Source: Pseudomonas quebecensis
Lineage (GTDB): Bacteria > Pseudomonadota > Gammaproteobacteria > Pseudomonadales > Pseudomonadaceae
Reading direction: 5' to 3'
NCBI RefSeq assembly: GCF_026410085.1
Contig: NZ_CP112866.1
Span: forward strand, 4,897,001-4,961,000
DNA length: 64,000 nt
Position numbers and translations under genes: made by a program. Below the pieces are notes generated by a model. That model ran no database searches and was not told the DNA's origin. It worked only from the letters and a program-made list of their open reading frames with translations. Below, piece by piece: positions 1 to 64,000 of this stretch; the stretch's first letter is position 1; each line of letters starts with the position of its first letter.

Positions 1-291
1 AATTGCAGCGATGCCGCACAGGTCACCTTTCGCTTCACCGGCAGTCCGGCACCAGGCAATGACCGACTGTTTGCCAACACCGGGACTGCCGGCGGAATCG
101 CGCTGCGCCTGTATTCACGGCTTAACGGCGGCACCCAGGACATCCTTGCCAATGGCACCGACAGCAGTCGCACAGTGGCCGTATCCGCCAATCGCGCCGT
201 ACTGCCGCTCGGCGCGGCCTATCACAAGAACGGCACGGTCAGCCAAGGCTCCCTCGCCAGCACCGCCACCGTGACCCTGACGTACAACTGA
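1..291 (+). CDS. fimbrial subunit, C-terminal part (cut by window start)
   Basis: Frame 1 is open from the first base to the TGA at 289-291 (96 codons); the start lies outside the window. The fragment keeps one cysteine (second residue) and ends in TVTLTYN. The penultimate aromatic residue is typical of pilins that a periplasmic chaperone donates to an usher. The fragment aligns closely with the next gene, sharing LFANTGT, ANGT, SRTVA, AVLPL, AAYHK and QG.LAST, so the two are tandem paralogues. The next start is 15 bases away, so they are probably one operon. The usher and chaperone would be expected upstream. Confidence 0.75.
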   Translation, partial: NCSDAAQVTFRFTGSPAPGNDRLFANTGTAGGIALRLYSRLNGGTQDILANGTDSSRTVAVSANRAVLPLGAAYHKNGTVSQGSLASTATVTLTYN

Positions 292-306
292 GGCCTGGAG
301 AACGAT

Positions 307-837
307 TTGATAAGCATCCGAAACCTTGCGCTCCGGCTGGCAATGACTGCCTGCCTGGCGACAACCGCGGCTCAGGCCGCCACCACCGGCACCTTGCGTT
401 TCAGCGGCCAGGTCGACGCCGGCACCTGCGACCTCGATGCCGGCGACGTCAATCGCAGCATCACCCTGCCGACCATCAAAATTTCAGACTTCGACCAGGC
501 CGCCTATGCCGGAACGTTGGATTTTGAGCTCTCCGCCGATTGCGAATCGGATATCAGCAGTGTGACGTTCCTGTTCACCGGCACACCCGCGGGCGAGGAC
601 GCCTCGCTGTTCGCCAACACCGGCACCTCAGGCGGCACGGCGCTGTGGTTGGCACATCGGGCGCCAGCCTTTTCGATCATTCCGGCCAACGGCACCCCGA
701 CGCAACGCAGCCGCACGGTGGCGACCAGCAACAGGAAGGCCGTACTGCCGCTGACGGCCGCCTACCATAAAACCGGCGCAATACTGACCCAGGGTACGTT
801 GGCCAGCACCGTGACCGTGTCGATCACTTACCACTGA
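307..837 (+). CDS. fimbrial (pilin) subunit, chaperone-usher type
   Basis: 176 residues from a TTG start at 307. GGAG at 297-300, six bases upstream, supports this start over the internal ATG (residue 13). A signal peptide covers about residues 1-24 (cut after AAQA). Cys41 and Cys79 are spaced like the single disulfide of type 1 pilins, and the protein ends SITYH with a penultimate Tyr. It should be exported, fold as an incomplete Ig domain with a chaperone, and be assembled at the outer membrane. It is paralogous to the upstream fragment. A transcription terminator follows directly, so it is the last gene of the fimbrial operon. Whether it is a shaft, tip or minor subunit cannot be told. Confidence 0.8.
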   Translation: MISIRNLALRLAMTACLATTAAQAATTGTLRFSGQVDAGTCDLDAGDVNRSITLPTIKISDFDQAAYAGTLDFELSADCESDISSVTFLFTGTPAGEDASLFANTGTSGGTALWLAHRAPAFSIIPANGTPTQRSRTVATSNRKAVLPLTAAYHKTGAILTQGTLASTVTVSITYH

Positions 838-843
838 GCGCGC

Positions 844-880
844 AAAAAAATGCCCGACCTTTGCAGGCCGGGCATTTTTC
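844..880. terminator. bidirectional rho-independent terminator
   Basis: An A-run, a stem of about 11 pairs (TGCCCGACCT against AGGCCGGGCA, one mismatch), a TTGC loop and a T-run. It lies between the converging fimbrial operon and phaF, and can serve both strands. Confidence 0.8.
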
Positions 881-894
881 AGGTCCTGGAAAAA

Positions 895-1767
895 TCAGGA
901 CTGACTGGAAGGCGTCGCACTGGACGGCGTTGCAGTCGGGGTGGTCGCGGCAGGCGTCGGCGCGGACACCGAGTTGGCGCTGGAAGGTGACGCTGCCTTG
1001 CTGGTCGCAGGCTTTTTGGCGGCGGCGGGTTTCTTCGTCGCGGCAGGTTTGACCGCAGGTTTTGCGCTGGCCGGCTTGGCGGCGGCGGTTTTGGCCGCAG
1101 GCTTCGCTGCTGGCTTGGCCGCAGGTTTTGCCGCGGCTTTGGCGGCGGGCTTGGCCGATGCTTTAGCCGCTGCCGGCTTAGTGGCGGCCTTGGCGGCCGG
1201 TTTCGCTGCAGCGGTTTTGGCCGCAGGCTTGGCAGTCGCAGCCGGTTTGGCTGCCGCTTTGGCCGGCGCCTTGGCGGCGGCTTTCACCAACGGCTTGGCG
1301 GCGGTTTTTGCGGCCGGCTTGGCAGCCGCCGTTTTAGCCGCAGGTTTGGCAGCGACGGCTTTTACCGGGGCCACTTTAGCGCCGGTGAGCTTTTCGATCT
1401 GCTTGGTCAGGGTGTCGACCTTGCTGTGCAGCGTCTTGAGTTCAGCTTTACTGGGCACGCCCAGGCGTGAAATGGCACTGTTGAGACGCTTGTCGAATGT
1501 TTCTTCCAACTTGCCCCAGGTATCGGAAATGCTTGTCTTGGCTGAACCCGCGCTTGCCTTGGCCGCGTCGACTTTCTTGCCGACCGTGGTTTTGGTCAAC
1601 TTCTCGGCTTTCTCGCCATCCTTGACCAATGTCTCGAAGTACTTGCCGCCATCACTGCTGACCTTCGAGTACACGCCTAAACCAGCAAGCCAGATCTTAC
1701 GGGAGTATTTTTCAACTTCCCCGATCCACGAGCTGCCTTCTTTCTGAGTATTCTTTTTAACAGCCAT
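895..1767 (-). CDS. phaF: polyhydroxyalkanoate granule-associated protein PhaF
   Basis: 290 residues. The N-terminal phasin-like domain (about 1-130) carries KIWLAGLGVYSKV and a helical region predicted to lie on the PHA granule. From about residue 133 to 265 it is a run of AAKPAAK-type repeats like those of histone H1. In the PhaF family this tail binds DNA and helps partition granules between daughter cells. It ends in a Ser/Thr/Pro/Ala segment. It sits 12 bases downstream of phaI and is probably cotranscribed. The repeat tail gives a long open antisense frame (941-1747) that is a composition effect. The phaC/phaZ/phaD genes, usually next door, are not in view; the fimbrial genes lie where they would be expected. 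Confidence 0.92.
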   Translation of the reverse strand: MAVKKNTQKEGSSWIGEVEKYSRKIWLAGLGVYSKVSSDGGKYFETLVKDGEKAEKLTKTTVGKKVDAAKASAGSAKTSISDTWGKLEETFDKRLNSAISRLGVPSKAELKTLHSKVDTLTKQIEKLTGAKVAPVKAVAAKPAAKTAAAKPAAKTAAKPLVKAAAKAPAKAAAKPAATAKPAAKTAAAKPAAKAATKPAAAKASAKPAAKAAAKPAAKPAAKPAAKTAAAKPASAKPAVKPAATKKPAAAKKPATSKAASPSSANSVSAPTPAATTPTATPSSATPSSQS

Positions 1768-1779
1768 CCCGTTGTCTCC

Positions 1780-2202
1780 TTAGTGTTTACGCGCGACACG
1801 TTCGAGCAATGCCGTCAGCTCTTCGAGCTTAGCAGAGAGTGTCTCAACGTCATGTTTAGACGCAATGCCGATTCGATTCAAGGCACTTGCAACACGAGTA
1901 TCAAAAGCCTTTTCAACTTTATCCAGCTGAACTTCTACCAGACCTTTGACCGACGAGACATTACTCTTTACTTGATCAATCTGACTGTTGGCCGCATCAA
2001 GTTGTTCAACTGCAACTTTTTTGCCTTTGCTTTCAATATGTTGTCCGCTCTTAACGAGTTCCTTGAAGTATTCGCCGCCCTCGCTGCCGACCTTGGCGTA
2101 GGCCCCAAGGCCGGCCAGCCAGATCTTGCGGGCATAGCTTCTGACATCACTCAGGGCGCTGGACGGGGCGTCGATTTTTTTCTTCAGGATAACTTTGGCC
2201 AT
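1780..2202 (-). CDS. phaI: phasin PhaI
   Basis: 140 residues starting MAKVILKKKIDAP. The ATG at 2202 is chosen over an upstream start because GAGGT lies seven bases before it and family members begin this way. The protein is a paralogue of the PhaF N-terminal domain (ARKIWLAGLGAYAKVGSEGG against RKIWLAGLGVYSKV) without the Lys/Ala tail. PhaI is a PHA granule surface protein that helps control granule size and number. It is the promoter-proximal gene of a phaI-phaF operon. Confidence 0.9.
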   Translation of the reverse strand: MAKVILKKKIDAPSSALSDVRSYARKIWLAGLGAYAKVGSEGGEYFKELVKSGQHIESKGKKVAVEQLDAANSQIDQVKSNVSSVKGLVEVQLDKVEKAFDTRVASALNRIGIASKHDVETLSAKLEELTALLERVARKH

Positions 2203-2306
2203 GGTGCACCTCACGCAGGATAGGGTGGAGGAACGGCTCGCAGGAGTTGCGGGCTTGGGCACAAAGTAGGAGGAAAAATTAGAATCGGCACCCTAACGGC
2301 AACCAG

Positions 2307-2582
2307 TCAGGCCAACGCCTTGTCCAGGGCTTTTTCGATTTCGGCCTTGAGAGTGCCGCTCATGGCCGACATCAACAGGCCCAGTTCCACATCGATACGC
2401 AGTGAATCGTCTTCAACGGCTACCGTGCCCTTAACCCCGGAGCGCTTGAGGTTCAGGGTATCGCCGGACCAGGAGGAGTCCACGCCATATTGTTCCTTGA
2501 GTTTACTGGCCAACTTGTCGGCCTTTGCCCGCGCCCCTTCTTTACCCAGGGAGTGTGCACGCTCAACGGTGATACGGGCCAT
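2307..2582 (-). CDS. polyhydroxyalkanoic acid system family protein (PHA_gran_rgn)
   Basis: 91 residues starting MARITVERAHSLGKEGARAK. The ATG at 2582 has AGAGGA nine bases upstream; the longer frame from 2627 has no better signal. It is a small alpha/beta protein of the family regularly found beside phaI/phaF in Pseudomonas. Its molecular role is not established. A 104-base gap separates it from phaI, so it may have its own transcript or lead the same one. It diverges from ubiE. Confidence 0.8.
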   Translation of the reverse strand: MARITVERAHSLGKEGARAKADKLASKLKEQYGVDSSWSGDTLNLKRSGVKGTVAVEDDSLRIDVELGLLMSAMSGTLKAEIEKALDKALA

Positions 2583-2740
2583 TGCGATGATTCCTCTTGC
2601 AGAGACTTGAAAAACAGCGACTTGCACCCTGTGAATGCGGCAAAACGCCTCGGTGGCCGCCTATCTTACCTGCAGCCTTGCCAAGACAAAGCAGGCCTTG
2701 GGGATTATCATGTGCCGCATTCTCTTTTGGTGACAGCGAT

Positions 2741-3511
2741 ATGACTGATCAGCGCAAAGGCAGCGATGCCGAACCCACCACTCACTTCGGCTTCAAGAAC
2801 GTCCCGGAAAGCCAGAAAGCGGAAAAAGTCGCTGAGGTGTTCCACTCGGTAGCCGCCAAGTACGACCTGATGAACGATGTGCTCTCCGGTGGCATGCACC
2901 GCCTGTGGAAGCGCTTCACCATCGAGTTGTCGGGCGTACGCCCCGGCAATCGCGTGCTGGACATCGCCGGCGGCACCGGCGACCTGGCCGCCAAGTTTTC
3001 CAAGCTCGTCGGCCCGACCGGCCAGGTGGTATTGGCGGACATCAACGGCTCGATGCTCAAGGTCGGCCGCGACCGCCTGCTCGACAAGGGCGTGGCCGGC
3101 AATATCGAATTCGTCCAGGCCGACGCTGAAAAGCTGCCGTTCCCCGACAACCACTTCGACTGCGTGACCATCGCCTTCGGCCTGCGCAACGTGACCCACA
3201 AGGAAGACGCGATCCGCTCGATGCTGCGCGTGCTCAAGCCCGGTGGCCGCCTGTTGGTGCTGGAGTTCTCCAAGCCGACCAACGCGCTGATGTCCAAGGT
3301 CTACGACACCTACTCCTTCGCCTTCATGCCGTTGATGGGCAAGCTGATCACCAATGACGCCGAGAGCTACCGCTACCTGGCCGAATCGATCCGCATGCAC
3401 CCTGACCAGGAAACCCTGAAGTCGATGATGGTAGAGGCCGGCTTCGACCGCGTGACCTACCACAACATGACCTCGGGTATCGTCGCCCTGCATCGCGGTA
3501 TCAAGCCCTGA
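2741..3511 (+). CDS. ubiE: ubiquinone/menaquinone biosynthesis C-methyltransferase UbiE
   Basis: 256 residues from the ATG at 2741 ([19 protein letters not shown]); the open frame extends further upstream but that part has no family resemblance. The SAM-binding motif I ([14 protein letters not shown]) is at about residues 73-86, followed by DINGSML and [14 protein letters not shown] and a post-motif [16 protein letters not shown]. It performs the SAM-dependent C-methylation of the benzoquinol ring in ubiquinone synthesis (and of demethylmenaquinol where present). Its stop overlaps the ubiJ start by one base, so the ubi genes form one transcript. Confidence 0.95.
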
Positions 3512-4134
3512 TGCTGCTCAAGGGCCTTCTCGCCAGCGTCGAACACGGCCTCAACCGTGTACTGCGCCTGGACAGCACCGCTCTGGCGCGGCTTGCGCAC
3601 TTGAACGGCAAGGTCATCGCCGTGGACTGCAGCAGCCCTGCCCTGCAGCTGTTTATCCTGCCCAGCGACGAAGGCCTGATGCTGGCGACCCAATGGGCCG
3701 CCGACGCCGACTGCACCCTGCGCGCGCCGGCATCGAGCCTGTTGCACCTGGCGCTGAGCCGCAACAAGACCGCCATCCTGCACAGCACCGAAGTGGAGCT
3801 GGAAGGTGACAGCGCGGTGCTGATGGATCTGGCCGCCGTGCTGCAGGATCTGGAACTGGATTGGGAATACGAGCTCTCGCGCTGGATCGGCCCCGTCGCC
3901 ACCCAGTTGATCAGCGGCCACCTGCGCAGCCGCGCACGTTGGTACCAGCAAGGGTTCGCCAGTCTTAACCAGAATCTCGCCGAATACCTGAGCGAAGAAT
4001 CGCGCACCCTGGTCGGGCAACGGGAAGCGCAAGCGCGCTTTCGCGAACTCGACAAGGCCAAAATCGACCTGGAACGCCTTGAGGCCCGCTTCGAGCGCCT
4101 GAGCCGTTCCCTTGATCCAAGCGATAACGCATGA
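3511..4134 (+). CDS. ubiJ: ubiquinone biosynthesis accessory factor UbiJ
   Basis: 207 residues. The N-terminal half is an SCP2-like lipid-binding domain and the C-terminal end is a predicted coiled coil ([20 protein letters not shown]). In E. coli UbiJ works with UbiK to hold hydrophobic intermediates for the Ubi complex. It lies between ubiE and ubiB in the usual order, overlapping ubiE by one base and ubiB by four (ATGA), which implies translational coupling. Confidence 0.88.
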
Positions 4135-5735
4135 AGCTGCTCGCCGTCCGCCGTTTGTTTCGTATCCAGCGCGTCGTAATCCGCTACCGCCTCGATGACC
4201 TGCTGTTCGCCCTGCCGCTGCCGTGGTTCCTGCTGGCGGTGCGTTATGTGCTGCCGTGGCGCTGGTTCCCGCGCAGACGCCTGGCGCTCAGCCGTGGCGC
4301 GCGCCTGCGCCTGGCGTTGCAGGACCTGGGGCCGATCTTTATCAAGTTCGGGCAGATCCTCTCCACTCGTCGCGACCTGTTGCCCGAAGACATCGCCGAC
4401 GAACTGATGCTGCTGCAGGACCGCGTGCCGCCGTTCGATTCCCAGCAATCGATGAAGCTGATCGAAGAGCAACTGGGCCGCAAGATCAGCGAAGTGTTCA
4501 GCCGCTTCGACGTCGAGCCGCTGGCCTCGGCCTCGGTGGCGCAGGTACACGCGGCGCAGCTCAAGACCGGCGAAGAAGTGGTGGTCAAGGTGATTCGCCC
4601 CGGCCTCAAGCCGATCATCGGCCAGGACCTGGCATGGCTGTTCATCCTCGCCCGCGCCGCCGAGCGTTTCAGCGCCGACGCACGCCTGCTGCACCCGGTG
4701 GATGTGGTCGCGGACTACGAAAAAACCATCTACGACGAGCTCGACCTGCTGCGCGAGGCCGCCAATGCCAGCCAGTTGCGCCGCAACTTCGAAGGCTCGC
4801 AGTTGCTGTACGTGCCGCAGGTGTACTGGGACTGGTGTCGCCCGAAAGTGCTGGTGATGGAGCGCATCTATGGCGTGCAGGTCACTGACCTGGCCACCCT
4901 GGCCGACCAGCGCACCGACATGAAAATGCTCGCCGAGCGCGGCGTGGAAATCTTCTTCACCCAGGTGTTCCGCGACAGTTTTTTCCACGCCGACATGCAT
5001 CCGGGCAACATTTTCGTCAGCACCGTCAACCCGTGGAGCCCGCAGTACATCGCGATCGACTGCGGCATCGTCGGCAGCCTCACGCCGGAAGACCAGGATT
5101 ACCTGGCGCGCAACCTGTTCGCCTTCTTCAAGCGCGATTACCGCCGCGTGGCGCAATTGCACATCGATTCGGGCTGGGTACCGGCGGAGACCAAGCTCAA
5201 CGAGTTCGAAGCGGCGATCCGCACTGTGTGCGAGCCGATCTTTGAAAAACCGTTAAAAGATATTTCATTTGGCCAGGTACTGATGCGCCTGTTCCAGACC
5301 GCGCGGCGCTTCAATATGGAAGTGCAGCCGCAGTTGGTCCTGCTGCAAAAGACCCTGCTCAACATCGAAGGCCTGGGTCGCCAGCTGTACCCGGACCTCG
5401 ATTTGTGGGCGACGGCGCAGCCCTTCCTGGAACGCTGGATGCGCGAGCGGGTCAGCCCGAAGACCCTGCTGGGCAACCTGCACAGCCAGTTCGAACAACT
5501 GCCGCACCTGGCCAATATGACCCGCGACCTGCTCGAACGCATGTCCCAGCCCCACGCCAAAGACCCCGCGCCACCCTGGCGCCAGCGCCGGGACGACTGG
5601 TTCCTGCGCCTGCTGGGTGCGGCCCACCTGGTGGGCGGCGTGATGCTGGCGATCGGCGGCACGCCGAGCCAATTGGGCCACTGGCCAGCCGGCATCATGG
5701 TCGCGGTGGGTGTTTATCTGATCGTGCGTCGATAA
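4131..5735 (+). CDS. ubiB: ubiquinone biosynthesis atypical kinase/ATPase UbiB
   Basis: 534 residues of the ABC1/ADCK/UbiB kinase-like family. Visible motifs are [14 protein letters not shown] (KxGQ, about residues 71-84), the Ala-rich loop [19 protein letters not shown] with the ATP-binding Lys, [12 protein letters not shown] (about 283-295) and AIDCGIVG with the metal-binding Asp. Two C-terminal hydrophobic segments anchor it in the inner membrane. UbiB is needed for aerobic ubiquinone synthesis, probably as an ATPase that helps extract lipid substrates. It is the last gene of ubiEJB; hisI begins 41 bases on. Confidence 0.95.
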
Positions 5736-5776
5736 CCCATCCGGTTATACACTGTCGCAAATTGCCGGAGCCGAAC

Positions 5777-6169
5777 ATGAAAGACTGGCTGGACGAAATC
5801 AAATGGGACAGTGACGGCCTGGTGCCGGCCATTGCCCAGGACTACAAGACCGGGCGCGTGCTGATGATGGCCTGGATGAACCGCGAGGCCCTGAGCCTTA
5901 CTGCCACCGAGCAGCGCGCCATCTACTGGTCACGTTCGCGTGGCAAACTGTGGCGCAAGGGCGAAGAGTCCGGGCATGTGCAGACCCTGCACGAGCTGCG
6001 TCTGGATTGCGATGCGGATGTCGTTATCCTGAAAGTCGAGCAGATCGGCGGCATTGCCTGCCACACCGGCCGTCACAGCTGTTTCTATCGCGTGTTCGAG
6101 GACGGCGAATGGAAAGTGGTCGAACCGGTGCTTAAAGACCCGCACGCCATTTACTCCGCAGGACACTGA
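5777..6169 (+). CDS. hisI: phosphoribosyl-AMP cyclohydrolase
   Basis: 130 residues from the ATG at 5777 ([15 protein letters not shown]), with CCGGAG just upstream. The open frame reaches back into ubiB, but only this start matches the family. Zn-binding cysteines appear in LDCDADV and [11 protein letters not shown], with the core motif [10 protein letters not shown]. The enzyme opens the adenine ring of phosphoribosyl-AMP, step three of histidine synthesis. Here hisI and hisE are separate genes, unlike the fused HisIE of E. coli. Confidence 0.95.
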
Positions 6170-6171
6170 AC

Positions 6172-6504
6172 ATGAGCGATACCCTGAACCGTGTGGCCCA
6201 GGTGCTGGAGGACCGCAAAGGTGCGGACGCCGACAGCTCCTACGTCGCCAGCCTGTACCACAAGGGCTTGAACAAGATCCTGGAGAAGCTCGGCGAAGAA
6301 TCGATCGAGACCATCATTGCCGCCAAGGACGCCCAGATCAGTGGCGACTGCAGCGATGTGATCTACGAGACCGCCGACCTGTGGTTCCACAGCCTGGTCA
6401 TGCTCGCCCAACTGGGGCAGCATCCGCAGGCCGTGCTGGATGAACTGGACCGTCGCTTCGGCCTGTCCGGGCATGCCGAAAAGGCCTCGCGCCCGTCCGC
6501 TTGA
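6172..6504 (+). CDS. hisE: phosphoribosyl-ATP diphosphatase
   Basis: 110 residues, all-alpha MazG-like fold with the acidic motif [16 protein letters not shown] and a second helix [12 protein letters not shown] that bind the metal-pyrophosphate. It hydrolyses phosphoribosyl-ATP to phosphoribosyl-AMP and PPi, the step before HisI. It starts two bases after hisI, so the two enzymes are made together. Confidence 0.95.
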
Positions 6505-6530
6505 ATAACGTTTATTAGAGGATTTGCAGC

Positions 6531-6809
6531 ATGGGCATTTTTGACTGGAAACACTGGATCGTCATTCTGGTGGTGGTGGTGCTGGTGTTCGGCACCAAGA
6601 AACTGAAAAACCTCGGCACCGACGTCGGCGAGTCGATCAAGGGCTTTCGCAAGGCCATGAACGACGATGAGAAGCCTGCCGACCCTGCCGCCAACCCGGT
6701 GCCACCAGCCCAGCCTGTGCACCCTCAGGCCGCCCAGCCGATCACCGAGCGTCGCACCTTCGACGTGCAGGCCGAAAAAGTCGAAGAGCCGACCCGCAAA
6801 GACTCGTGA
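6531..6809 (+). CDS. tatA: Sec-independent translocase subunit TatA
   Basis: 92 residues. One N-terminal membrane helix ([17 protein letters not shown]) ends in the conserved FG hinge, followed by an amphipathic helix ([17 protein letters not shown]) and a Pro-rich charged tail. TatA forms the oligomeric pore that exports folded twin-arginine substrates. It is first of tatABC, 26 bases after hisE with an AGAGGA ribosome site. Confidence 0.95.
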
Positions 6810-6819
6810 GCACTGACTA

Positions 6820-7218
6820 ATGTTTGGTATCAGCTTCTCTGAACTGCTCCTCGTCGGCCTCGTCGCCTTGCTGGTGCTGGGGCCGGAACGCCTGCCCGGC
6901 GCGGCACGCACGGCCGGCCTGTGGATCGGGCGCCTGAAACGCAGTTTCAACGCCATCAAACAGGAAGTTGAACGGGAAATCGGCGCCGACGAAATTCGCC
7001 GGCAACTGCACAACGAACACATCCTGTCGTTGGAGCAGGAGGCGCGCAAGATCCTGTCGCCCGTGCAGGAGCCGGACAAACCGGCAGCGCCTGTGATTGA
7101 ACACAGCATTGCACCGGCACCCGCCATCGAGGCGGCGCCGACCCCGCCGGAGCCAGTACCGGCGCCGACCGCGTCGCCGGCTCCCCATGACCCTACATTG
7201 CCGCCGCGAGCCCCATGA
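6820..7218 (+). CDS. tatB: Sec-independent translocase subunit TatB
   Basis: 132 residues. The N-terminal helix and hinge read [20 protein letters not shown] then GPERLP, the TatB signature. The amphipathic helix is longer than in TatA, followed by a Pro/Ala-rich tail. TatB and TatC form the receptor for twin-arginine signal peptides. It overlaps tatC by four bases (ATGA). Confidence 0.95.
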
Positions 7219-8006
7219 GCGCTGATAAACCGGAAAACGACCAGCACATGCCGCTGGTCTCGCACCTCACCGAGCTGCGTACCCGCCTGCTGCGTTGCGT
7301 AGCGGCCATCTTCATTATCTTTGCCGGGCTGTTTGCCTTTACCCAGCAGATCTACACGTTCGTCTCCACGCCCCTGCGCCAGTACCTGCCGGCCGGCGCG
7401 ACGATGATCGCCACCGATGTGTCATCGCCGTTTCTCACGCCGTTGAAGCTGACGATGATGGTCTCGCTGTTCCTGGCGATCCCGGTGATCCTGCATCAGA
7501 TCTGGGGCTTTATCGCACCGGGCCTGTACAAGCATGAGAAGCGCATCGCGGTGCCGCTGCTGGTGTCGAGCATTCTGCTGTTCTACACCGGCATGGCGTT
7601 CGCCTACTTCCTGGTGTTCCCGCTGATCTTCAAATTCTTCGCCGCCGCCACCCCGGCCGGCGTGGAGATGATGACCGATATCACCAGCTACCTCGACTTT
7701 GTGATGACGCTGTTCTTCGCCTTTGGCGTGGCCTTCGAAATCCCGGTGGCGGTGGTGCTGCTGGTATGGATCGGCGTGGTCGACGTTAAATACCTGAAGA
7801 AGATCCGCCCTTACGTGATCATCGGCTGCTTCGTGGTCGGCATGATCCTGACCCCGCCGGACATCTTCTCCCAGACCCTGCTGGCCGTGCCGATGTGGAT
7901 GCTGTTCGAGATCGGCATTCTGTTCAGCGGGCTGATCAGCAAGCGCAGCGACCACCCGGATGACCAACCCGCCGACGACGACCAGCCGCCAGCGACGCAA
8001 CCGTGA
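7215..8006 (+). CDS. tatC: Sec-independent translocase subunit TatC
   Basis: 263 residues with six hydrophobic segments. Signature regions are the N-terminal [15 protein letters not shown] with the conserved Glu, the periplasmic-loop FLTPLKLTM, and [18 protein letters not shown]. TatC is the core receptor of the Tat translocon. The tail is hydrophilic ([12 protein letters not shown]). It overlaps rsmE by four bases (GTGA). Confidence 0.95.
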
Positions 8007-8710
8007 ACCTGCTGCTGCTGGAAGACGCCGACTTTATCGCGGCCGACCGGGTGATCCTGCGCGATCGGCGCCTGGTGCATATGCAGGATGTCCATCGTGC
8101 AACGGTGGGCGATAACCTGCGCGTCGGGCGCATCGGTGGGCTGATGGGCAACGCGCAACTGCTGCGCCTTGACGCCACGGAGGCTGAGTTGCAGGTCAGC
8201 TTCGATCTGCCGCCCCCGGACAAACTGCCGCTGACCCTGCTGCTGGCCCTGCCACGCCCGAAGATGCTGCGTCGGGTGCTGCAGACCGTGGCGTCCATGG
8301 GTGTGCCCAAGGTGGTGCTGGTCAATAGCTACCGGGTGGAGAAAAGTTTCTGGCAGACCCCGTTCCTGGCGCCCGAGGCGATTCGCGAGCAACTGGTCCT
8401 GGGCCTGGAGCAGGCGCGGGACACAGTGCTGCCTGAAATCATCATCGAGAAGCGCTTCAAACCATTCGTCGAAGACCGCCTGCCGGCCATGACTGACGGC
8501 ACACTGGGCCTGATCGGCCATCCCGGGGATTACCCGGCGTGCCCGCGCGCACTGGATGAGCCGGTCACACTGGCGATCGGCCCGGAAGGCGGCTGGATCC
8601 CCTACGAGGTGGAGCTGCTGACCAAGGCCGGCTTGCAGCCGGTGCAATTGGGCGCGCGTATCCTGCGCGTCGAAACGGCCGTCACCGCCCTGCTCGCCCG
8701 CCTCTTCTAA
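8003..8710 (+). CDS. rsmE: 16S rRNA (uracil-1498-N3)-methyltransferase RsmE
   Basis: 235 residues of the SPOUT superfamily. The N-terminal PUA-like domain is followed by the knotted SAM site with LAIGPEGGW and [12 protein letters not shown] near the C terminus. It methylates U1498 of 16S rRNA. The GTG start at 8003 overlaps the tatC stop, so it ends the tatABC-rsmE transcript. After it, 247 bases carry no gene. Confidence 0.92.
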
Positions 8711-8807
8711 CACTACCTGCCCCTCCCACATTTTTTCAGTTAACACTGAGCACGCAGTGGAACCAAAGGCTCCAATAACTCTGTGGTGTGCAGGCTTGCC
8801 CTGCGCT

Positions 8808-8824
8808 GGGCCGCGAAGCGGCCC
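8808..8824. repeat. short perfect hairpin between rsmE and the chemoreceptor
   Basis: GGGCCGC-GAA-GCGGCCC, a seven-pair stem in the 247-base gap after rsmE. No T-run follows, so it is not a standard terminator. A partial REP core (CCCCTCCCACA) lies at about 8722. Nothing else was recognised in this gap. Confidence 0.4.
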
Positions 8825-8957
8825 CCTTCCACGCGACGCGGTTCCACCTGACACGCCGAAGTGCCTGGGTTGAGGGGGACAGCGTCGCTACAGAATTGCG
8901 CAGGCAGGCCGATAACTCCTGAATAAGTCCAAGCCTTGTTCCAGGGGAGTTTGCAGC

Positions 8958-10874
8958 ATGTACCGTTGGTTAGCCGAAAAACTGGGAAATGTCAGCGTTA
9001 AAACCAAGCTGGCCGTGGGCTTCGGCCTGGTGCTGCTCTTGACCTTGATGATCACGCTCACCGGCTGGACCGGCCTGTCGGGCGTGATCAGTCGCGGTGA
9101 CAAGCTGGGGTATATCGCCAGCCTCAACGACCTGACCAAAGACCTGCGTATCGCACGCATGGATTACGAAATGCGCCGTGGCGAACAGGGCACGACCGCC
9201 GTCAACGGCCTGCTGGATAAATTGGACGGCGGCCTGAAAACCGCGCGCACGCTGATCGAGCAGCCTGCCGACATTGCCTTGATCGACGAACAATTAGCGG
9301 CGGTCGACGCCTACAAGCGCGCGTTCGACGCCATGGCGCAAGCCGGTGCCAACCGCGAAAACGCCCGCAGCAAATTGGGCGATACCGCCGACAATGCGGT
9401 ACTCAAGGTCGCTGAAGTTGAAAAGGCTCTGCTGCAAGGCGAAAGCGTCAGCCAGTTCAACAGCATCGTCGACCTGAGCAAGCTGATTCAGCAGGCCCGC
9501 TTCCAGGTGCGCGGCTACACCTACAGCGGCAAAGTCGAAGCCGAACAACCCGCGCTGGATGCCATCGACAACGCCTTGAAGAAAATCACCAGCCTCAATG
9601 GCCAACTCCCTGATCAATTTTCGACCAACCTGCAACAGGCCAGCGTCTCGCTGCAAGCCTACCGCGCCGCAGTCAGCCAATACCGCGATTCCCAGGTAGC
9701 CAGCGCCGCCGCGGTAAAAATCATGGGCGCACAAGGCGATACCTTGCTGGACCGCAGCGACAAGTTGACCGCGTCCCAGACCGTCGTGCGCGACACCGAT
9801 GCCGCCCACGCGAAAAACCTGTTGTTGCTCGCCACCGTCCTGGCGCTGATCGTAGGCCTGGTGGCCGCATGGGCCATCACCCGCCAGATCATCATTCCAC
9901 TGGAGCAGACCCTCAAGGTCGCCGAACGCGTCGCTTCAGGCGACCTGAGCCACAACCTGACCTCACTGCGCCAGGACGAACTGGGCCAATTGCAGCGCGC
10001 CATGCAGAGCATGACCGTGGGCCTGCGCGAGTTGATCGGCGGCATCAGCGAAGGCGTCACCCAGATCGCCAGTGCCGCCGAGCAACTGTCGGCCGTGACG
10101 GAACAGACCAGCGCCGGGGTCAACAGCCAGAAGGTCGAGACCGATCAGGTGGCCACCGCGATGAACGAGATGGCTGCAACGGTGCAGGAAGTGGCACGCA
10201 ACGCCGAAGAAGCCTCGGAAGCCGCCGTGGCGGCGGACCAGCAGGCTCGCGAAGGCGACAAAGTCGTCAACGAAGCCATCACGCAGATCGAACGCCTGGC
10301 CACCGAGGTGGGCAACTCCACCGAAGCCATGGGCCATCTCAAGCGCGAAAGCGACAAGATCGGCAGCGTGCTCGACGTGATCAAATCCGTGGCCCAGCAA
10401 ACCAACCTGCTGGCCCTTAATGCGGCCATTGAAGCCGCGCGCGCCGGTGAAGCCGGGCGCGGTTTCGCGGTCGTGGCCGATGAAGTGCGCAGCCTCGCCC
10501 AGCGCACCCAGAAGTCCACCGAAGAGATCGAAGAACTGATTGCCGGCCTGCAAAGCGGTACCCAGCAAGTGGCGAGCATCATGGACAACAGCCGTGGCCT
10601 TACCGACAGCAGCGTCGAACTGACCCGCCGCGCCGGCAGCGCCCTGGCCAGCATCACGCGCACGGTATCGACAATCCAGGCGATGAACTCGCAGATCGCC
10701 ACGGCCGCCGAGCAGCAGAGCGCGGTGGCCGAAGAGATCAACCGCAGCGTGCTCAATGTGCGCGACGTGTCCGAGCAAACCTCGGCCGCCAGCGAAGAAA
10801 CCGCCGCCTCCAGCGCCGAGTTGGCCCGCCTGGGCGTTTACTTGCAGACCCTGGTCGGACGCTTCCGCATCTGA
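8958..10874 (+). CDS. methyl-accepting chemotaxis protein, likely HBM type (McpK/McpS-like)
   Basis: 638 residues. TM1 is at about residues 17-40, then a periplasmic all-helical sensor of some 240 residues, TM2 at about 285-307, HAMP at about 305-358 and a cytoplasmic signalling domain with the hairpin tip [20 protein letters not shown] and [18 protein letters not shown]. Length and helical sensor fit the helical bimodular (HBM) class such as McpS of P. putida, which senses organic acids. By position after tatC-rsmE it matches PA5072 (McpK) of P. aeruginosa, from memory. The ligand here is inferred only. No C-terminal CheR-docking pentapeptide is visible (ends VGRFRI). The next gene is a paralogue. 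Confidence 0.88.
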
Positions 10875-10969
10875 TCCGTCCTGCGCGACGGCCGACCCTG
10901 GTCGTCACGCAGGGCAAGTTGTGAAATTTCCTACGCGGTTATCAGCCCCTCGGGTCTCCGAATCGATTT

Positions 10970-10999
10970 AGCGTTTCTTGCGTCGAGAAGCGCTTTTTT
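10970..10999 (+). terminator. rho-independent terminator of the first chemoreceptor gene
   Basis: AGCGTTTCT-TGCGTCG-AGAAGCGCT, a nine-pair stem with one G-U pair, followed by T6. It separates the two chemoreceptor genes into independent transcripts and lies just upstream of the second gene's ribosome site. Confidence 0.75.
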
Positions 11000-11018
11000 C
11001 AGATTAGGAGCTCATCCC

Positions 11019-12926
11019 ATGTTTCCTCAACTGATCCGCTTGCTGGTCAATGCCAGCGTCCGCATCAAACTCGCCCTGGGCTTTGCCCAAGTGCTGTTGC
11101 TCAGCCTGGTGATTGCGGTGACAGGCTGGCAAGCCCTGAATGCCGCGTTGTTTCGGTCGGGCAACCTGACCGTTCTGGGGCAATTGGCCGTGTCGGCCGA
11201 GGCCATGCGTGCCGACCGTATCCTTTATCGAACCCTCAGTGACGCCGCCAGCCTGGGCAAAATGAATGCGCAGATCGCGACTATCGATGAGCACCTGGGC
11301 TACTTGTCCCAGAACCTCAAAGACCCCAACGACCTGCAACACATCAGAGAAGCGGAGCGCCTGGTGGCGCTTTTCAAAGAAGAGATCAGCGAGTTGCCCG
11401 GCTTGATCGAACACCGTGAAAGTATTCGCCCGCCCCTCAAAAAAGTCTCGCTCCAGGCCAGCGACACCCTCGCGCAACTGGCCAGCGAATTGCCCGACCA
11501 GGAGGATCAGAGCGCCCTCGACACCATCGAGGCATTGCGCCAGGCCATGGAACACGCGGAGGATCGCGCCCAGAGCCCGGCCTGGGCCGCCACGTCGTTG
11601 CAAGCCTACACCGAGGCCGTCGACCGGACACTGGAGGCGCTGAACGTTGCGCTGACGGCCGTCACCCGCCTGCCGGTGAATTCAACATTGCTCAAAACCG
11701 ACCTGGACAACTACCGCACCCAGTTGCTCCTGCTCAAGGAGGCCCAGGTCAAGACCGAAACCGTGCAGGACCGATTCGAACAGCAACTGGACCAGTTACT
11801 GGAGCACAGCGATCAAGTCAGCCAGGGCCAGACCGCCAAGCGCGACCTGGAGGCGGATCACACCCGCACGCTGCTGGTCAGTGTCACGGCGGCTGCGCTG
11901 CTGCTTGGGGGCCTCGCCGCCTGGTGGATTGCGCGGCTGATCACCCTGCCGTTGCGCCAGGCGCTCGCTGCGGCCAATCGCGTTGCCGAGGGCAACCTTA
12001 GCCATGATGCCGAGACACAGCGCCAGGATGAGCTGGGCCAATTACAGCACAGCATCCGGCGCATGACCCTCAACCTGCGCGAGCTGATCAGCGGCATTGG
12101 CGACAGTGCGCGACAGATCGCCGGCGCGGCCGGGCAGCTCTCCACCGTCACCGAACAGACACGCACCGGGGTGAACAATCAGAAGGAAGAAACCGACCAG
12201 GTCGCCACCGCCATGAACCAAATGCTCGCCACCGCCCAGGAAGTCGCCCGGCATGCCGAGCAAGCCTCGCAGGCGGCCAATGAAGCCGACCTGCAGGCCA
12301 GCGCCGGTGACAAAGTGGTCGCGCAGGCGATCGAGCAGATCAGCAACCTGGCCAGTGAAATGGAGCTTTCCGGCCAGGCGATGCTGAGGCTGCAGCGGGA
12401 AAGCCAGAAGATCGGCAGCGTGCTGGACGTGATCAAGTCGGTGTCGCAGCAGACCAACCTGCTGGCATTAAATGCGGCCATTGAAGCGGCCCGCGCGGGG
12501 AGTGCCGGCCAAGGCTTTGCGGTAGTCGCCGATGAAGTGCGCAGCCTGGCCCAACGCACCCAGGAGTCGGCCGAAGAAATCGAAGGCTTGATCCTCGGAT
12601 TGAACAACGGCACCCAGCAAGTCGCGGACATCATGGACAGCAGTCGCAGCCTGACCGACCACAGCGTGCAGTTGACCCGCGACGCCGGCGAGGCACTGAT
12701 GGCCATTGCCCGCACGGTGTCGGTCATCCAGGAAATGAACCCGCAGATTGCCGCAGCCGCCGAGGAACAAAGCGCGGTAGCCGAAGAGATCAATCGCAGC
12801 GTATTGAAGGTGAGGGACGTATCCGAACAAACCGCCGCCGCCAGCGAAGAGACCGCGGCGGCAAGCGTTCAGTTGACCCGGTTGAGCCTGGATCTGCAGA
12901 CGCTGATCGACAGATTCAAGCTCTAA
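11019..12926 (+). CDS. methyl-accepting chemotaxis protein, tandem paralogue
   Basis: 635 residues with TM1 at about 18-40, a helical periplasmic sensor, TM2 at about 283-303, HAMP and a signalling domain nearly identical to the neighbour's ([36 protein letters not shown]). The HAMP-signalling half is highly conserved between the two, while the sensor half is diverged and has few shared residues. This suggests duplication followed by a change in ligand range. AGGAG lies about ten bases before the ATG. It ends only 15 bases from the stop of the converging transporter operon. Confidence 0.88.
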
Positions 12927-12941
12927 ACCGGCCTGACAGCA

Positions 12942-13676
12942 CTACAGAACCTGACGCAGGAACGCTTGGGCGCGAGGGTCTTTGGGCGCCTCGAAAAACT
13001 CCGCCGGCGCCGCGTCTTCCAGCAACTTGCCGTGGTCGAAAAACAGCACCCGGTCGGCCACTTCGCGGGCAAAGCCCATTTCGTGGGTGACGCAGACCAT
13101 GGTCATGCCTTCCAGGGCCAGGGTTTTCATCACGTCGAGTACTTCGCCGACCATCTCCGGGTCGAGCGCCGACGTGGGCTCGTCGAACAGCATGACCTTG
13201 GGTTCCATCGCCAGCGCACGGGCGATGGCGACGCGCTGCTGCTGGCCGCCGGACAAACGGGACGGAAACTCATTGGCTTTTTGCGCAATACCAACCTTCT
13301 CCAGCAGCGCCAGTGCCTTGGCCTCGCGCTCTTGCTTGCCGCGCTTGCGCACAACCTTCTGCGCCAGGCACAGGTTCTCCAGCACTGTCATGTGGGGGAA
13401 CAGGTTGAAATGCTGGAACACCATACCGACTTCACGGCGGTAGGCATTCACATCGGTTTTCGGGTCGGCCAGTTGCAGGCCGTCGATGCTCACCGAGCCC
13501 GAGTCGAATTCTTCCAGGCCATTGAGGCAGCGCAGGAACGTCGATTTGCCGGAGCCGGACGGGCCGATTACCACCAGCACTTCGCCCCTGGCCACCTGGG
13601 TGGTGACGTTATCCACCGCGCGCACCACCTGGCCACGGGTGTCGAAGACTTTTACCAGATCGCGGACTTCAATCAC
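12942..13676 (-). CDS. polar amino acid ABC transporter, ATP-binding protein
   Basis: 244 residues from a GTG at 13676 with GGAGG ten bases upstream; a TTG at 13697 is possible but would only add MSGGSRK. Walker A is GPSGSGKST, signature LSGGQQQR, Walker [15 protein letters not shown], and the H-loop is CVTHEMGF. It belongs to the GlnQ/HisP/AapP class and powers uptake with the permease, whose end it overlaps by eight bases. The substrate is probably a polar amino acid, to judge by the binding proteins. Confidence 0.88.
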
Positions 13677-14628
13677 TTTGCGCGAGCCTCCGCTCAAGCC
13701 GGCTGGCCATTTTCGACAGCGGCAGGTTGATCAGCAGGTACAACCCTGCGACGCAGAACAGGATTTCGAACGGCGAGAACGAGGTGGTGATCACTTCGCG
13801 GCCGCTCTTGAGCAGTTCGGTGATGGCGATTACCGACACCAGCGAGGTGTCCTTCACCAGGCTGATAAATTGCCCGGCCAGCGGCGGCAGCACGCGCTTG
13901 AACGCCTGCGGCAACACAACGTGGCGCATCGACTGGCTGGCACTCAGGCCCAGGGAGCGTGCGGCTTCGTCCTGGCCACGGGTGATGGACTGCACGCCGG
14001 CGCGCACGATTTCCGCCACATAGGCCCCGGTGAACAGCGACAGTGCGGCGATCCCGGCAAACTCGCGGGACAGGTTGAGCACCGTGCCGATAAAGAAATA
14101 GAAAATGAAGATCTGTACCAGCAGCGGCGTGCCGCGCACCAATTCGACGTAGAGCGTCGACAGGTCACGCAGGGTCGGGTTGCTGGACAAGCGGCACAGA
14201 CCGGTCGCCAGGCCAATCGCCAGCCCGAGAATGCCGGACACCACCGACAGCCACAGCGTGGTCCACAAGCCCCACATCAGCGGGCCCAATGCCCAATGCC
14301 GGTTTACGCCAATGACATCGCCTTCGGCAACATCGTCACCACGAGCCACGTGCAGGCTATTGTCGGCGACCGTCACCTTTTGCTCGGCGCCTGCGTCATT
14401 GCGCAGGGTCACTTCAGCCACGTCGCCTTTGCGGACCAGCTCGATGACGGTGGAGATGTCCGCTGCACGCTCGGCTTGCTCGGCCTGATAAGCGAAGTAC
14501 TGCGGCACGCGGTTCCAGCGCCATTCGTAGGACATCAACGAGGTGGCGTAGTACAGGGCGCCCGCCAGGCCGACCAGCACGACCACGGTCAGCAGGTGCC
14601 AGGGCCATTGGGCTTTTTTCTGTTTCAT
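13669..14628 (-). CDS. polar amino acid ABC transporter, permease
   Basis: 319 residues from the ATG at 14628 ([16 protein letters not shown]); the frame runs upstream into a REP repeat, so the longer start is rejected. It has an N-terminal helix, an extracytoplasmic insert of about 100 residues, then the HisM-type core with [20 protein letters not shown] and the EAA loop [16 protein letters not shown]. The large insert is unusual for the short HisM/GlnP type but is seen in some Pseudomonas homologues. Only one permease gene is present, so it would act as a homodimer. Confidence 0.85.
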
Positions 14629-14661
14629 TTCACTTTCCGGATGTGTGTTGCCTGGCAGGCC

Positions 14662-14740
14662 GCCATCGTGGGCAAGCCCCACTCCCACAACTTGACCGAG
14701 TTCCAACTGTCGACGGTGGGAGCGGGCTTGCCCGCGATGG
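14662..14740. repeat. inverted pair of REP-type repeats
   Basis: Two copies in opposite orientation: GTGGGCAAGCCCCACTCCCA at about 14669 and GGTGGGAGCGGGCTTGCCCG at 14715. They lie between the binding protein and permease genes, inside the operon, and can fold into a large hairpin that may lower permease expression relative to the binding protein. Confidence 0.7.
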
Positions 14741-14765
14741 GCGCTACGCGGTGTTCAGTCAGACC

Positions 14766-15563
14766 TTATTCCATGTCCTTGAGCCACTCGGAGCTCTTGA
14801 ACCACTTGTCATGGATGCGATCGTAGGTGCCGTCGTTCCTGATCTGGTGCAAGAAGTTGTTGATGTAGTTGATGCTGTCGTAGTCGCCTTTCTTTAAACC
14901 AAATGCCAGAGGCTCGAAGGTGAAGGGTTCTTCCAGGAACACCAGCTTGCCATTGCCGACTTTCTTCTCGGCCACCACGTTATATGGAGCGTCATACACA
15001 AAGGCATCGGCCTTGCCGTTGACCACGTCCAGCACGCCTTCCTGCTCGTTGTCGTAGCCATGGTACTTGGCCTTGGCGATCAGCTTTTTGGCGACCATTT
15101 CCCCGGTGGTGCCGAGCTTGGAGGTCAGGCGGTATTTCTCGTCGTTCAGGTCTTTGTAGGACTTGATGGTGCCTTCCAGGTCCTTGCGAATCAGCAGGGT
15201 CTGGCCGACCACGATGAACGGTTCGCTGAAGTTGAGGCGCAGGTTGCGCTCCTGGGTCAGGGTCATGCCGCTGCCGATCATGTCGAACTTGCCGGTCAGG
15301 AAGGCCGGGATGATGCCGTCGTAGCCGGTGGAGACCAGCTCCAGCTTGACGCCCATGGACTTGGCCAGGGCCTTGAGGATGTCGACTTCGAAGCCAATGA
15401 TCTCGCCGCGCTTGTCCGTCATTTCGAACGGCATATACGTCGGGTCCATGCCCACTTTCAACGTGCCGCGCTTGACCGCATCGTCGATGGCGCCGGCCTG
15501 GGCCGCATGGGCGGCAACCAGTGCGGTGACGCCCAGCAGCAGCATCGAAAGATACTTTTTCAT
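14766..15563 (-). CDS. amino acid ABC transporter substrate-binding protein (copy 1)
   Basis: 265 residues from the ATG at 15563, seven bases after GGGGA; the ATG at 15566 and TTG at 15569 are less well spaced. A signal peptide ends at about AHAAQA. It is a type II periplasmic fold of family SBP_bac_3 with the amino-acid-binding Arg in GMTLTQERNLRLNF and the Asp in VYDAPYN. It delivers a polar amino acid to the permease. It shares most of its length with copy 2 upstream. Confidence 0.88.
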   Translation of the reverse strand: MKKYLSMLLLGVTALVAAHAAQAGAIDDAVKRGTLKVGMDPTYMPFEMTDKRGEIIGFEVDILKALAKSMGVKLELVSTGYDGIIPAFLTGKFDMIGSGMTLTQERNLRLNFSEPFIVVGQTLLIRKDLEGTIKSYKDLNDEKYRLTSKLGTTGEMVAKKLIAKAKYHGYDNEQEGVLDVVNGKADAFVYDAPYNVVAEKKVGNGKLVFLEEPFTFEPLAFGLKKGDYDSINYINNFLHQIRNDGTYDRIHDKWFKSSEWLKDME

Positions 15564-15729
15564 CATCAAGTCCCCTGAACCATTCTTATAAGGTCGGCGC
15601 GCAAAAGGGCTGCACCATTTCGGGGTGCGATCCTAACCCACTCGCCGCCTGTCACAAAGGTTTCACAGGCAATTGTTGTCGGCGCTTGTCGGAATACCTG
15701 CGAGACACCGATATGCAAACCCTCAGCGG

Positions 15730-16530
15730 TCAGTCGACGCCCACCAGCCAGCCCGTGTCCTTGAACCACTTGTCATGCAGGCGATCGTAGGTGCCGTCCT
15801 GGGCCACTTGATTGAGAAAGTGGTTGATCCAGTTGAGGCTGTCGAAATCGCCTTTTTTCAAGCCGAAGGCCAAGGGCTCAAAGGTGAACGGCTGCTCCAG
15901 CAGCAATAACCGGCTGTTTTGCATCCGGCTCAGGGCGATCAGGTTGTAGGGCGCGTCGTGGATAAACGCATCGGCGTTTCCGTTGACGACTTGGCGCACG
16001 CCCTCCTCCGGGGTGGCAAAGCTGCTCAATCGGGCCGCTGCCAGGAAGCGTTTCGCCGCGACTTCGCCGGTGGTGCCTTCGGTGACAGCGATGCGGTAAC
16101 CGGCATCGTCCAGATCTTCCACGCTGGTGACTTTGCCGGCCAGGCTTGGGTGCAGCAGCACGGTCTGGCCGACCACGATGAAGGAGTCGCTGAAGTTGAG
16201 CTTCAGGTTGCGCTCCTGGGTGACGGTCATGCCGCTGCCGATGATGTCGAATTTTTTCGCCAGCAGCCCCGGCAACAGCTCGGTATACGGCACGGCGACC
16301 AGCTCAAGCTCGACGCCCATGGCTTGACTCATTTCCTTGAGCAGGTCGATTTCAAAACCGACGATGCGGCCCTGCTTATCGGTCATTTCAAAAGGAATGT
16401 AGGTGGGCGTAGTGCCTACTTTCAGCACGCCCCGCCGCACAGCATCGTCAATGGCGCCCGCCTGCGTCACGCCGTTGTGAATCAACGCGACAGCCCCCAT
16501 CAGCAACGCCGAACAGTACCTTTTGATCAT
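15730..16530 (-). CDS. amino acid ABC transporter substrate-binding protein (copy 2)
   Basis: 266 residues with a signal peptide ending near VTQA. It is a tandem paralogue of copy 1 (shared GAIDDAV, GFEIDLLKEM, GSGMTVTQERNLKLNF, FTFEPLAFGLKKGDFDS). The ligand-contact Arg and Asp (IHDAPYN) are kept, but the pocket region differs (VPYTELLPGLLAKK against STGYDGIIPAFLTGK). The operon thus has two binding proteins for one permease. The 166-base gap to copy 1 holds no clear terminator. Confidence 0.87.
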   Translation of the reverse strand: MIKRYCSALLMGAVALIHNGVTQAGAIDDAVRRGVLKVGTTPTYIPFEMTDKQGRIVGFEIDLLKEMSQAMGVELELVAVPYTELLPGLLAKKFDIIGSGMTVTQERNLKLNFSDSFIVVGQTVLLHPSLAGKVTSVEDLDDAGYRIAVTEGTTGEVAAKRFLAAARLSSFATPEEGVRQVVNGNADAFIHDAPYNLIALSRMQNSRLLLLEQPFTFEPLAFGLKKGDFDSLNWINHFLNQVAQDGTYDRLHDKWFKDTGWLVGVD

Positions 16531-16682
16531 GAATCCCCCTGTGGCCGAGTCGAATTTGGGGGCGATCCTAACCTACTCACGGGCACGTCAATACGCCCTG
16601 GAACCGGGTATTTTGTTTCGAAATAACAAGAGGTTACGGCGATAATAGGCAGGCGGTAAGCGCTGTAGGAAATGCGCTTGAA

Positions 16683-16711
16683 ACACCCCCGAGGTGAGCC
16701 CTCGGGGGTGT
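16683..16711 (-). terminator. terminator after opgH
   Basis: ACACCCCCGAG and CTCGGGGGTGT form a perfect 11-pair stem with a seven-base loop, six bases after the opgH stop. The T-tail is short (TTTC), so termination may be partial. Confidence 0.7.
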
Positions 16712-16716
16712 CTGAA

Positions 16717-19287
16717 TCAGGCTGGTTGGGCCTGGGACGACTGCGGTTGCAACGGCAGCAACGGCGCGTGAGGGTCGGCCTTGATCGAGTCACGCCAGGC
16801 GGCGAGCCACTCGGGATGCCCTTCGCTCCAGACCTGCTCGTGCAGGCGAGCCAGGGCCACCGGGTCGCTGAGCAAAGCCACGCGTTCGGCATTGTTGAGG
16901 CCGGCGGGACCGACCTTCAAGGCATGACGAACCCGTTCGGCACGCAGGTACTCGATCGGCTCGGCCTGGCCGTGACGCGACGTCGCCAGTGCACAGGCCA
17001 GGGCATTCTGCTGCGGGTCGACCACCGAGCGCACGAAGCCGTCGTGCAGCGCGTGCCAACGGTTCTCGTGGGTGTACTTGTCGGTCGACAACAGCGCCTG
17101 CGGCGGATTGTATTCCTCAGGAATGAGGAACAGGCTCTCATCGCGGGACTTGATGCCCAGGTTCACCCGGCTGGAGATCACCGACACCGGAATCGACAAC
17201 ATCAGCGAACCGACGATCGGCACCAGCCACCACAGGAAGCTTGGGTTCAACCACACCACCAGCAAGGCCCACAGGAAGCCCAGCAAGGTTTGCGTGCCGT
17301 GGCGTTTGAACGCCTCGCCCCACGTGGTGGAGTCGTCATCCCGCTTGGGCGAATTCCAGGTCGCGGCCCAGCCGAGGAAGGCGGCGAGCACGAAACGGGT
17401 GTGGAAAATCATCCGCACCGGCGCCAGCAGCATGGAGAACAGCATCTCCAGCAGCATCGACATCGTGACCTTGAACTTGCCGCCGAACTCTTTCGCGCCC
17501 TTGGCCCAGATCAGGATGATGCTCAGCAGTTTAGGCAGGAACAGCAGCACGATGGTGGTGGAGAACAGCGCCACCGCCTTGTCCGGATGCCATTGCGGCC
17601 ACAGCGGGTAAAGCTGGCGCGGCGCCATGAAGTACTGCGGCTCCATCAGGGTGTTTACCGCCAGCAGCGCGGTGGACAGCACCAGGAACAGGAACCACAA
17701 CGGCGCCGACAGGTAGGACATCACGCCGGTCAGGAACACCGCACGGTGTACCGGGTGCATGCCTTTAACCAGGAACAGACGGAAGTTCATCAGGTTGCCG
17801 TGGCACCAGCGACGGTCACGCTTGAGTTCGTCCAGCAGGTTCGGCGGCAGTTCTTCATAGCTGCCCGGCAGGTCGTAGGCAATCCACACGCCCCAGCCGG
17901 CACGGCGCATCAGCGCCGCTTCAACGAAGTCGTGGGACAGGATGGACCCGGCGAACGCACCTTTACCCGGCAACGGCGCCAGGGCGCAGTGCTCGATAAA
18001 CGGCTTCATGCGGATGATAGCGTTGTGACCCCAGTAGTGGGATTCACCCAGCTGCCAGAAGTGCAGGCCGGCAGTGAACAGCGGGCCGTACACGCGGGTG
18101 GCGAACTGCTGCATGCGCGCATACAGGGTGTCCATGCCCGACGCACGTGGCGCAGTCTGGATAATCCCGGCATCCGGCGTGGCTTCCATCAGGCGTACCA
18201 GGCTGGTCAGGCATTCGCCGCTCATGACGCTGTCGGCGTCGAGCACCACCATGTACTTGTAGTCACCGCCCCATCGACGGCAGAAGTCGTCGAGGTTGCC
18301 GCTCTTGCGTTTGACGCGACGACGGCGACGGCGATAGAAGATCTTGCCGAAGCCACCGGCTTCGCGGCACACGTCGAGCCAGGCCTGCTGTTCGGCGATG
18401 CAGATGTCGGCGTCGTTACTGTCGCTGAGCACGAAGAAGTCGAAACGGTCCAGGTCACCGGTGGCGGCCACCGATTCGAACGTGGCGCGCAGACCGGCGA
18501 ATACCCGGGGCACGTCTTCGTTGCAGATCGGCATCACCAACGCGGTACGGGCGTCTTTCGGAATCGGCTCGTCACCGGCACTTTTACCGGAGATCCGGTA
18601 TTTATCGTGACCGGTGAGCAATTCGAGGAAGCCCATCAGCGCCGTCCAGAAACCGGCCGACACCCAGCAGAACAAAATCCCGAACATGATCAGGATGCTG
18701 GTCTGCAGCGCGTAGGGCAGCACTTGGGTCGCGGTCTGCAGCAGGGTCTGGTTGCGGATTTCGTCGAAGTCGACCAGCGACCAGCCCTGGTACGGCATGA
18801 TGCCTTTCATGTACCAGCCGGCCACGATGGTCTGGCCCAGCATCAGCACCAGCAGGATGTAGCGGCGGATCGAGCCAACGGTGCGCCAGCGCGCGGCCGG
18901 CAGTACGCGTTCATCCTTCGGCGGCTTGGGCGGGTTGCTGCGCCCGGTGATGCGACGCCAGCCGCGCACCAGGATATTGGTGCGCCACGGCTCCGGCACT
19001 ACGCGGGTACGACGGATCGGCGGCGTGGCCTTAAGGCACACGCGACCGGCGGCGTCGACCGCAAGCATTTCCGCGTCCTGCAGCTCTTCGGCGGTGTTGA
19101 GCGTCAACCGGCGGCCAACCGACGCCTGTGCGGCGTCGACCGGCGCGTCGAAGGTTGCGGACGACAGGCGTTCGTGCAGTTCGGCGAAGGAGGTGCAGCC
19201 CGCCAGTTCGGCGCGCTGCTCTGGGGTCATCGGGAGATGCGCCAGATACTCGGACAGAGTCTCTGGCTGGGCTTGGGAATTACTCAT
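16717..19287 (-). CDS. opgH: glucans biosynthesis glucosyltransferase OpgH
   Basis: 856 residues, an inner-membrane family 2 glycosyltransferase. The soluble domain carries [12 protein letters not shown] (the DxD-type Asp), [16 protein letters not shown] and [10 protein letters not shown] (the QxxRW-type motif), flanked by several membrane helices (one near [20 protein letters not shown] and a C-terminal bundle). It makes the beta-1,2-linked backbone of osmoregulated periplasmic glucans from UDP-glucose and exports it. Its start overlaps the end of opgG by eight bases. Confidence 0.94.
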
Positions 19288-21016
19288 CGGCAGGCAACTG
19301 ATAGCTCCAGGTTTCGGTCAGGACTTCTTCAGTCTTGATCGGCTCCGGTGTGGCTGGGGCAGCTTCCGGCTGCTTGGCTTCCTTGTCCTTGGCGTCTTTT
19401 TTGGCCTGCTTCTCATGTTGCTTGGCCAGGACCTTGTCGGCCTTGAGAACCTGGGTGGACACATGCTCAGGCTCGGCCGGAGCAACGTCCTGCACCAGGG
19501 CGGCACGCATTTCGGTCGGCTTGCTCGCGTCCTTGATTTTCATGCGCAGGGTCAGGCGCCAGCCTTTGGTGTGCTCGTTGTAACGCACGCTGTTTTCAAC
19601 CAGTTCAGCGTTGTCACCCACGCTCACCTGGCTGCGCACGGGCGCATCCGGCAGCAGTTTTTTCAGGGACGGGCCTTCGAAGTCCACCAGGTACGCGACG
19701 CTGCCATCCGGCTGACGGATCAGGTTGGATTGCTTCACGTCACCGGTCGAACGCAGGGTCTGCTTGACCCACGCGCTGTCCGGCGAGTGGAACGCGGCGT
19801 CGTCGAGGGTCCAGTGCAGGCGGTAGGCGACGTCGAGCGGCTGGCCGACTTCCGGCAGTTTTTCCGGGCTCCAGAACGCAACGATGTTGTCGTTGGTCTC
19901 GTCGGCGGTCGGGATCTCAACCAGGTCCACGGAGCCTTTGCCCCAATCGCCTTCAGGTTCGATCCAGGCGCTTGGACGCTTGTCGTAGTTATCGTCCAGG
20001 TCTTCGTAGTGGCTGAAGTTGCGGCCACGTTGCAGCAGACCGAAACCACGCGGGTTTTCTACGCTGAAGTTGCTGACCGACAGGTGTTTAGGGTTGTTCA
20101 GTGGACGCCAGATCCACTCGCCGTTGCCGGCATGGATCGACAGGCCACTGGAATCATGCAGCTCGCGACGGTAGTTGAGCACCTTGGACGGCTGGTTCGC
20201 GCCGAACAGGAACATGCTGGTCAATGGGGCAACGCCCAGCTTGCTGACCTTGTCGCGCAGGTACATCTGGGATTTGACGTCGACCACCGTGTCGGTGCCC
20301 GGACGCAGGGTCAGGCGATAGGCGCCGGTCGCGCGTGGCGAGTCCAACAGGGCGAAGATCACCAGGTGCTTGTCACCCGGCTTAGGACGCTCGATCCAGA
20401 ACTCGGTGAAGCGTGGGAACTCTTCGCCGGACGGCAGCGCGGTGTCGATCGCCATGCCGCGGGCGGACAGGCCATACACCTGATCCTTGCCCACGACGCG
20501 GAAGTAGCTGGCGCCGAGCATGGTCATGATTTCGTCTTGCTTGTCGCCCTTGTTGATCGGGTACAGCACACGGAAACCGGCATAACCCAGCTGTTCGGTG
20601 GCTTTAGGGTCAAATTTCACGTCGCCGAAGTCAAAACGCGACGGGTCGTATTTGATTTCCTGGACGCTGTCAGCGGTCACTTCGTTGATTTTCACCGGTG
20701 TATCGAAGTGCATACCCTGGTGATAGAAGGACAGCTTGAACGGGGTGTTTTGATCGGCCCACTCGGCTTTTTCATTGCGGAAACGAATCTTCTGGTAGTC
20801 CGCGAACTTCATTTCGCGGAATTCGTTCGGCAGATTGCTGCGCGGAGCTTCGTATTTCTGCCCAGCCAGCTCTTTTGCCTTGGCCGACACATCATCCAGA
20901 CTGAATGCCCACAGTTGACCCGCGCCGAACAGGCAAAACAGGGCAGAGCCCGTCACCAGTGCGTTTCGTAACCGTTTGGCAGACAATTTTGGTGCATTAC
21001 AGGGACTAACAATCAC
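19280..21016 (-). CDS. opgG: glucans biosynthesis protein OpgG (periplasmic)
   Basis: 578 residues from a GTG at 21016 that has GAGGG six bases upstream; the TTG at 21043 has no such site. The signal peptide (about residues 1-37) ends at GQLWA, followed by [20 protein letters not shown]. The rest is the OpgG/OpgD carbohydrate-binding-type domain with an Ig-like C terminus; the end is Lys/Glu/Ala rich. It works in the periplasm on glucan branching or release and is required for OPG synthesis. First gene of opgGH. The 267 bases upstream hold no gene and no regulator site that I recognise. Confidence 0.93.
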
Positions 21017-21283
21017 GAGCAACCCTCGCCGAAAACAGATCAAAAAACCAACGGCCAGCTATCTATATGCCAGGTTGGCGAGCATTGTTCCGACTCCCCT
21101 GGGTCAAAATGATTCCCCAGTGGATGTCGGACAAGTCTCTACCTAAGTCAAAAATGGACCAAACAACGCTGATCCCCGTAGCGCGCGATTATCTAGTAGC
21201 CCGCGAGACAACGCATCAGGGGCAACGAAGTATTTGTAGCGAAATCCTGCGTTTTTAAGCATTAAAAGTCGTTTTCAATACAT

Positions 21284-21721
21284 TCACGTCTGCAGGAGGA
21301 AGGTCACAGGGCCATCATTGACCAAATGCACCTGCATATCCGCGCCAAAACGGCCCGAAGCCACCTTGCCATGCAATTGTTGCGCTTGTAACAGCAAGTG
21401 ATCAAAAAGCGCCGCTCCCAGGGCCGGAGGGGCCGCTGTGGAGAAGCTGGGCCGCAACCCGCTCTTGGTGTCCGCCGCCAGGGTGAACTGCGAGACCAGC
21501 AGCAATCCGCCGTCAATGTCCTTGAGCGACAGGTTCATCTTGCCTTCGTCATCGCCGAACACCCGATAGTTCAGCAGCCGGTGCAGCAGCTTGTCGGCGC
21601 TTTCGGGCGTATCTGAAGGCTCCACCGCCACCAGCACCAGCAACCCCTGGTCGATGGCACCCACGGTTTCACCCGCCACCTCGACTCGGGCGCCAAGCAC
21701 CCGCTGCAGCAGGCCCTTCAT
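21284..21721 (-). CDS. dtd: D-aminoacyl-tRNA deacylase
   Basis: 145 residues. Active-site motifs [17 protein letters not shown] and [11 protein letters not shown] (the NxGPVT motif) are intact. It removes D-amino acids mis-charged onto tRNA. Its start overlaps the pip stop by four bases, so pip-dtd is one transcript. Confidence 0.94.
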
Positions 21722-22689
21722 GCTTCTTCAGGCGGCAGGTCGAGCAAACGCCGGGCCATTTCGCCGGTCGCGCGTACCAGCGCATCCGTGATGCCTGGCT
21801 CGGACGCCGCATGGCCCGCCTCGCGGATCACCTGCAGCTCGCTGTTGGGCCACGCCTGGTGTAATTCCCAGGCGTTATCCAACGGGCAGATCATATCGTA
21901 GCGCCCGTGGATGATTACGCCAGGCAGGTGCGCGATCTTGTGCATATCGCGAATCAGCTGGTCAGGCTCCAGGAACGAGTGGTTGGTGAAGTAATGGCAC
22001 TCGATGCGCGCAATCGACAGCGCCCGCTGCGGCTCGGAAAACCGCTCCACATGCTGCGGGCTCGGGCACAGGCCGAGCATGCGCCCTTCCCAGCCGGACC
22101 AGGCCTTGGCCGCGTGCATCTGGGCGATCTGGTCATTGCCGGTGAGGCGTTTGTGATACGCCGCGATCATGTCGTGACGCTCGTCGGCCGGGATCGGCGC
22201 GATGTAATCCTGCCAGTAATCCGGGAACAGGCGGCTCGCGCCTTCCTGGTAGAACCAGTGAATGTCCTGCGGACGGGCCAGGAAGATGCCGCGCACGATC
22301 AGGCCATGCACGCGCTCGGGATGGGTCTGCGCATAGGCCAGCGCCAGGGTCGAGCCCCAGGAACCGCCGAACAGCACCCATTTATCGATGCCCAGGTGCT
22401 CGCGGATGCGCTCCATGTCGGCGACCAGGTCCCAGGTGGTGTTGTTCTCCAGGCTGGCGCGCGGCGTAGAGCGACCGCAACCGCGCTGGTCGAAGGTAAC
22501 GATGCGATACAGGTTGGGATCGAAATAGCAACGGCTTTGGGCATCGCAACCGGCGCCGGGGCCACCATGGATGAATACAACCGGCAAGCCTTCGGGGGAG
22601 CCACTTTCATCGACATACAGGGTATGCGTGTCATCGACAGCCAGATCGTGCCGGGCGTAGGGTTTGATCTGCGGGAACCAAGTCTGCAT
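21718..22689 (-). CDS. pip: proline iminopeptidase
   Basis: 323 residues of the alpha/beta-hydrolase S33 family. The oxyanion motif HGGPGAGCD, nucleophile elbow [10 protein letters not shown], late Asp region GRYDMICP and His in [11 protein letters not shown] are all visible. It releases N-terminal proline from peptides in the cytoplasm. No signal peptide. The 252 bases beyond its start contain only a degenerate REP-like stretch (about 22871-22900). Confidence 0.93.
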
Positions 22690-22941
22690 TGCGCGCTCCG
22701 TAGGGGTTCGGGTTCATCCCTGGGGGGACGTCTATTATTCTGCCGTCTGGCACTATAAACCCGAATTGTGCAATGAGCATGTCCTTGAGCGCTTAGACCT
22801 GTGTCAGCCCTTCGCCCAGCTTAGGAAGGCTTAGCCAGCCATTGGTGGGATAAGTGCCTGGCAGGGTGCTATCCAGGGCAGGCCCCTCCCACGGTTGGGG
22901 CTGTATTGGGCTGAGGGCAAGGCCTGCGCTGCAGATCCTGC

Positions 22942-23742
22942 CTAGCCGTAACGCTTGCGCCCCCAGGCCAGCAGGCCTTCGAGCAACTGTTTCAACACCA
23001 CCTGCGTCGGCTCGGCCAGGTCGGCGCGGTACTTGAACGGTTCGAACTCCTCCATATAGGTGCTCTGGCACAATTCCAGCTGCACGGCGTGGATATTCTC
23101 GGCCGGGTCGCCGTAATGCCGGGTGATATGCCCGCCCTTGAAGCGCCCGTTGAGCACATGGGTGTACTGCGGGTGCCTGGCGCAGATGGCTTCCAATTGG
23201 CCGGCCAGTTCCGGGGCGCAGGCCGCGCCGTTGAAGGTGCCGAGGTTGAAGTCCGGCAGTTTGCCGTCGAACAGGTGCGGGATCACCGAGCGAATCGAGT
23301 GCGCATCGAACAGCAGCGCATAGCCGAACTCTGCCTTGAGTCGTGCCAGCTCCTCCTGCAGCGCGCGGTGGTAGGGGCCCCAGATTTTCTGCAGGTAGGT
23401 CGCCCGTTCTTCCTCGGAGGGTTCCTGGCCTTCCAGAAACAACGGCACGCCATCGAACAGGGTTTTGGGGTACAGGCCGGTGGTGGCGCCGGCATACAGC
23501 GGTGTGTCGTCGGACGGTCGGTTCAGATCGATGACAAACCGCGAATACTCCGCCGACAAGGTGCTGGCACCCAATTCCTCGGCAAAGTCATACAGCAAAG
23601 GAATATGCCAGTCGGTGTCCGGCAAGCTTTGCGCCTCGGGGATCAACCCGGCCTTTACCGCAGGCGTCAGGCGCAAGCCGGCGTGAGGCATGCTGATCAG
23701 CAGCGGTGTGCGGCCTTGTTTGAAGTTCAGAACCTTATCCAC
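22942..23742 (-). CDS. hutG: N-formylglutamate deformylase
   Basis: 266 residues. Metal-site motifs are ISMPHAGLRL near the start, DTDWHIPLLYDFA and DAHSIRSVIPHLF. It hydrolyses N-formyl-L-glutamate to formate and glutamate, the last step of the five-step histidine pathway, which fits the presence of hutF. It is the last gene of the minus-strand hut operon, 11 bases after hutI. Confidence 0.95.
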   Translation of the reverse strand: MDKVLNFKQGRTPLLISMPHAGLRLTPAVKAGLIPEAQSLPDTDWHIPLLYDFAEELGASTLSAEYSRFVIDLNRPSDDTPLYAGATTGLYPKTLFDGVPLFLEGQEPSEEERATYLQKIWGPYHRALQEELARLKAEFGYALLFDAHSIRSVIPHLFDGKLPDFNLGTFNGAACAPELAGQLEAICARHPQYTHVLNGRFKGGHITRHYGDPAENIHAVQLELCQSTYMEEFEPFKYRADLAEPTQVVLKQLLEGLLAWGRKRYG

Positions 23743-23753
23743 AACGGTACTCC

Positions 23754-24959
23754 TTAGACGATGGCATCGACGCCATGGCGCACGACGCGTTTATCCAGTT
23801 CGCCGCCCAGCCAGTAAGCCAGGTCGGCTGGACGGTCGATTTGCCAGGCGACAAAATCCGCGACCTTGCCCACCTCCAGCGAACCGTGGGTGTGGCCCAT
23901 GCCCAGGGCGGTGGCCGCGTGTTGCGTGGCGCCGGCCAGGGCCTCTTCCGGGGTCATGCGGAACAAGGTGCAGGCCATGTTCAGCATCAGGCGCACAGAC
24001 AGCGCTGGCGAGGTGCCGGGGTTGAGGTCGCTGGCGATGGCGACTTTCACACCGTGCTTGCGCAGGGCCTCCATGGGCGGCAACTGAGTCTCACGCAGAA
24101 AGTAGAATGCCCCCGGCAGCAACACCGCAACGGTGCCGGCGGCGGCCATGGCGATGGCGTCTTCTTCGGTCATAAACTCCAGGTGGTCCGCCGACAATGC
24201 GTGATAACGCGCCGCCAGGCTGGAGCCGTGCAGCGAGGACAGTTGTTCGGCGTGCAGCTTCACCGGCAGGCCAAGTTGCTGCGCGACGTCAAACACGCGG
24301 GCCACCTGTGCCGGGGAAAATGCCAGGTATTCGCAGAACGCATCCACCGCATCCACCAGCCCTTCGGCCGCCAGGGCCGGCAGCATTTCGCTGCAGATAT
24401 GCTCGATATAGTCGTCGGTACGGTCCTTGTACTCCGGCGGCAAGGCATGGGCGGCCAGGCAGGTAGCGCGCACGCTCACCGGCAGCGCTTCCCCCAGGCG
24501 TCGGGCCACGCGCAGCATCTTGCGCTCGTTGGCCAGGTCCAGGCCGTAGCCGGATTTGATTTCCACCGTGGTCACACCGTCACGCAGCAGACTGCGCAGG
24601 CGCTTATGAGCGCTGGCGAACAGTTCATCTTCACTGGCGGCGCGGGTGGCGCGCACGGTGCTGGCGATCCCGCCGCCCTGGGCCGCGATCTCGGCATAGC
24701 TCACGCCTTCAAGGCGTTGCTCGAATTCGCCGCTGCGGTTGCCGCCGAACACCGTATGAGTGTGGCAATCGATCAGCCCGGGGGTTACCCACGCGCCTTG
24801 CAGGTCGTGGACCTGGGCGTAATCCGCGCTCGGCGCCTGGCTGCGTGGGCCGATCCACTCGATCAGCGAACCGGCGGTGACCATGGCCGCATCCTCGATG
24901 ATCGAGTACTTGCCCTGGGCCATGGTTGCGACGTGGCAGTGCTGCCAAAGGGTTTTCAT
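23754..24959 (-). CDS. hutI: imidazolonepropionase
   Basis: 401 residues, amidohydrolase superfamily. Metal-binding motif [12 protein letters not shown], then [20 protein letters not shown] and the late Asp in [10 protein letters not shown]. It converts 4-imidazolone-5-propionate to N-formimino-L-glutamate. It lies 15 bases after hutH and 11 before hutG, clearly one operon. Confidence 0.95.
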
Positions 24960-24974
24960 CCGACACTCCTTGGG

Positions 24975-26507
24975 TTACAGGCTCGGCAGCAACCGGGCCG
25001 GGACCAGCTCGTTCAGGCAGCGGCCGGCGAGCAGTTCACTGGCGGCGATGATGTCCGGGGCGAAAAAGCGGTCCTTGTCGTAAAACGCCACTTTGCTGCG
25101 CAGGATGCCACGGGCTTTTTCCAGTTTCGGCGAGGTTTTCAAGCCTTCGCGCAGGTCCAGGCCCTGGCACGCCGCCAGCCATTCCACGGCGAGGATGCCA
25201 CGGGTGTTTTCGGCCATTTCCCACAGGCGCTTGCCGGCAGCCGGGGCCATTGAAACGTGGTCTTCCTGGTTGGCGGAGGTCGGCAGGCTGTCGACGCTGT
25301 GGGGATGGGCCAATGCCTTGTTCTCACTGGCCAGCGCGGCGGCGGTGACCTGGGCGATCATGAAGCCGGAGTTGACCCCGCCATTGCCCACCAGGAACGG
25401 CGGCAACTGGGACATGTGCTTGTCCATCATCAGCGAGATACGGCGCTCGCTGAGCGAACCGATTTCGGCGATGGCCAGTGCCATGTTGTCGGCGGCCATG
25501 GCCACCGGCTCGGCGTGGAAGTTACCGCCGGAAATCACGTCGCCTTCGGCGGCAAATACCAGGGGGTTATCGGAGACGGCGTTGGCCTCCACCGCCAGCA
25601 CTTCGGCAGCCTGGCGGAACTGGGTCAGGCAGGCGCCCATGACTTGTGGCTGGCAACGCAGGGAATACGGATCCTGCACCTTGTCGCAGTTCTGGTGCGA
25701 CTGCGAGACCTGGCTGCTTTCACCCAGCAGATCACGGTAGGCCGCCGCCGAATCGATCTGCCCGCGTTGACCGCGAGCCGCATGAATGCGTGCGTCGAAG
25801 GGCGAGCGCGAACCCAGCACCGCTTCCACGGTAAGACCGCCGCACGCCAGGGCGCCGGCGAACAGGTCTTCACCTTCGAACAGGCCGCGCAAGGCATACG
25901 CCGTGGACACCTGAGTACCGTTAAGCAGCGCCAGGCCTTCCTTCGCCGCCAGGGTCAGCGGCGCGAGGCCAGCGATCTTGAGCGCGTCTTTCGCTTCAAG
26001 CCATTCGCCTTTGTAGCGCGCCTTGCCTTCGCCGAGCAGCACGAGGGACATGTGGGCCAGGGGCGCCAAGTCACCGGAGGCGCCCACCGAACCTTTCAAA
26101 GGAATATGCGGGTACACCTCTGCGTTGATCAGCGCGATCAGCGCGTCAATCACCACGCGACGGATACCGGAGAAGCCACGGCTGAGGCTGTTGACCTTGA
26201 GCACCATGACCAGCCGCACCAACGCGTCGCTGATCGGCTCGCCAACACCGGCGGCGTGGGACAACACCAGGGAACGCTGGAGGTTTTCCAGATCGGCGCT
26301 GGCGATACGCGTGGAGGCCAGCAGGCCAAAACCGGTGTTGATGCCGTAGGCGGTGCGGTTTTCGGCGAGGATCTGCTCGACACACGCCACGCTGGCGTCG
26401 ATCTGCGCCGATGCGCTGTCATCCAGGCTGAGGGTTACCGGCTGCTGATAGATGGCCCGCAGTTGGGCGAGGCTCAGTTGGCCCGGAATCAGGTTTAGCG
26501 CAGTCAC
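24975..26507 (-). CDS. hutH: histidine ammonia-lyase (catalytically complete copy)
   Basis: 510 residues. The MIO cofactor triad Ala-Ser-Gly is present in [15 protein letters not shown] (Ser at about residue 144). Other catalytic landmarks are [59 protein letters not shown] and [13 protein letters not shown]. It deaminates L-histidine to urocanate, the first step of the pathway. It is preceded, 25 bases away, by a paralogue lacking the triad. In P. aeruginosa hutH lies further up the operon, by memory, so its place next to hutI is a different arrangement. Confidence 0.95.
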
Positions 26508-26532
26508 AGTGATGCTCCTTTGGAATTATTGT

Positions 26533-28056
26533 TCAGTGCAAATGGGGAAGTGCTTGATGCAGCAAAGCGGTGTCCTTGAGCAACGCGGCGGCGGTCGCGA
26601 TATCCGGCGCCAGCCAGCGGTCCTGCTCATAGGGCGGGATATGTTCACGCAGTAAACGCCAGGCACGCTCGGTGCCGACGCCGAAGCGCTGCGCCTTTAA
26701 AAATTCAAAGGCCTGGGCCGCCAGCAAGTACTCGATGGCGAGGATCTGGGTCACGTTGGCCAATACCTGGTGCAGCTTGAGCGCGGCATTGGTGCCCATG
26801 CTCAGGTGGTCTTCCTGCAGGCCCGAGGTAACGAAATTGTCGAGCACCGCCGGCTGCGCCAGTTGGCGATTCTGCCCGCACAACGACGCGGCGACGTACT
26901 GCACGATCATCATGCCGGAGTTGACCCCGGGGTTGCTCACCAGAAACGCCGGCAAGCCGCTGACATGGGGGTTGATCAAGCGGTCCAGGCGGCGCTCGGC
27001 CACCGAGCCGATTTCGGCCATGGCGATGGCGAGCATATCCGCCGCCAGCGCGACCGATTGCCCGTGGGGGTTGGCCTGGGACACCACCCGGTAGTTGTCC
27101 GGCGTGCCGAGCACCAGCGGGTTATCGGTGACGCTGTTGAGTTCGGTCTCGATCTGCCGCGTGGCGTGCGCCACCTGGTCACGCGTCGCACCGTGGATCT
27201 GCGGGATCGAGCGCAGGCTCAAAGCGTCCTGGGTACGAATGCCCTGGCTGGCGGCGATCACCTCGCTGCCGTCGAGCAACGCGCGCAGGTTGGCGCCCAC
27301 CTGTTGCATGCCTGGGTGGGGCTTGAGGGCGATGATGGTTGCGTCGAACGCATCGAGCTGACCGCGCTGGGCCTCGAAGCTCATGGCGCCGATCACGTCG
27401 GCCCATTGCAGCAGATGATGGGCATCGGCCAGGGCCAGGCAGCTCAGGCCGGTCATGCACGGCGTGCCGTTGACCAGGCACAGCCCGTCCTTGGCGCCAA
27501 GCTCAACGGGCTGCAAGCCTTCGGCCTGCAAGGCTTGCTGCGCCGAGACGATGCCGCCGCGATAGCTCACATTGCCGACACCCAGCAACGCTACGCCGAC
27601 GTGGGCCATATGGGTCAGGTAACCCACCGATCCCTGGGACGGCACCTGCGGGGTGATGCCATGGTTGAGCAGCGCCAGCAGCGCCCGCACCACCTGCGGG
27701 TGCAGGCCGGAATGGCCGTGGCTGTAGTTGACAAGGGCCGCGCAGATGATCGCGCGGGTCTGTTCATCGCTCAGCGCCGGGCCGACGCCACACGCGTGGC
27801 TGAGCAAGGTGTTGCGCGACAGCTGGCTGAGTTGTTCGCCTTGCAGCGACACATTGCACAGCGCCCCCAGCCCGGTGTTCACGCCGTAGGCGCGCTCACC
27901 GCTGCTGACGATGCGCTGCACGATGGCCTGGGCGTTATCGATCCGCGCCCAGGCCTGGGTCGACAGTTCGAGGACCGCGCCATGACGGGCCACGGCGACC
28001 ACGTCCTGCCAGCGCAATGGCGTGTCGGCGATGGTGATTTTTGGTGCCTGGGACAT
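26533..28056 (-). CDS. HutH-like aromatic amino acid lyase paralogue without MIO triad
   Basis: 507 residues from the ATG at 28056 (MSQAPKITIADTP); the frame continues upstream into a REP pair and an ATG five codons earlier is also possible. The fold is HAL-like throughout (YGVNTGLGALCNV, LLSHACGVG, CLVNGTPCMTG, LQEDHLSMGTNAA). However, where HutH has [15 protein letters not shown] this protein has GSVG-YLTHMAHV, three residues shorter, so the self-cyclising Ala-Ser-Gly is absent (about residues 142-150). The pathway Tyr of DPYSLR is Leu (DALSLR), and the Phe of GGNFHAEP is Pro (QANPHGQS). It is therefore not an ordinary histidine ammonia-lyase; a regulator, a partner subunit of HutH or a different chemistry are options. 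P. aeruginosa has a gene of this family beside hutV (PA5093, from memory). Confidence 0.85.
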   Translation of the reverse strand: MSQAPKITIADTPLRWQDVVAVARHGAVLELSTQAWARIDNAQAIVQRIVSSGERAYGVNTGLGALCNVSLQGEQLSQLSRNTLLSHACGVGPALSDEQTRAIICAALVNYSHGHSGLHPQVVRALLALLNHGITPQVPSQGSVGYLTHMAHVGVALLGVGNVSYRGGIVSAQQALQAEGLQPVELGAKDGLCLVNGTPCMTGLSCLALADAHHLLQWADVIGAMSFEAQRGQLDAFDATIIALKPHPGMQQVGANLRALLDGSEVIAASQGIRTQDALSLRSIPQIHGATRDQVAHATRQIETELNSVTDNPLVLGTPDNYRVVSQANPHGQSVALAADMLAIAMAEIGSVAERRLDRLINPHVSGLPAFLVSNPGVNSGMMIVQYVAASLCGQNRQLAQPAVLDNFVTSGLQEDHLSMGTNAALKLHQVLANVTQILAIEYLLAAQAFEFLKAQRFGVGTERAWRLLREHIPPYEQDRWLAPDIATAAALLKDTALLHQALPHLH

Positions 28057-28093
28057 TGTTGATCTCTTCATATTCTCTACAGCTTTGCCGGCC

Positions 28094-28170
28094 TCATCGG
28101 GGGCAAGCCCCCTCCCACGTTGGGACAGTGTGAACCCGATCAAATGTGGGAGGGAGCTTGCTCCCGATAG
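28094..28170. repeat. inverted pair of REP-type repeats
   Basis: CATCGGGGGCAAGCCCCCTC at 28094 and ATGTGGGAGGGAGCTTGCTC at 28144 face each other across about 25 bases. The pair sits inside the hut operon between hutV and the hutH paralogue, and may dampen or process the transcript there. Confidence 0.75.
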
Positions 28171-28198
28171 GGCCAGCAGCCTCACCACAGGACCTGGG

Positions 28199-29023
28199 TC
28201 AGACCACCGCCGCCCGCCGCTGGACAAACCGGTCTACATACTCATCCGCCGGCGAATGCAGAATCTCGCGCGGGGTGCCGACCTGGATCAGCTTGCCGTC
28301 CTTGAGGATCGCGATGCGGTTGCCGATGCGCACGGCTTCGTCGAGGTCGTGGGTGATGAACACGATGGTCTTGTGCAGGGTCTTCTGCAGTTCCAGCAAC
28401 TGGTCCTGCATCTCGGCGCGGATCAGCGGATCGAGGGCGCTGAAGGCTTCGTCCATCAGGATGATGTCGGTGTCGGCCGCCAGGGCACGAGCCAGGCCCA
28501 CCCGTTGGCGCATGCCGCCGGAGAGCTGATGCGGGTATTTGTTTTCGTAGCCCTTCAGGCCCACGGTGTCGATCCAGTGCAGGGCGCGCTCGGCGCACAC
28601 CTGTTTGCTTTCACCGCGCACCTTGAGGCCGTAGGCGACGTTGTCGAGCACGCTTTTGTGGGGCAGCAGGCCGAAGCTCTGGAACACCATGCTGATCTTG
28701 TGGCGACGGAATTGACGCAGGGCTTCCATGTCCAGTTGCAGGATATCTTCGCCATCCACCAGGATCGCGCCGCTGGTGGGGTCGATCAGGCGGTTGAAAT
28801 GGCGCACCAGGGTCGACTTGCCCGAGCCGGACAGGCCCATGATCACAAAAATTTCGCCGGTGCCGATGCTCAGGGACAGGTCGTTGACACCGACCACGCA
28901 GCCGGTCTCGGCCAGCACCTGGTCCTTGGTCTTGCCCTGGCCGATCAGCGAGAGCGCGTCCTTGGCACGATTGCCGAAAATCTTGAAGACGTTTTTCACT
29001 TCGATTTTGCTGACGGTAGTCAT
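28199..29023 (-). CDS. hutV: histidine ABC transporter, ATP-binding protein HutV
   Basis: 274 residues of the ProV/OpuAA class, with the N-terminal extension [20 protein letters not shown] typical of quaternary-amine transporters. Walker [10 protein letters not shown], signature LSGGMRQR, Walker [15 protein letters not shown]-loop FITHDLDEA. It ends shortly after the ABC core, without the CBS pair found in E. coli ProV. It overlaps hutW by four bases. In the hut context it drives uptake of histidine. Confidence 0.9.
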
Positions 29024-29871
29024 TTGCTCGCCTCATGCCGTGGACGACCATAGGCCTGGGTTATGCGGTCGATGACCACTGCAAGAATCACGATCGCCAG
29101 CCCGGCTTCAAGGCCACGGCCGACGTTCAGCGTCTGGATGCCGACCAGTACATCTTCACCCAGGCCTCGGGCGCCGATCATCGAGGCGATCACCACCATC
29201 GACAACGCCATCATGGTGGTCTGGTTGATACCGGCCATGATGCTCGGCAGCGCCAGCGGCAGTTGCACGCCGAACAGTTGCTGCCAGCGGTTGGCGCCAA
29301 AGGCGTTGATAGCTTCCATGACCTCGCCGTCGACCTGGCGAATGCCCAGGTCCGTCAGGCGAATCAGCGGCGGTGCGGCGTAGATCACCGTGGCGAAAAT
29401 CGCCGGCACTTTGCCCAGGCCGAACAGCATCAGCACCGGGATCAGGTACACGAAGCTGGGCATGGTCTGCATGATGTCCAGCAGCGGCATCAATACCGAG
29501 CGCAGGCGATTGCTGCGGGCCGACAGAATGCCCAGCGGGATGCCGATCAACACCGAAATCACCGTGGCGACCAGCATCAGCGCCAGCGTCTGCATCAGTT
29601 TGTCCCACAGGCCGACGGCACCCACCAGGAACAACAGCCCGACGATCACCGCCGTGGTCAGGACTTTACGGGTGGCGTGCCAGGCAACGGCGCCGACGAT
29701 GGCCAGCATCAGCCACCAGGGCGCGGCGCGCAGCAGGCCTTCCAGGTTGACGATGGCCCATAACAGGGTGTCGGAGATGTGCCTGAACACATCGCCATAG
29801 TTGGTGACCAGTGAATCCACCCAACCGTTGACCCAGTCGGCGATGGAAAAGGTAAAACTCTCAGGAAACAT
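29020..29871 (-). CDS. hutW: histidine ABC transporter, permease HutW
   Basis: 283 residues of the ProW/OpuAB permease type with about six membrane helices and the EAA loop [20 protein letters not shown]. It pairs with HutV (four-base overlap) and HutX. The gap of 71 bases before it (29872-29942) shows no terminator. Confidence 0.9.
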
Positions 29872-29942
29872 AGCGTGCTCTCGATCCAGTGGGGTGTGGC
29901 CAGGCGCCCGGCTGCCTCTCAGGGTAGCCGGGCACGCTCGAC

Positions 29943-30908
29943 CTACAAGGCCGCGTCGATTTTCTTGGCAGCCTCGTCGCTCACCCAGGCGTGCCAGACT
30001 TCAGGGTGTTCCTTGAGGAAGATTTTCGCCAGCTTCGGCGACTCGATGCGCTCCTTGGCCATGCGACCCAGGTTCTGGTTGAGCAGGTCGATCGGCAGGT
30101 TGACCTTTTCCAGCACGGCCACCAGTTCCGGCGCTTGCTCGTGGAAGGTCTTGGACAGGCCGACCTTGATGCTCACACTCTTATCCACACCGGGTTTTTC
30201 TTCAAGCTTGACCAGGTCGACCTGGCCCATCAGCGGCGTCGGCGACCAGTAGTAGAACAGGATCGGCTCGCCGCGCTTGTAGCTCGACAATACTGCGGCA
30301 TCCAGCGCCGGGCCGGTGCCTGGGCGGAAGTTGGTGTAGGAACTTTCCAGACCGTAGCTTTTAAGCATTTCGCTGTTGTCCAGCTCGCAGGTCCAGCCCG
30401 CCGGGCAGTTGTAGAAACGGCCTTTGGACGGCTCTTCCGGGTCCTTGAACACGGCGGCGTACTGGCCCAGGTCAGCGATGTTTTTCAGGCCCGGCGCTTT
30501 GGCTTCCAGCTTGCGCTTGGCGTCGCCTTCGATCACATAGCGTGGCACGTACCAACCTTCGATCGCCCCTACCACTGGAGCGCCGACGCCGACCACTTTG
30601 CCGGCCTTCTCGGCCTTGTTCCAGACTTCGCTGCGGCCGACCCACTCTTCGGCAAACACTTGGATGTCGTTGCTGCTCAGGGCGTTTTCCATGGTGATGG
30701 AATTGCCCGGCAGGCTGTCGGTTTTGCAGTCGTAGCCTTTTTCCAGCACGGTTTGCAGGATGTCGGTGAGCAACATGCCGCTTTCCCAGTTCAGGCCGGC
30801 GAATTTCACCGGTTTGCCGGACTCGCACCAACCGGCCGCCTGGGCGCCGGCATTGGCCAGCAAGCCCGCAGAGAATACGGTGGCCAACAGGGTCTTATGC
30901 ATTTTCAT
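29943..30908 (-). CDS. hutX: histidine ABC transporter, periplasmic binding protein HutX
   Basis: 321 residues from the ATG at 30908 (MKMHKTLLATVF), with GGGAG ten bases upstream; the longer frame from 30971 overlaps the previous gene's end and is rejected. The signal peptide ends at AGAQAAG. It belongs to the OpuAC/ProX binding family with aromatic pocket residues (GLNWESGM, GWYVPRYV, FYYWSPTPLMG). Two Cys pairs may form disulfides. It would capture histidine or a related compound for HutWV. Confidence 0.9.
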   Translation of the reverse strand: MKMHKTLLATVFSAGLLANAGAQAAGWCESGKPVKFAGLNWESGMLLTDILQTVLEKGYDCKTDSLPGNSITMENALSSNDIQVFAEEWVGRSEVWNKAEKAGKVVGVGAPVVGAIEGWYVPRYVIEGDAKRKLEAKAPGLKNIADLGQYAAVFKDPEEPSKGRFYNCPAGWTCELDNSEMLKSYGLESSYTNFRPGTGPALDAAVLSSYKRGEPILFYYWSPTPLMGQVDLVKLEEKPGVDKSVSIKVGLSKTFHEQAPELVAVLEKVNLPIDLLNQNLGRMAKERIESPKLAKIFLKEHPEVWHAWVSDEAAKKIDAAL

Positions 30909-30977
30909 TGTTGTGACGCTCCCAATCATGAAATGGATTACGGCAGTCAGTAGGCATCCTGCCCTGTCCACGTCCCC

Positions 30978-32426
30978 TCAGGCTTGTGCAACCAGCCCGT
31001 TTGTCATCGGTGCAGCGCCCTGCTCTGGCGGCAGGATCAGGTGTTCGGGGTGTGCGGCAGGCCACTTTTTCGCAGCCCAGTAGTAAAGCGCGGCGGGAAG
31101 CAGCAGGCCGATGATCCAGGAAATATCCACATCGCCCAGGGCGGCCACCAGGGGGCCGGTGTAGAACTTGGTGGAGATGAACGGCAACTGCGCCAGTACA
31201 CCGACGACATAAACGCTGATACCGAGCAGGTTCCAACGTCCATAGCGACCATTCGGATCGGTCAGCGCCGGCACGTCATAGCGATCGCGCGTGATGCAGT
31301 AGTAGTCGACCAGATTGATCGCACTCCAGGGGGTAAAAAACGCCAGCAGGAACAGGATGAACGACTTGAACGCGCCGAGGAACGAGTGCTGCCCGAGCAA
31401 GGCGATCAGGGTCGCCGTACCGACAATGCCCAGCACGAACACCAGACGCTGCATGCGCGTGACCTCCAGGCGACCGCGAAAGCCGCTGACGATGGTCGCA
31501 ATGCACATGAAGCTGCCGTAGGAGTTCAGCGTGGAGATGGTGACCTTGCCGAACGCGATGCTGAAATACAGCAGCGCCGCGGTGGCACCCGTGCCGCCCA
31601 GCCCCACAATGTAGGCCACTTCGTGACCGGCAAATTGCCCGTTGGACATGGCCGCGGCAAACACGCCGAGGACCATCGCCACTTGCGCGCCAACCACCGA
31701 ACCTGCGCCTGCGGCGAGAAAGGTTTTCACCGAGGACGTCCCGCTCGGCAGGTAGCGTGAATAGTCCGCCACGTAAGGCCCGAAAGCGATCTGCCAGGAT
31801 GCCGCGAGCGACACCGCCAGCAGGAAGCTGCTCCAGCTGAAATGACGGATCTGCAGGAGCGCGCCGACGTCGGCCTGGCTGATCAGGCGGCTGAACAGGT
31901 AGACAAAGGCAATCACGCCGATAACGCTGGCCACGCGGCCGATGAAGTGGATCACCCGATAACCGAGCACCGTGACCAACACGATGACACTGGCGAAGAT
32001 CAGAATTCCGACGCTGTCGGTGACGCCGAACAACTGGCCCAGCGCCTGGCCGGACAACACCGTGCCGGTGGCGGTGAAGCCCAGGTACATCAGGCACACC
32101 AGCACAATCGGAATGGCCGCGCCGTAGACCCCGAACTGCACCCGGCTGGAGATCATCTGCGGCAGCCCCAGCTTGGGGCCTTGCGCCGCGTGCAATGCCA
32201 TCACGCCGCCGCCCAGCAGTTGGCCGATCAACAGACCGATCAACGACCAGAACACATCGCCGCCGAGCACCACGGCCAAGGCTCCGGTAACGATGGCGGT
32301 GATCTGCAGGTTGGCGCCCATCCACAGGGTGAACTGGCTCAAGAGACGACCGTGTCTTTCCGCTTCCGGGATGTAATCGATCGAACGCCTTTCGATCAAT
32401 GGGGTGCTTGCACGTGTGTCAGCCAT
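30978..32426 (-). CDS. NCS1-family permease of the hut operon (urocanate transporter candidate)
   Basis: 482 residues with about 12 membrane helices. It is a cytosine/purine/allantoin-type NCS1 symporter (WMGANLQITAIVTGAL, SWQIAFGPYVADYSRYLP, FFTPWSAINLVDYY). Being directly downstream of hutU, it is the likely urocanate importer named HutTu in P. fluorescens, from memory. Substrate is inferred from context. The 79-base gap to hutU carries a degenerate REP-like stretch. Confidence 0.82.
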   Translation of the reverse strand: MADTRASTPLIERRSIDYIPEAERHGRLLSQFTLWMGANLQITAIVTGALAVVLGGDVFWSLIGLLIGQLLGGGVMALHAAQGPKLGLPQMISSRVQFGVYGAAIPIVLVCLMYLGFTATGTVLSGQALGQLFGVTDSVGILIFASVIVLVTVLGYRVIHFIGRVASVIGVIAFVYLFSRLISQADVGALLQIRHFSWSSFLLAVSLAASWQIAFGPYVADYSRYLPSGTSSVKTFLAAGAGSVVGAQVAMVLGVFAAAMSNGQFAGHEVAYIVGLGGTGATAALLYFSIAFGKVTISTLNSYGSFMCIATIVSGFRGRLEVTRMQRLVFVLGIVGTATLIALLGQHSFLGAFKSFILFLLAFFTPWSAINLVDYYCITRDRYDVPALTDPNGRYGRWNLLGISVYVVGVLAQLPFISTKFYTGPLVAALGDVDISWIIGLLLPAALYYWAAKKWPAAHPEHLILPPEQGAAPMTNGLVAQA

Positions 32427-32473
32427 TTATTTTCAACCTCTGATGGATTGTCTTGGGTTCGCCGCCGGTCAAC

Positions 32474-32502
32474 GGTGGGAGAGGACTTGGCCCCCCCACA
32501 TG
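32474..32502. repeat. degenerate REP-type repeat
   Basis: GGTGGGAGAGGACTTGGCCC followed by CCCCAC, a damaged version of the window's common REP core, in the gap between hutU and the NCS1 permease gene. Confidence 0.45.
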
Positions 32503-32505
32503 GGG

Positions 32506-34176
32506 TTACTTGATCATCGGGAGATTGAGGCCCTGCTCTTTGGCGCAATCGATGGCGATCTGGTAACCGGCGTCTGCGTGACGCATCACCCCGGTGGCCG
32601 GGTCGTTGTGCAGCACGCGGGCAATTCGCTCGGCCGCTTCGTCGGTGCCGTCGCACACAATGACCATGCCCGAGTGCTGGGAGAAGCCCATCCCCACGCC
32701 ACCGCCGTGATGCAGCGAAACCCAGGTAGCGCCGCTGGCGGTGTTGAGTAGGGCGTTGAGCAGTGGCCAATCGGACACGGCGTCGGAGCCATCCTGCATG
32801 GATTCGGTTTCGCGGTTCGGGCTGGCCACCGAGCCGGAGTCCAGATGGTCGCGGCCGATCACCACCGGTGCCGACAACTCGCCGCTGCGCACCATTTCAT
32901 TGAACGCCAGGCCGAGCTTGGCGCGCTGGCCCAGGCCGACCCAGCAGATACGCGCCGGCAGGCCCTGAAAGCTGATGCGCTCGCGCGCCATGTCCAGCCA
33001 GTTGTGCAGGTGTGCATCGTCGGGGATCAGCTCTTTGACTTTGGCGTCCGTCTTGTAGATGTCCTGTGGGTCGCCCGACAGCGCCGCCCAGCGGAACGGG
33101 CCGATGCCACGGCAGAACAGCGGACGGATGTAGGCCGGTACGAAACCTGGGAAGTCGAATGCGTTTTCGACGCCTTCCTCCTGGGCCATCTGGCGGATGT
33201 TGTTGCCGTAGTCGAAGGTCGGGATGCCTTGTTTCTGGAACTCCAGCATGGCCTTGACGTGCACGGCCATCGACTGCTTGGCGGCCTTGATCACGGCGGC
33301 CGGTTCGGTCTTGGCGCGGGCGCGGTATTCGTCCCAGGTCCAGCCGGCCGGCAGGTAGCCGTTAAGGGGGTCGTGAGCGCTGGTCTGGTCGGTGACCATG
33401 TCCGGGCGCACGCCGCGCTTGACCAGTTCCGGCAGGATTTCCGCCGCGTTACCCAGCAGCGCGATGGAGATGGCCTTGCCTTCCTGGGTGTATTTGGCGA
33501 TGCGGGCCAGGGCGTCATCGAGGTCGCTGGCCTGCTCGTCGACGTAGCGGCTATTCAGGCGGAAATCGATGCTGACCTGTTGGCATTCGATGTTCAACGA
33601 GCACGCACCGGCCAGGGTCGCGGCCAGCGGCTGCGCGCCGCCCATACCGCCGAGGCCGGCGGTAAGCACCCAGCGGCCTTTGAGATTGCTGTCGTAATGC
33701 TGGCGGCCAGCCTCGACGAAGGTTTCGTAGGTGCCCTGGACGATGCCCTGGCTACCGATGTAGATCCAACTGCCGGCAGTCATCTGGCCGTACATGGCCA
33801 GGCCCTTGGCATCCAGCTCATTGAAGTGCTCCCAACTGGCCCAGTGCGGCACCAGGTTGGAGTTGGCGATCAATACGCGCGGAGCGTTGCTATGGGTTTT
33901 AAACACACCGACCGGTTTGCCCGATTGCACCAGCAGGGTCTCGTCGTCGTTCAGTTGGGTGAGGCTCTCGACGATCTGGTCGTAGCACTCCCAGTTGCGC
34001 GCGGCACGGCCGATACCGCCGTAGACCACCAGTTCTTTCGGGTTCTCGGCCACTTGCGGGTCGAGGTTGTTCATCAGCATGCGCAGAGGCGCTTCGGTCA
34101 GCCAGCTCTTGGCAGTGAGCTTGTTACCGCGGGCGGCGCGGATTTCAACGTCACGGTATTTTGTAGGCTTGGTCAC
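32506..34176 (-). CDS. hutU: urocanate hydratase
   Basis: 556 residues from a GTG at 34176 with GAGGAG eight bases upstream. Family landmarks are [20 protein letters not shown], the NAD-binding [10 protein letters not shown] and [20 protein letters not shown]. It adds water to urocanate to give 4-imidazolone-5-propionate using tightly bound NAD. It is the first structural gene behind the sigma-54 hut promoter. Confidence 0.96.
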
Positions 34177-34247
34177 AACTCAGACTCCTCGGCGATCGAT
34201 GCGCGAACAGGGATGGTGCGAAGCAGGGTCTTACACACACATCTTTA

Positions 34248-34261
34248 CTTGTACATACAAG
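34248..34261. promoter_or_regulatory. HutC-type operator upstream of hutU
   Basis: Perfect palindromic arms CTTGTA and TACAAG separated by two bases. It lies just downstream of the sigma-54 -12 element, over the expected transcription start, where a repressor would block the operon. The GntR-family HutC gene is 0.8 kb away and a related palindrome precedes hutC itself. Confidence 0.75.
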
Positions 34262-34264
34262 CAT

Positions 34265-34282
34265 ATGCAATCAAGCGGCCAA
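34265..34282 (-). promoter_or_regulatory. sigma-54 promoter of the hutU operon
   Basis: Reading the minus strand, TTGGCCGCTTGATTGCAT has GG and GC exactly ten bases apart, as required for the -24/-12 elements. It ends about 90 bases before the hutU GTG. In P. fluorescens hut is known to depend on RpoN and CbrAB, which fits. The rest of the 343-base hutU-hutD gap (34283-34489) has no gene; activator sites would be expected there but I cannot assign one. Confidence 0.75.
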
Positions 34283-34489
34283 CTTTCTGTGCAGGGGGTT
34301 TGATTTTTTTTGCAAAGACCGCACGAGCCTTGGAAATTGAGGCTTCGAGGGATGATGAAATTTCTTACGAAGGGGTTTTATAGCGAGGAAGGTTTGTCAC
34401 GACAGCGCGGTTTTGCGCCACGCTGGGGCGTTCGGTAACAAATTGGTGCGAGACCTGGAAACACATCGTAAGAACAGTGAGAAACAAAT

Positions 34490-34515
34490 GTGGGAGGGGG
34501 CAAGCCCCCTCCCAC
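34490..34515. repeat. perfect REP palindrome after hutD
   Basis: GTGGGAGGGGGC-AA-GCCCCCTCCCAC, 12 pairs with a two-base spacer, five bases past the hutD stop. On the plus strand it is followed by T6; on the minus strand the T-tail is weak (ATTTG). It probably protects the hutCD mRNA end and partly terminates it ahead of hutU. Confidence 0.75.
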
Positions 34516-34519
34516 TTTT

Positions 34520-35080
34520 TTAACCGCGCGCAGTGAGTTCGATGATGCAACTGCGACCGGCGATAGCGATATCCAGCAAGCCGTTGTTACCGTCTACCTG
34601 CAGGCAATCATGCTGACCCAATATGTGGTCCATCACCTTCACTTCATCCGCAACACTGAACACCAGCACGGTTTGCGCAGTGCTGAAGAACCGCTGCACA
34701 CCATCCACCCATTGCAACCGCGCGTGGTAACGCTGAGGGGAATAGATCAGGTTGAAATCGCGGATCGGCCCGGTGATCAAGCGACATGACACCTGGCTGT
34801 CGCCTTTGAAGGCAAACGGTTGCAGCGGTAACAACCCGCGCTGCTCCTCGCCATCCACCGTCAACACCATGCCTGCGCCTTTGATCACAGTGATCACGCG
34901 CTGGTAGCCGGCAAAGGTGGAAAACCCGCCCGATTCGGCGATGTCGGCAATCGACAGGCGCCAGCCGAAGCCTTCCAGGCCCTCGCCGGCATCGCGGGTG
35001 ATTTCTTCGGTGCTGCCGCCGCCGTTCTTCCACTGCATGCGCACGTATTCAGTGGCGCGCCAGACTTTTACTGCACTCAT
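34520..35080 (-). CDS. hutD: HutD family protein
   Basis: 186 residues, a double-cupin-like fold typical of HutD (MQWKNGGGSTEEITRD near the N terminus, GFGWRLSIADI, then SGGFSTFAGYQRV). HutD is conserved in hut loci; in P. fluorescens it is reported to limit over-expression of hut genes, with no enzyme activity proven. It overlaps hutC by four bases, so hutCD are coupled. Confidence 0.9.
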   Translation of the reverse strand: MSAVKVWRATEYVRMQWKNGGGSTEEITRDAGEGLEGFGWRLSIADIAESGGFSTFAGYQRVITVIKGAGMVLTVDGEEQRGLLPLQPFAFKGDSQVSCRLITGPIRDFNLIYSPQRYHARLQWVDGVQRFFSTAQTVLVFSVADEVKVMDHILGQHDCLQVDGNNGLLDIAIAGRSCIIELTARG

Positions 35081-35826
35081 TTACTGAAACGTCCTTCCAG
35101 ACTGTGACGGGAACCGGGGTGGATCAAACGCGCGGCGGTCACCGGCTGACGGCCGGACCAGGTGCGACGACGGATCAACAGGCACGGCTCGCCGGGTTCT
35201 ATCTGCAACAACTGGCATTCGGCGGCGTCCGCGAGGATCGCTTCCACCACGTGCTCGCCTTCGGTCAGCGGCGCCACTTGATTGAGATACGCGTAGGGGG
35301 TTTGCAGGGTGAAGTCCTGCTGCAGGTATTCCGGCGCGACCAGGGCGTTGACGAAACGGTCTTCGATTTGCACGGGAATATCGTTTTCGTAATGCACGAT
35401 CAACGAGTGGAATACCCGCCCGCCTTCGCGCATCTCCAGGGCGACGGCGCGTTCGGAGCCCGCCGCTTCCTCGCCCAGGGTGATGACCTGGCAGGTATGC
35501 CGGTGGCCACGGGAGGCGATTTCATCGGCGATATTGTGCACTTCGAAAAGCGCCGACTGGCTTTTCGGCTCGGCGACGAAAGTGCCGACGCCCTGCATGC
35601 GCACCAGCAAACCTTCAGCGGTGAGCTCGCGCAGGGCGCGGTTGATGGTCATGCGACTGAAGCCTAATTGGCTGACCAGCTCGCTCTCCGACGGTACGCG
35701 GTAATGAGGCGGCCAGTTACCGTTGAGAATCTGCTGGCTGATCATGTGCTTGACGCGGGCGTACAAGGGCGCCGGACTTTCGTCCATGTGGGCAGCCAGC
35801 GAAGAGTTGGCGGGCGGAGTCGGCAC
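35077..35826 (-). CDS. hutC: histidine utilisation repressor HutC
   Basis: 249 residues from a GTG at 35826, chosen because AAGGA lies six bases upstream; the frame itself opens at 35916, through the operator. The N-terminal GntR winged helix (about 15-85) includes YRVPSESELVSQLGFSRMTI and NRALRELTAEGLLVRMQGVG. The C-terminal UTRA domain binds the inducer, urocanate in this family. It represses the hut operons and probably its own gene through the palindrome at 35894-35908. Confidence 0.93.
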   Translation of the reverse strand: MPTPPANSSLAAHMDESPAPLYARVKHMISQQILNGNWPPHYRVPSESELVSQLGFSRMTINRALRELTAEGLLVRMQGVGTFVAEPKSQSALFEVHNIADEIASRGHRHTCQVITLGEEAAGSERAVALEMREGGRVFHSLIVHYENDIPVQIEDRFVNALVAPEYLQQDFTLQTPYAYLNQVAPLTEGEHVVEAILADAAECQLLQIEPGEPCLLIRRRTWSGRQPVTAARLIHPGSRHSLEGRFSK

Positions 35827-35893
35827 GGGGGATCCTTGCAGTAGGAAAAGATGCATAGATTGCCGGAGTTTACCGAGCAGGCAAACGTCTGTA

Positions 35894-35908
35894 TATGTAT
35901 ATACAAAT
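35894..35908. promoter_or_regulatory. HutC-type operator between hutC and hutF
   Basis: The core TGTATATACA (35896-35905) is a perfect palindrome inside an AT-rich stretch TATATGTATATACAAATA. It shares the TGTA-N2-TACA layout with the site at hutU. Lying between the divergent hutC and hutF, it could control both genes. Confidence 0.65.
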
Positions 35909-35934
35909 AAACACACGACCGGGGTGCTCTAATC

Positions 35935-37299
35935 ATGTCCGCTTTCTTCGCCGAACGCGCGCTGCTGCCTAGTGGATGGGCCAACGATGTACGCTTTGAA
36001 GTCAGCGCCGATGGCCTGCTGGCCCACGTTGAAGCCCACGCGAGCGCAGATGGCGCCGAACGGCTCAGAGGCCCGGTGCTGGCGGGCATGCCGAACCTGC
36101 ACTCCCACGCATTCCAACGCGCCATGGCGGGCCTGGCCGAAGTGGCCGGCAACCCGAATGACAGTTTCTGGACCTGGCGCGACCTGATGTACCGCATGGT
36201 GGGCAAGATCAACCCGGACCAACTGCAGGTGATCGCGCGTCAGCTGTATATCGAGATGCTCAAGGCGGGCTACACCTCGGTGGCCGAATTTCACTACGTG
36301 CACCACGACATCAATGGTCAGCCTTATGCCGACCCTGCGGAACTGTCGCGACAGATCAGCCAGGCGGCGAGTGCCAGCGGCATCGGCCTGACCCTGCTGC
36401 CGGTGCTCTACAGCCACTCCGGGTTTGGTGGCCAGGCGCCAAATGACGGCCAGCGGCGCTTTATCAACAGCACGGAAAGCTACCTGGATCTGCGAGCACG
36501 CCTGCAACCGATCCTGGCAGCACAACCGGCACAGCATCTGGGCGTGTGCTTCCACTCCTTGCGCGCTGTGACGCCCCAACAGATCAATGACGTCCTGGCA
36601 GCCAGCGACAAGGCGTGCCCGGTGCATATCCATATCGCCGAGCAACAAAAAGAAGTCGACGACTGCCTGGCCTGGAGCGGCAAGCGTCCGCTGCAATGGC
36701 TGTATGACAACGTCGAAGTCGACGAGCGCTGGTGCCTGGTGCACGCCACGCATGCCGACGCGGCAGAGGTCGCGCGCATGGCCAGAAGCCGGGCGATTGC
36801 CGGTCTGTGCCTGACCACTGAAGCCAATTTGGGCGATGGGATTTTCCCGGCGGTGGATTTTCTTGCTCAAGGGGGGCGCCTGGGCATCGGCTCCGACAGC
36901 CATGTGTCCCTGAGCGTGGTCGAAGAACTGCGCTGGCTGGAATACGGCCAACGCTTGCGCGATCAGCGCCGCAATCGCTTGTATCGCAGCGATCAACCGA
37001 TGGTCGGGCGCACTTTATTCGATGCCGCACTGGACGGCGGCGCCCAGGCGCTGGGGCAGCCGATAGGCCGATTGGAAGTGGGCAAACGCGCGGACTGGAT
37101 CGTGCTGGACGGTAACGACCCGTACCTGGCCACCGCCACGCAGGACGGCATTCTCAATCGCTGGTTATTTGCCGGCGGTGATCGGCAGGTGCGCGATGTG
37201 CTGGTCAACGGCCAGTGGGTCGTGCGCGATGGGCAGCATGCTGGAGAGGAAGACAGTCGCCGGGCATTCACACAAGTGCTGAAGGATTTGTTGGGCTGA
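35935..37299 (+). CDS. hutF: formiminoglutamate deiminase
   Basis: 454 residues of the amidohydrolase superfamily. Metal ligands are visible in PNLHSHAFQRAM, the HIHIAEQ motif, LVHATHAD and GIGSDSHVSLS. It converts N-formimino-L-glutamate to N-formyl-L-glutamate and ammonia, feeding HutG. Its presence defines the five-step pathway of pseudomonads. It is divergent from hutC and probably under HutC control. Confidence 0.95.
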   Translation: MSAFFAERALLPSGWANDVRFEVSADGLLAHVEAHASADGAERLRGPVLAGMPNLHSHAFQRAMAGLAEVAGNPNDSFWTWRDLMYRMVGKINPDQLQVIARQLYIEMLKAGYTSVAEFHYVHHDINGQPYADPAELSRQISQAASASGIGLTLLPVLYSHSGFGGQAPNDGQRRFINSTESYLDLRARLQPILAAQPAQHLGVCFHSLRAVTPQQINDVLAASDKACPVHIHIAEQQKEVDDCLAWSGKRPLQWLYDNVEVDERWCLVHATHADAAEVARMARSRAIAGLCLTTEANLGDGIFPAVDFLAQGGRLGIGSDSHVSLSVVEELRWLEYGQRLRDQRRNRLYRSDQPMVGRTLFDAALDGGAQALGQPIGRLEVGKRADWIVLDGNDPYLATATQDGILNRWLFAGGDRQVRDVLVNGQWVVRDGQHAGEEDSRRAFTQVLKDLLG

Positions 37300-37315
37300 C
37301 AGACGACCCATCACT

Positions 37316-37345
37316 AATGTGGGAGGGGCTTGCCACCTCCCGCAT
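37316..37345. repeat. REP-type repeat after hutF
   Basis: AATGTGGGAGGGGCTTGCCA followed by CCTCCCGCAT, a single copy in the 68-base gap between the converging hutF and blc genes. It may act as a weak bidirectional end signal. Confidence 0.6.
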
Positions 37346-37367
37346 GTAGCCATGTGGTGATCCAGGG

Positions 37368-37937
37368 TTACTGCGAACTCTTGGCCATCTGCTTGTCCGG
37401 AGTACGCCAGATCAACCGGGTGGTGTCATACCCCTGCTGACGCGCCCTGCTGAGCAGGTCTTCGCGGGTGTCGGCATTCACGGTCGGCGTGCGCGACAGA
37501 ATCCACATATAGCGACGGCTCGGGCTGCCGACGATGGCGGTCTTGTAGTCATCGCTGACATACAACACCCAGTAATCGCCCTTGGCGACGCCCGGCAACA
37601 GTGCAGTGAACCAGTTATTGAATTCGACCCAGAGCTTGTCGGTCTTGCCCGGCACCTGCGGTGTGGCCGTGCCCCTGGCTTCTTCCCACTTCCACTGGTT
37701 CGTCAGGCAGCGGTTGAACACCGACATATCGCCGTCGGGCATCAGTGTGTAGCGGGCTTCGGATTGCGCGCAGTTGCGCTGGAAGTACATCGGCAAGCGA
37801 GCCAGCTCATACCAGGTGCCCTGGTAGCGATGCAGGTTGACGTTGCTCGCGGTCTTGGGTTGCAGATCATCGCCAGAATGACTGGCGCAGCCCGCCAAAA
37901 ACAGGCTGGCACAAAGAAACAAAACAAAACGCATCAT
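37368..37937 (-). CDS. blc: outer-membrane lipocalin Blc
   Basis: 189 residues. A lipoprotein signal ends in FLAGC. The lipocalin signature follows as YQGTWYELARLPMYFQRNC, with later strands GDMSVFNRCL and GDYWVLYVSDDYKTAIVGSP. Bacterial lipocalins of this family are outer-membrane lipoproteins that bind lipids such as lysophospholipids. It follows the small lipoprotein gene by 30 bases and is probably cotranscribed with it. Confidence 0.92.
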   Translation of the reverse strand: MMRFVLFLCASLFLAGCASHSGDDLQPKTASNVNLHRYQGTWYELARLPMYFQRNCAQSEARYTLMPDGDMSVFNRCLTNQWKWEEARGTATPQVPGKTDKLWVEFNNWFTALLPGVAKGDYWVLYVSDDYKTAIVGSPSRRYMWILSRTPTVNADTREDLLSRARQQGYDTTRLIWRTPDKQMAKSSQ

Positions 37938-37967
37938 TCTTCTTCTCCCGTAGGCTCTCGCCCCGGT

Positions 37968-38222
37968 TTACTTCAGGCCTTGCCCGGAAAACATCAGAAC
38001 CTTGTCACCGGCATATTGAACGCTGATAAAGCTGTTTTTATCACCCCAGGTGCAGCTGGACATGCCCAGTGCGCCGGAACAGTCCGTCGGCTTACCCAGC
38101 AGCGACTCCACCTCGGCCTTGGGCATCCCGGCCGACAACTTTGCGTAGTTCTCTTGGTTGACCTTGCTGCAAGCGGCCAACACAACACAAAAAGTCAGCA
38201 GGGCGAGACGACGTAACGACAT
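37968..38222 (-). CDS. small lipoprotein, DUF3862/SmpA-OmlA-like
   Basis: 84 residues with a lipobox (VVLAAC, Cys at about residue 18). The mature part NYAKLSAGMPKAEVESLLGK resembles the two-helix start of BamE/OmlA-type domains, followed by a short beta part with a Cys pair (DCSGALGMSSC). Function unknown. It leads the blc transcript. Confidence 0.75.
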   Translation of the reverse strand: MSLRRLALLTFCVVLAACSKVNQENYAKLSAGMPKAEVESLLGKPTDCSGALGMSSCTWGDKNSFISVQYAGDKVLMFSGQGLK

Positions 38223-38311
38223 GGGAAAACTCCTGGAGGGGCGAAGCAGCTTGGGTATCTGCCAGAAGCTTAGAAGGGAAAAGAGGTGTCTGGTTCCCGA
38301 CGGGCGAAAAC

Positions 38312-38348
38312 AAAAAAGCCCCGAAAACGCTGAAACGTTTCGGGGCTT
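38312..38348 (-). terminator. terminator of fbp
   Basis: AAGCCCCGAAAACG and CGTTTCGGGGCTT form a long stem, with an A-run on the left that becomes a T-run on the minus strand. It lies 50 bases after the fbp stop. Confidence 0.8.
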
Positions 38349-38398
38349 CCTTAACGGTGAACCGGCTCACAACCACACCGATTACCGGTCGCGGCAGC

Positions 38399-39409
38399 TT
38401 ACTGCTTGTGATAGGCCGTGACGCGCTCAACCTCTTCCTTCGAACCCAGGAACACCGCCACGCGCTGGTGCAGGCCTTCAGGCTGGATGTCGAGAATGCG
38501 CTGGTGGCCGTCGGTGGACGCACCGCCCGCCTGCTCGACCAGGAACGACATCGGGTTGGCTTCGTACATCAGGCGCAGCTTGCCCGGCTTGGACGGCTCG
38601 CGGCTGTCGCGTGGGTACATGAACAGGCCGCCACGGGTGAGGATACGGTGCACGTCGGCCACCATCGCCGCCACCCAGCGCATGTTGAAGTTCTTCTTCA
38701 ACGGGCCTTCTTCGCCTTCCATCAACTCATTGACGTAGCGCTGTACCGGCGCTTCCCAGTGACGCTGGTTGGACATGTTGATCGCAAATTCCTGGGTGGA
38801 AGCAGGAATCGAGATGTCTTCGTGGGTCAACACGAAGCTGCCCATCTCGCGGTCCAGGGTGAAGCCCTTGACGCCGTCGCCCAGGGTCAGTACCAGCATG
38901 GTCTGTGGACCATAGATCGCGTAACCGGCGGCGACCTGCTCGGTGCCTGGCTGCAGGAAGGCCTTTTCGTTCAGGGCTTCGTTCTGGCTCAGGTATTCGT
39001 TCGGGCAACGCAGTACCGAGAAGATCGTGCCCACCGGTGCGTTGATGTCGATGTTGGAAGAACCGTCCAGTGGGTCGAATACCAGCAGGTAGGCGCCTTT
39101 AGGGTATTTGCCCGGGATCTGGTAGGCATTGTCCATTTCTTCGGACGCCATGCCGGCCAGGTGACCGCCCCATTCGTTGGCTTCAAGCAGGATCTCGTTG
39201 GACAGCACGTCGAGCTTCTTCTGCACTTCGCCCTGCACGTTTTCAGTGCCCATGCTGCCCAGGACACCGCCCAGTGCACCTTTGGACACGGCGTGGCTGA
39301 TTTCCTTGCAGGCACGCGCCACCACTTCGATAAGGAAGCGCAGATCGGCAGGCGTGTTGTTGCTGCGGGTCTGCTCGATCAAATAGCGACTCAAGGTAAC
39401 GCGGGACAT
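38399..39409 (-). CDS. fbp: fructose-1,6-bisphosphatase class I
   Basis: 336 residues. The metal-binding signature [15 protein letters not shown] is at about residues 110-130, with [13 protein letters not shown] further on. It hydrolyses fructose 1,6-bisphosphate to fructose 6-phosphate, the committed step of gluconeogenesis, and is needed for growth on the amino acids and organic acids that the neighbouring loci handle. Single-gene transcript bounded by its own terminator. Confidence 0.95.
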
Positions 39410-39506
39410 GGAAGGCTCCGATGAATGGGGGGGCTTGAAAACCCGCGCAGTTTAGCGCGAGTCGGGGCTGATTTCCTCTCATCAGAGGATTTAACCCCAA
39501 TAGAGT

Positions 39507-40862
39507 TCACGGCTGGCCCTGCGGTTTGCGCAACAAACTGTAGGCCATGGCTCCCAGCACGGCCACGCCCAGCAGCAGCACGGCCCATAGACCCAGCTTC
39601 TTCCAGTCGCGACCCACCTCGGGGGCTACGACAACGACAGCCGGTTTGACCACTGCCTCGCCCGCTACCCTGGCCTGCCCCAGGGCGTTCAGACGCTCGG
39701 CACTGTAGTCAGGGATCAGCGTGGACAGCGGCAGGCTTGCGGCCTTCACCGTGATATTGCCCAGCGCCAGCGTGAACGGCGGTTCGCCCCGCGCCAGGAA
39801 CACCACCTGCGTGGCGCGCACCGCATAACGCAACGCCGGCGCCTGGGCACCCAGGCCACCGCCGCGCTCGTCCACCTGCAAGCGGATCTGGTTGAGCACC
39901 TGGCCCGGCAACGGCAACTCATCCTGCACCACGTCGTGGCCGTTCTGAGTCAGGCGATAAAGCAGGCCCGAGCTCAACGGCTGCCAACTCTGCTGGCTGT
40001 CGCGCCGCCCGGACACATTGACCGGCGCCAGGGTGTTGGGCTGCGATAATTCGATGCGCATGCGCTCGGCACTCAGGCCCGCGGGCAGTTGCCAGCTGTA
40101 TTCACCGGCCCCCAATCGCTCGCCCGCCAGCGGCGGCGACCACACCAGCGGCTGCGGCAGGCTGCTGCGAGTAGCGCTTACCAGCTTGGCCGATGTCAGC
40201 ACTGGCGCTGCCTGGCCCTGCCACAGCAGGCGCAGGTAACGCGCGGACTGACCGGGCAGGCTGACATCATGCTGTTCAACCCGTTGGTCGGCGAACGACA
40301 ATCGCGCCACTTGCCCATCGCCCCAGGATTCCCAGTGCTGCAGGTCATCGCTGGCTTCGATAGTGAAACGCTGGAAGCCTTCCTGTTCAAGGCTCCAGTC
40401 GAGGCTCAACTGCTGCAACGGCGCCTTGATCGCACTGGCATCCAGCACCCAACCGCGCAGCACCTGCCCGCCGGGCTTGGCGGCAGTGGACGGCTTGATC
40501 TCTACCAGAGTGCCTTCGGTGGTGGTTTTCATCACCACGCCGGGTAACGTTTCGCGGGTGTCGGCGGCGTACAGCGGGAACCACTTCACGTCGGTCAGCA
40601 CACGGCTTTCCGAGCTTGACGATGCCTGGCGCGACAACGCATACGCCTGCGGCTCGCCGGCGGCATTGAACACCCGCAGGTCGCTCAGATCGGCCTGGCG
40701 CGCATTCAGTTGTACGGCCAAGGGCAGTTCCAGGCGATACCAGGGGCCGTTGCCGCTGACGCTCAGCGGCACCTGCGTGGTGAAATCAGCCGGACCTTCC
40801 TGGGCCCCCACAGACAGCGCCACACACATGCCCGCCACGGCCACGCTCAACTTACCGATCAA
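39507..40862 (-). CDS. DUF3999 family protein
   Basis: 451 residues. A signal peptide (about 1-20, ending VGA) is followed by a long beta-rich periplasmic region (LSVSGNGPWYRLELPLAVQL, LSLDWSLEQEGFQRFTIEAS) that looks like tandem discoidin-like sandwiches. One C-terminal membrane helix (LGLWAVLLLGVAVLGAMAY) and a basic end (LLRKPQ) follow. So it is anchored in the inner membrane with the bulk outside. No catalytic motif is recognised. It overlaps the preceding DUF2339 gene by four bases, so the two are coupled. Function unknown. Confidence 0.8.
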   Translation of the reverse strand: MIGKLSVAVAGMCVALSVGAQEGPADFTTQVPLSVSGNGPWYRLELPLAVQLNARQADLSDLRVFNAAGEPQAYALSRQASSSSESRVLTDVKWFPLYAADTRETLPGVVMKTTTEGTLVEIKPSTAAKPGGQVLRGWVLDASAIKAPLQQLSLDWSLEQEGFQRFTIEASDDLQHWESWGDGQVARLSFADQRVEQHDVSLPGQSARYLRLLWQGQAAPVLTSAKLVSATRSSLPQPLVWSPPLAGERLGAGEYSWQLPAGLSAERMRIELSQPNTLAPVNVSGRRDSQQSWQPLSSGLLYRLTQNGHDVVQDELPLPGQVLNQIRLQVDERGGGLGAQAPALRYAVRATQVVFLARGEPPFTLALGNITVKAASLPLSTLIPDYSAERLNALGQARVAGEAVVKPAVVVVAPEVGRDWKKLGLWAVLLLGVAVLGAMAYSLLRKPQGQP

Positions 40863-43800
40863 GAGGTTGCTCCTTCAGTTTCCAATACGGGTTCGGCACG
40901 CTTGGGCGGCAGCGGTGCGAAATAGCCCACCACCAGCAACAACGCGCCCACGCCGATGAACGATACGATCCGCGCCAGGCCACCACGGTTGCTCAGCTCG
41001 ACAAAGAACAGCTTGGCGACCACCACTGCGATCAGCGCCGCACCGATCAGCCATACATCGCGACGATGACGCAAATGGCCGCCGATCATCAGGCCGAGGG
41101 CGATCAGCGTCCACACGATCGACAGGCTGGCCTGCACCAGCATCGACGCCAGCAGCGCATCCAGCTGGAATGGCACGCCGCCCCAATGGTGCGCGGTGCG
41201 CATCACCAGCGCGGTGAAGAACGCAAACAGCGAAACACCCGCCACACCTTGTGCGATCAGCTGCGCCCGTGGTCCACGTTGCGGCGCCACACTGCGCGAC
41301 AACAGGTACACACCCAGCAAGGCGAACAGCAGGCCCAGGTCCAGCGGGTTGAGCAGCGGCACATACGGCAGCGGCTTGGCCGTGCCGTCACTGAAGGTGT
41401 TGGCCAGCCAGAACCAGCCGAGCATCAACACCGCCAGGGGCAGCGCGGCGAGCACACGGTACTCACGCGGATACACCGCCACCGGCCACGGCCATTGGCG
41501 CGGCGCGGCGGCCAGCACCAGGTACAGACTCGGCAGAATCGCCCAGCCCAGCCAACGCCAGGCGTTGTATTCGCTGGACAGGCTCAACAGGCCGTAACGC
41601 AGCTCCAGGGCCAGCACACCGATCAGCATCCAGCAGCCCAACACGTGGGCAATACTCAGCACTTTGCCAGGCACCACCGCCGCCAACCGTCGCAGCGAGA
41701 CGAAATGCACGGCAAACACTGCCAACCAGGCCAGCCAGCCGTAGTGCGCCGCCGGGTGGTAATAGGTATGGGCGGACACCAGCAACACCATGCCCGCCGC
41801 CGGCATCAGCAGGGTGCAAAGCATGCCCAGGGAGGCCCAGCGCAAGCGCGTCGCGCAGACACTCCAGATCGCCACACTGAGCGCCGCAGTCCCCAGCAAG
41901 ACGGAGCCTTGCAGCTCGTCGGGAATAAACCGCAGCACTTCGCCGCTCACCGCCAGGGTCCACCAGGCCGCGCCCCACACAAGCAGCAGGTCGGACAGAC
42001 GCTGCAGCTTCAGCGCGGTAAACAGCGGCGCATGAGGCTGACGTTGCAGGCGCCAGGCGCCGACCAGCGCGGCCAGGCCCAGCACCATCGGTGTCCAGAA
42101 GCCGCTGTGCGCCAGGGGCCGCAGAGCCTCGCCGGACAACGGCCCGAGCAGCGCCGACACCGACAGCAGGAACGAACCGCCGCCGATCAGTTGCAGCAAC
42201 AACCCAAACACAAAGCTCACGCGCTGTTGCAGGTACAGGCTCAGCCAGATAATCAACAAACCACTGAGTGCCCATACGCCACTGGCGCTGGCCCATGGCA
42301 GCACGAACAGCACCGCGAGGTTGATCAGCACCAGGCCGGCGAGCAATACCACCGATAACCCACGCAACAGCCGCACATCGCCGCGCACCCGGTCGTCACG
42401 CGCCGCCAGCAACATGCCGCCGATCAAGGCCAGGCCGATGAGTGACGCGGTCAACAAACCACTCCAGCCGGCGTCGAACACCGCTTCGCCTTCACCGCCC
42501 TTCAGGCGCAGCAGGAACAGCGCTCCGCCCAACAGTTGCACGGCGAACGCGGTAAACAGGAACGTCCTGGAGCCGATGCGCAGGCCGATCAACAGTGTCG
42601 CCAGGCCGGCGACGGCCCAGCTGATCGCGGTACCTTGGGTCAGCAGCAGCAACGGTGCCAGCAGGTACAGGCAGCTCAAGCCAAGGCTGGCCAGTACCGG
42701 CAGGCCTTTACGCTCCCACTCTGCGGCCTGCTCGGTCGAAGCTTTGCGTAATTGATCGAAGCTGAACAGCAACGCCGCGCCCAGCAGCAGCGCGCCCAAT
42801 GGCGCGCCTTCGAGTAGGGTGTGCTCGCCCCGATGCAGTTCGCTGAGGAACGCCAACGCAGAGCCCAGTTGCAGCAACAGGCCGAATGCCCGGGCCAATG
42901 GCCGCTGCTGACGCAAGCCGAGCCAGAAGATGCCGGCACCTTCCACCGCCCAGGCGGCAGCGGTCCAGCGTGCGTCCAGCCCCAGTGGAATAGCCAGGCT
43001 GGCGAATATGACGCCCAGAGCCAGGCAGGTTTCCGCCAGCAGCAACGCGCGCCCGCCGCTGAGTATTCGGGCCAGGCCCATATAGATGATGCCCAGGCCC
43101 AACGCGCTGAACGCCGCCGCGAATTCCAGGTGCTGCACCAGCGCGAACTGCAGGCCAAAGCCCACCAGCGGCGGGCCGAACAGCATGCTGCCGTCGACGT
43201 AATCGCCCTTGGCCGCCGACCAGCGCAACAGTGCGCCACGGCTGTCGTCTTCCGGCGCGTCGCGCATCTCTAACAATTTGCGGCGCGCAAACAACAGGCC
43301 GATGGCCAGGTACATCAGGAAGAACAACACCAGGAACGGCTCGGTGCTCCACAGCAGTTCCGGGGTGTAGGAACGCAGGCCCCAGGCAAAGCCGATACCG
43401 AAGGTGCCGACGAAACCGATCAGGTTGAGCAAGCGCCAGGCCTTGAACCAGGCGATGGCGAGGATGCCGGTATTGAGCAAGGCGAAGTAACTGAACAACG
43501 CCACATGATTACCTGAACCGGTAGACGTCAGGATCGGCGCGGCAAACCCGCCAAGCGCCGCCGCGCAGGCCAGCCCCAGCGCGTCCTGGGTAATCGCCAG
43601 GATGGCCGAAAACACCGTCACCGCCACCAAAAGCCCGAGCGCCGCGCTCGGATCGATCAGCGGGTGCAGACGCATCGCGGCGAACACCGTGAGGTACAAC
43701 ACCGCAATCCCGGTGCCTTGCAGCATCAACCCATAGTGACTGTTGCGCAGTCGCAACCACCAGCCCAGGCCCAGCAGGCCGACGGCCGCCGCCGCCACCC

Positions 43801-44431
43801 CGGCGTAACGCACCTCGATCGGCACCACCATGCCTTCGGTGGCATAGCGCAGCAGGAACGCCAGGCCAAGAAATAACAGCACCACACCGACGCGCAGCAC
43901 GGTGTTGCCGCCAAACAGCCAGTTACGCGCGCCGCCGAGGGCACGCTCAATCAGGTTGGGGCCACGGGGTACGGCAGGTTCTTTAGCACGCGGTGCAGGT
44001 GCAGGTACTGGAGCCGATGCCCACACATCGTCGGGCAATGGTTGGCTGGCTTGTTTGGCGACGGCCACGGGTGCGAGGTCAGGCGGCAATTCCCAGACGA
44101 GTTCGGGCGCCTTGGTTTGCGGTGTGGGTGGGGTTTTGGCGGATTCGGCGACAGGCGCCTCGACAAACACCGCGCGTGCAGCCGGCGCAGGCGTGGGATC
44201 GGGTTGTCGTGCGGGTTTCTCCAATTGCGCCAGACGCTGCTCGACAGCGCTCAGGGCTTTTTGCGCGATCTCCAGCTGGCGCCCCTGTTGGTCCGCCTTG
44301 GACGACAGCATCGACAGGCGAATGGCCTGGCCAATGCCCAGCCCCAGCAGCGCAGCCATGCCTGCATCATAGAACGACTCATCGAGCGTCCAGCCGAGCA
44401 CGAGGCCAACCAGCATGAAAATCCATTGCAT
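40859..44431 (-). CDS. DUF2339 polytopic membrane protein
   Basis: 1190 residues. One N-terminal helix is followed by a short coiled coil (GRQLEIAQKALSAVEQRLAQ), then a Pro/Ala-rich linker (about 67-150). From about residue 165 to near the end is an almost continuous array of well over 20 hydrophobic helices. Polar motifs inside helices are scarce and no transporter family is recognised. Such proteins pair with DUF3999 in Pseudomonas. Membrane-envelope assembly or polymer handling is only a guess; function unknown. Confidence 0.82.
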   Translation of the reverse strand: MQWIFMLVGLVLGWTLDESFYDAGMAALLGLGIGQAIRLSMLSSKADQQGRQLEIAQKALSAVEQRLAQLEKPARQPDPTPAPAARAVFVEAPVAESAKTPPTPQTKAPELVWELPPDLAPVAVAKQASQPLPDDVWASAPVPAPAPRAKEPAVPRGPNLIERALGGARNWLFGGNTVLRVGVVLLFLGLAFLLRYATEGMVVPIEVRYAGVAAAAVGLLGLGWWLRLRNSHYGLMLQGTGIAVLYLTVFAAMRLHPLIDPSAALGLLVAVTVFSAILAITQDALGLACAAALGGFAAPILTSTGSGNHVALFSYFALLNTGILAIAWFKAWRLLNLIGFVGTFGIGFAWGLRSYTPELLWSTEPFLVLFFLMYLAIGLLFARRKLLEMRDAPEDDSRGALLRWSAAKGDYVDGSMLFGPPLVGFGLQFALVQHLEFAAAFSALGLGIIYMGLARILSGGRALLLAETCLALGVIFASLAIPLGLDARWTAAAWAVEGAGIFWLGLRQQRPLARAFGLLLQLGSALAFLSELHRGEHTLLEGAPLGALLLGAALLFSFDQLRKASTEQAAEWERKGLPVLASLGLSCLYLLAPLLLLTQGTAISWAVAGLATLLIGLRIGSRTFLFTAFAVQLLGGALFLLRLKGGEGEAVFDAGWSGLLTASLIGLALIGGMLLAARDDRVRGDVRLLRGLSVVLLAGLVLINLAVLFVLPWASASGVWALSGLLIIWLSLYLQQRVSFVFGLLLQLIGGGSFLLSVSALLGPLSGEALRPLAHSGFWTPMVLGLAALVGAWRLQRQPHAPLFTALKLQRLSDLLLVWGAAWWTLAVSGEVLRFIPDELQGSVLLGTAALSVAIWSVCATRLRWASLGMLCTLLMPAAGMVLLVSAHTYYHPAAHYGWLAWLAVFAVHFVSLRRLAAVVPGKVLSIAHVLGCWMLIGVLALELRYGLLSLSSEYNAWRWLGWAILPSLYLVLAAAPRQWPWPVAVYPREYRVLAALPLAVLMLGWFWLANTFSDGTAKPLPYVPLLNPLDLGLLFALLGVYLLSRSVAPQRGPRAQLIAQGVAGVSLFAFFTALVMRTAHHWGGVPFQLDALLASMLVQASLSIVWTLIALGLMIGGHLRHRRDVWLIGAALIAVVVAKLFFVELSNRGGLARIVSFIGVGALLLVVGYFAPLPPKRAEPVLETEGATS

Positions 44432-44480
44432 CGACGATATTCCCTAAGCGAACCGGCGCTCAGTATATCGACGCGCAACC

Positions 44481-44570
44481 AATGTGGGAGGGGACTTGCT
44501 CCCGATAGCGGTGTACCAGTCCACATATCTGCAAACTGACACCCTGCCATCGGAGGCAAGCCCCCTCCCG
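44481..44570. repeat. inverted pair of REP-type repeats
   Basis: AATGTGGGAGGGGACTTGCT at 44481 and GCAAGCCCCCTCCCG ending at 44570, in opposite orientation, filling most of the 158-base gap between the DUF2339 gene and the end of glgP. Confidence 0.75.
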
Positions 44571-44589
44571 TACTTTCGATTTGCCAGGT

Positions 44590-47043
<2,454 letters not shown>

Positions 47044-47202
47044 ATGCGACCTCGGGCGAGATAGAAGGAGTTGCTAGAGCCTAGACGCTCTGACACGCGG
47101 TTGCAGGCTCTGGTTCGTCAATTTTTTAACTCATTTACTGTTGACGGGATTAGATGCAGGGGGCGTGCCCAATCCCTGCCGCAAAGGAAAAAGCTGAAAA
47201 TA

Positions 47203-47233
47203 TTGTTCAAAAAATCATCAATCCCGGTATGAT
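47203..47233 (+). promoter_or_regulatory. possible sigma-70 promoter of the YkgJ-type gene
   Basis: A near-consensus -10 TATGAT (47228-47233) is preceded by TTGTTC with a long spacer of 19 bases in an AT-rich stretch. It lies 35 bases before the ATG. Weak evidence. Confidence 0.35.
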
Positions 47234-47268
47234 CGCGCGCCCTGCTACCGCCCCATCCTGGAACCCTG

Positions 47269-47703
47269 ATGAAGCCTCAACTGATCGCCGCCGCGGAACT
47301 CGACCGTCTCGAAACCTGGCAGAAATATTCCAGCCATATGTGCGGTGGCTGCGTGTCCAGCTGCTGCACGCTGCCGGTTGAGGTGAAGATCAAGGACCTG
47401 ATCCGCATTGGCATCGTTGATGAGTTCGAACGCGGCGACCCGCCGAAGAACATCGCCAAGCGCTTGCAGAAGGAAGGCATCGTCGAGCGCTACAACAACA
47501 AATCCGAGATTTTTACCCTGCAGCGCATGAGCAACAACGATTGCCTGTACCTGGACCGCAAGACGCGCTTCTGCACCATCTACGACAAGCGCCCGGACAC
47601 CTGCCGTAACCACCCGAAGATCGGGCCGCGGCCGGGGTATTGCGCGTATAAGCCTAAAGAAGTGGTGCGCGAGACTAACTTCAAGACCCTCGATAAGTTC
47701 TGA
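47269..47703 (+). CDS. YkgJ-family cysteine cluster protein
   Basis: 144 residues with a UPF0153/YkgJ-type cluster: CGGCVSSCC near residue 25, then CLYLDRKTRFCTIYDKRPDT, a further CRNHP and a final GYC. The eight or so cysteines probably bind zinc or an iron-sulfur cluster. No enzymatic function is established. It is a single-gene unit, divergent from glgP. Confidence 0.8.
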   Translation: MKPQLIAAAELDRLETWQKYSSHMCGGCVSSCCTLPVEVKIKDLIRIGIVDEFERGDPPKNIAKRLQKEGIVERYNNKSEIFTLQRMSNNDCLYLDRKTRFCTIYDKRPDTCRNHPKIGPRPGYCAYKPKEVVRETNFKTLDKF

Positions 47704-47705
47704 TC

Positions 47706-47843
47706 TGATCGTTCCCACGCTCTGCGTGGGAACGCCTTCCCGGACGCTCCGCGTCCCGACAAGCACGCAAGACCCGAGCCTTGTGCACCTTGCGACGCAG
47801 AGCGTCACGGGCTGCATTCCCACGCAGAGCGCGGGAACGATCA
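47706..47843. repeat. 138-bp MITE-like element with 29-bp terminal inverted repeats
   Basis: The left end TGATCGTTCCCACGCTCTGC... (47706-47734) and the reverse complement of the right end (47815-47843) agree at about 27 of 29 positions. Each end is itself a hairpin (GTTCCCACG-CTCTG-CGTGGGAAC). Two further hairpin-like stretches (GGACGCTCCGCGTCC and GACGCAGAGCGTC) lie inside. It has no coding capacity and begins two bases after the YkgJ-type stop. It resembles the non-autonomous intergenic repeats described for P. fluorescens. Confidence 0.7.
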
Positions 47844-47847
47844 GGCA

Positions 47848-47887
47848 TAAAAAAACGCCCCCGGCCTTTCGACCGGGGGCGTTTTTC
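47848..47887. terminator. bidirectional terminator between ykgJ-type gene and typA
   Basis: A long A-run, CGCCCCCGG and CCGGGGGCG (nine pairs) around a CCTTTCGA loop, then T5. It lies 18 bases after the typA stop and closely follows the 138-bp repeat. Confidence 0.85.
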
Positions 47888-47904
47888 ATTCAGCCTGAGT
47901 TAAC

Positions 47905-49725
47905 TCAGTTCTTGGCTTTCTTGGCAGCGCGGGTACGCTCGCCTTCGTCCAGGATCTTCTTACGCAGGCGGATCGACTTCGGCGTGACTTCGCACAGCTC
48001 GTCGTCCTGGATGAATTCCAGGGCCTGTTCCAGGGTGAAGCGAACAGGTGGAACCAGGGCGATGGTTTCGTCTTTACCCGAAGCACGCATGTTGTCGAGC
48101 TTCTTACCCTTGGTTGGGTTGACGCCCATGTCGTTGTCACGGCTGTTCAGACCAACGATCTGACCGTTGTAGATCTCTTGACCGTGTTCAACGAACAGCT
48201 TGCCACGCGCCTGCAGGGTTTCCAGGGAGTAGGTCAGCGCCTTGCCGGTTTCAACCGAAACCAGAACACCGTTCTGACGGCCGGACATGTCGCCGGACTT
48301 CATGGTGTCGTAGCGATCGAAGATCGAGGTCAGGATGCCAGCACCGTTGGTCAGGGTCAGGAACTGGTTACGGAAACCGATCAGACCGCGAGCAGGGATG
48401 TTGTATTCCAGACGTACACGGCCCTTGCCATCCGGCACCATGTTGGTCAGGTCGCCCTTACGCAGGCCCATCTCTTCCATGACCTTGCCCTGGGATTCTT
48501 CAGGGGTGTCGATGGTGACGTTTTCGAACGGTTCCTGCTTCACGCCGTCAACCTGACGGATGATCACTTCCGGACGACCAACACCCATTTCGAAGCCTTC
48601 GCGACGCATGGTTTCGATCAGTACCGAGAGGTGCAGCTCACCGCGGCCGGATACCTTGAACTTGTCGGCCGAGTCGCCTTCTTCAACGCGCAGTGCAACG
48701 TTGTACAGCAGCTCTTTGTCCAGACGCTCCTTGATGTTACGGGAGGTCACGAACTTGCCTTCTTTACCGCAGAACGGCGAGTCGTTTACCTGGAAGGTCA
48801 TGGAAACGGTTGGCTCGTCGACGGTCAGAGGCTTCATCGCCTCGACGTTGTCCGGCTGGCACAGGGTGTCGGAGATGAACAGCGAGTCCATACCGCTAAC
48901 GCATACGATGTCGCCGGCGAAAGCTTCTTCAACGTCGATACGGTGCAGACCGTGGTGACCCATCAGCTTCAGGATACGGCCGTTGCGTTTCTTGCCATCG
49001 GCGCCGATAGCCACAACCGGGGTGTTCGGCTTGACGCTGCCGCGGGCAATACGGCCAACGCCGATAACACCCAGGAAGCTGTTGTAGTCCAGTGCCGAGA
49101 TTTGCATCTGGAACGGACCGTCACGGTCGACTTTCGGCGCAGGTACGTTGTCGACGATCGACTGGTACAGCGGGGTCATGTCTTCGGCCATGTCGTTGTG
49201 GTCCAGACCGGCAATGCCGTTCAGGGCCGAGGCGTAGACGACTTTGAAGTCCAGCTGTTCTTCGGTGGCGCCCAGGTTGTCGAACAGGTCGAAGATCTGG
49301 TCCAGAACCCAGTCCGGACGCGCGCCTGGACGGTCAACCTTGTTGATGCACACGATCGGACGCAGGCCGGCTTCGAAAGCCTTCTTGGTCACGAAACGGG
49401 TTTGCGGCATAGGGCCGTCTTGAGCGTCAACCAGCAGCAGCACGGAGTCGACCATCGACATTACGCGCTCTACTTCGCCGCCGAAGTCGGCGTGGCCCGG
49501 GGTGTCCACGATGTTGATGTGGTAGCCGTTCCAGTTGATGGCGGTGTTTTTCGCCAGGATGGTAATACCGCGCTCTTTTTCCTGGTCGTTGGAGTCCATC
49601 ACGCGCTCGTCGTTGAGCTCGTTGCGCTCCAGGGTGCCGGATTGACGCAGGAGTTTGTCTACCAGGGTGGTCTTACCATGGTCAACGTGAGCAATGATGG
49701 CGATGTTACGTAGATTTTCGATCAC
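47905..49725 (-). CDS. typA: translational GTPase TypA/BipA
   Basis: 606 residues. G1 [16 protein letters not shown]3 [15 protein letters not shown] and G4 NKVDRPGA are visible, followed by EF-G-like domains and the TypA-specific C terminus. It is a ribosome-binding GTPase that helps large-subunit assembly and stress or low-temperature growth. Single-gene transcript. The 139 bases upstream hold no recognised feature. Confidence 0.95.
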
Positions 49726-49864
49726 TTGTGTATCTCGATCAGAGGATTCGGTGTGCTGTCAGGTCGTGGCAGCGATTAACAGTAGAGTCAGGCCTTGCCG
49801 TTACAGCTTGACGGCAGAGTCGGGGGGCCGGTGACGCAGGCCACAGGCAAACAGCCCCGGGCTC

Positions 49865-51319
49865 TTAGCTCGGTCGATAAACGCGCACATTGGCATACCC
49901 CTCACTGAGCAAATGGTGAGCATGCAGGCGACTCATGACGCCTTTGTCGCAATACAGCAGGTACTGACGGCTGTTATCCAGTTCCTTGAAACGCGCGTTC
50001 AATGCATAGAACGGCAGCGTTTGTACGTCGATGCCAGGAATTTCCAGCGGCTCATCTTCAGCGGCATCCGGATGACGGATGTCGATGACGATCTGGCCGG
50101 CAAGGGCTTCGCTGACTTCTTCGATCTGCACATCCTGGCCCAGCTCGTCGATCACGCGATCGATCGGGACCAGCTTGGCGTTCTCGAGCGCACGCTCCAG
50201 AATCGCCATGTCGAATTCTTTCTCTTCATGCTCCACGCGGTGACGCTTGGCGTGGGTCTTGGGGTTCACCGAAATGACCCCGCAGTACTCCGGCATATGC
50301 TTGGCAAAGGCGGCGGTGCCGATCTGCTCTGCCAGGTCGATGATGTCCTGCTTGTGGCTGGCGATCAGCGGGCGCAGCACCAGCTTCTCGGTGACGCAGT
50401 CGATGATCGACAGGTTGGGCAGCGTCTGGCTGGAGACCTGGGAAATCGCTTCGCCGGTCACCAGCGCGTCGATCTGCAATTGATCGGCGATTCGGGACGC
50501 AGCGCGCAACATCATACGCTTCAATACTACGCCCATATGACTGTTATCGACTTTGCCGAGAATTTCCCCAAGCACTTCTTCGAACGGTACGCTCACAAAT
50601 AGCACACGCTGGGAGCTGCCGTACTTCTTCCAGATGTAGTGCGCGACTTCCATCACGCCCAATTCGTGTGCACGCCCGCCCAGATTGAAGAAGCAGAAAT
50701 GGCTCATCAGGCCGCGGCGCATGATCTGGTAGGCCGCCACCGTGGAATCGAAACCGCCGGACATCAGCACCAGGGTCTGTTCCAAAGCGCCCAGCGGGTA
50801 GCCGCCGATGCTGTTGTGCTGGCTATGGATCACGAACAACCGTTGGTCGCGAATTTCCATGCGCACTTCAATTTGCGGCGCTTTCAGGGAAATTCCGGCG
50901 GCGCCGCACTCGCGACGCAGCTTGCTGCCGACGTATTTTTCGACATCCATCGAGCTGAACGGATGCTTGCCGGCACGCTTGCAGCGCACCGAAAAAATCT
51001 TGCCTTCCAGCGCGCCGCCGTAGTGCCGCTTGCACTTCTCGGTGATGTCGTCGAAGTCGCCCAGCGGGTATTCGTCCACCTGCAGGAAATGCGCGATACC
51101 CGGCATGCAGCTCAGGCGCTCGGTCATGTCCTTCAAGGCTTTGGGGTCGGTGACACGGGTTTCCAGCTCGAGGTTGTCCCACACGCCATTCACCACCACA
51201 GCCGGGTCCAGATCGCGGAGCACGGCACGGATGTTCTTGGCCAACTGACGGATGAAACGCGTCCGTACCGGTCGGCTCTTGATGGTGATCTCGGGGAAGA
51301 CTTTAACGATTAATTTCAT
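49865..51319 (-). CDS. thiI: tRNA 4-thiouridine synthase / sulfur carrier ThiI
   Basis: 484 residues from the ATG at 51319 ([17 protein letters not shown]). The THUMP domain is followed by the PP-loop [18 protein letters not shown] (about residue 180-200) and a C-terminal rhodanese domain with the active Cys in [11 protein letters not shown]. It adenylates U8 of tRNA and transfers sulfur; the rhodanese part also feeds thiazole synthesis. It is divergent from glnA across 334 bases. Confidence 0.94.
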
Positions 51320-51416
51320 GGAAACAGCGCGCGCAGGGCCTGCCGAAAAAGGGGGGCGCGGATTATAGCGGAAATCGCTCAAGGTTTAACCAGTTAATAT
51401 GCACCTCTGCTGTCAC

Positions 51417-51431
51417 GCACCAAAGAAGTGC
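51417..51431. promoter_or_regulatory. NtrC-type enhancer site upstream of glnA
   Basis: GCACCAAAGAAGTGC fits the consensus GCAC-N7-GTGC exactly. It lies about 105 bases upstream of the glnA -24 element, a usual enhancer distance. Weaker half-sites (TGCAC) follow near 51486. Confidence 0.7.
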
Positions 51432-51534
51432 ATTTGATGCAGATGATGCGACATTGCAGTGCGCTGTTTTTGCGGTTTTGTCGCAATGCACCTTTATAGG
51501 GGCGTTTTTGGAACAGAAAACCCATGTTGGCGCA

Positions 51535-51552
51535 CTGGCATGCAATTTGCTC
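51535..51552 (+). promoter_or_regulatory. glnA: sigma-54 promoter of glnA
   Basis: CTGGCATGCAATTTGCTC has the GG (51537) and GC (51549) ten bases apart. The expected start is near 51562, giving a leader of some 90 bases. Together with the NtrC site it explains nitrogen control. The rest of the 334-base thiI-glnA gap (51320-51653) shows nothing else beyond an AGGA ribosome site before the ATG. Confidence 0.8.
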
Positions 51553-51653
51553 TCTTGTGAGGCAGGTTGCCATGGCGGACTATCCGCGCCGGCATCACCC
51601 ACATTCTAAGGGCTAACTCCACTACCCCAGCCCGAAGCCACCCGGAGGACACT

Positions 51654-53060
51654 ATGTCGAAGTCGGTTCAACTCATCAAAGATCATGACGTCAAATGGAT
51701 TGATCTGCGCTTCACGGACACCAAAGGCACTCAGCACCACGTGACCATGCCGGCTCGCGATGCGCTGGATGATGCGTTCTTCGAAGAAGGCAAAATGTTC
51801 GACGGTTCCTCCATCGCCGGCTGGAAAGGCATCGAAGCCTCCGACATGATCCTGATGCCGGACGACAGCACTGCCGTGCTCGACCCGTTCACCGAAGACC
51901 CAACCCTGATCATCGTCTGCGACGTGATCGAACCTTCGACCATGCAAGGCTACGACCGCGACCCACGTGCGATCGCCAAGCGCGCCGAGGAATACCTGAA
52001 GTCCACCGGTATCGGCGACACCGTATTCGTAGGCCCGGAGCCAGAGTTCTTCATCTTTGATTCGGTCAAATTCAAATCCGACATCTCCGGCTCGATGTTC
52101 AAGATCTTCTCCGAACAGGGTTCGTGGATGTCCGACCAGGACGTGGAAGGTGGCAACAAAGGCCACCGTCCAGGCGTCAAAGGTGGCTACTTCCCGGTCC
52201 CGCCGTTCGACCACGATCACGAAATCCGTACCTCCATGTGCAACGCCATGGAAGAAATGGGCCTGGTCATCGAAGTTCACCACCACGAAGTGGCGACTGC
52301 CGGCCAGAACGAAATCGGTGTGAAGTTCAACACCCTGGTCGCCAAGGCTGACGAAGTCCAGACCCTGAAGTACTGCGTACACAACGTGGCTGATGCCTAC
52401 GGCCGTACCGCGACCTTCATGCCTAAGCCGCTGTACGGCGATAACGGTTCGGGTATGCACGTTCACCTGTCCATCGCCAAAGAAGGCAAGAACACCTTCG
52501 CCGGCGAAGGTTATGCCGGCCTGTCCGACACCGCCCTGTACTTCATCGGCGGCATCATCAAGCACGGTAAGGCCCTGAACGGCTTCACCAACCCGTCGAC
52601 CAACTCCTACAAGCGTCTGGTCCCAGGTTTCGAAGCACCGGTCATGCTGGCCTACTCGGCTCGCAACCGTTCCGCCTCGATCCGTATTCCTTACGTGTCC
52701 AGCCCACGCGCTCGCCGTATCGAAGCGCGCTTCCCGGACCCGGCAGCCAACCCGTACCTGGCTTTCGCGGCCCTGGTCATGGCCGGCCTGGACGGCATCC
52801 AGAACAAGATCCACCCTGGCGACGCCGCCGACAAAAACTTGTACGACCTGCCGCCTGAAGAGGCCAAAGAGATCCCACAAGTGTGCGGCAGCCTGAAAGA
52901 AGCCCTGGAAGAGCTGGACAAGGGCCGTGCGTTCCTGACCAAAGGCGGCGTATTCAGCGACGACTTCATCGATGCCTACATCGAGCTGAAAAGCGAAGAA
53001 GAAATCAAAGTTCGCACCTTCGTACACCCACTGGAATACGAGCTGTACTACAGCTGCTGA
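51654..53060 (+). CDS. glnA: glutamine synthetase type I
   Basis: 468 residues from the ATG at 51654 ([20 protein letters not shown]), with CGGAGG upstream; the frame opens earlier but only this start fits the family. Metal-site motif [13 protein letters not shown]-region [13 protein letters not shown] and NRSASIRIP are present. The adenylylation Tyr is residue 397 in [12 protein letters not shown], as in E. coli. It joins ammonia and glutamate. Codon use is strongly biased, as expected for a very abundant protein. Confidence 0.97.
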
Positions 53061-53090
53061 TCCGGTAGCGCTGCTTGACGCAGCGTGATG

Positions 53091-53120
53091 AAAAAGGCCT
53101 CCTTCGGGAGGTCTTTTTTT
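53091..53120 (+). terminator. glnA terminator
   Basis: A5-GGCCTCC-TTCG-GGAGGTC-T7: a seven-pair stem with a stable TTCG tetraloop and a T-run, 31 bases after the glnA stop. Confidence 0.85.
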
Positions 53121-53160
53121 GCCCGCGGATTAAACAGCTCCGTATCTGCAAACCCAATCA

Positions 53161-53250
53161 GGTGGGAGGGCGCTTGCTCCCGATAGCGGTGGATCAGCTG
53201 ATACAGGTGCTGACTGACACGCTGCTATCGGGGTTTAGCCCCCTGCCACA
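53161..53250. repeat. inverted pair of REP-type repeats
   Basis: GGTGGGAGGGCGCTTGCTCC at 53161 and GCTATCGGGGTTTAGCCCCC at about 53224, facing each other just upstream of the chorismate mutase ATG. The second copy supplies the AAGGAGAA ribosome site region at its edge. Confidence 0.7.
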
Positions 53251-53262
53251 AGGAGAACAGCC

Positions 53263-53808
53263 TTGAAACGTCGACTTGTGTTCGCTTTGTTATTTGTCAG
53301 CGCCAGTGCATTCGCTGCACCGCCCAGCCTGGAACCTTTACTCAACAGCATCACCGAACGCCTGGCCATCGCCGACCAGGTCGCCCTGAGCAAATGGGAC
53401 AGCAAAAAGCCGGTTGAGGATAAACAGCGTGAACAGGACGTGCTCGCCAGCGTCGCAGCCCAGGCACCCAGCTACAAACTCGACCCCGCCGTTGCCGAGC
53501 AGTTTTTCGCCGCGCAGATCGAGGCCAACAAACTCGTGCAATACACGCGCCTGTCCGACTGGCAGTTCATGGGCAAGGCCCCGGACCTGCCACGCCCGGA
53601 CTTGGTGGGTAAAATCCGCCCGCAGTTGGATCAGCTGCAAAAACGCCTCTTGCAGCAATTAGCCGACTTCGCCCCAGAGCGCCACAACCCGCAATGCCCT
53701 CAATGGGTGGCCATGGCAATTCACGAGCCGCTGCACGAGCCCTTGATGCAGATAGCGGGAGCCCGCGCCACTGGCGAGCTTTGCCTCCAGGCACCCGTCA
53801 GCAAATAA
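53263..53808 (+). CDS. secreted chorismate mutase, AroQ-gamma class
   Basis: 181 residues. A signal peptide ends at SAFA (about residue 19). The mature all-helical domain has Arg/Lys spacing of *AroQ enzymes: NSITERLAIADQVALSKWDS, then FFAAQIEANKLVQYTRLSDW, with Cys in NPQCPQW and GELCLQ likely forming a disulfide. It should convert chorismate to prephenate in the periplasm; the purpose of an exported enzyme is unknown in the family. An in-place REP pair separates it from glnA. Confidence 0.85.
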   Translation: MKRRLVFALLFVSASAFAAPPSLEPLLNSITERLAIADQVALSKWDSKKPVEDKQREQDVLASVAAQAPSYKLDPAVAEQFFAAQIEANKLVQYTRLSDWQFMGKAPDLPRPDLVGKIRPQLDQLQKRLLQQLADFAPERHNPQCPQWVAMAIHEPLHEPLMQIAGARATGELCLQAPVSK

Positions 53809-53902
53809 ATACGTGGACTACCTCATCCTAGGCAGTTTCCGGCATCTTCCGACTGGAGGCTCACCCTAGCCTGACGGGTCATTCACCACACAGGATGGCC
53901 CC

Positions 53903-54328
53903 ATGAAATCCCTCCACGGCTTGATCGCTGCAGCCGCGTGCCTGTCCGCGCTCGGCTGCACCACTTCACAACCGAATACGACCCCCATCAAAACCGAGTT
54001 ACTGCTGCAAAGCAGCGAGTCATGGGATGGCACGCCTTACACGGCTTACCCTTCGGGCGTCCCACAGCTGACCCTGATACGCCTCAAAATCCCGGCCAAT
54101 ACCCAATTGCCGTGGCACACCCATCCCATTCCCAACGCGGCGTATATCCTCTCCGGCGAATTGCTGGTCGAAGCCCGTAAGAGCGGTGCCACCCGCACAT
54201 TGCGCCAAGGCGATACGCTGGCCGAAATGGTGGGCATCGAGCATCGCGGCAGTACCGGCGACACGCCGGTCGAACTGCTGGTGTTCTATGCCGGCAGCCC
54301 CGGTATACCGCTTTCTCGAACCCACTGA
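53903..54328 (+). CDS. cupin-domain lipoprotein
   Basis: 141 residues. A lipoprotein signal ends in LSALGC. The single cupin domain has LPWHTHPIPNAAYILSGEL (His-rich metal motif 1) and the strand DTPVELLVFYAG. It probably binds a metal and a small ligand at the cell surface or periplasm; activity unknown. Terminator-like hairpin follows. It is 94 bases after the chorismate mutase. Confidence 0.75.
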   Translation: MKSLHGLIAAAACLSALGCTTSQPNTTPIKTELLLQSSESWDGTPYTAYPSGVPQLTLIRLKIPANTQLPWHTHPIPNAAYILSGELLVEARKSGATRTLRQGDTLAEMVGIEHRGSTGDTPVELLVFYAGSPGIPLSRTH

Positions 54329-54342
54329 CCGTTGTACGCAGC

Positions 54343-54371
54343 GCAGGATCGTTTACCCCAAACGACCCTGC
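54343..54371 (+). terminator. hairpin after the cupin gene
   Basis: GCAGGATCGTTT and AAACGACCCTGC form a 12-position stem with one mismatch around five bases. No T-run follows, so termination is uncertain. Confidence 0.4.
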
Positions 54372-54403
54372 CTTCACGCTTGCTGAACAAACGCCATCAA
54401 TTC

Positions 54404-54418
54404 GCACTATATTGGTGC
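54404..54418. promoter_or_regulatory. NtrC-type binding site upstream of ntrB
   Basis: GCACTATATTGGTGC is an exact fit to GCAC-N7-GTGC and very close to the classical enteric NtrC sites. It is 200 bases before the ntrB ATG and points to autoregulation of ntrBC. Together with the weak promoter below it is the main content of the 290-base gap. Confidence 0.75.
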
Positions 54419-54545
54419 GACAAGCTGCACCCTACTCAACTCATCAGCCCAATTTGGTTCGAAACTTCACGGCAAAGCTGGCAGAACGCCATAGTTGCGC
54501 GCCAAAAACCCCTATTTCAGGGCCTGCGCGCTTCTTTTCGGAGCC

Positions 54546-54563
54546 TTGGTTTGGTTTTTGCAT
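54546..54563 (+). promoter_or_regulatory. possible sigma-54 promoter of ntrBC
   Basis: TTGGTTTGGTTTTTGCAT has GG and GC ten bases apart and a good -12 (TTGC), but the -24 lacks the CAC after GG. It sits 130 bases downstream of the NtrC site. Weak on its own; a sigma-70 promoter is not excluded. Confidence 0.4.
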
Positions 54564-54618
54564 TTTCTTGGTATCAGCGTGTGCCTCAAGCCCGCGCCTT
54601 GCTCCACAAGAGGTCCTG

Positions 54619-55704
54619 ATGACCATCAGCGATGCACTGCACCGTTTGCTACTCGACAACCTGACCACCGCGACCATCCTGCTCAATGACGATCTGCGTC
54701 TTGAGTACATGAACCCGGCGGCGGAGATGCTCCTGGCCATCAGCGGCCAGCGCAGCCATGGCCAGTTCATCAGCGAATTGTTCACCGAGTCGGCCGAGGC
54801 CTTGAGTTCGTTGCGCCAGGCGGTTGAACAGGCGCATCCCTTCACCAAGCGCGAAGCGATGCTCACAGCCCTTACCGGCCAGACCCTCACCGTCGACTAC
54901 GCCGTAACCCCGATCCTGAGCAACGGCGCCACCCTGCTGCTGCTTGAAGTACACCCCCGCGATCGCCTGCTGCGCATTACCAAAGAGGAAGCTCAGCTGT
55001 CCAAGCAGGAAACCAGCAAGATGCTGGTGCGCGGCCTGGCCCACGAGATCAAGAACCCCCTCGGCGGTATCCGTGGCGCGGCACAGCTGCTGGCCCGCGA
55101 GTTGCCGGACGAGAACCTCAAGGACTACACCAACGTCATCATCGAAGAAGCCGACCGCCTGCGTAACCTGGTGGATCGCATGCTCGGCTCCAACAAGTTG
55201 CCGTCGCTGGCGCTGACCAACGTGCACGAGGTGCTCGAACGCGTCTGCCAACTGGTGGAGGCCGAAAGCCAAGGCTGCATTACCTTGGTGCGCGACTACG
55301 ACCCCAGCATCCCCGACGTGTTGATCGACCGCGAGCAGATGATCCAGGCGGTGCTCAATATCGTGCGCAACGCCATGCAGGCCATCAGCAGCCAGAACGA
55401 GCTGCGCCTGGGTCGCATCAGCCTGCGCACCCGCGCCCTGCGCCAGTTCACCATCGGCCATGTGCGCCACCGCCTGGTGACCAAGGTCGAGATCATCGAC
55501 AACGGCCCGGGCATTCCTGCGGAACTGCAGGAAACAATCTTCTTTCCCATGGTCAGCGGCCGCCCGGACGGTACCGGGCTGGGCCTGGCCATTACCCAGA
55601 ACATCATCAGCCAGCATCAGGGCTTGATCGAATGTGAGAGCCATCCCGGCCACACCACGTTCTCGATCTTTCTGCCACTGGAACAAGGAGCCCCATCGAC
55701 ATGA
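54619..55704 (+). CDS. ntrB: nitrogen regulation sensor kinase/phosphatase NtrB
   Basis: 361 residues from the ATG at 54619, with AGAGGT just upstream; the open frame further upstream is not conserved. A PAS domain covers about 10-115. The H-box is GLAHEIKNPLGGIRGAAQLL (His142), then the N-box RNAMQAISSQ, G1 DNGPGIP and G2 PDGTGLGLAI. No membrane segment: it is a cytoplasmic kinase controlled by PII. It phosphorylates or dephosphorylates NtrC. It overlaps ntrC by four bases. Confidence 0.95.
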   Translation: MTISDALHRLLLDNLTTATILLNDDLRLEYMNPAAEMLLAISGQRSHGQFISELFTESAEALSSLRQAVEQAHPFTKREAMLTALTGQTLTVDYAVTPILSNGATLLLLEVHPRDRLLRITKEEAQLSKQETSKMLVRGLAHEIKNPLGGIRGAAQLLARELPDENLKDYTNVIIEEADRLRNLVDRMLGSNKLPSLALTNVHEVLERVCQLVEAESQGCITLVRDYDPSIPDVLIDREQMIQAVLNIVRNAMQAISSQNELRLGRISLRTRALRQFTIGHVRHRLVTKVEIIDNGPGIPAELQETIFFPMVSGRPDGTGLGLAITQNIISQHQGLIECESHPGHTTFSIFLPLEQGAPST

Positions 55705-57137
55705 GCCGTAGTGAAACTGTGTGGATCGTCGATGACGACCGTTCTATCCGCTGGGTCCTGGAGAAAGCCTTGCAACAGGAAGGCATGACCACCCAGAGTT
55801 TCGACAGCGCCGACGGCGTGATGAGCCGCCTGGCACGCCAGCAGCCGGACGTGATCATCTCCGACATCCGCATGCCCGGCGCCAGTGGCCTGGACCTGCT
55901 GGCGCGGATTCGCGAGCAGCATCCGCGCCTGCCGGTGATCATCATGACCGCGCACTCGGACCTGGACAGCGCTGTCGCCTCCTATCAGGGCGGCGCCTTT
56001 GAGTACCTGCCCAAGCCTTTCGATGTGGACGAGGCCGTGGCGCTGGTCAAGCGCGCCAACCAGCACGCCCAGGAGCAGCAGAATCAGGAAGCGCCACCGA
56101 CTTTGACCCGCACCCCGGAAATCATCGGCGAAGCGCCGGCGATGCAGGAAGTGTTTCGCGCTATCGGGCGTCTGAGCCATTCCAACATCACCGTGTTGAT
56201 CAACGGCGAGTCGGGTACCGGTAAAGAGTTGGTGGCCCACGCCCTGCACCGCCACAGCCCGCGGGCGGCATCGCCGTTTATCGCGCTGAACATGGCGGCG
56301 ATCCCCAAGGATCTGATGGAGTCCGAGCTGTTCGGCCATGAGAAAGGCGCCTTCACCGGCGCGGCCAACCTGCGTCGCGGGCGCTTTGAACAGGCCGACG
56401 GCGGCACGCTGTTCCTCGACGAAATCGGCGACATGCCGGCCGACACTCAGACCCGCTTGCTGCGCGTACTGGCCGATGGCGAGTTTTACCGCGTCGGCGG
56501 GCACACCCCGGTGAAGGTCGATGTACGCATCATCGCCGCCACCCACCAGAACCTGGAAACCCTGGTGCACGCGGGCAAATTCCGTGAAGACTTGTTCCAC
56601 CGTCTCAACGTGATCCGCATCCATATCCCACGCATGTCGGACCGCCGCGAAGATATCCCGACTCTCGCCCGCCACTTCCTCAGCCGCGCTGCCCTTGAAC
56701 TGGCCGTCGAGCCGAAGGTGCTCAAAAGCGAAACCGAGGAATACCTGAAGAACCTGCCATGGCCGGGTAACGTACGCCAGCTGGAGAACACCTGCCGCTG
56801 GATCACGGTGATGGCGTCCGGGCGCGAAGTGCACATCAGCGACTTGCCGCCGGAGCTGCTGAGCCTGCCGCAGGATTCGGCACCGGTGACCAACTGGGAA
56901 CAAGCCTTGCGCCAATGGGCCGACCAGGCCCTGGCACGCGGTCAGTCGAACCTGCTGGACAGCGCTGTACCGGCATTCGAGCGGATCATGATCGAGACCG
57001 CACTGAAGCACACCGCCGGCCGCCGTCGCGATGCCGCTGTGTTGCTGGGTTGGGGTCGTAATACCCTGACGCGCAAGATCAAGGAACTGGGCATGAAGGT
57101 GGATGGTGGGGATGACGATGAGGGCGACGACGCCTGA
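55701..57137 (+). CDS. ntrC: nitrogen regulation response regulator NtrC
   Basis: 478 residues. The receiver domain has [11 protein letters not shown] and the phospho-acceptor Asp55 in [11 protein letters not shown]. The AAA+ domain shows Walker [16 protein letters not shown], the sigma-54 contact loop [10 protein letters not shown] and Walker [16 protein letters not shown]-terminal Fis-type helix-turn-helix ([20 protein letters not shown]) reads GCAC-N7-GTGC sites. It activates sigma-54 promoters under nitrogen limitation, including glnA and the RNA downstream. Confidence 0.96.
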
Positions 57138-57157
57138 TCTCCAATCTACCTAGGTCT

Positions 57158-57180
57158 AATGTGGGAAGGGCTCCCACATT
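57158..57180. repeat. short hairpin after ntrC
   Basis: AATGTGGGA-AGGGC-TCCCACATT, a nine-pair stem 20 bases after the ntrC stop. It is a shortened relative of the REP core and may end the ntrBC message. Confidence 0.5.
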
Positions 57181-57207
57181 TGGACCTTCATAAAGCGTCA
57201 GGAGCAT

Positions 57208-57222
57208 GCACCGCTTCAATGC
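57208..57222. promoter_or_regulatory. NtrC-type site upstream of the nrsZ-like RNA
   Basis: GCACCGCTTCAATGC fits GCAC-N7-GTGC with one mismatch. It lies about 155 bases upstream of the sigma-54 promoter at 57365, a suitable enhancer distance. Confidence 0.5.
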
Positions 57223-57300
57223 ACCATGAACCGGCATCGGGCATGGATCCAAGGCCTGAAACCTCAGAGCCGCGGAGTAAAAATTGAACACCGAAAACAT

Positions 57301-57325
57301 CAAGGCCCCGTATCCCGGGGCCTTG
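57301..57325. other. strong GC-rich hairpin upstream of the sRNA promoter
   Basis: CAAGGCCCC and GGGGCCTTG form a perfect stem with a seven-base loop. There is no T-run on either strand, so it is only a candidate read-through barrier between ntrBC and the RNA gene. Confidence 0.45.
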
Positions 57326-57363
57326 CGCGTTCTGAAGAAGTTTTTTGGCACAACTTAGCCACT

Positions 57364-57381
57364 CTGGCACGCGCCCTGCAA
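57364..57381 (+). promoter_or_regulatory. sigma-54 promoter of the nrsZ-like RNA
   Basis: CTGGCACGCGCCCTGCAA matches the strict TGGCAC -24 element, with GG (57366) and GC (57378) ten bases apart. A second TGGCAC lies 17 bases upstream (57348) without a matching -12. The start is expected near 57391. Confidence 0.8.
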
Positions 57382-57390
57382 TAACTCTTG

Positions 57391-57516
57391 TATTACCCAG
57401 TTTCGGGGACCTTGGTACAGGCAGGCCGAGAATCCCCTCTTTAATATCGAAGCCTTCGCGGCTTCACCCCGTTTTGGGAGCCCTGGTACAGGCAGGCCGG
57501 GAACTCCCTCTTTTAT
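57391..57516 (+). ncRNA. nrsZ: nitrogen-regulated small RNA, NrsZ-like
   Basis: About 125 bases behind a sigma-54 promoter and right after ntrC, where NrsZ lies in P. aeruginosa (from memory). Two modules 71 bases apart each fold into a stem around the identical loop TACAGGCAGG (57416-57425 and 57487-57496). The stems differ by paired changes: GGGGA/TCCCC becomes GGGAG/CTCCC, and CTTGG/CCGAG becomes CCTGG/CCGGG. A third hairpin (GAAGCC-TTCGC-GGCTTC, 57449-57465) separates them. The last module is followed by TCTTTTATT and can serve as the terminator. It probably acts post-transcriptionally under nitrogen limitation; targets cannot be read from the sequence. Confidence 0.8.
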
Positions 57517-57953
57517 TGCCCTTGGAGATGGACCTCCAGCCGCCAGCGGTCATCGACCTCCTCGCCTTTCCACTCCCCACGCAACGGCCGCGCCGCGACC
57601 AGGTTCAGCAGCAAGCCGCCGTCGGTCCTGCGGATGCGCCAATTCACATCCCTGTCGTTGACCTTGACTTGCCCACTGGCAGCCTTGCCCTGGGCGTCAA
57701 ACAACAACGCCAGCGTACCGTCGATGTGTTCGCCATGCAGTTTGGGTTCACTGTTGAACCACAGCACAACGCCGTCCGCCGCCGTCTCTACCTGCTGCAA
57801 TTCAACCGGGCCGGGAATGGTCAAGCGGCCGATCATCAGGCCCACCATCAGGCCGACAATCGCCAGCGAGCCCATGACCTTCGGCAATAGCTTCGGTCTT
57901 GGGTCCTCTTCGAGGGTAGAATGCAGCCCATCTTTGCCTTCGGAGCCGTGCAT
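57513..57953 (-). CDS. hypothetical single-pass membrane protein
   Basis: 146 residues. A charged N terminus (about 1-25) is followed by one hydrophobic helix (VMGSLAIVGLMVGLMIGRL) and a periplasmic beta-rich domain (GVVLWFNSEPKLHGEHIDGT, WRIRRTDGGLLLNLVAARPL). No family recognised. The ATG at 57953 shares the CATG with trmL's start on the other strand, and the stop overlaps the end of the nrsZ-like RNA. AAGGA lies 11 bases before the ATG. Confidence 0.65.
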   Translation of the reverse strand: MHGSEGKDGLHSTLEEDPRPKLLPKVMGSLAIVGLMVGLMIGRLTIPGPVELQQVETAADGVVLWFNSEPKLHGEHIDGTLALLFDAQGKAASGQVKVNDRDVNWRIRRTDGGLLLNLVAARPLRGEWKGEEVDDRWRLEVHLQGQ

Positions 57954-58407
57954 GTTTCACGTCATCCTTTTTCAACCAGAAATTCCGCCGAACACCGGCA
58001 ACGTTATCAGGCTGTGCGCCAACAGTGGCTGCCACCTGCACCTGATCGAGCCGCTGGGCTTCGACATGGACGACAAACGCCTGCGCCGCGCCGGCCTCGA
58101 TTATCACGAGTACGCAACCCTCAAGCGTCATGCCGACCTCGCCAGCTGCCTGGAAAGCCTAGGCCAGCCGCGCTTGTTCGCGTTCACCACCAAAGGCTCG
58201 CGGCCGTTCCACGATGCCAGCTTTGCCGAAGGCGATGCCTTCCTGTTCGGCCCTGAAAGCCGGGGACTGCCCGCCGACGTACTTGACGCACTGCCCGATG
58301 GCCATCGCCTGCGCCTGCCGATGCGCGAGGGTTGCCGCAGCCTGAACCTGTCGAACACCGTCGCCGTAGCCGTCTACGAGGGCTGGCGCCAGCTCGGTTT
58401 CAAGTAA
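57952..58407 (+). CDS. trmL: tRNA (cytidine/uridine-2'-O-)-methyltransferase TrmL
   Basis: 151 residues from the ATG at 57952 (MFHVILFQPEIPPNTGNVIR), with CGGAG six bases upstream. It is a SPOUT fold: NTGNVIRLCANSGCHLHLIE, FGPESRGLP and LPMREGCRSLNLSNTVAV near the end. It methylates the wobble base of tRNA-Leu isoacceptors. Its promoter must lie inside the divergent neighbour's coding region. Confidence 0.94.
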   Translation: MFHVILFQPEIPPNTGNVIRLCANSGCHLHLIEPLGFDMDDKRLRRAGLDYHEYATLKRHADLASCLESLGQPRLFAFTTKGSRPFHDASFAEGDAFLFGPESRGLPADVLDALPDGHRLRLPMREGCRSLNLSNTVAVAVYEGWRQLGFK

Positions 58408-58420
58408 TACACAAACAAAT

Positions 58421-58510
58421 ATGGGAGGGGGCTTGCCCCCGATAGCGGTAGGCCAGTCACCTGGATGACGACTGAAACTCCGCTATCGAGGGCAAGCCCC
58501 CTCCCACATT
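58421..58510. repeat. inverted pair of REP-type repeats
   Basis: ATGGGAGGGGGCTTGCCCCC at 58421 and CGCTATCGAGGGCAAGCCCC at 58481 face each other between the converging trmL and secB genes; both flanks (GATAGCGG/CGCTATCG) are also complementary. It may end both transcripts. Confidence 0.8.
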
Positions 58511-58520
58511 GGGTTCGCGC

Positions 58521-59000
58521 TTACTGAACCGTCGACGAACCTTCCTGTTGCATGCGCTGCAGCTCTTGAGCGTACAGGGCATCGAAGTTCACCGGAGCCA
58601 GCATCAGCGCAGGGAACGAGCCACGGGTGACCAGGCTGTCCAGGGTCTCGCGGGCATACGGGAACAGGATGTTCGGGCAGAACGCGCCGAGGGTGTGGCT
58701 CATGGACGCTTCGTCCAGGCCCTGGATCAGGAAGATGCCGGCCTGTTGAACTTCAGCGATAAAGGCCACTTCTTCGCCGTTCTTGACGGTAACCGACAGG
58801 GTCAGTACCACTTCGTGGAAGTCGCCTTCCAGGGATTTCTGGCGGGTGTTGAGGTCCAGTGCAACGCTGGGGGACCATTCCTGGCGGAAGATTGCCGGGC
58901 TTTTCGGCGCTTCGAACGACAGGTCGCGCACATAGATGCGTTGCAGCGAGAATTGCGGGCCTTGGGCTTCTGCTGCTTCAGTGTTCTGTTGATCAGTCAT
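58521..59000 (-). CDS. secB: protein-export chaperone SecB
   Basis: 159 residues of the SecB family ([59 protein letters not shown]). It keeps preproteins unfolded and delivers them to SecA. It is part of a minus-strand set with grxC and the rhodanese gene, 41 bases after grxC. Confidence 0.96.
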
Positions 59001-59041
59001 CGCAGATCCTTCTTTATCTTGGGGTCTTTAAGGGTTGGGAG

Positions 59042-59296
59042 TCAGGCATCCAGCAACGCATCGAGCTTACCGGCGCGCTCCAGGGCAAACAGATCATCGC
59101 AGCCACCAACATGCCGGCTACCGATCCAGATCTGCGGCACGGACGTACGCCCCGCTTTCTGGGCCATCTCGGCACGCACCTGGGGTTTGCCGTCGACCTT
59201 GATCTCTTCGAAAGCAACGCCCTTCTTCTCGAGCAAGGCCTTGGCCCGCATGCAGTAAGGGCACCAATCGCTGGAATACACGATGACCTGGCTCAT
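59042..59296 (-). CDS. grxC: glutaredoxin 3
   Basis: 84 residues. The dithiol site is CPYC in SSDWCPYCMRAKALLEKKG, with the cis-Pro TSVPQIWIG and GGCDDLFAL. It reduces disulfides with glutathione. One base separates it from the rhodanese gene upstream. Confidence 0.95.
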   Translation of the reverse strand: MSQVIVYSSDWCPYCMRAKALLEKKGVAFEEIKVDGKPQVRAEMAQKAGRTSVPQIWIGSRHVGGCDDLFALERAGKLDALLDA

Positions 59297-59297
59297 A

Positions 59298-59711
59298 TCA
59301 CTTCACCAGCGGCAGATTATCGGCGCGCCAGCTGCTGATACCGCCCGACAGCTTGGCAGCGGTGAAACCAGTCTTGAGCATCTCGCGGGCGTGAGTGCCG
59401 GCGTGCTGACCCTGGGCATCGACCAGAATGATGGTCTTGGCCTTGTGCTTTTCCAGCTCGGGCAGGCGTGCGATCAGCTTGTCCTGCGGAATGTTCAGGG
59501 CGCCGACGATATGGCCGGTGGCGAAATCCTTGGCGGGGCGGATATCCACCACGATGGCTTCATCCTTGTTGACCAGCGCGGTCAGTTCCGATGTGCTCAG
59601 GCTGCGGCCACCACGGCTCATTTCATGAGCGATCAGCAGCGCCAGCAGAATGACAAAGGCACCCACGAGCAGATAGTGGGCAGTGGCAAATGCAATCAGG
59701 TGATCAACCAT
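59298..59711 (-). CDS. membrane-anchored rhodanese-like protein
   Basis: 137 residues from the ATG at 59711 (MVDHLIAFATAH). An N-terminal membrane helix (YLLVGAFVILLALLIAH) leads to a rhodanese domain (VDIRPAKDFATGHIVGALNI; IILVDAQGQHAG). The loop that should carry the catalytic Cys reads VDAQGQH, so the Cys is absent and sulfur transfer is unlikely. YibN of E. coli has the same place before grxC-secB. Confidence 0.85.
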   Translation of the reverse strand: MVDHLIAFATAHYLLVGAFVILLALLIAHEMSRGGRSLSTSELTALVNKDEAIVVDIRPAKDFATGHIVGALNIPQDKLIARLPELEKHKAKTIILVDAQGQHAGTHAREMLKTGFTAAKLSGGISSWRADNLPLVK

Positions 59712-59861
59712 CAAGGAGGTTCCAGGGCGTTAAAATGGCGGTAAGTATACACAGCCGCCAGGGGGGGCCAACCCCCGTAAAGCGGTGACGTGGTCGGAAC
59801 TTCGCTTTAAACTGCCACTCCCTTTTCCATTGTCTTCCTTATTAACGCCGCGAGAGGATCT

Positions 59862-61388
59862 ATGACTACTACGCCTAAACCTTTGGTCCTGATAATTCTC
59901 GATGGCTTCGGACACAGTGAAAGCCACCACGACAACGCCGTATACGCGGCCGACAAGCCCGTACTGGATCGCCTGAGCGCCACTGTGCCCAACGGCCTGA
60001 TCTCCGGCTCGGGCATGGACGTGGGCCTGCCGGACGGCCAGATGGGCAACTCGGAAGTCGGCCATATGAATCTGGGCGCCGGACGAGTGGTCTATCAGGA
60101 CTTTACCCGCGTGACCAAAGCGATCCGCGATGGCGAGTTCTTCGAAAACCCAACCATCTGCGCGGCGGTAGATAAAGCAGTCGCTGCGGGCAAGGCCGTG
60201 CACTTCATGGGCCTGCTGTCCGATGGCGGCGTGCACAGCCACCAGGACCATCTGGTCGCCATGGCAGAACTGGCGTTCAAGCGCGGCGCCGACAGGATTT
60301 ACTTGCATGCCTTCCTTGATGGCCGCGACACGCCGCCCAAAAGCGCACAATCGTCTATCGAGCTGTTGGATGCCACCTTTGCCGCCTTGGGCAAGGGCCG
60401 CATCGCCAGCCTGGTGGGCCGCTACTTCGCCATGGACCGCGACAATCGCTGGGATCGCGTGTCCCAGGCCTACAACCTGATTGTCGACGGCCAGGCCGAA
60501 TTCCACGCCGCCACCGCCCAGGAAGGCCTGGAAGCTGCCTATGCGCGGGGCGAGAGCGATGAATTCGTCAAAGCCACCACCATCGGCGAGCCGGTGAAAG
60601 TCGAAGACGGCGACGCCGTGGTGTTCATGAACTTCCGCGCCGACCGCGCCCGCGAGCTGAGCCACGTATTCGTCGACGCCGGCTTCAAAGACTTCGAGCG
60701 CGCGCGCCAGCCGAAAGTCGAGTTCGTGATGCTCACCCAATACGCCGCGAACATCCCGGCGCCGTCAGCTTTCGCCCCCGGCAGCCTGGAAAACGTACTG
60801 GGTGATTACCTGGCGAAAAACGGCAAGACCCAGCTGCGTATCGCTGAAACCGAGAAATACGCCCACGTGACCTTCTTCTTCTCCGGCGGCCGCGAAGAGC
60901 CGTTTCCCGGCGAAGAACGTATCCTGATCCCATCGCCGAAAGTCGCCACCTACGACCTGCAGCCGGAAATGAGCGCGCCGGAAGTCACCGACAAAATCGT
61001 CGACGCCATCGAACACCAGCGCTACGACGTGATCGTGGTCAACTACGCCAATGGCGACATGGTCGGCCACAGCGGCAATCTCAAGGCCGCCACCCAGGCC
61101 GTCGAATGCCTGGACCGGTGCGTCGGCCGCATTGTCGACGCCCTGGAAAACGTCGGCGGCGAAGCGCTGATCACGGCCGACCACGGCAACTGCGAGCAGA
61201 TGTCCGACGAATCCACCGGTCAGGCCCACACGGCCCACACCACCGAGCCGGTGCCGTTCATCTATGTGGGCAAGCGCGATTTCAAAGTGCGTGAGGGCGG
61301 CGTGCTGGCGGACGTGGCACCGACCATGTTGATGCTGATGGGGTTGGAGAAGCCCAAAGAGATGACTGGCACCTCAATCCTGGTTTGA
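59862..61388 (+). CDS. gpmI: 2,3-bisphosphoglycerate-independent phosphoglycerate mutase
   Basis: 508 residues. The phosphorylated Ser is residue 64 in [19 protein letters not shown]. Metal motifs [32 protein letters not shown] and [11 protein letters not shown] are intact. It interconverts 3- and 2-phosphoglycerate using two Mn ions. Single gene, with a REP hairpin at its 3' side. Confidence 0.96.
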
Positions 61389-61400
61389 TCTAAACAACCG

Positions 61401-61427
61401 TGTGGGAGGGGCTTGCCCTCTCCCACA
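61401..61427. repeat. REP-type hairpin after gpmI
   Basis: TGTGGGAGGGGCTTGCCCTC then TCCCACA, a single copy 12 bases after the gpmI stop. It may act as a 3' stabiliser. Confidence 0.65.
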
Positions 61428-61575
61428 TTGGATCTGCGGTGTTTGGTAGATATCTTTTTGCCATACCACCGCCACTCGGCGCCTAACTTGTCCGCGAGCC
61501 CGAATTGGGCGTTTTTTTTGCAGCGCTTGGCGGGCATACTAGGCCGTCCCTTTCCCCCTGGTGTCGCCCGCCTCT

Positions 61576-62871
61576 ATGCTTCGCGCCTTGATTACCCTTG
61601 CTCTTGTCTGCCTGCTCCAACCGGCGTTTGCCGACGAGCGCGCACAAACCCAACAACAGTTGGACGCTACGCGTCAGGACATTGCCGAGTTGAAGAAACT
61701 GCTCGGCAAGCTCCAGGAAGAAAAATCCGGAGTGCAGAAAGACCTGCGCGGTACGGAAACCGAAATGGGCAAGCTGGAGAAGCAAGTCCAAGAGTTGCAA
61801 AAAGAACTAAAGAAGAGCGAGTCGGAACTGGAGCGACTCGACGCTGAGAAAAAAAAACTCCAGAGCGCACGCGTTGAACAGCAACGCCTGATCGCGATCC
61901 AGGCCCGCGCCGCCTACCAGAGCGGCCGCCAGGAATACTTAAAACTGCTGCTCAACCAGCAGAACCCGGAAAAATTCGCGCGCACCCTGACCTACTACGA
62001 TTACCTGAGCAAGGCCCGCCTGGAGCAATTGAAAAGCTTCAACGAGACCCTGCGCCAGTTGGCCAATGTGGAACAGGAGATCACTAACCAGCAGTCGCAG
62101 CTGGAAGACCAGAAGAGCAGCCTGGACGCCCAGCGCAACGAACTGGACAAGGTTCGCAAGGAACGCCAGTTGGCCTTGGCCAAGCTCAATGACGATGTAA
62201 AGGCACGCGACGCCAAGCTGCAGGCCCGTGAACAGGACCAGGCCGACCTGGCGAAAGTACTCAAGACCATCGAAGAAACCCTGGCCCGCCAGGCGCGTGA
62301 GGCCGAAGAAGCACGGCAAAAAGCGCTGATCGCCCAGCAGGAAGCGGAAAAAAAGCGCCAGCGCGAGGCCGAGCTGGCCGCCACCTCGGATGCGCCGGCG
62401 CCGCGTAAACCGGCGCACGCGGCTCCCGGCCCGCTGGTTTCCAGCGCCGGGGAATCCTTCGGCGGGCCATTTGCTTCGGCACGCGGCAAACTTCCATGGC
62501 CGGTTGATGGTCGATTACTGGCACGCTTCGGAGAAACCCGCGGCGACGACACCCGCGCCAAGTGGGATGGTGTAATGATCAGCGCCGCTGCCGGCAGCCA
62601 GGTCCACGCCGTCCACGGTGGCCGCGTAGTGTTTGCCGATTGGCTGCGCGGGGCCGGTTTATTGGTGATTCTCGACCACGGGAATGGCTATTTGAGCCTT
62701 TACGGCCACAATCAGACATTACTCAAGTCGGCAGGTGATGTTGTAAAAGCCGGTGAATCCATCTCCACTGTCGGTAACAGTGGCGGCCAGGACACCCCGG
62801 CGTTGTACTTCGCTATTCGTCAGCAGGGTCGCCCAAGCGATCCCGCACAATGGTGCAGAACCCAAGGATAA
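61576..62871 (+). CDS. envC: murein hydrolase activator EnvC-like (degenerate LytM)
   Basis: 431 residues from the ATG at 61576; a GTG at 61561 gives five more residues without a better ribosome site. A signal peptide ends at PAFA. A long coiled coil spans about 20-270, and the LytM/M23 domain follows (about 310-431). Its zinc ligands are lost: the usual HxGxD stretch reads AKWDGV, and the HxH end reads LYFAIR. It is therefore expected to activate the amidases AmiA/AmiB at the division site rather than cut peptidoglycan itself. It is followed by ctpA after 31 bases. Confidence 0.88.
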   Translation: MLRALITLALVCLLQPAFADERAQTQQQLDATRQDIAELKKLLGKLQEEKSGVQKDLRGTETEMGKLEKQVQELQKELKKSESELERLDAEKKKLQSARVEQQRLIAIQARAAYQSGRQEYLKLLLNQQNPEKFARTLTYYDYLSKARLEQLKSFNETLRQLANVEQEITNQQSQLEDQKSSLDAQRNELDKVRKERQLALAKLNDDVKARDAKLQAREQDQADLAKVLKTIEETLARQAREAEEARQKALIAQQEAEKKRQREAELAATSDAPAPRKPAHAAPGPLVSSAGESFGGPFASARGKLPWPVDGRLLARFGETRGDDTRAKWDGVMISAAAGSQVHAVHGGRVVFADWLRGAGLLVILDHGNGYLSLYGHNQTLLKSAGDVVKAGESISTVGNSGGQDTPALYFAIRQQGRPSDPAQWCRTQG

Positions 62872-62902
62872 GGGTCGCATCTACATTAGGAGTTCGTTCG
62901 AC

Positions 62903-64000
62903 ATGCTGCATTTGTCCCGCCTCACTTCGCTGGCCCTGACGATCGCCCTGGTGATCGGCGCGCCTCTGGCTTTTGCCGACCAGGCCGCTCCGGCTGCACC
63001 CGCCGCCACGGCCGCGACCACCAAGGCGCCGTTGCCGCTGGAAGAGCTGCGCACCTTTGCCGAGGTCATGGACCGCATCAAGGCAGCCTATGTCGAACCC
63101 GTAGACGACAAGACCCTGCTGGAAAATGCCATCAAGGGCATGCTCAGCAACCTCGACCCGCACTCCGCGTACCTCGGGCCGGAAGATTTCGCCGAGCTGC
63201 AGGAAAGCACCAGCGGTGAGTTCGGCGGTCTGGGCATTGAAGTCGGCGCCGAAGACGGCAACATCAAGGTCGTCTCGCCGATCGACGACACCCCGGCCTC
63301 CAAGGCCGGTATCCAGGCCGGCGACTTTATCGTCAAGATCAACGGCCAGCCGACCCGCGGCCAGACCATGACCGAAGCCGTCGACAAGATGCGCGGCAAG
63401 ATCGGCCAGAAAATCACCCTGACCCTGGTGCGCGACGGCGGCAACCCGTTCGACGTGACGCTGACCCGCGCAACCATCACGGTCAAGAGCGTGAAGAGCC
63501 AGTTGCTGGAGTCGGGCTACGGCTATATCCGCATCACGCAGTTCCAGGTCAAGACCGGCGACGAAGTGGCCAAGGCCCTGGCCAAGCTGCGCAAGGACAA
63601 CGGCAAGAAGCTCAGCGGTATTGTGCTCGACCTGCGCAACAACCCGGGCGGCGTGCTGCAGTCGGCGGTGGAAGTGGTCGACCATTTCATCACCAAGGGC
63701 CTGATCGTCTACACCAAGGGCCGCATCGCCAATTCCGAGCTGCGCTTCTCGGCCACCGGCAACGACCTCAGCGAGAACGTGCCGTTGGCCGTGCTGATCA
63801 ACGGCGGCAGCGCCTCGGCCTCGGAAATCGTCGCCGGTGCCCTGCAGGACCAGAAGCGTGGCGTGCTGATGGGCACCACCAGTTTCGGCAAAGGTTCGGT
63901 ACAGACCGTGTTGCCGCTGAACAACGAGCGCGCTCTGAAGATCACCACGGCGCTGTACTACACGCCGAACGGGCGTTCGATCCAGGCTCAGGGCATCGTG
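62903..64000 (+). CDS. ctpA: carboxy-terminal processing protease CtpA (runs off the window)
   Basis: 366 codons to the window end, no stop. The ATG at 62903 has AGGAG ten bases upstream. A signal peptide ends at PLAFA. The S41 layout is a helical start (LRTFAEVMDRIKAAYVEPVD), a PDZ domain (GEFGGLGIEVGAEDG; ASKAGIQAGDFIVKIN), then the catalytic part with VLDLRNNPGGVL, INGGSASASEIVAGALQD (Ser) and GTTSFGKGSVQT (Lys). It is a periplasmic protease that in Pseudomonas degrades peptidoglycan hydrolases. Pairing with envC links it to cell wall turnover. Confidence 0.95.
   Translation, partial: MLHLSRLTSLALTIALVIGAPLAFADQAAPAAPAATAATTKAPLPLEELRTFAEVMDRIKAAYVEPVDDKTLLENAIKGMLSNLDPHSAYLGPEDFAELQESTSGEFGGLGIEVGAEDGNIKVVSPIDDTPASKAGIQAGDFIVKINGQPTRGQTMTEAVDKMRGKIGQKITLTLVRDGGNPFDVTLTRATITVKSVKSQLLESGYGYIRITQFQVKTGDEVAKALAKLRKDNGKKLSGIVLDLRNNPGGVLQSAVEVVDHFITKGLIVYTKGRIANSELRFSATGNDLSENVPLAVLINGGSASASEIVAGALQDQKRGVLMGTTSFGKGSVQTVLPLNNERALKITTALYYTPNGRSIQAQGIV

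Follow-up and report, generated by a model that had tools for sequence, protein, structure and literature searches.

The structured RNA encoded downstream of ntrC in Pseudomonas quebecensis is an ordinary ortholog of NrsZ, a known small RNA of Pseudomonas, and is in that sense already known; what our comparison adds is the modular build of NrsZ and the strength of the constraint on its loop. We consider it likely that this ortholog is a two-unit array induced by NtrC and σ54, in which the repeated loop serves as a seed for pairing with mRNAs and the last hairpin forms the 3′ end. The window, that is, the whole 64 kb stretch of DNA that was analyzed, comes from a genome of 5.6 Mb, and the nearest NtrC among the named records found is that of P. 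bananamidigenes (97%).

Identity and genomic setting of the locus

An Rfam search of the whole window returned the NrsZ family (RF02695) on the plus strand at positions 57394-57542 with 89.1 bits (E = 1.3e-20), above the gathering score of 76.9 bits that serves as the cut-off of the family, and this was the only match at the gathering level in the 64 kb. The original prediction, made from the sequence alone, had likened the RNA to NrsZ and had proposed a search with the Rfam model as a check. In addition to that score, the position after ntrC, the σ54 promoter, and the covariation of the stems described below bear this identity out.

The RNA lies between ntrC, which ends at 57137, and trmL, with a predicted start near 57391; the features of the locus are listed in Table 1. 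The convergent gene of 146 aa had no match in NCBIfam or Pfam. For trmL, the best NCBIfam matches were TrmL models, both of which scored below their cut-offs (NF007683.0, 215 bits against 282; TIGR00185.1, 186 bits against 190.6). Two further elements were observed in the surroundings: a strong terminator-like hairpin of ten pairs between ntrC and NrsZ (57301-57325), scored on the minus strand, and a long imperfect inverted repeat 3′ of trmL (58421-58510), which by eye resembles a REP-type element.

Table 1. Coordinates of the NrsZ locus and its neighbors in the window.
Feature	Position	Strand	Basis or remark
ntrB	54619..55704	+	NF008293.1, 394 bits; start placed by peptide
ntrC	55701..57137	+	TIGR01818.1, 797 bits
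NtrC-like site TGCACCGCTTCAATGCA	57207..57223	+	158 bases 5′ of the promoter
σ54 promoter TGGCACGCGCCCTGCA (-24/-12), TGGCACG-CGCC-CTGCA	57365..57380	+	Consensus match
Predicted NrsZ transcript, ~127 nt	57391..57517	+	Both ends predicted: 5′ end by the promoter, 3′ end by the U-rich tail
Module 1 hairpin	57405..57437	+	MFE fold; R1 match 57401-57446, 67.8 bits
Loop 1 ACAGGCAG, likely seed	57417..57424	+	Exact in 484 of 485 modules, 197 genomes
Spacer hairpin GAAGCC-TTCGC-GGCTTC	57449..57465	+	Fold, z -3.24
Module 2 hairpin, last module	57476..57508	+	MFE fold; R1 match 57472-57517, 69.0 bits
Loop 2 ACAGGCAG, likely seed	57488..57495	+	Exact copy of the loop
U-rich tail TCTTTTATT, probable 3′ end/terminator	57509..57517	+	Sequence; tail comparison across loci
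Convergent gene, 146 aa	57513..57953	-	Stop codon within the NrsZ tail
trmL	57952..58407	+	Best NCBIfam matches are TrmL models, both below cut-off

Two modules with one loop

The original prediction had described two modules, 71 bases apart, that present the same ten-base loop. The two modules, their shared loop, and the distance between them stand, and TACAGGCAGG occurs exactly twice in the window; in the minimum free energy fold each hairpin, both being of the same shape, has a loop of 8 nt closed by a U.G pair, and the predicted ten bases include this pair. The compensating stem changes that had been listed (GGGGA/TCCCC to GGGAG/CTCCC, and CTTGG/CCGAG to CCTGG/CCGGG) were found in the sequence as claimed, the third hairpin between the modules was recovered by folding, and the T-rich tail behind the last stem corresponds to TCTTTTATT.

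For its composition, the 126-nt RNA as a whole has an ordinary folding energy (z -0.99, matched or bettered by 33 of 200 shuffles), and that of the single modules is moderate (z -1.90, with 8 of 200 shuffles as good, and z -1.67, with 13 of 200). Folding is stronger in the spacer hairpin than in the modules, with 1 of 200 shuffles as good. The main evidence for the structure of NrsZ is comparative rather than energetic.

Distribution of modules and constancy of the loop within the genus

At E <= 0.001, matches to the Rfam model were obtained in 197 of the 199 genus genomes, with 132 above the cut-off and 65 below it, and in none of 14 control genomes. The two remaining assemblies, both in many contigs, gave no match in one case (G037) and fragments of only 17.8 bits in the other (G157). 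NrsZ loci were fetched from all 197 matching genomes, and in total they contain 485 modules, from one to eight per genome. When ACAGGCAG on a two-part stem is required (484 modules), 60 genomes carry one module, 40 two, 66 three, 19 four, and 7 five, while six modules are found in 1 genome, seven in 3, and eight in 1.

The 485th module (L195:667-713, genome G189) carries a one-base insertion in its loop, ACTAGGCAG, and is the middle unit of an array that thus has three modules, against two by the exact count. The completeness of this inventory was assessed in several ways. A gapless scan that was blind to the loop and its two neighbors, and to which insertions are invisible, recovered 479 of the 484 exact modules and no other among 748,730 windows. 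Near the arrays, AGGCAGG was found four times outside exact modules, and the L195 occurrence alone is module-like. A module model, R1, built from 90 of the modules, returned 483 matches over the genus loci, one of them weak (16.5 bits). In the 85 loci that were compared singly, it found 235 of 238 exact modules together with the L195 module; of the other two batches, where totals only were compared, one had 210 exact modules and 210 matches in addition to that of 16.5 bits, and the other had 36 of each.

The loop is exact in 484 of 485 modules, while the stems vary, which strengthens the earlier suggestion that function resides in the repeated loop. Neither flanking base was part of the selection, and yet a T precedes the loop in all 484 exact modules and a G follows it in 481; these two bases make merely a U.G pair in 88 of 90 modules. 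These 90 modules had been selected for diversity from 194 distinct ones; in their alignment, changes on both sides are seen at 6 of 11 stem pairs, and 95.1% of cells remain paired. None of 500 shuffles was as high on any of five measures of covariation, and no slid register equaled the observed one. Absence of stem covariation in related strains had been named beforehand as a result that would refute the prediction; in the relatives compared, the stems do covary.

Promoter and upstream control region

A σ54 promoter just upstream of the RNA had been predicted, and the site in the window agrees with 11 of the 12 fixed positions of the consensus. Its single mismatch, a C for the first T of TTGC, is the same in 194 of 197 loci. 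At 48-72 nt 5′ of the first loop, every one of the 197 loci has a site with at least 9 of the 12 positions, and 186 have one with at least 10; among stretches drawn at random from the opposite strand of these loci, such levels were reached in 48 and 9 of 985, respectively.

The NtrC-like site that had been placed about 155 bases further upstream was likewise recovered, at the slightly larger distance given in Table 1. After removal of one locus whose flank was too short, the corresponding motif, TGCACC-N6-ATGCA, agrees at 10 or more of 11 positions in 130 of 196 loci, compared with 1 of 980 shuffles; this comparison is partly circular because the motif was derived from the same set. The textbook NtrC dyad is weak, with at least 11 of 14 positions in 38 of 196 loci against 29 of 980 shuffles. 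The NtrC-like site is common where ntrC adjoins, with 121 of 151 loci, but was seen in only 9 of the 45 where ntrC was not found next to the RNA.

In the genus, ntrC was found directly upstream of NrsZ in 151 of 197 loci and not found in the fetched flank of the other 46. Among the latter, those inspected (L118, L123, L124, L131, and others) have different genes upstream, together with a promoter and a module. The presence of the promoter in loci where no adjoining ntrC was found indicates that it has been kept despite the changed neighborhood.

Tails, spacers, and probable growth of the arrays

The position of a module in its array is reflected in the sequence that follows its hairpin. A TTTTA tail is found behind 186 of 197 last or single modules (60 of 60 in single-module loci and 126 of 137 in arrays) and behind only 40 of 287 internal ones, while CTTTA[AC] follows 219 of 287 internal modules and none of the 197 last or single modules; the L195 module with the inserted base was left out of these counts and of those on spacers. 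The presence of TTTTA in last or single modules and its rarity in internal ones suggest that one hairpin probably provides both the target-binding loop and the 3′ end. Judging from the tails, it is most likely that the loop-bearing hairpin also ends the RNA and that most internal copies have lost this ability.

A homolog of the convergent 146-aa gene was found in 179 of 197 loci, and in 175 of 197 the NrsZ tail contains the stop codon of this gene, an overlap that may explain part of the conservation of the tail. TTTTA is also present in all 18 loci where no homolog of this gene was found and in 3 of the 4 where its stop is located elsewhere. In two genomes of another genus (G202 and G218), the module hairpin shortly 3′ of ntrC is a textbook terminator, with a stem of 15 pairs followed by 7-8 T.

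Spacers between modules are diverse, with 244 distinct sequences among 287 and lengths of 3-79 nt, and 193 of 242 distinct ones have a stem of at least 5 pairs, compared with 467 of 1210 mononucleotide shuffles. In the 31 loci with four or more modules, two internal modules resemble each other more closely when they share an array (0.896, 91 pairs) than when they come from different arrays (0.837, 186 pairs), which is the pattern that tandem duplication would be expected to leave.

Occurrence outside the genus

RF02695 was detected at E <= 0.1 in 34 of the 59 genomes sampled from the family, and 29 of these lie outside the genus. For 23 of those 29 genomes, 24 loci were fetched, and 22 of the 24 contain modules with the exact loop. 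Changed loops (TCAGGCAG, TTAGGCAG, or a one-base insertion of the L195 type) were found in the remaining two, L299 and L300, and in L454-L456, which the module model detected in two further genera. All five of these loci keep AGGCAGG, and the variation falls on the 5′ side of the loop. The inserted loop ACTAGGCAG was seen again in the single module of L300, which belongs to another genus than L195.

The Rfam model, which spans two modules, gave low scores to short NrsZ, as the 65 genus genomes below its cut-off show. In all four sampled genomes of one genus (G203, G219, G232, and G242), RF02695 had no match, and the module model found a single strong module about 0.85-1.0 kb 3′ of ntrC in each of the four; a unit-level model thus detects modules in a genus that Rfam searches pass over. 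In G211, of another genus, two separate single modules (L285 and L286) were observed on different contigs, each with a σ54-like promoter, and ntrC was not found in the fetched flanks of either. At the level of the order, 12 of 244 genomes matched the module model, and the only 2 outside the family were marginal; both were rejected, one lying within a long open frame and the other being a plain terminator-like hairpin.

Search for targets

The search for targets covered complements of the loop in the P. quebecensis genome, two leaders in relatives, the starts of ntrB, ntrC, and glnA, and patterns in 40 genomes, and it found no conserved target of NrsZ. In its own genome, the complement of the ten-base loop, CCTGCCTGTA, has 8 places other than its own, most of which lie within open frames; no clear ribosome site was seen at any of them. 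The shorter pattern CTGCCTGT-N2-32-ATG gave 70 rows against 13 for the reversed pattern; part of the 70 loci was viewed (the first 30 rows and 20 further stretches), and five leaders with CTGCCTGT were picked by eye, two of which were taken to relatives. Neither site is conserved: CTGCCTGT is kept in only 6 of 24 relatives in the leader of a HAAAP-type permease, and for pdxB in 3 of 30, at another place in one of them. In the leader of the permease (a transporter of the Trp/Tyr-permease family; L387-L410), the loop complement of those 6 genomes was seen just before the start codon, beside a hairpin-like element.

Across 40 genomes, ribosome-site patterns matched before a start 127 times against 26 for the reversed pattern, an unfair control in that reversal loses the words of ribosome sites and codons, so that no conclusion was drawn from it. 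The most recurrent stretch (12 of 40) covers the last codons of a SIS-domain gene that precedes a BON-domain lipoprotein gene, and this recurrence may be explained by the codons. Other recurrent stretches, which also look coding, are presumably the mdcB-mdcC junction, a pdhC-lpd-like junction, and the N-terminus of a LapD-like protein. For each of six candidates, 2-15 of 200 shuffles gave a duplex energy as good, which is no proof, as the sites had been preselected for matching. Feedback pairing with the starts of ntrB, ntrC, and glnA was rejected, with 97, 430, and 465 of 500 shuffles as good, respectively. A weak lead is gcvT, where CTGCCTGT immediately precedes the ribosome site in 3 of 40 genomes, the bases between CTGCCTGT and the start being nearly identical in the three stretches; in the two of these loci that were fetched, L532 and L537, the start region at about position 1501 is that of gcvT, the NCBIfam run having covered L532.

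Proposed mode of action and relation to known systems

Under nitrogen shortage, phosphorylated NtrC and σ54 would start a short RNA near 57391 whose units are bipartite hairpins, all with the 8-nt loop ACAGGCAG. This loop would act as a seed that pairs with mRNAs carrying sites similar to CUGCCUGU. The units would be redundant, and a single one is probably enough, because 60 of 197 genomes carry only one. The hairpin of the last unit and its U-rich tail would form the 3′ end of the RNA, so that seed and terminator would be one and the same hairpin, while internal units, whose U-tract is mostly broken, would be read through and then probably cut apart by RNases.

Several of these elements have parallels in the reviews and reports on P. 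aeruginosa. There, NrsZ is reported to be induced by NtrB/C and RpoN under nitrogen shortage, to be processed to species of about 40 and 140 nt, in line with the processing into modules that the original prediction had suggested, and to be functional in its first 60 nt (PMC8395346, PMC9308961), a function that agrees, as do the natural one-unit RNAs, with the sufficiency of one unit. It is reported to activate rhlA post-transcriptionally through the 5′UTR of that gene (PMC8395346), and rhlA is the only target named in the review passages on this species. Hfq crosslinking data from P. aeruginosa also include NrsZ, whose difference between conditions is described as not significant (PMC6890931), and ACAGGCAG has been named as the conserved motif of its hairpin loops (PMC9308961). 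The RNA of P. quebecensis shares with that of PAO1 (ntrC-PA5126 intergenic region) the Rfam family, the place after ntrC, the σ54 promoter, and the loop; it differs in having two modules and a predicted length of about 127 nt, whereas the reviews give 226 nt for PAO1.

The most likely mechanism is that of a base-pairing RNA with redundant loop seeds, for which rhizobial NfeR1 is the nearest working analogue found. NfeR1/αr14 (the “cuckoo” family) is described as having three hairpins whose stems diverge while their ultraconserved loop motif is identical and provides redundant seeds, and it is likewise tied to NtrBC and nitrogen stress (PMC10746234). NrsZ resembles it in presenting the same conserved loop on diverging stems. 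The likeness is one of architecture. According to the same source, the loop of NfeR1 is the anti-Shine-Dalgarno motif CCUCCUCCC, which the NrsZ loop ACAGGCAG is not, and NfeR1 has a promoter of the σ70 type that is repressed by NtrC (PMC10746234). GlnZ of Enterobacteriaceae is another small RNA linked with nitrogen limitation and with the glnA-ntrBC region, but it is described as being released from the 3′UTR of glnA and as occupying another place in the gene order (PMC9731577).

Alternative explanations

A loop that binds a protein fits the same conservation as a loop that pairs with RNA. Titrating RNAs have precedents in RsmY/Z, which act on RsmA, and CrcZ, which acts on Hfq, and NrsZ might similarly expose one binding site for a regulatory protein per loop, the number of modules setting the amount that is soaked up. 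One to eight copies of a single loop on variable, covarying stems would suit a protein site, and the target search described above turned up no conserved mRNA. Even so, we regard titration as unlikely: the single module of 60 of 197 genomes would make a poor sponge, and the GGA typical of RsmA sites is missing from the loop, as are the A-rich repeats of Hfq/Crc sites. Activation of rhlA through its 5′UTR, as reported for P. aeruginosa (PMC8395346), also argues against it.

We find two other alternatives very improbable. If the array acted as one long RNA, with the modules as repeats of a larger fold, the spacer hairpins would matter too, and the spacers are indeed richer in hairpins than their shuffles (193 of 242 against 467 of 1210); their sequences and lengths are nevertheless highly variable (244 distinct among 287, 3-79 nt), and single-module genomes have no spacer at all. 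Marginally less probable still is that the hairpins merely terminate the transcription of ntrC or of the convergent gene, have arisen by chance duplication, and lack a function in trans. In favor, the last module is terminator-like and stands tail to tail with the next gene in most loci, but a terminator has no need of a loop kept in 484 of 485 modules, and a σ54 promoter 48-72 nt before the first loop is found in all 197 loci, including those where no adjoining ntrC was found. The NtrC/σ54-induced array with a seed in each loop remains the reading that we prefer.

Significance

A broader proposal, to which we give somewhat less than even credence, is that NrsZ consists of self-sufficient units of variable copy number, each hairpin being seed and terminator at once, and that it arose from a single-unit ancestor of about 60 nt, spread through Pseudomonadaceae, with arrays growing to eight units by duplication and the breaking of the U-tracts of internal copies. 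A core of targets would then be shared, and rhlA would be a local addition in P. aeruginosa. If this holds, the duplication of units would tune the dose of RNA per transcript while leaving the promoter untouched.

The natural series of one to eight copies makes both dose and redundancy testable, and a one-unit NrsZ of about 60 nt is simple enough for target capture. As the promoter and the loop are kept in nearly every genome of the genus that was sampled, the main job of NrsZ may lie beyond rhlA.
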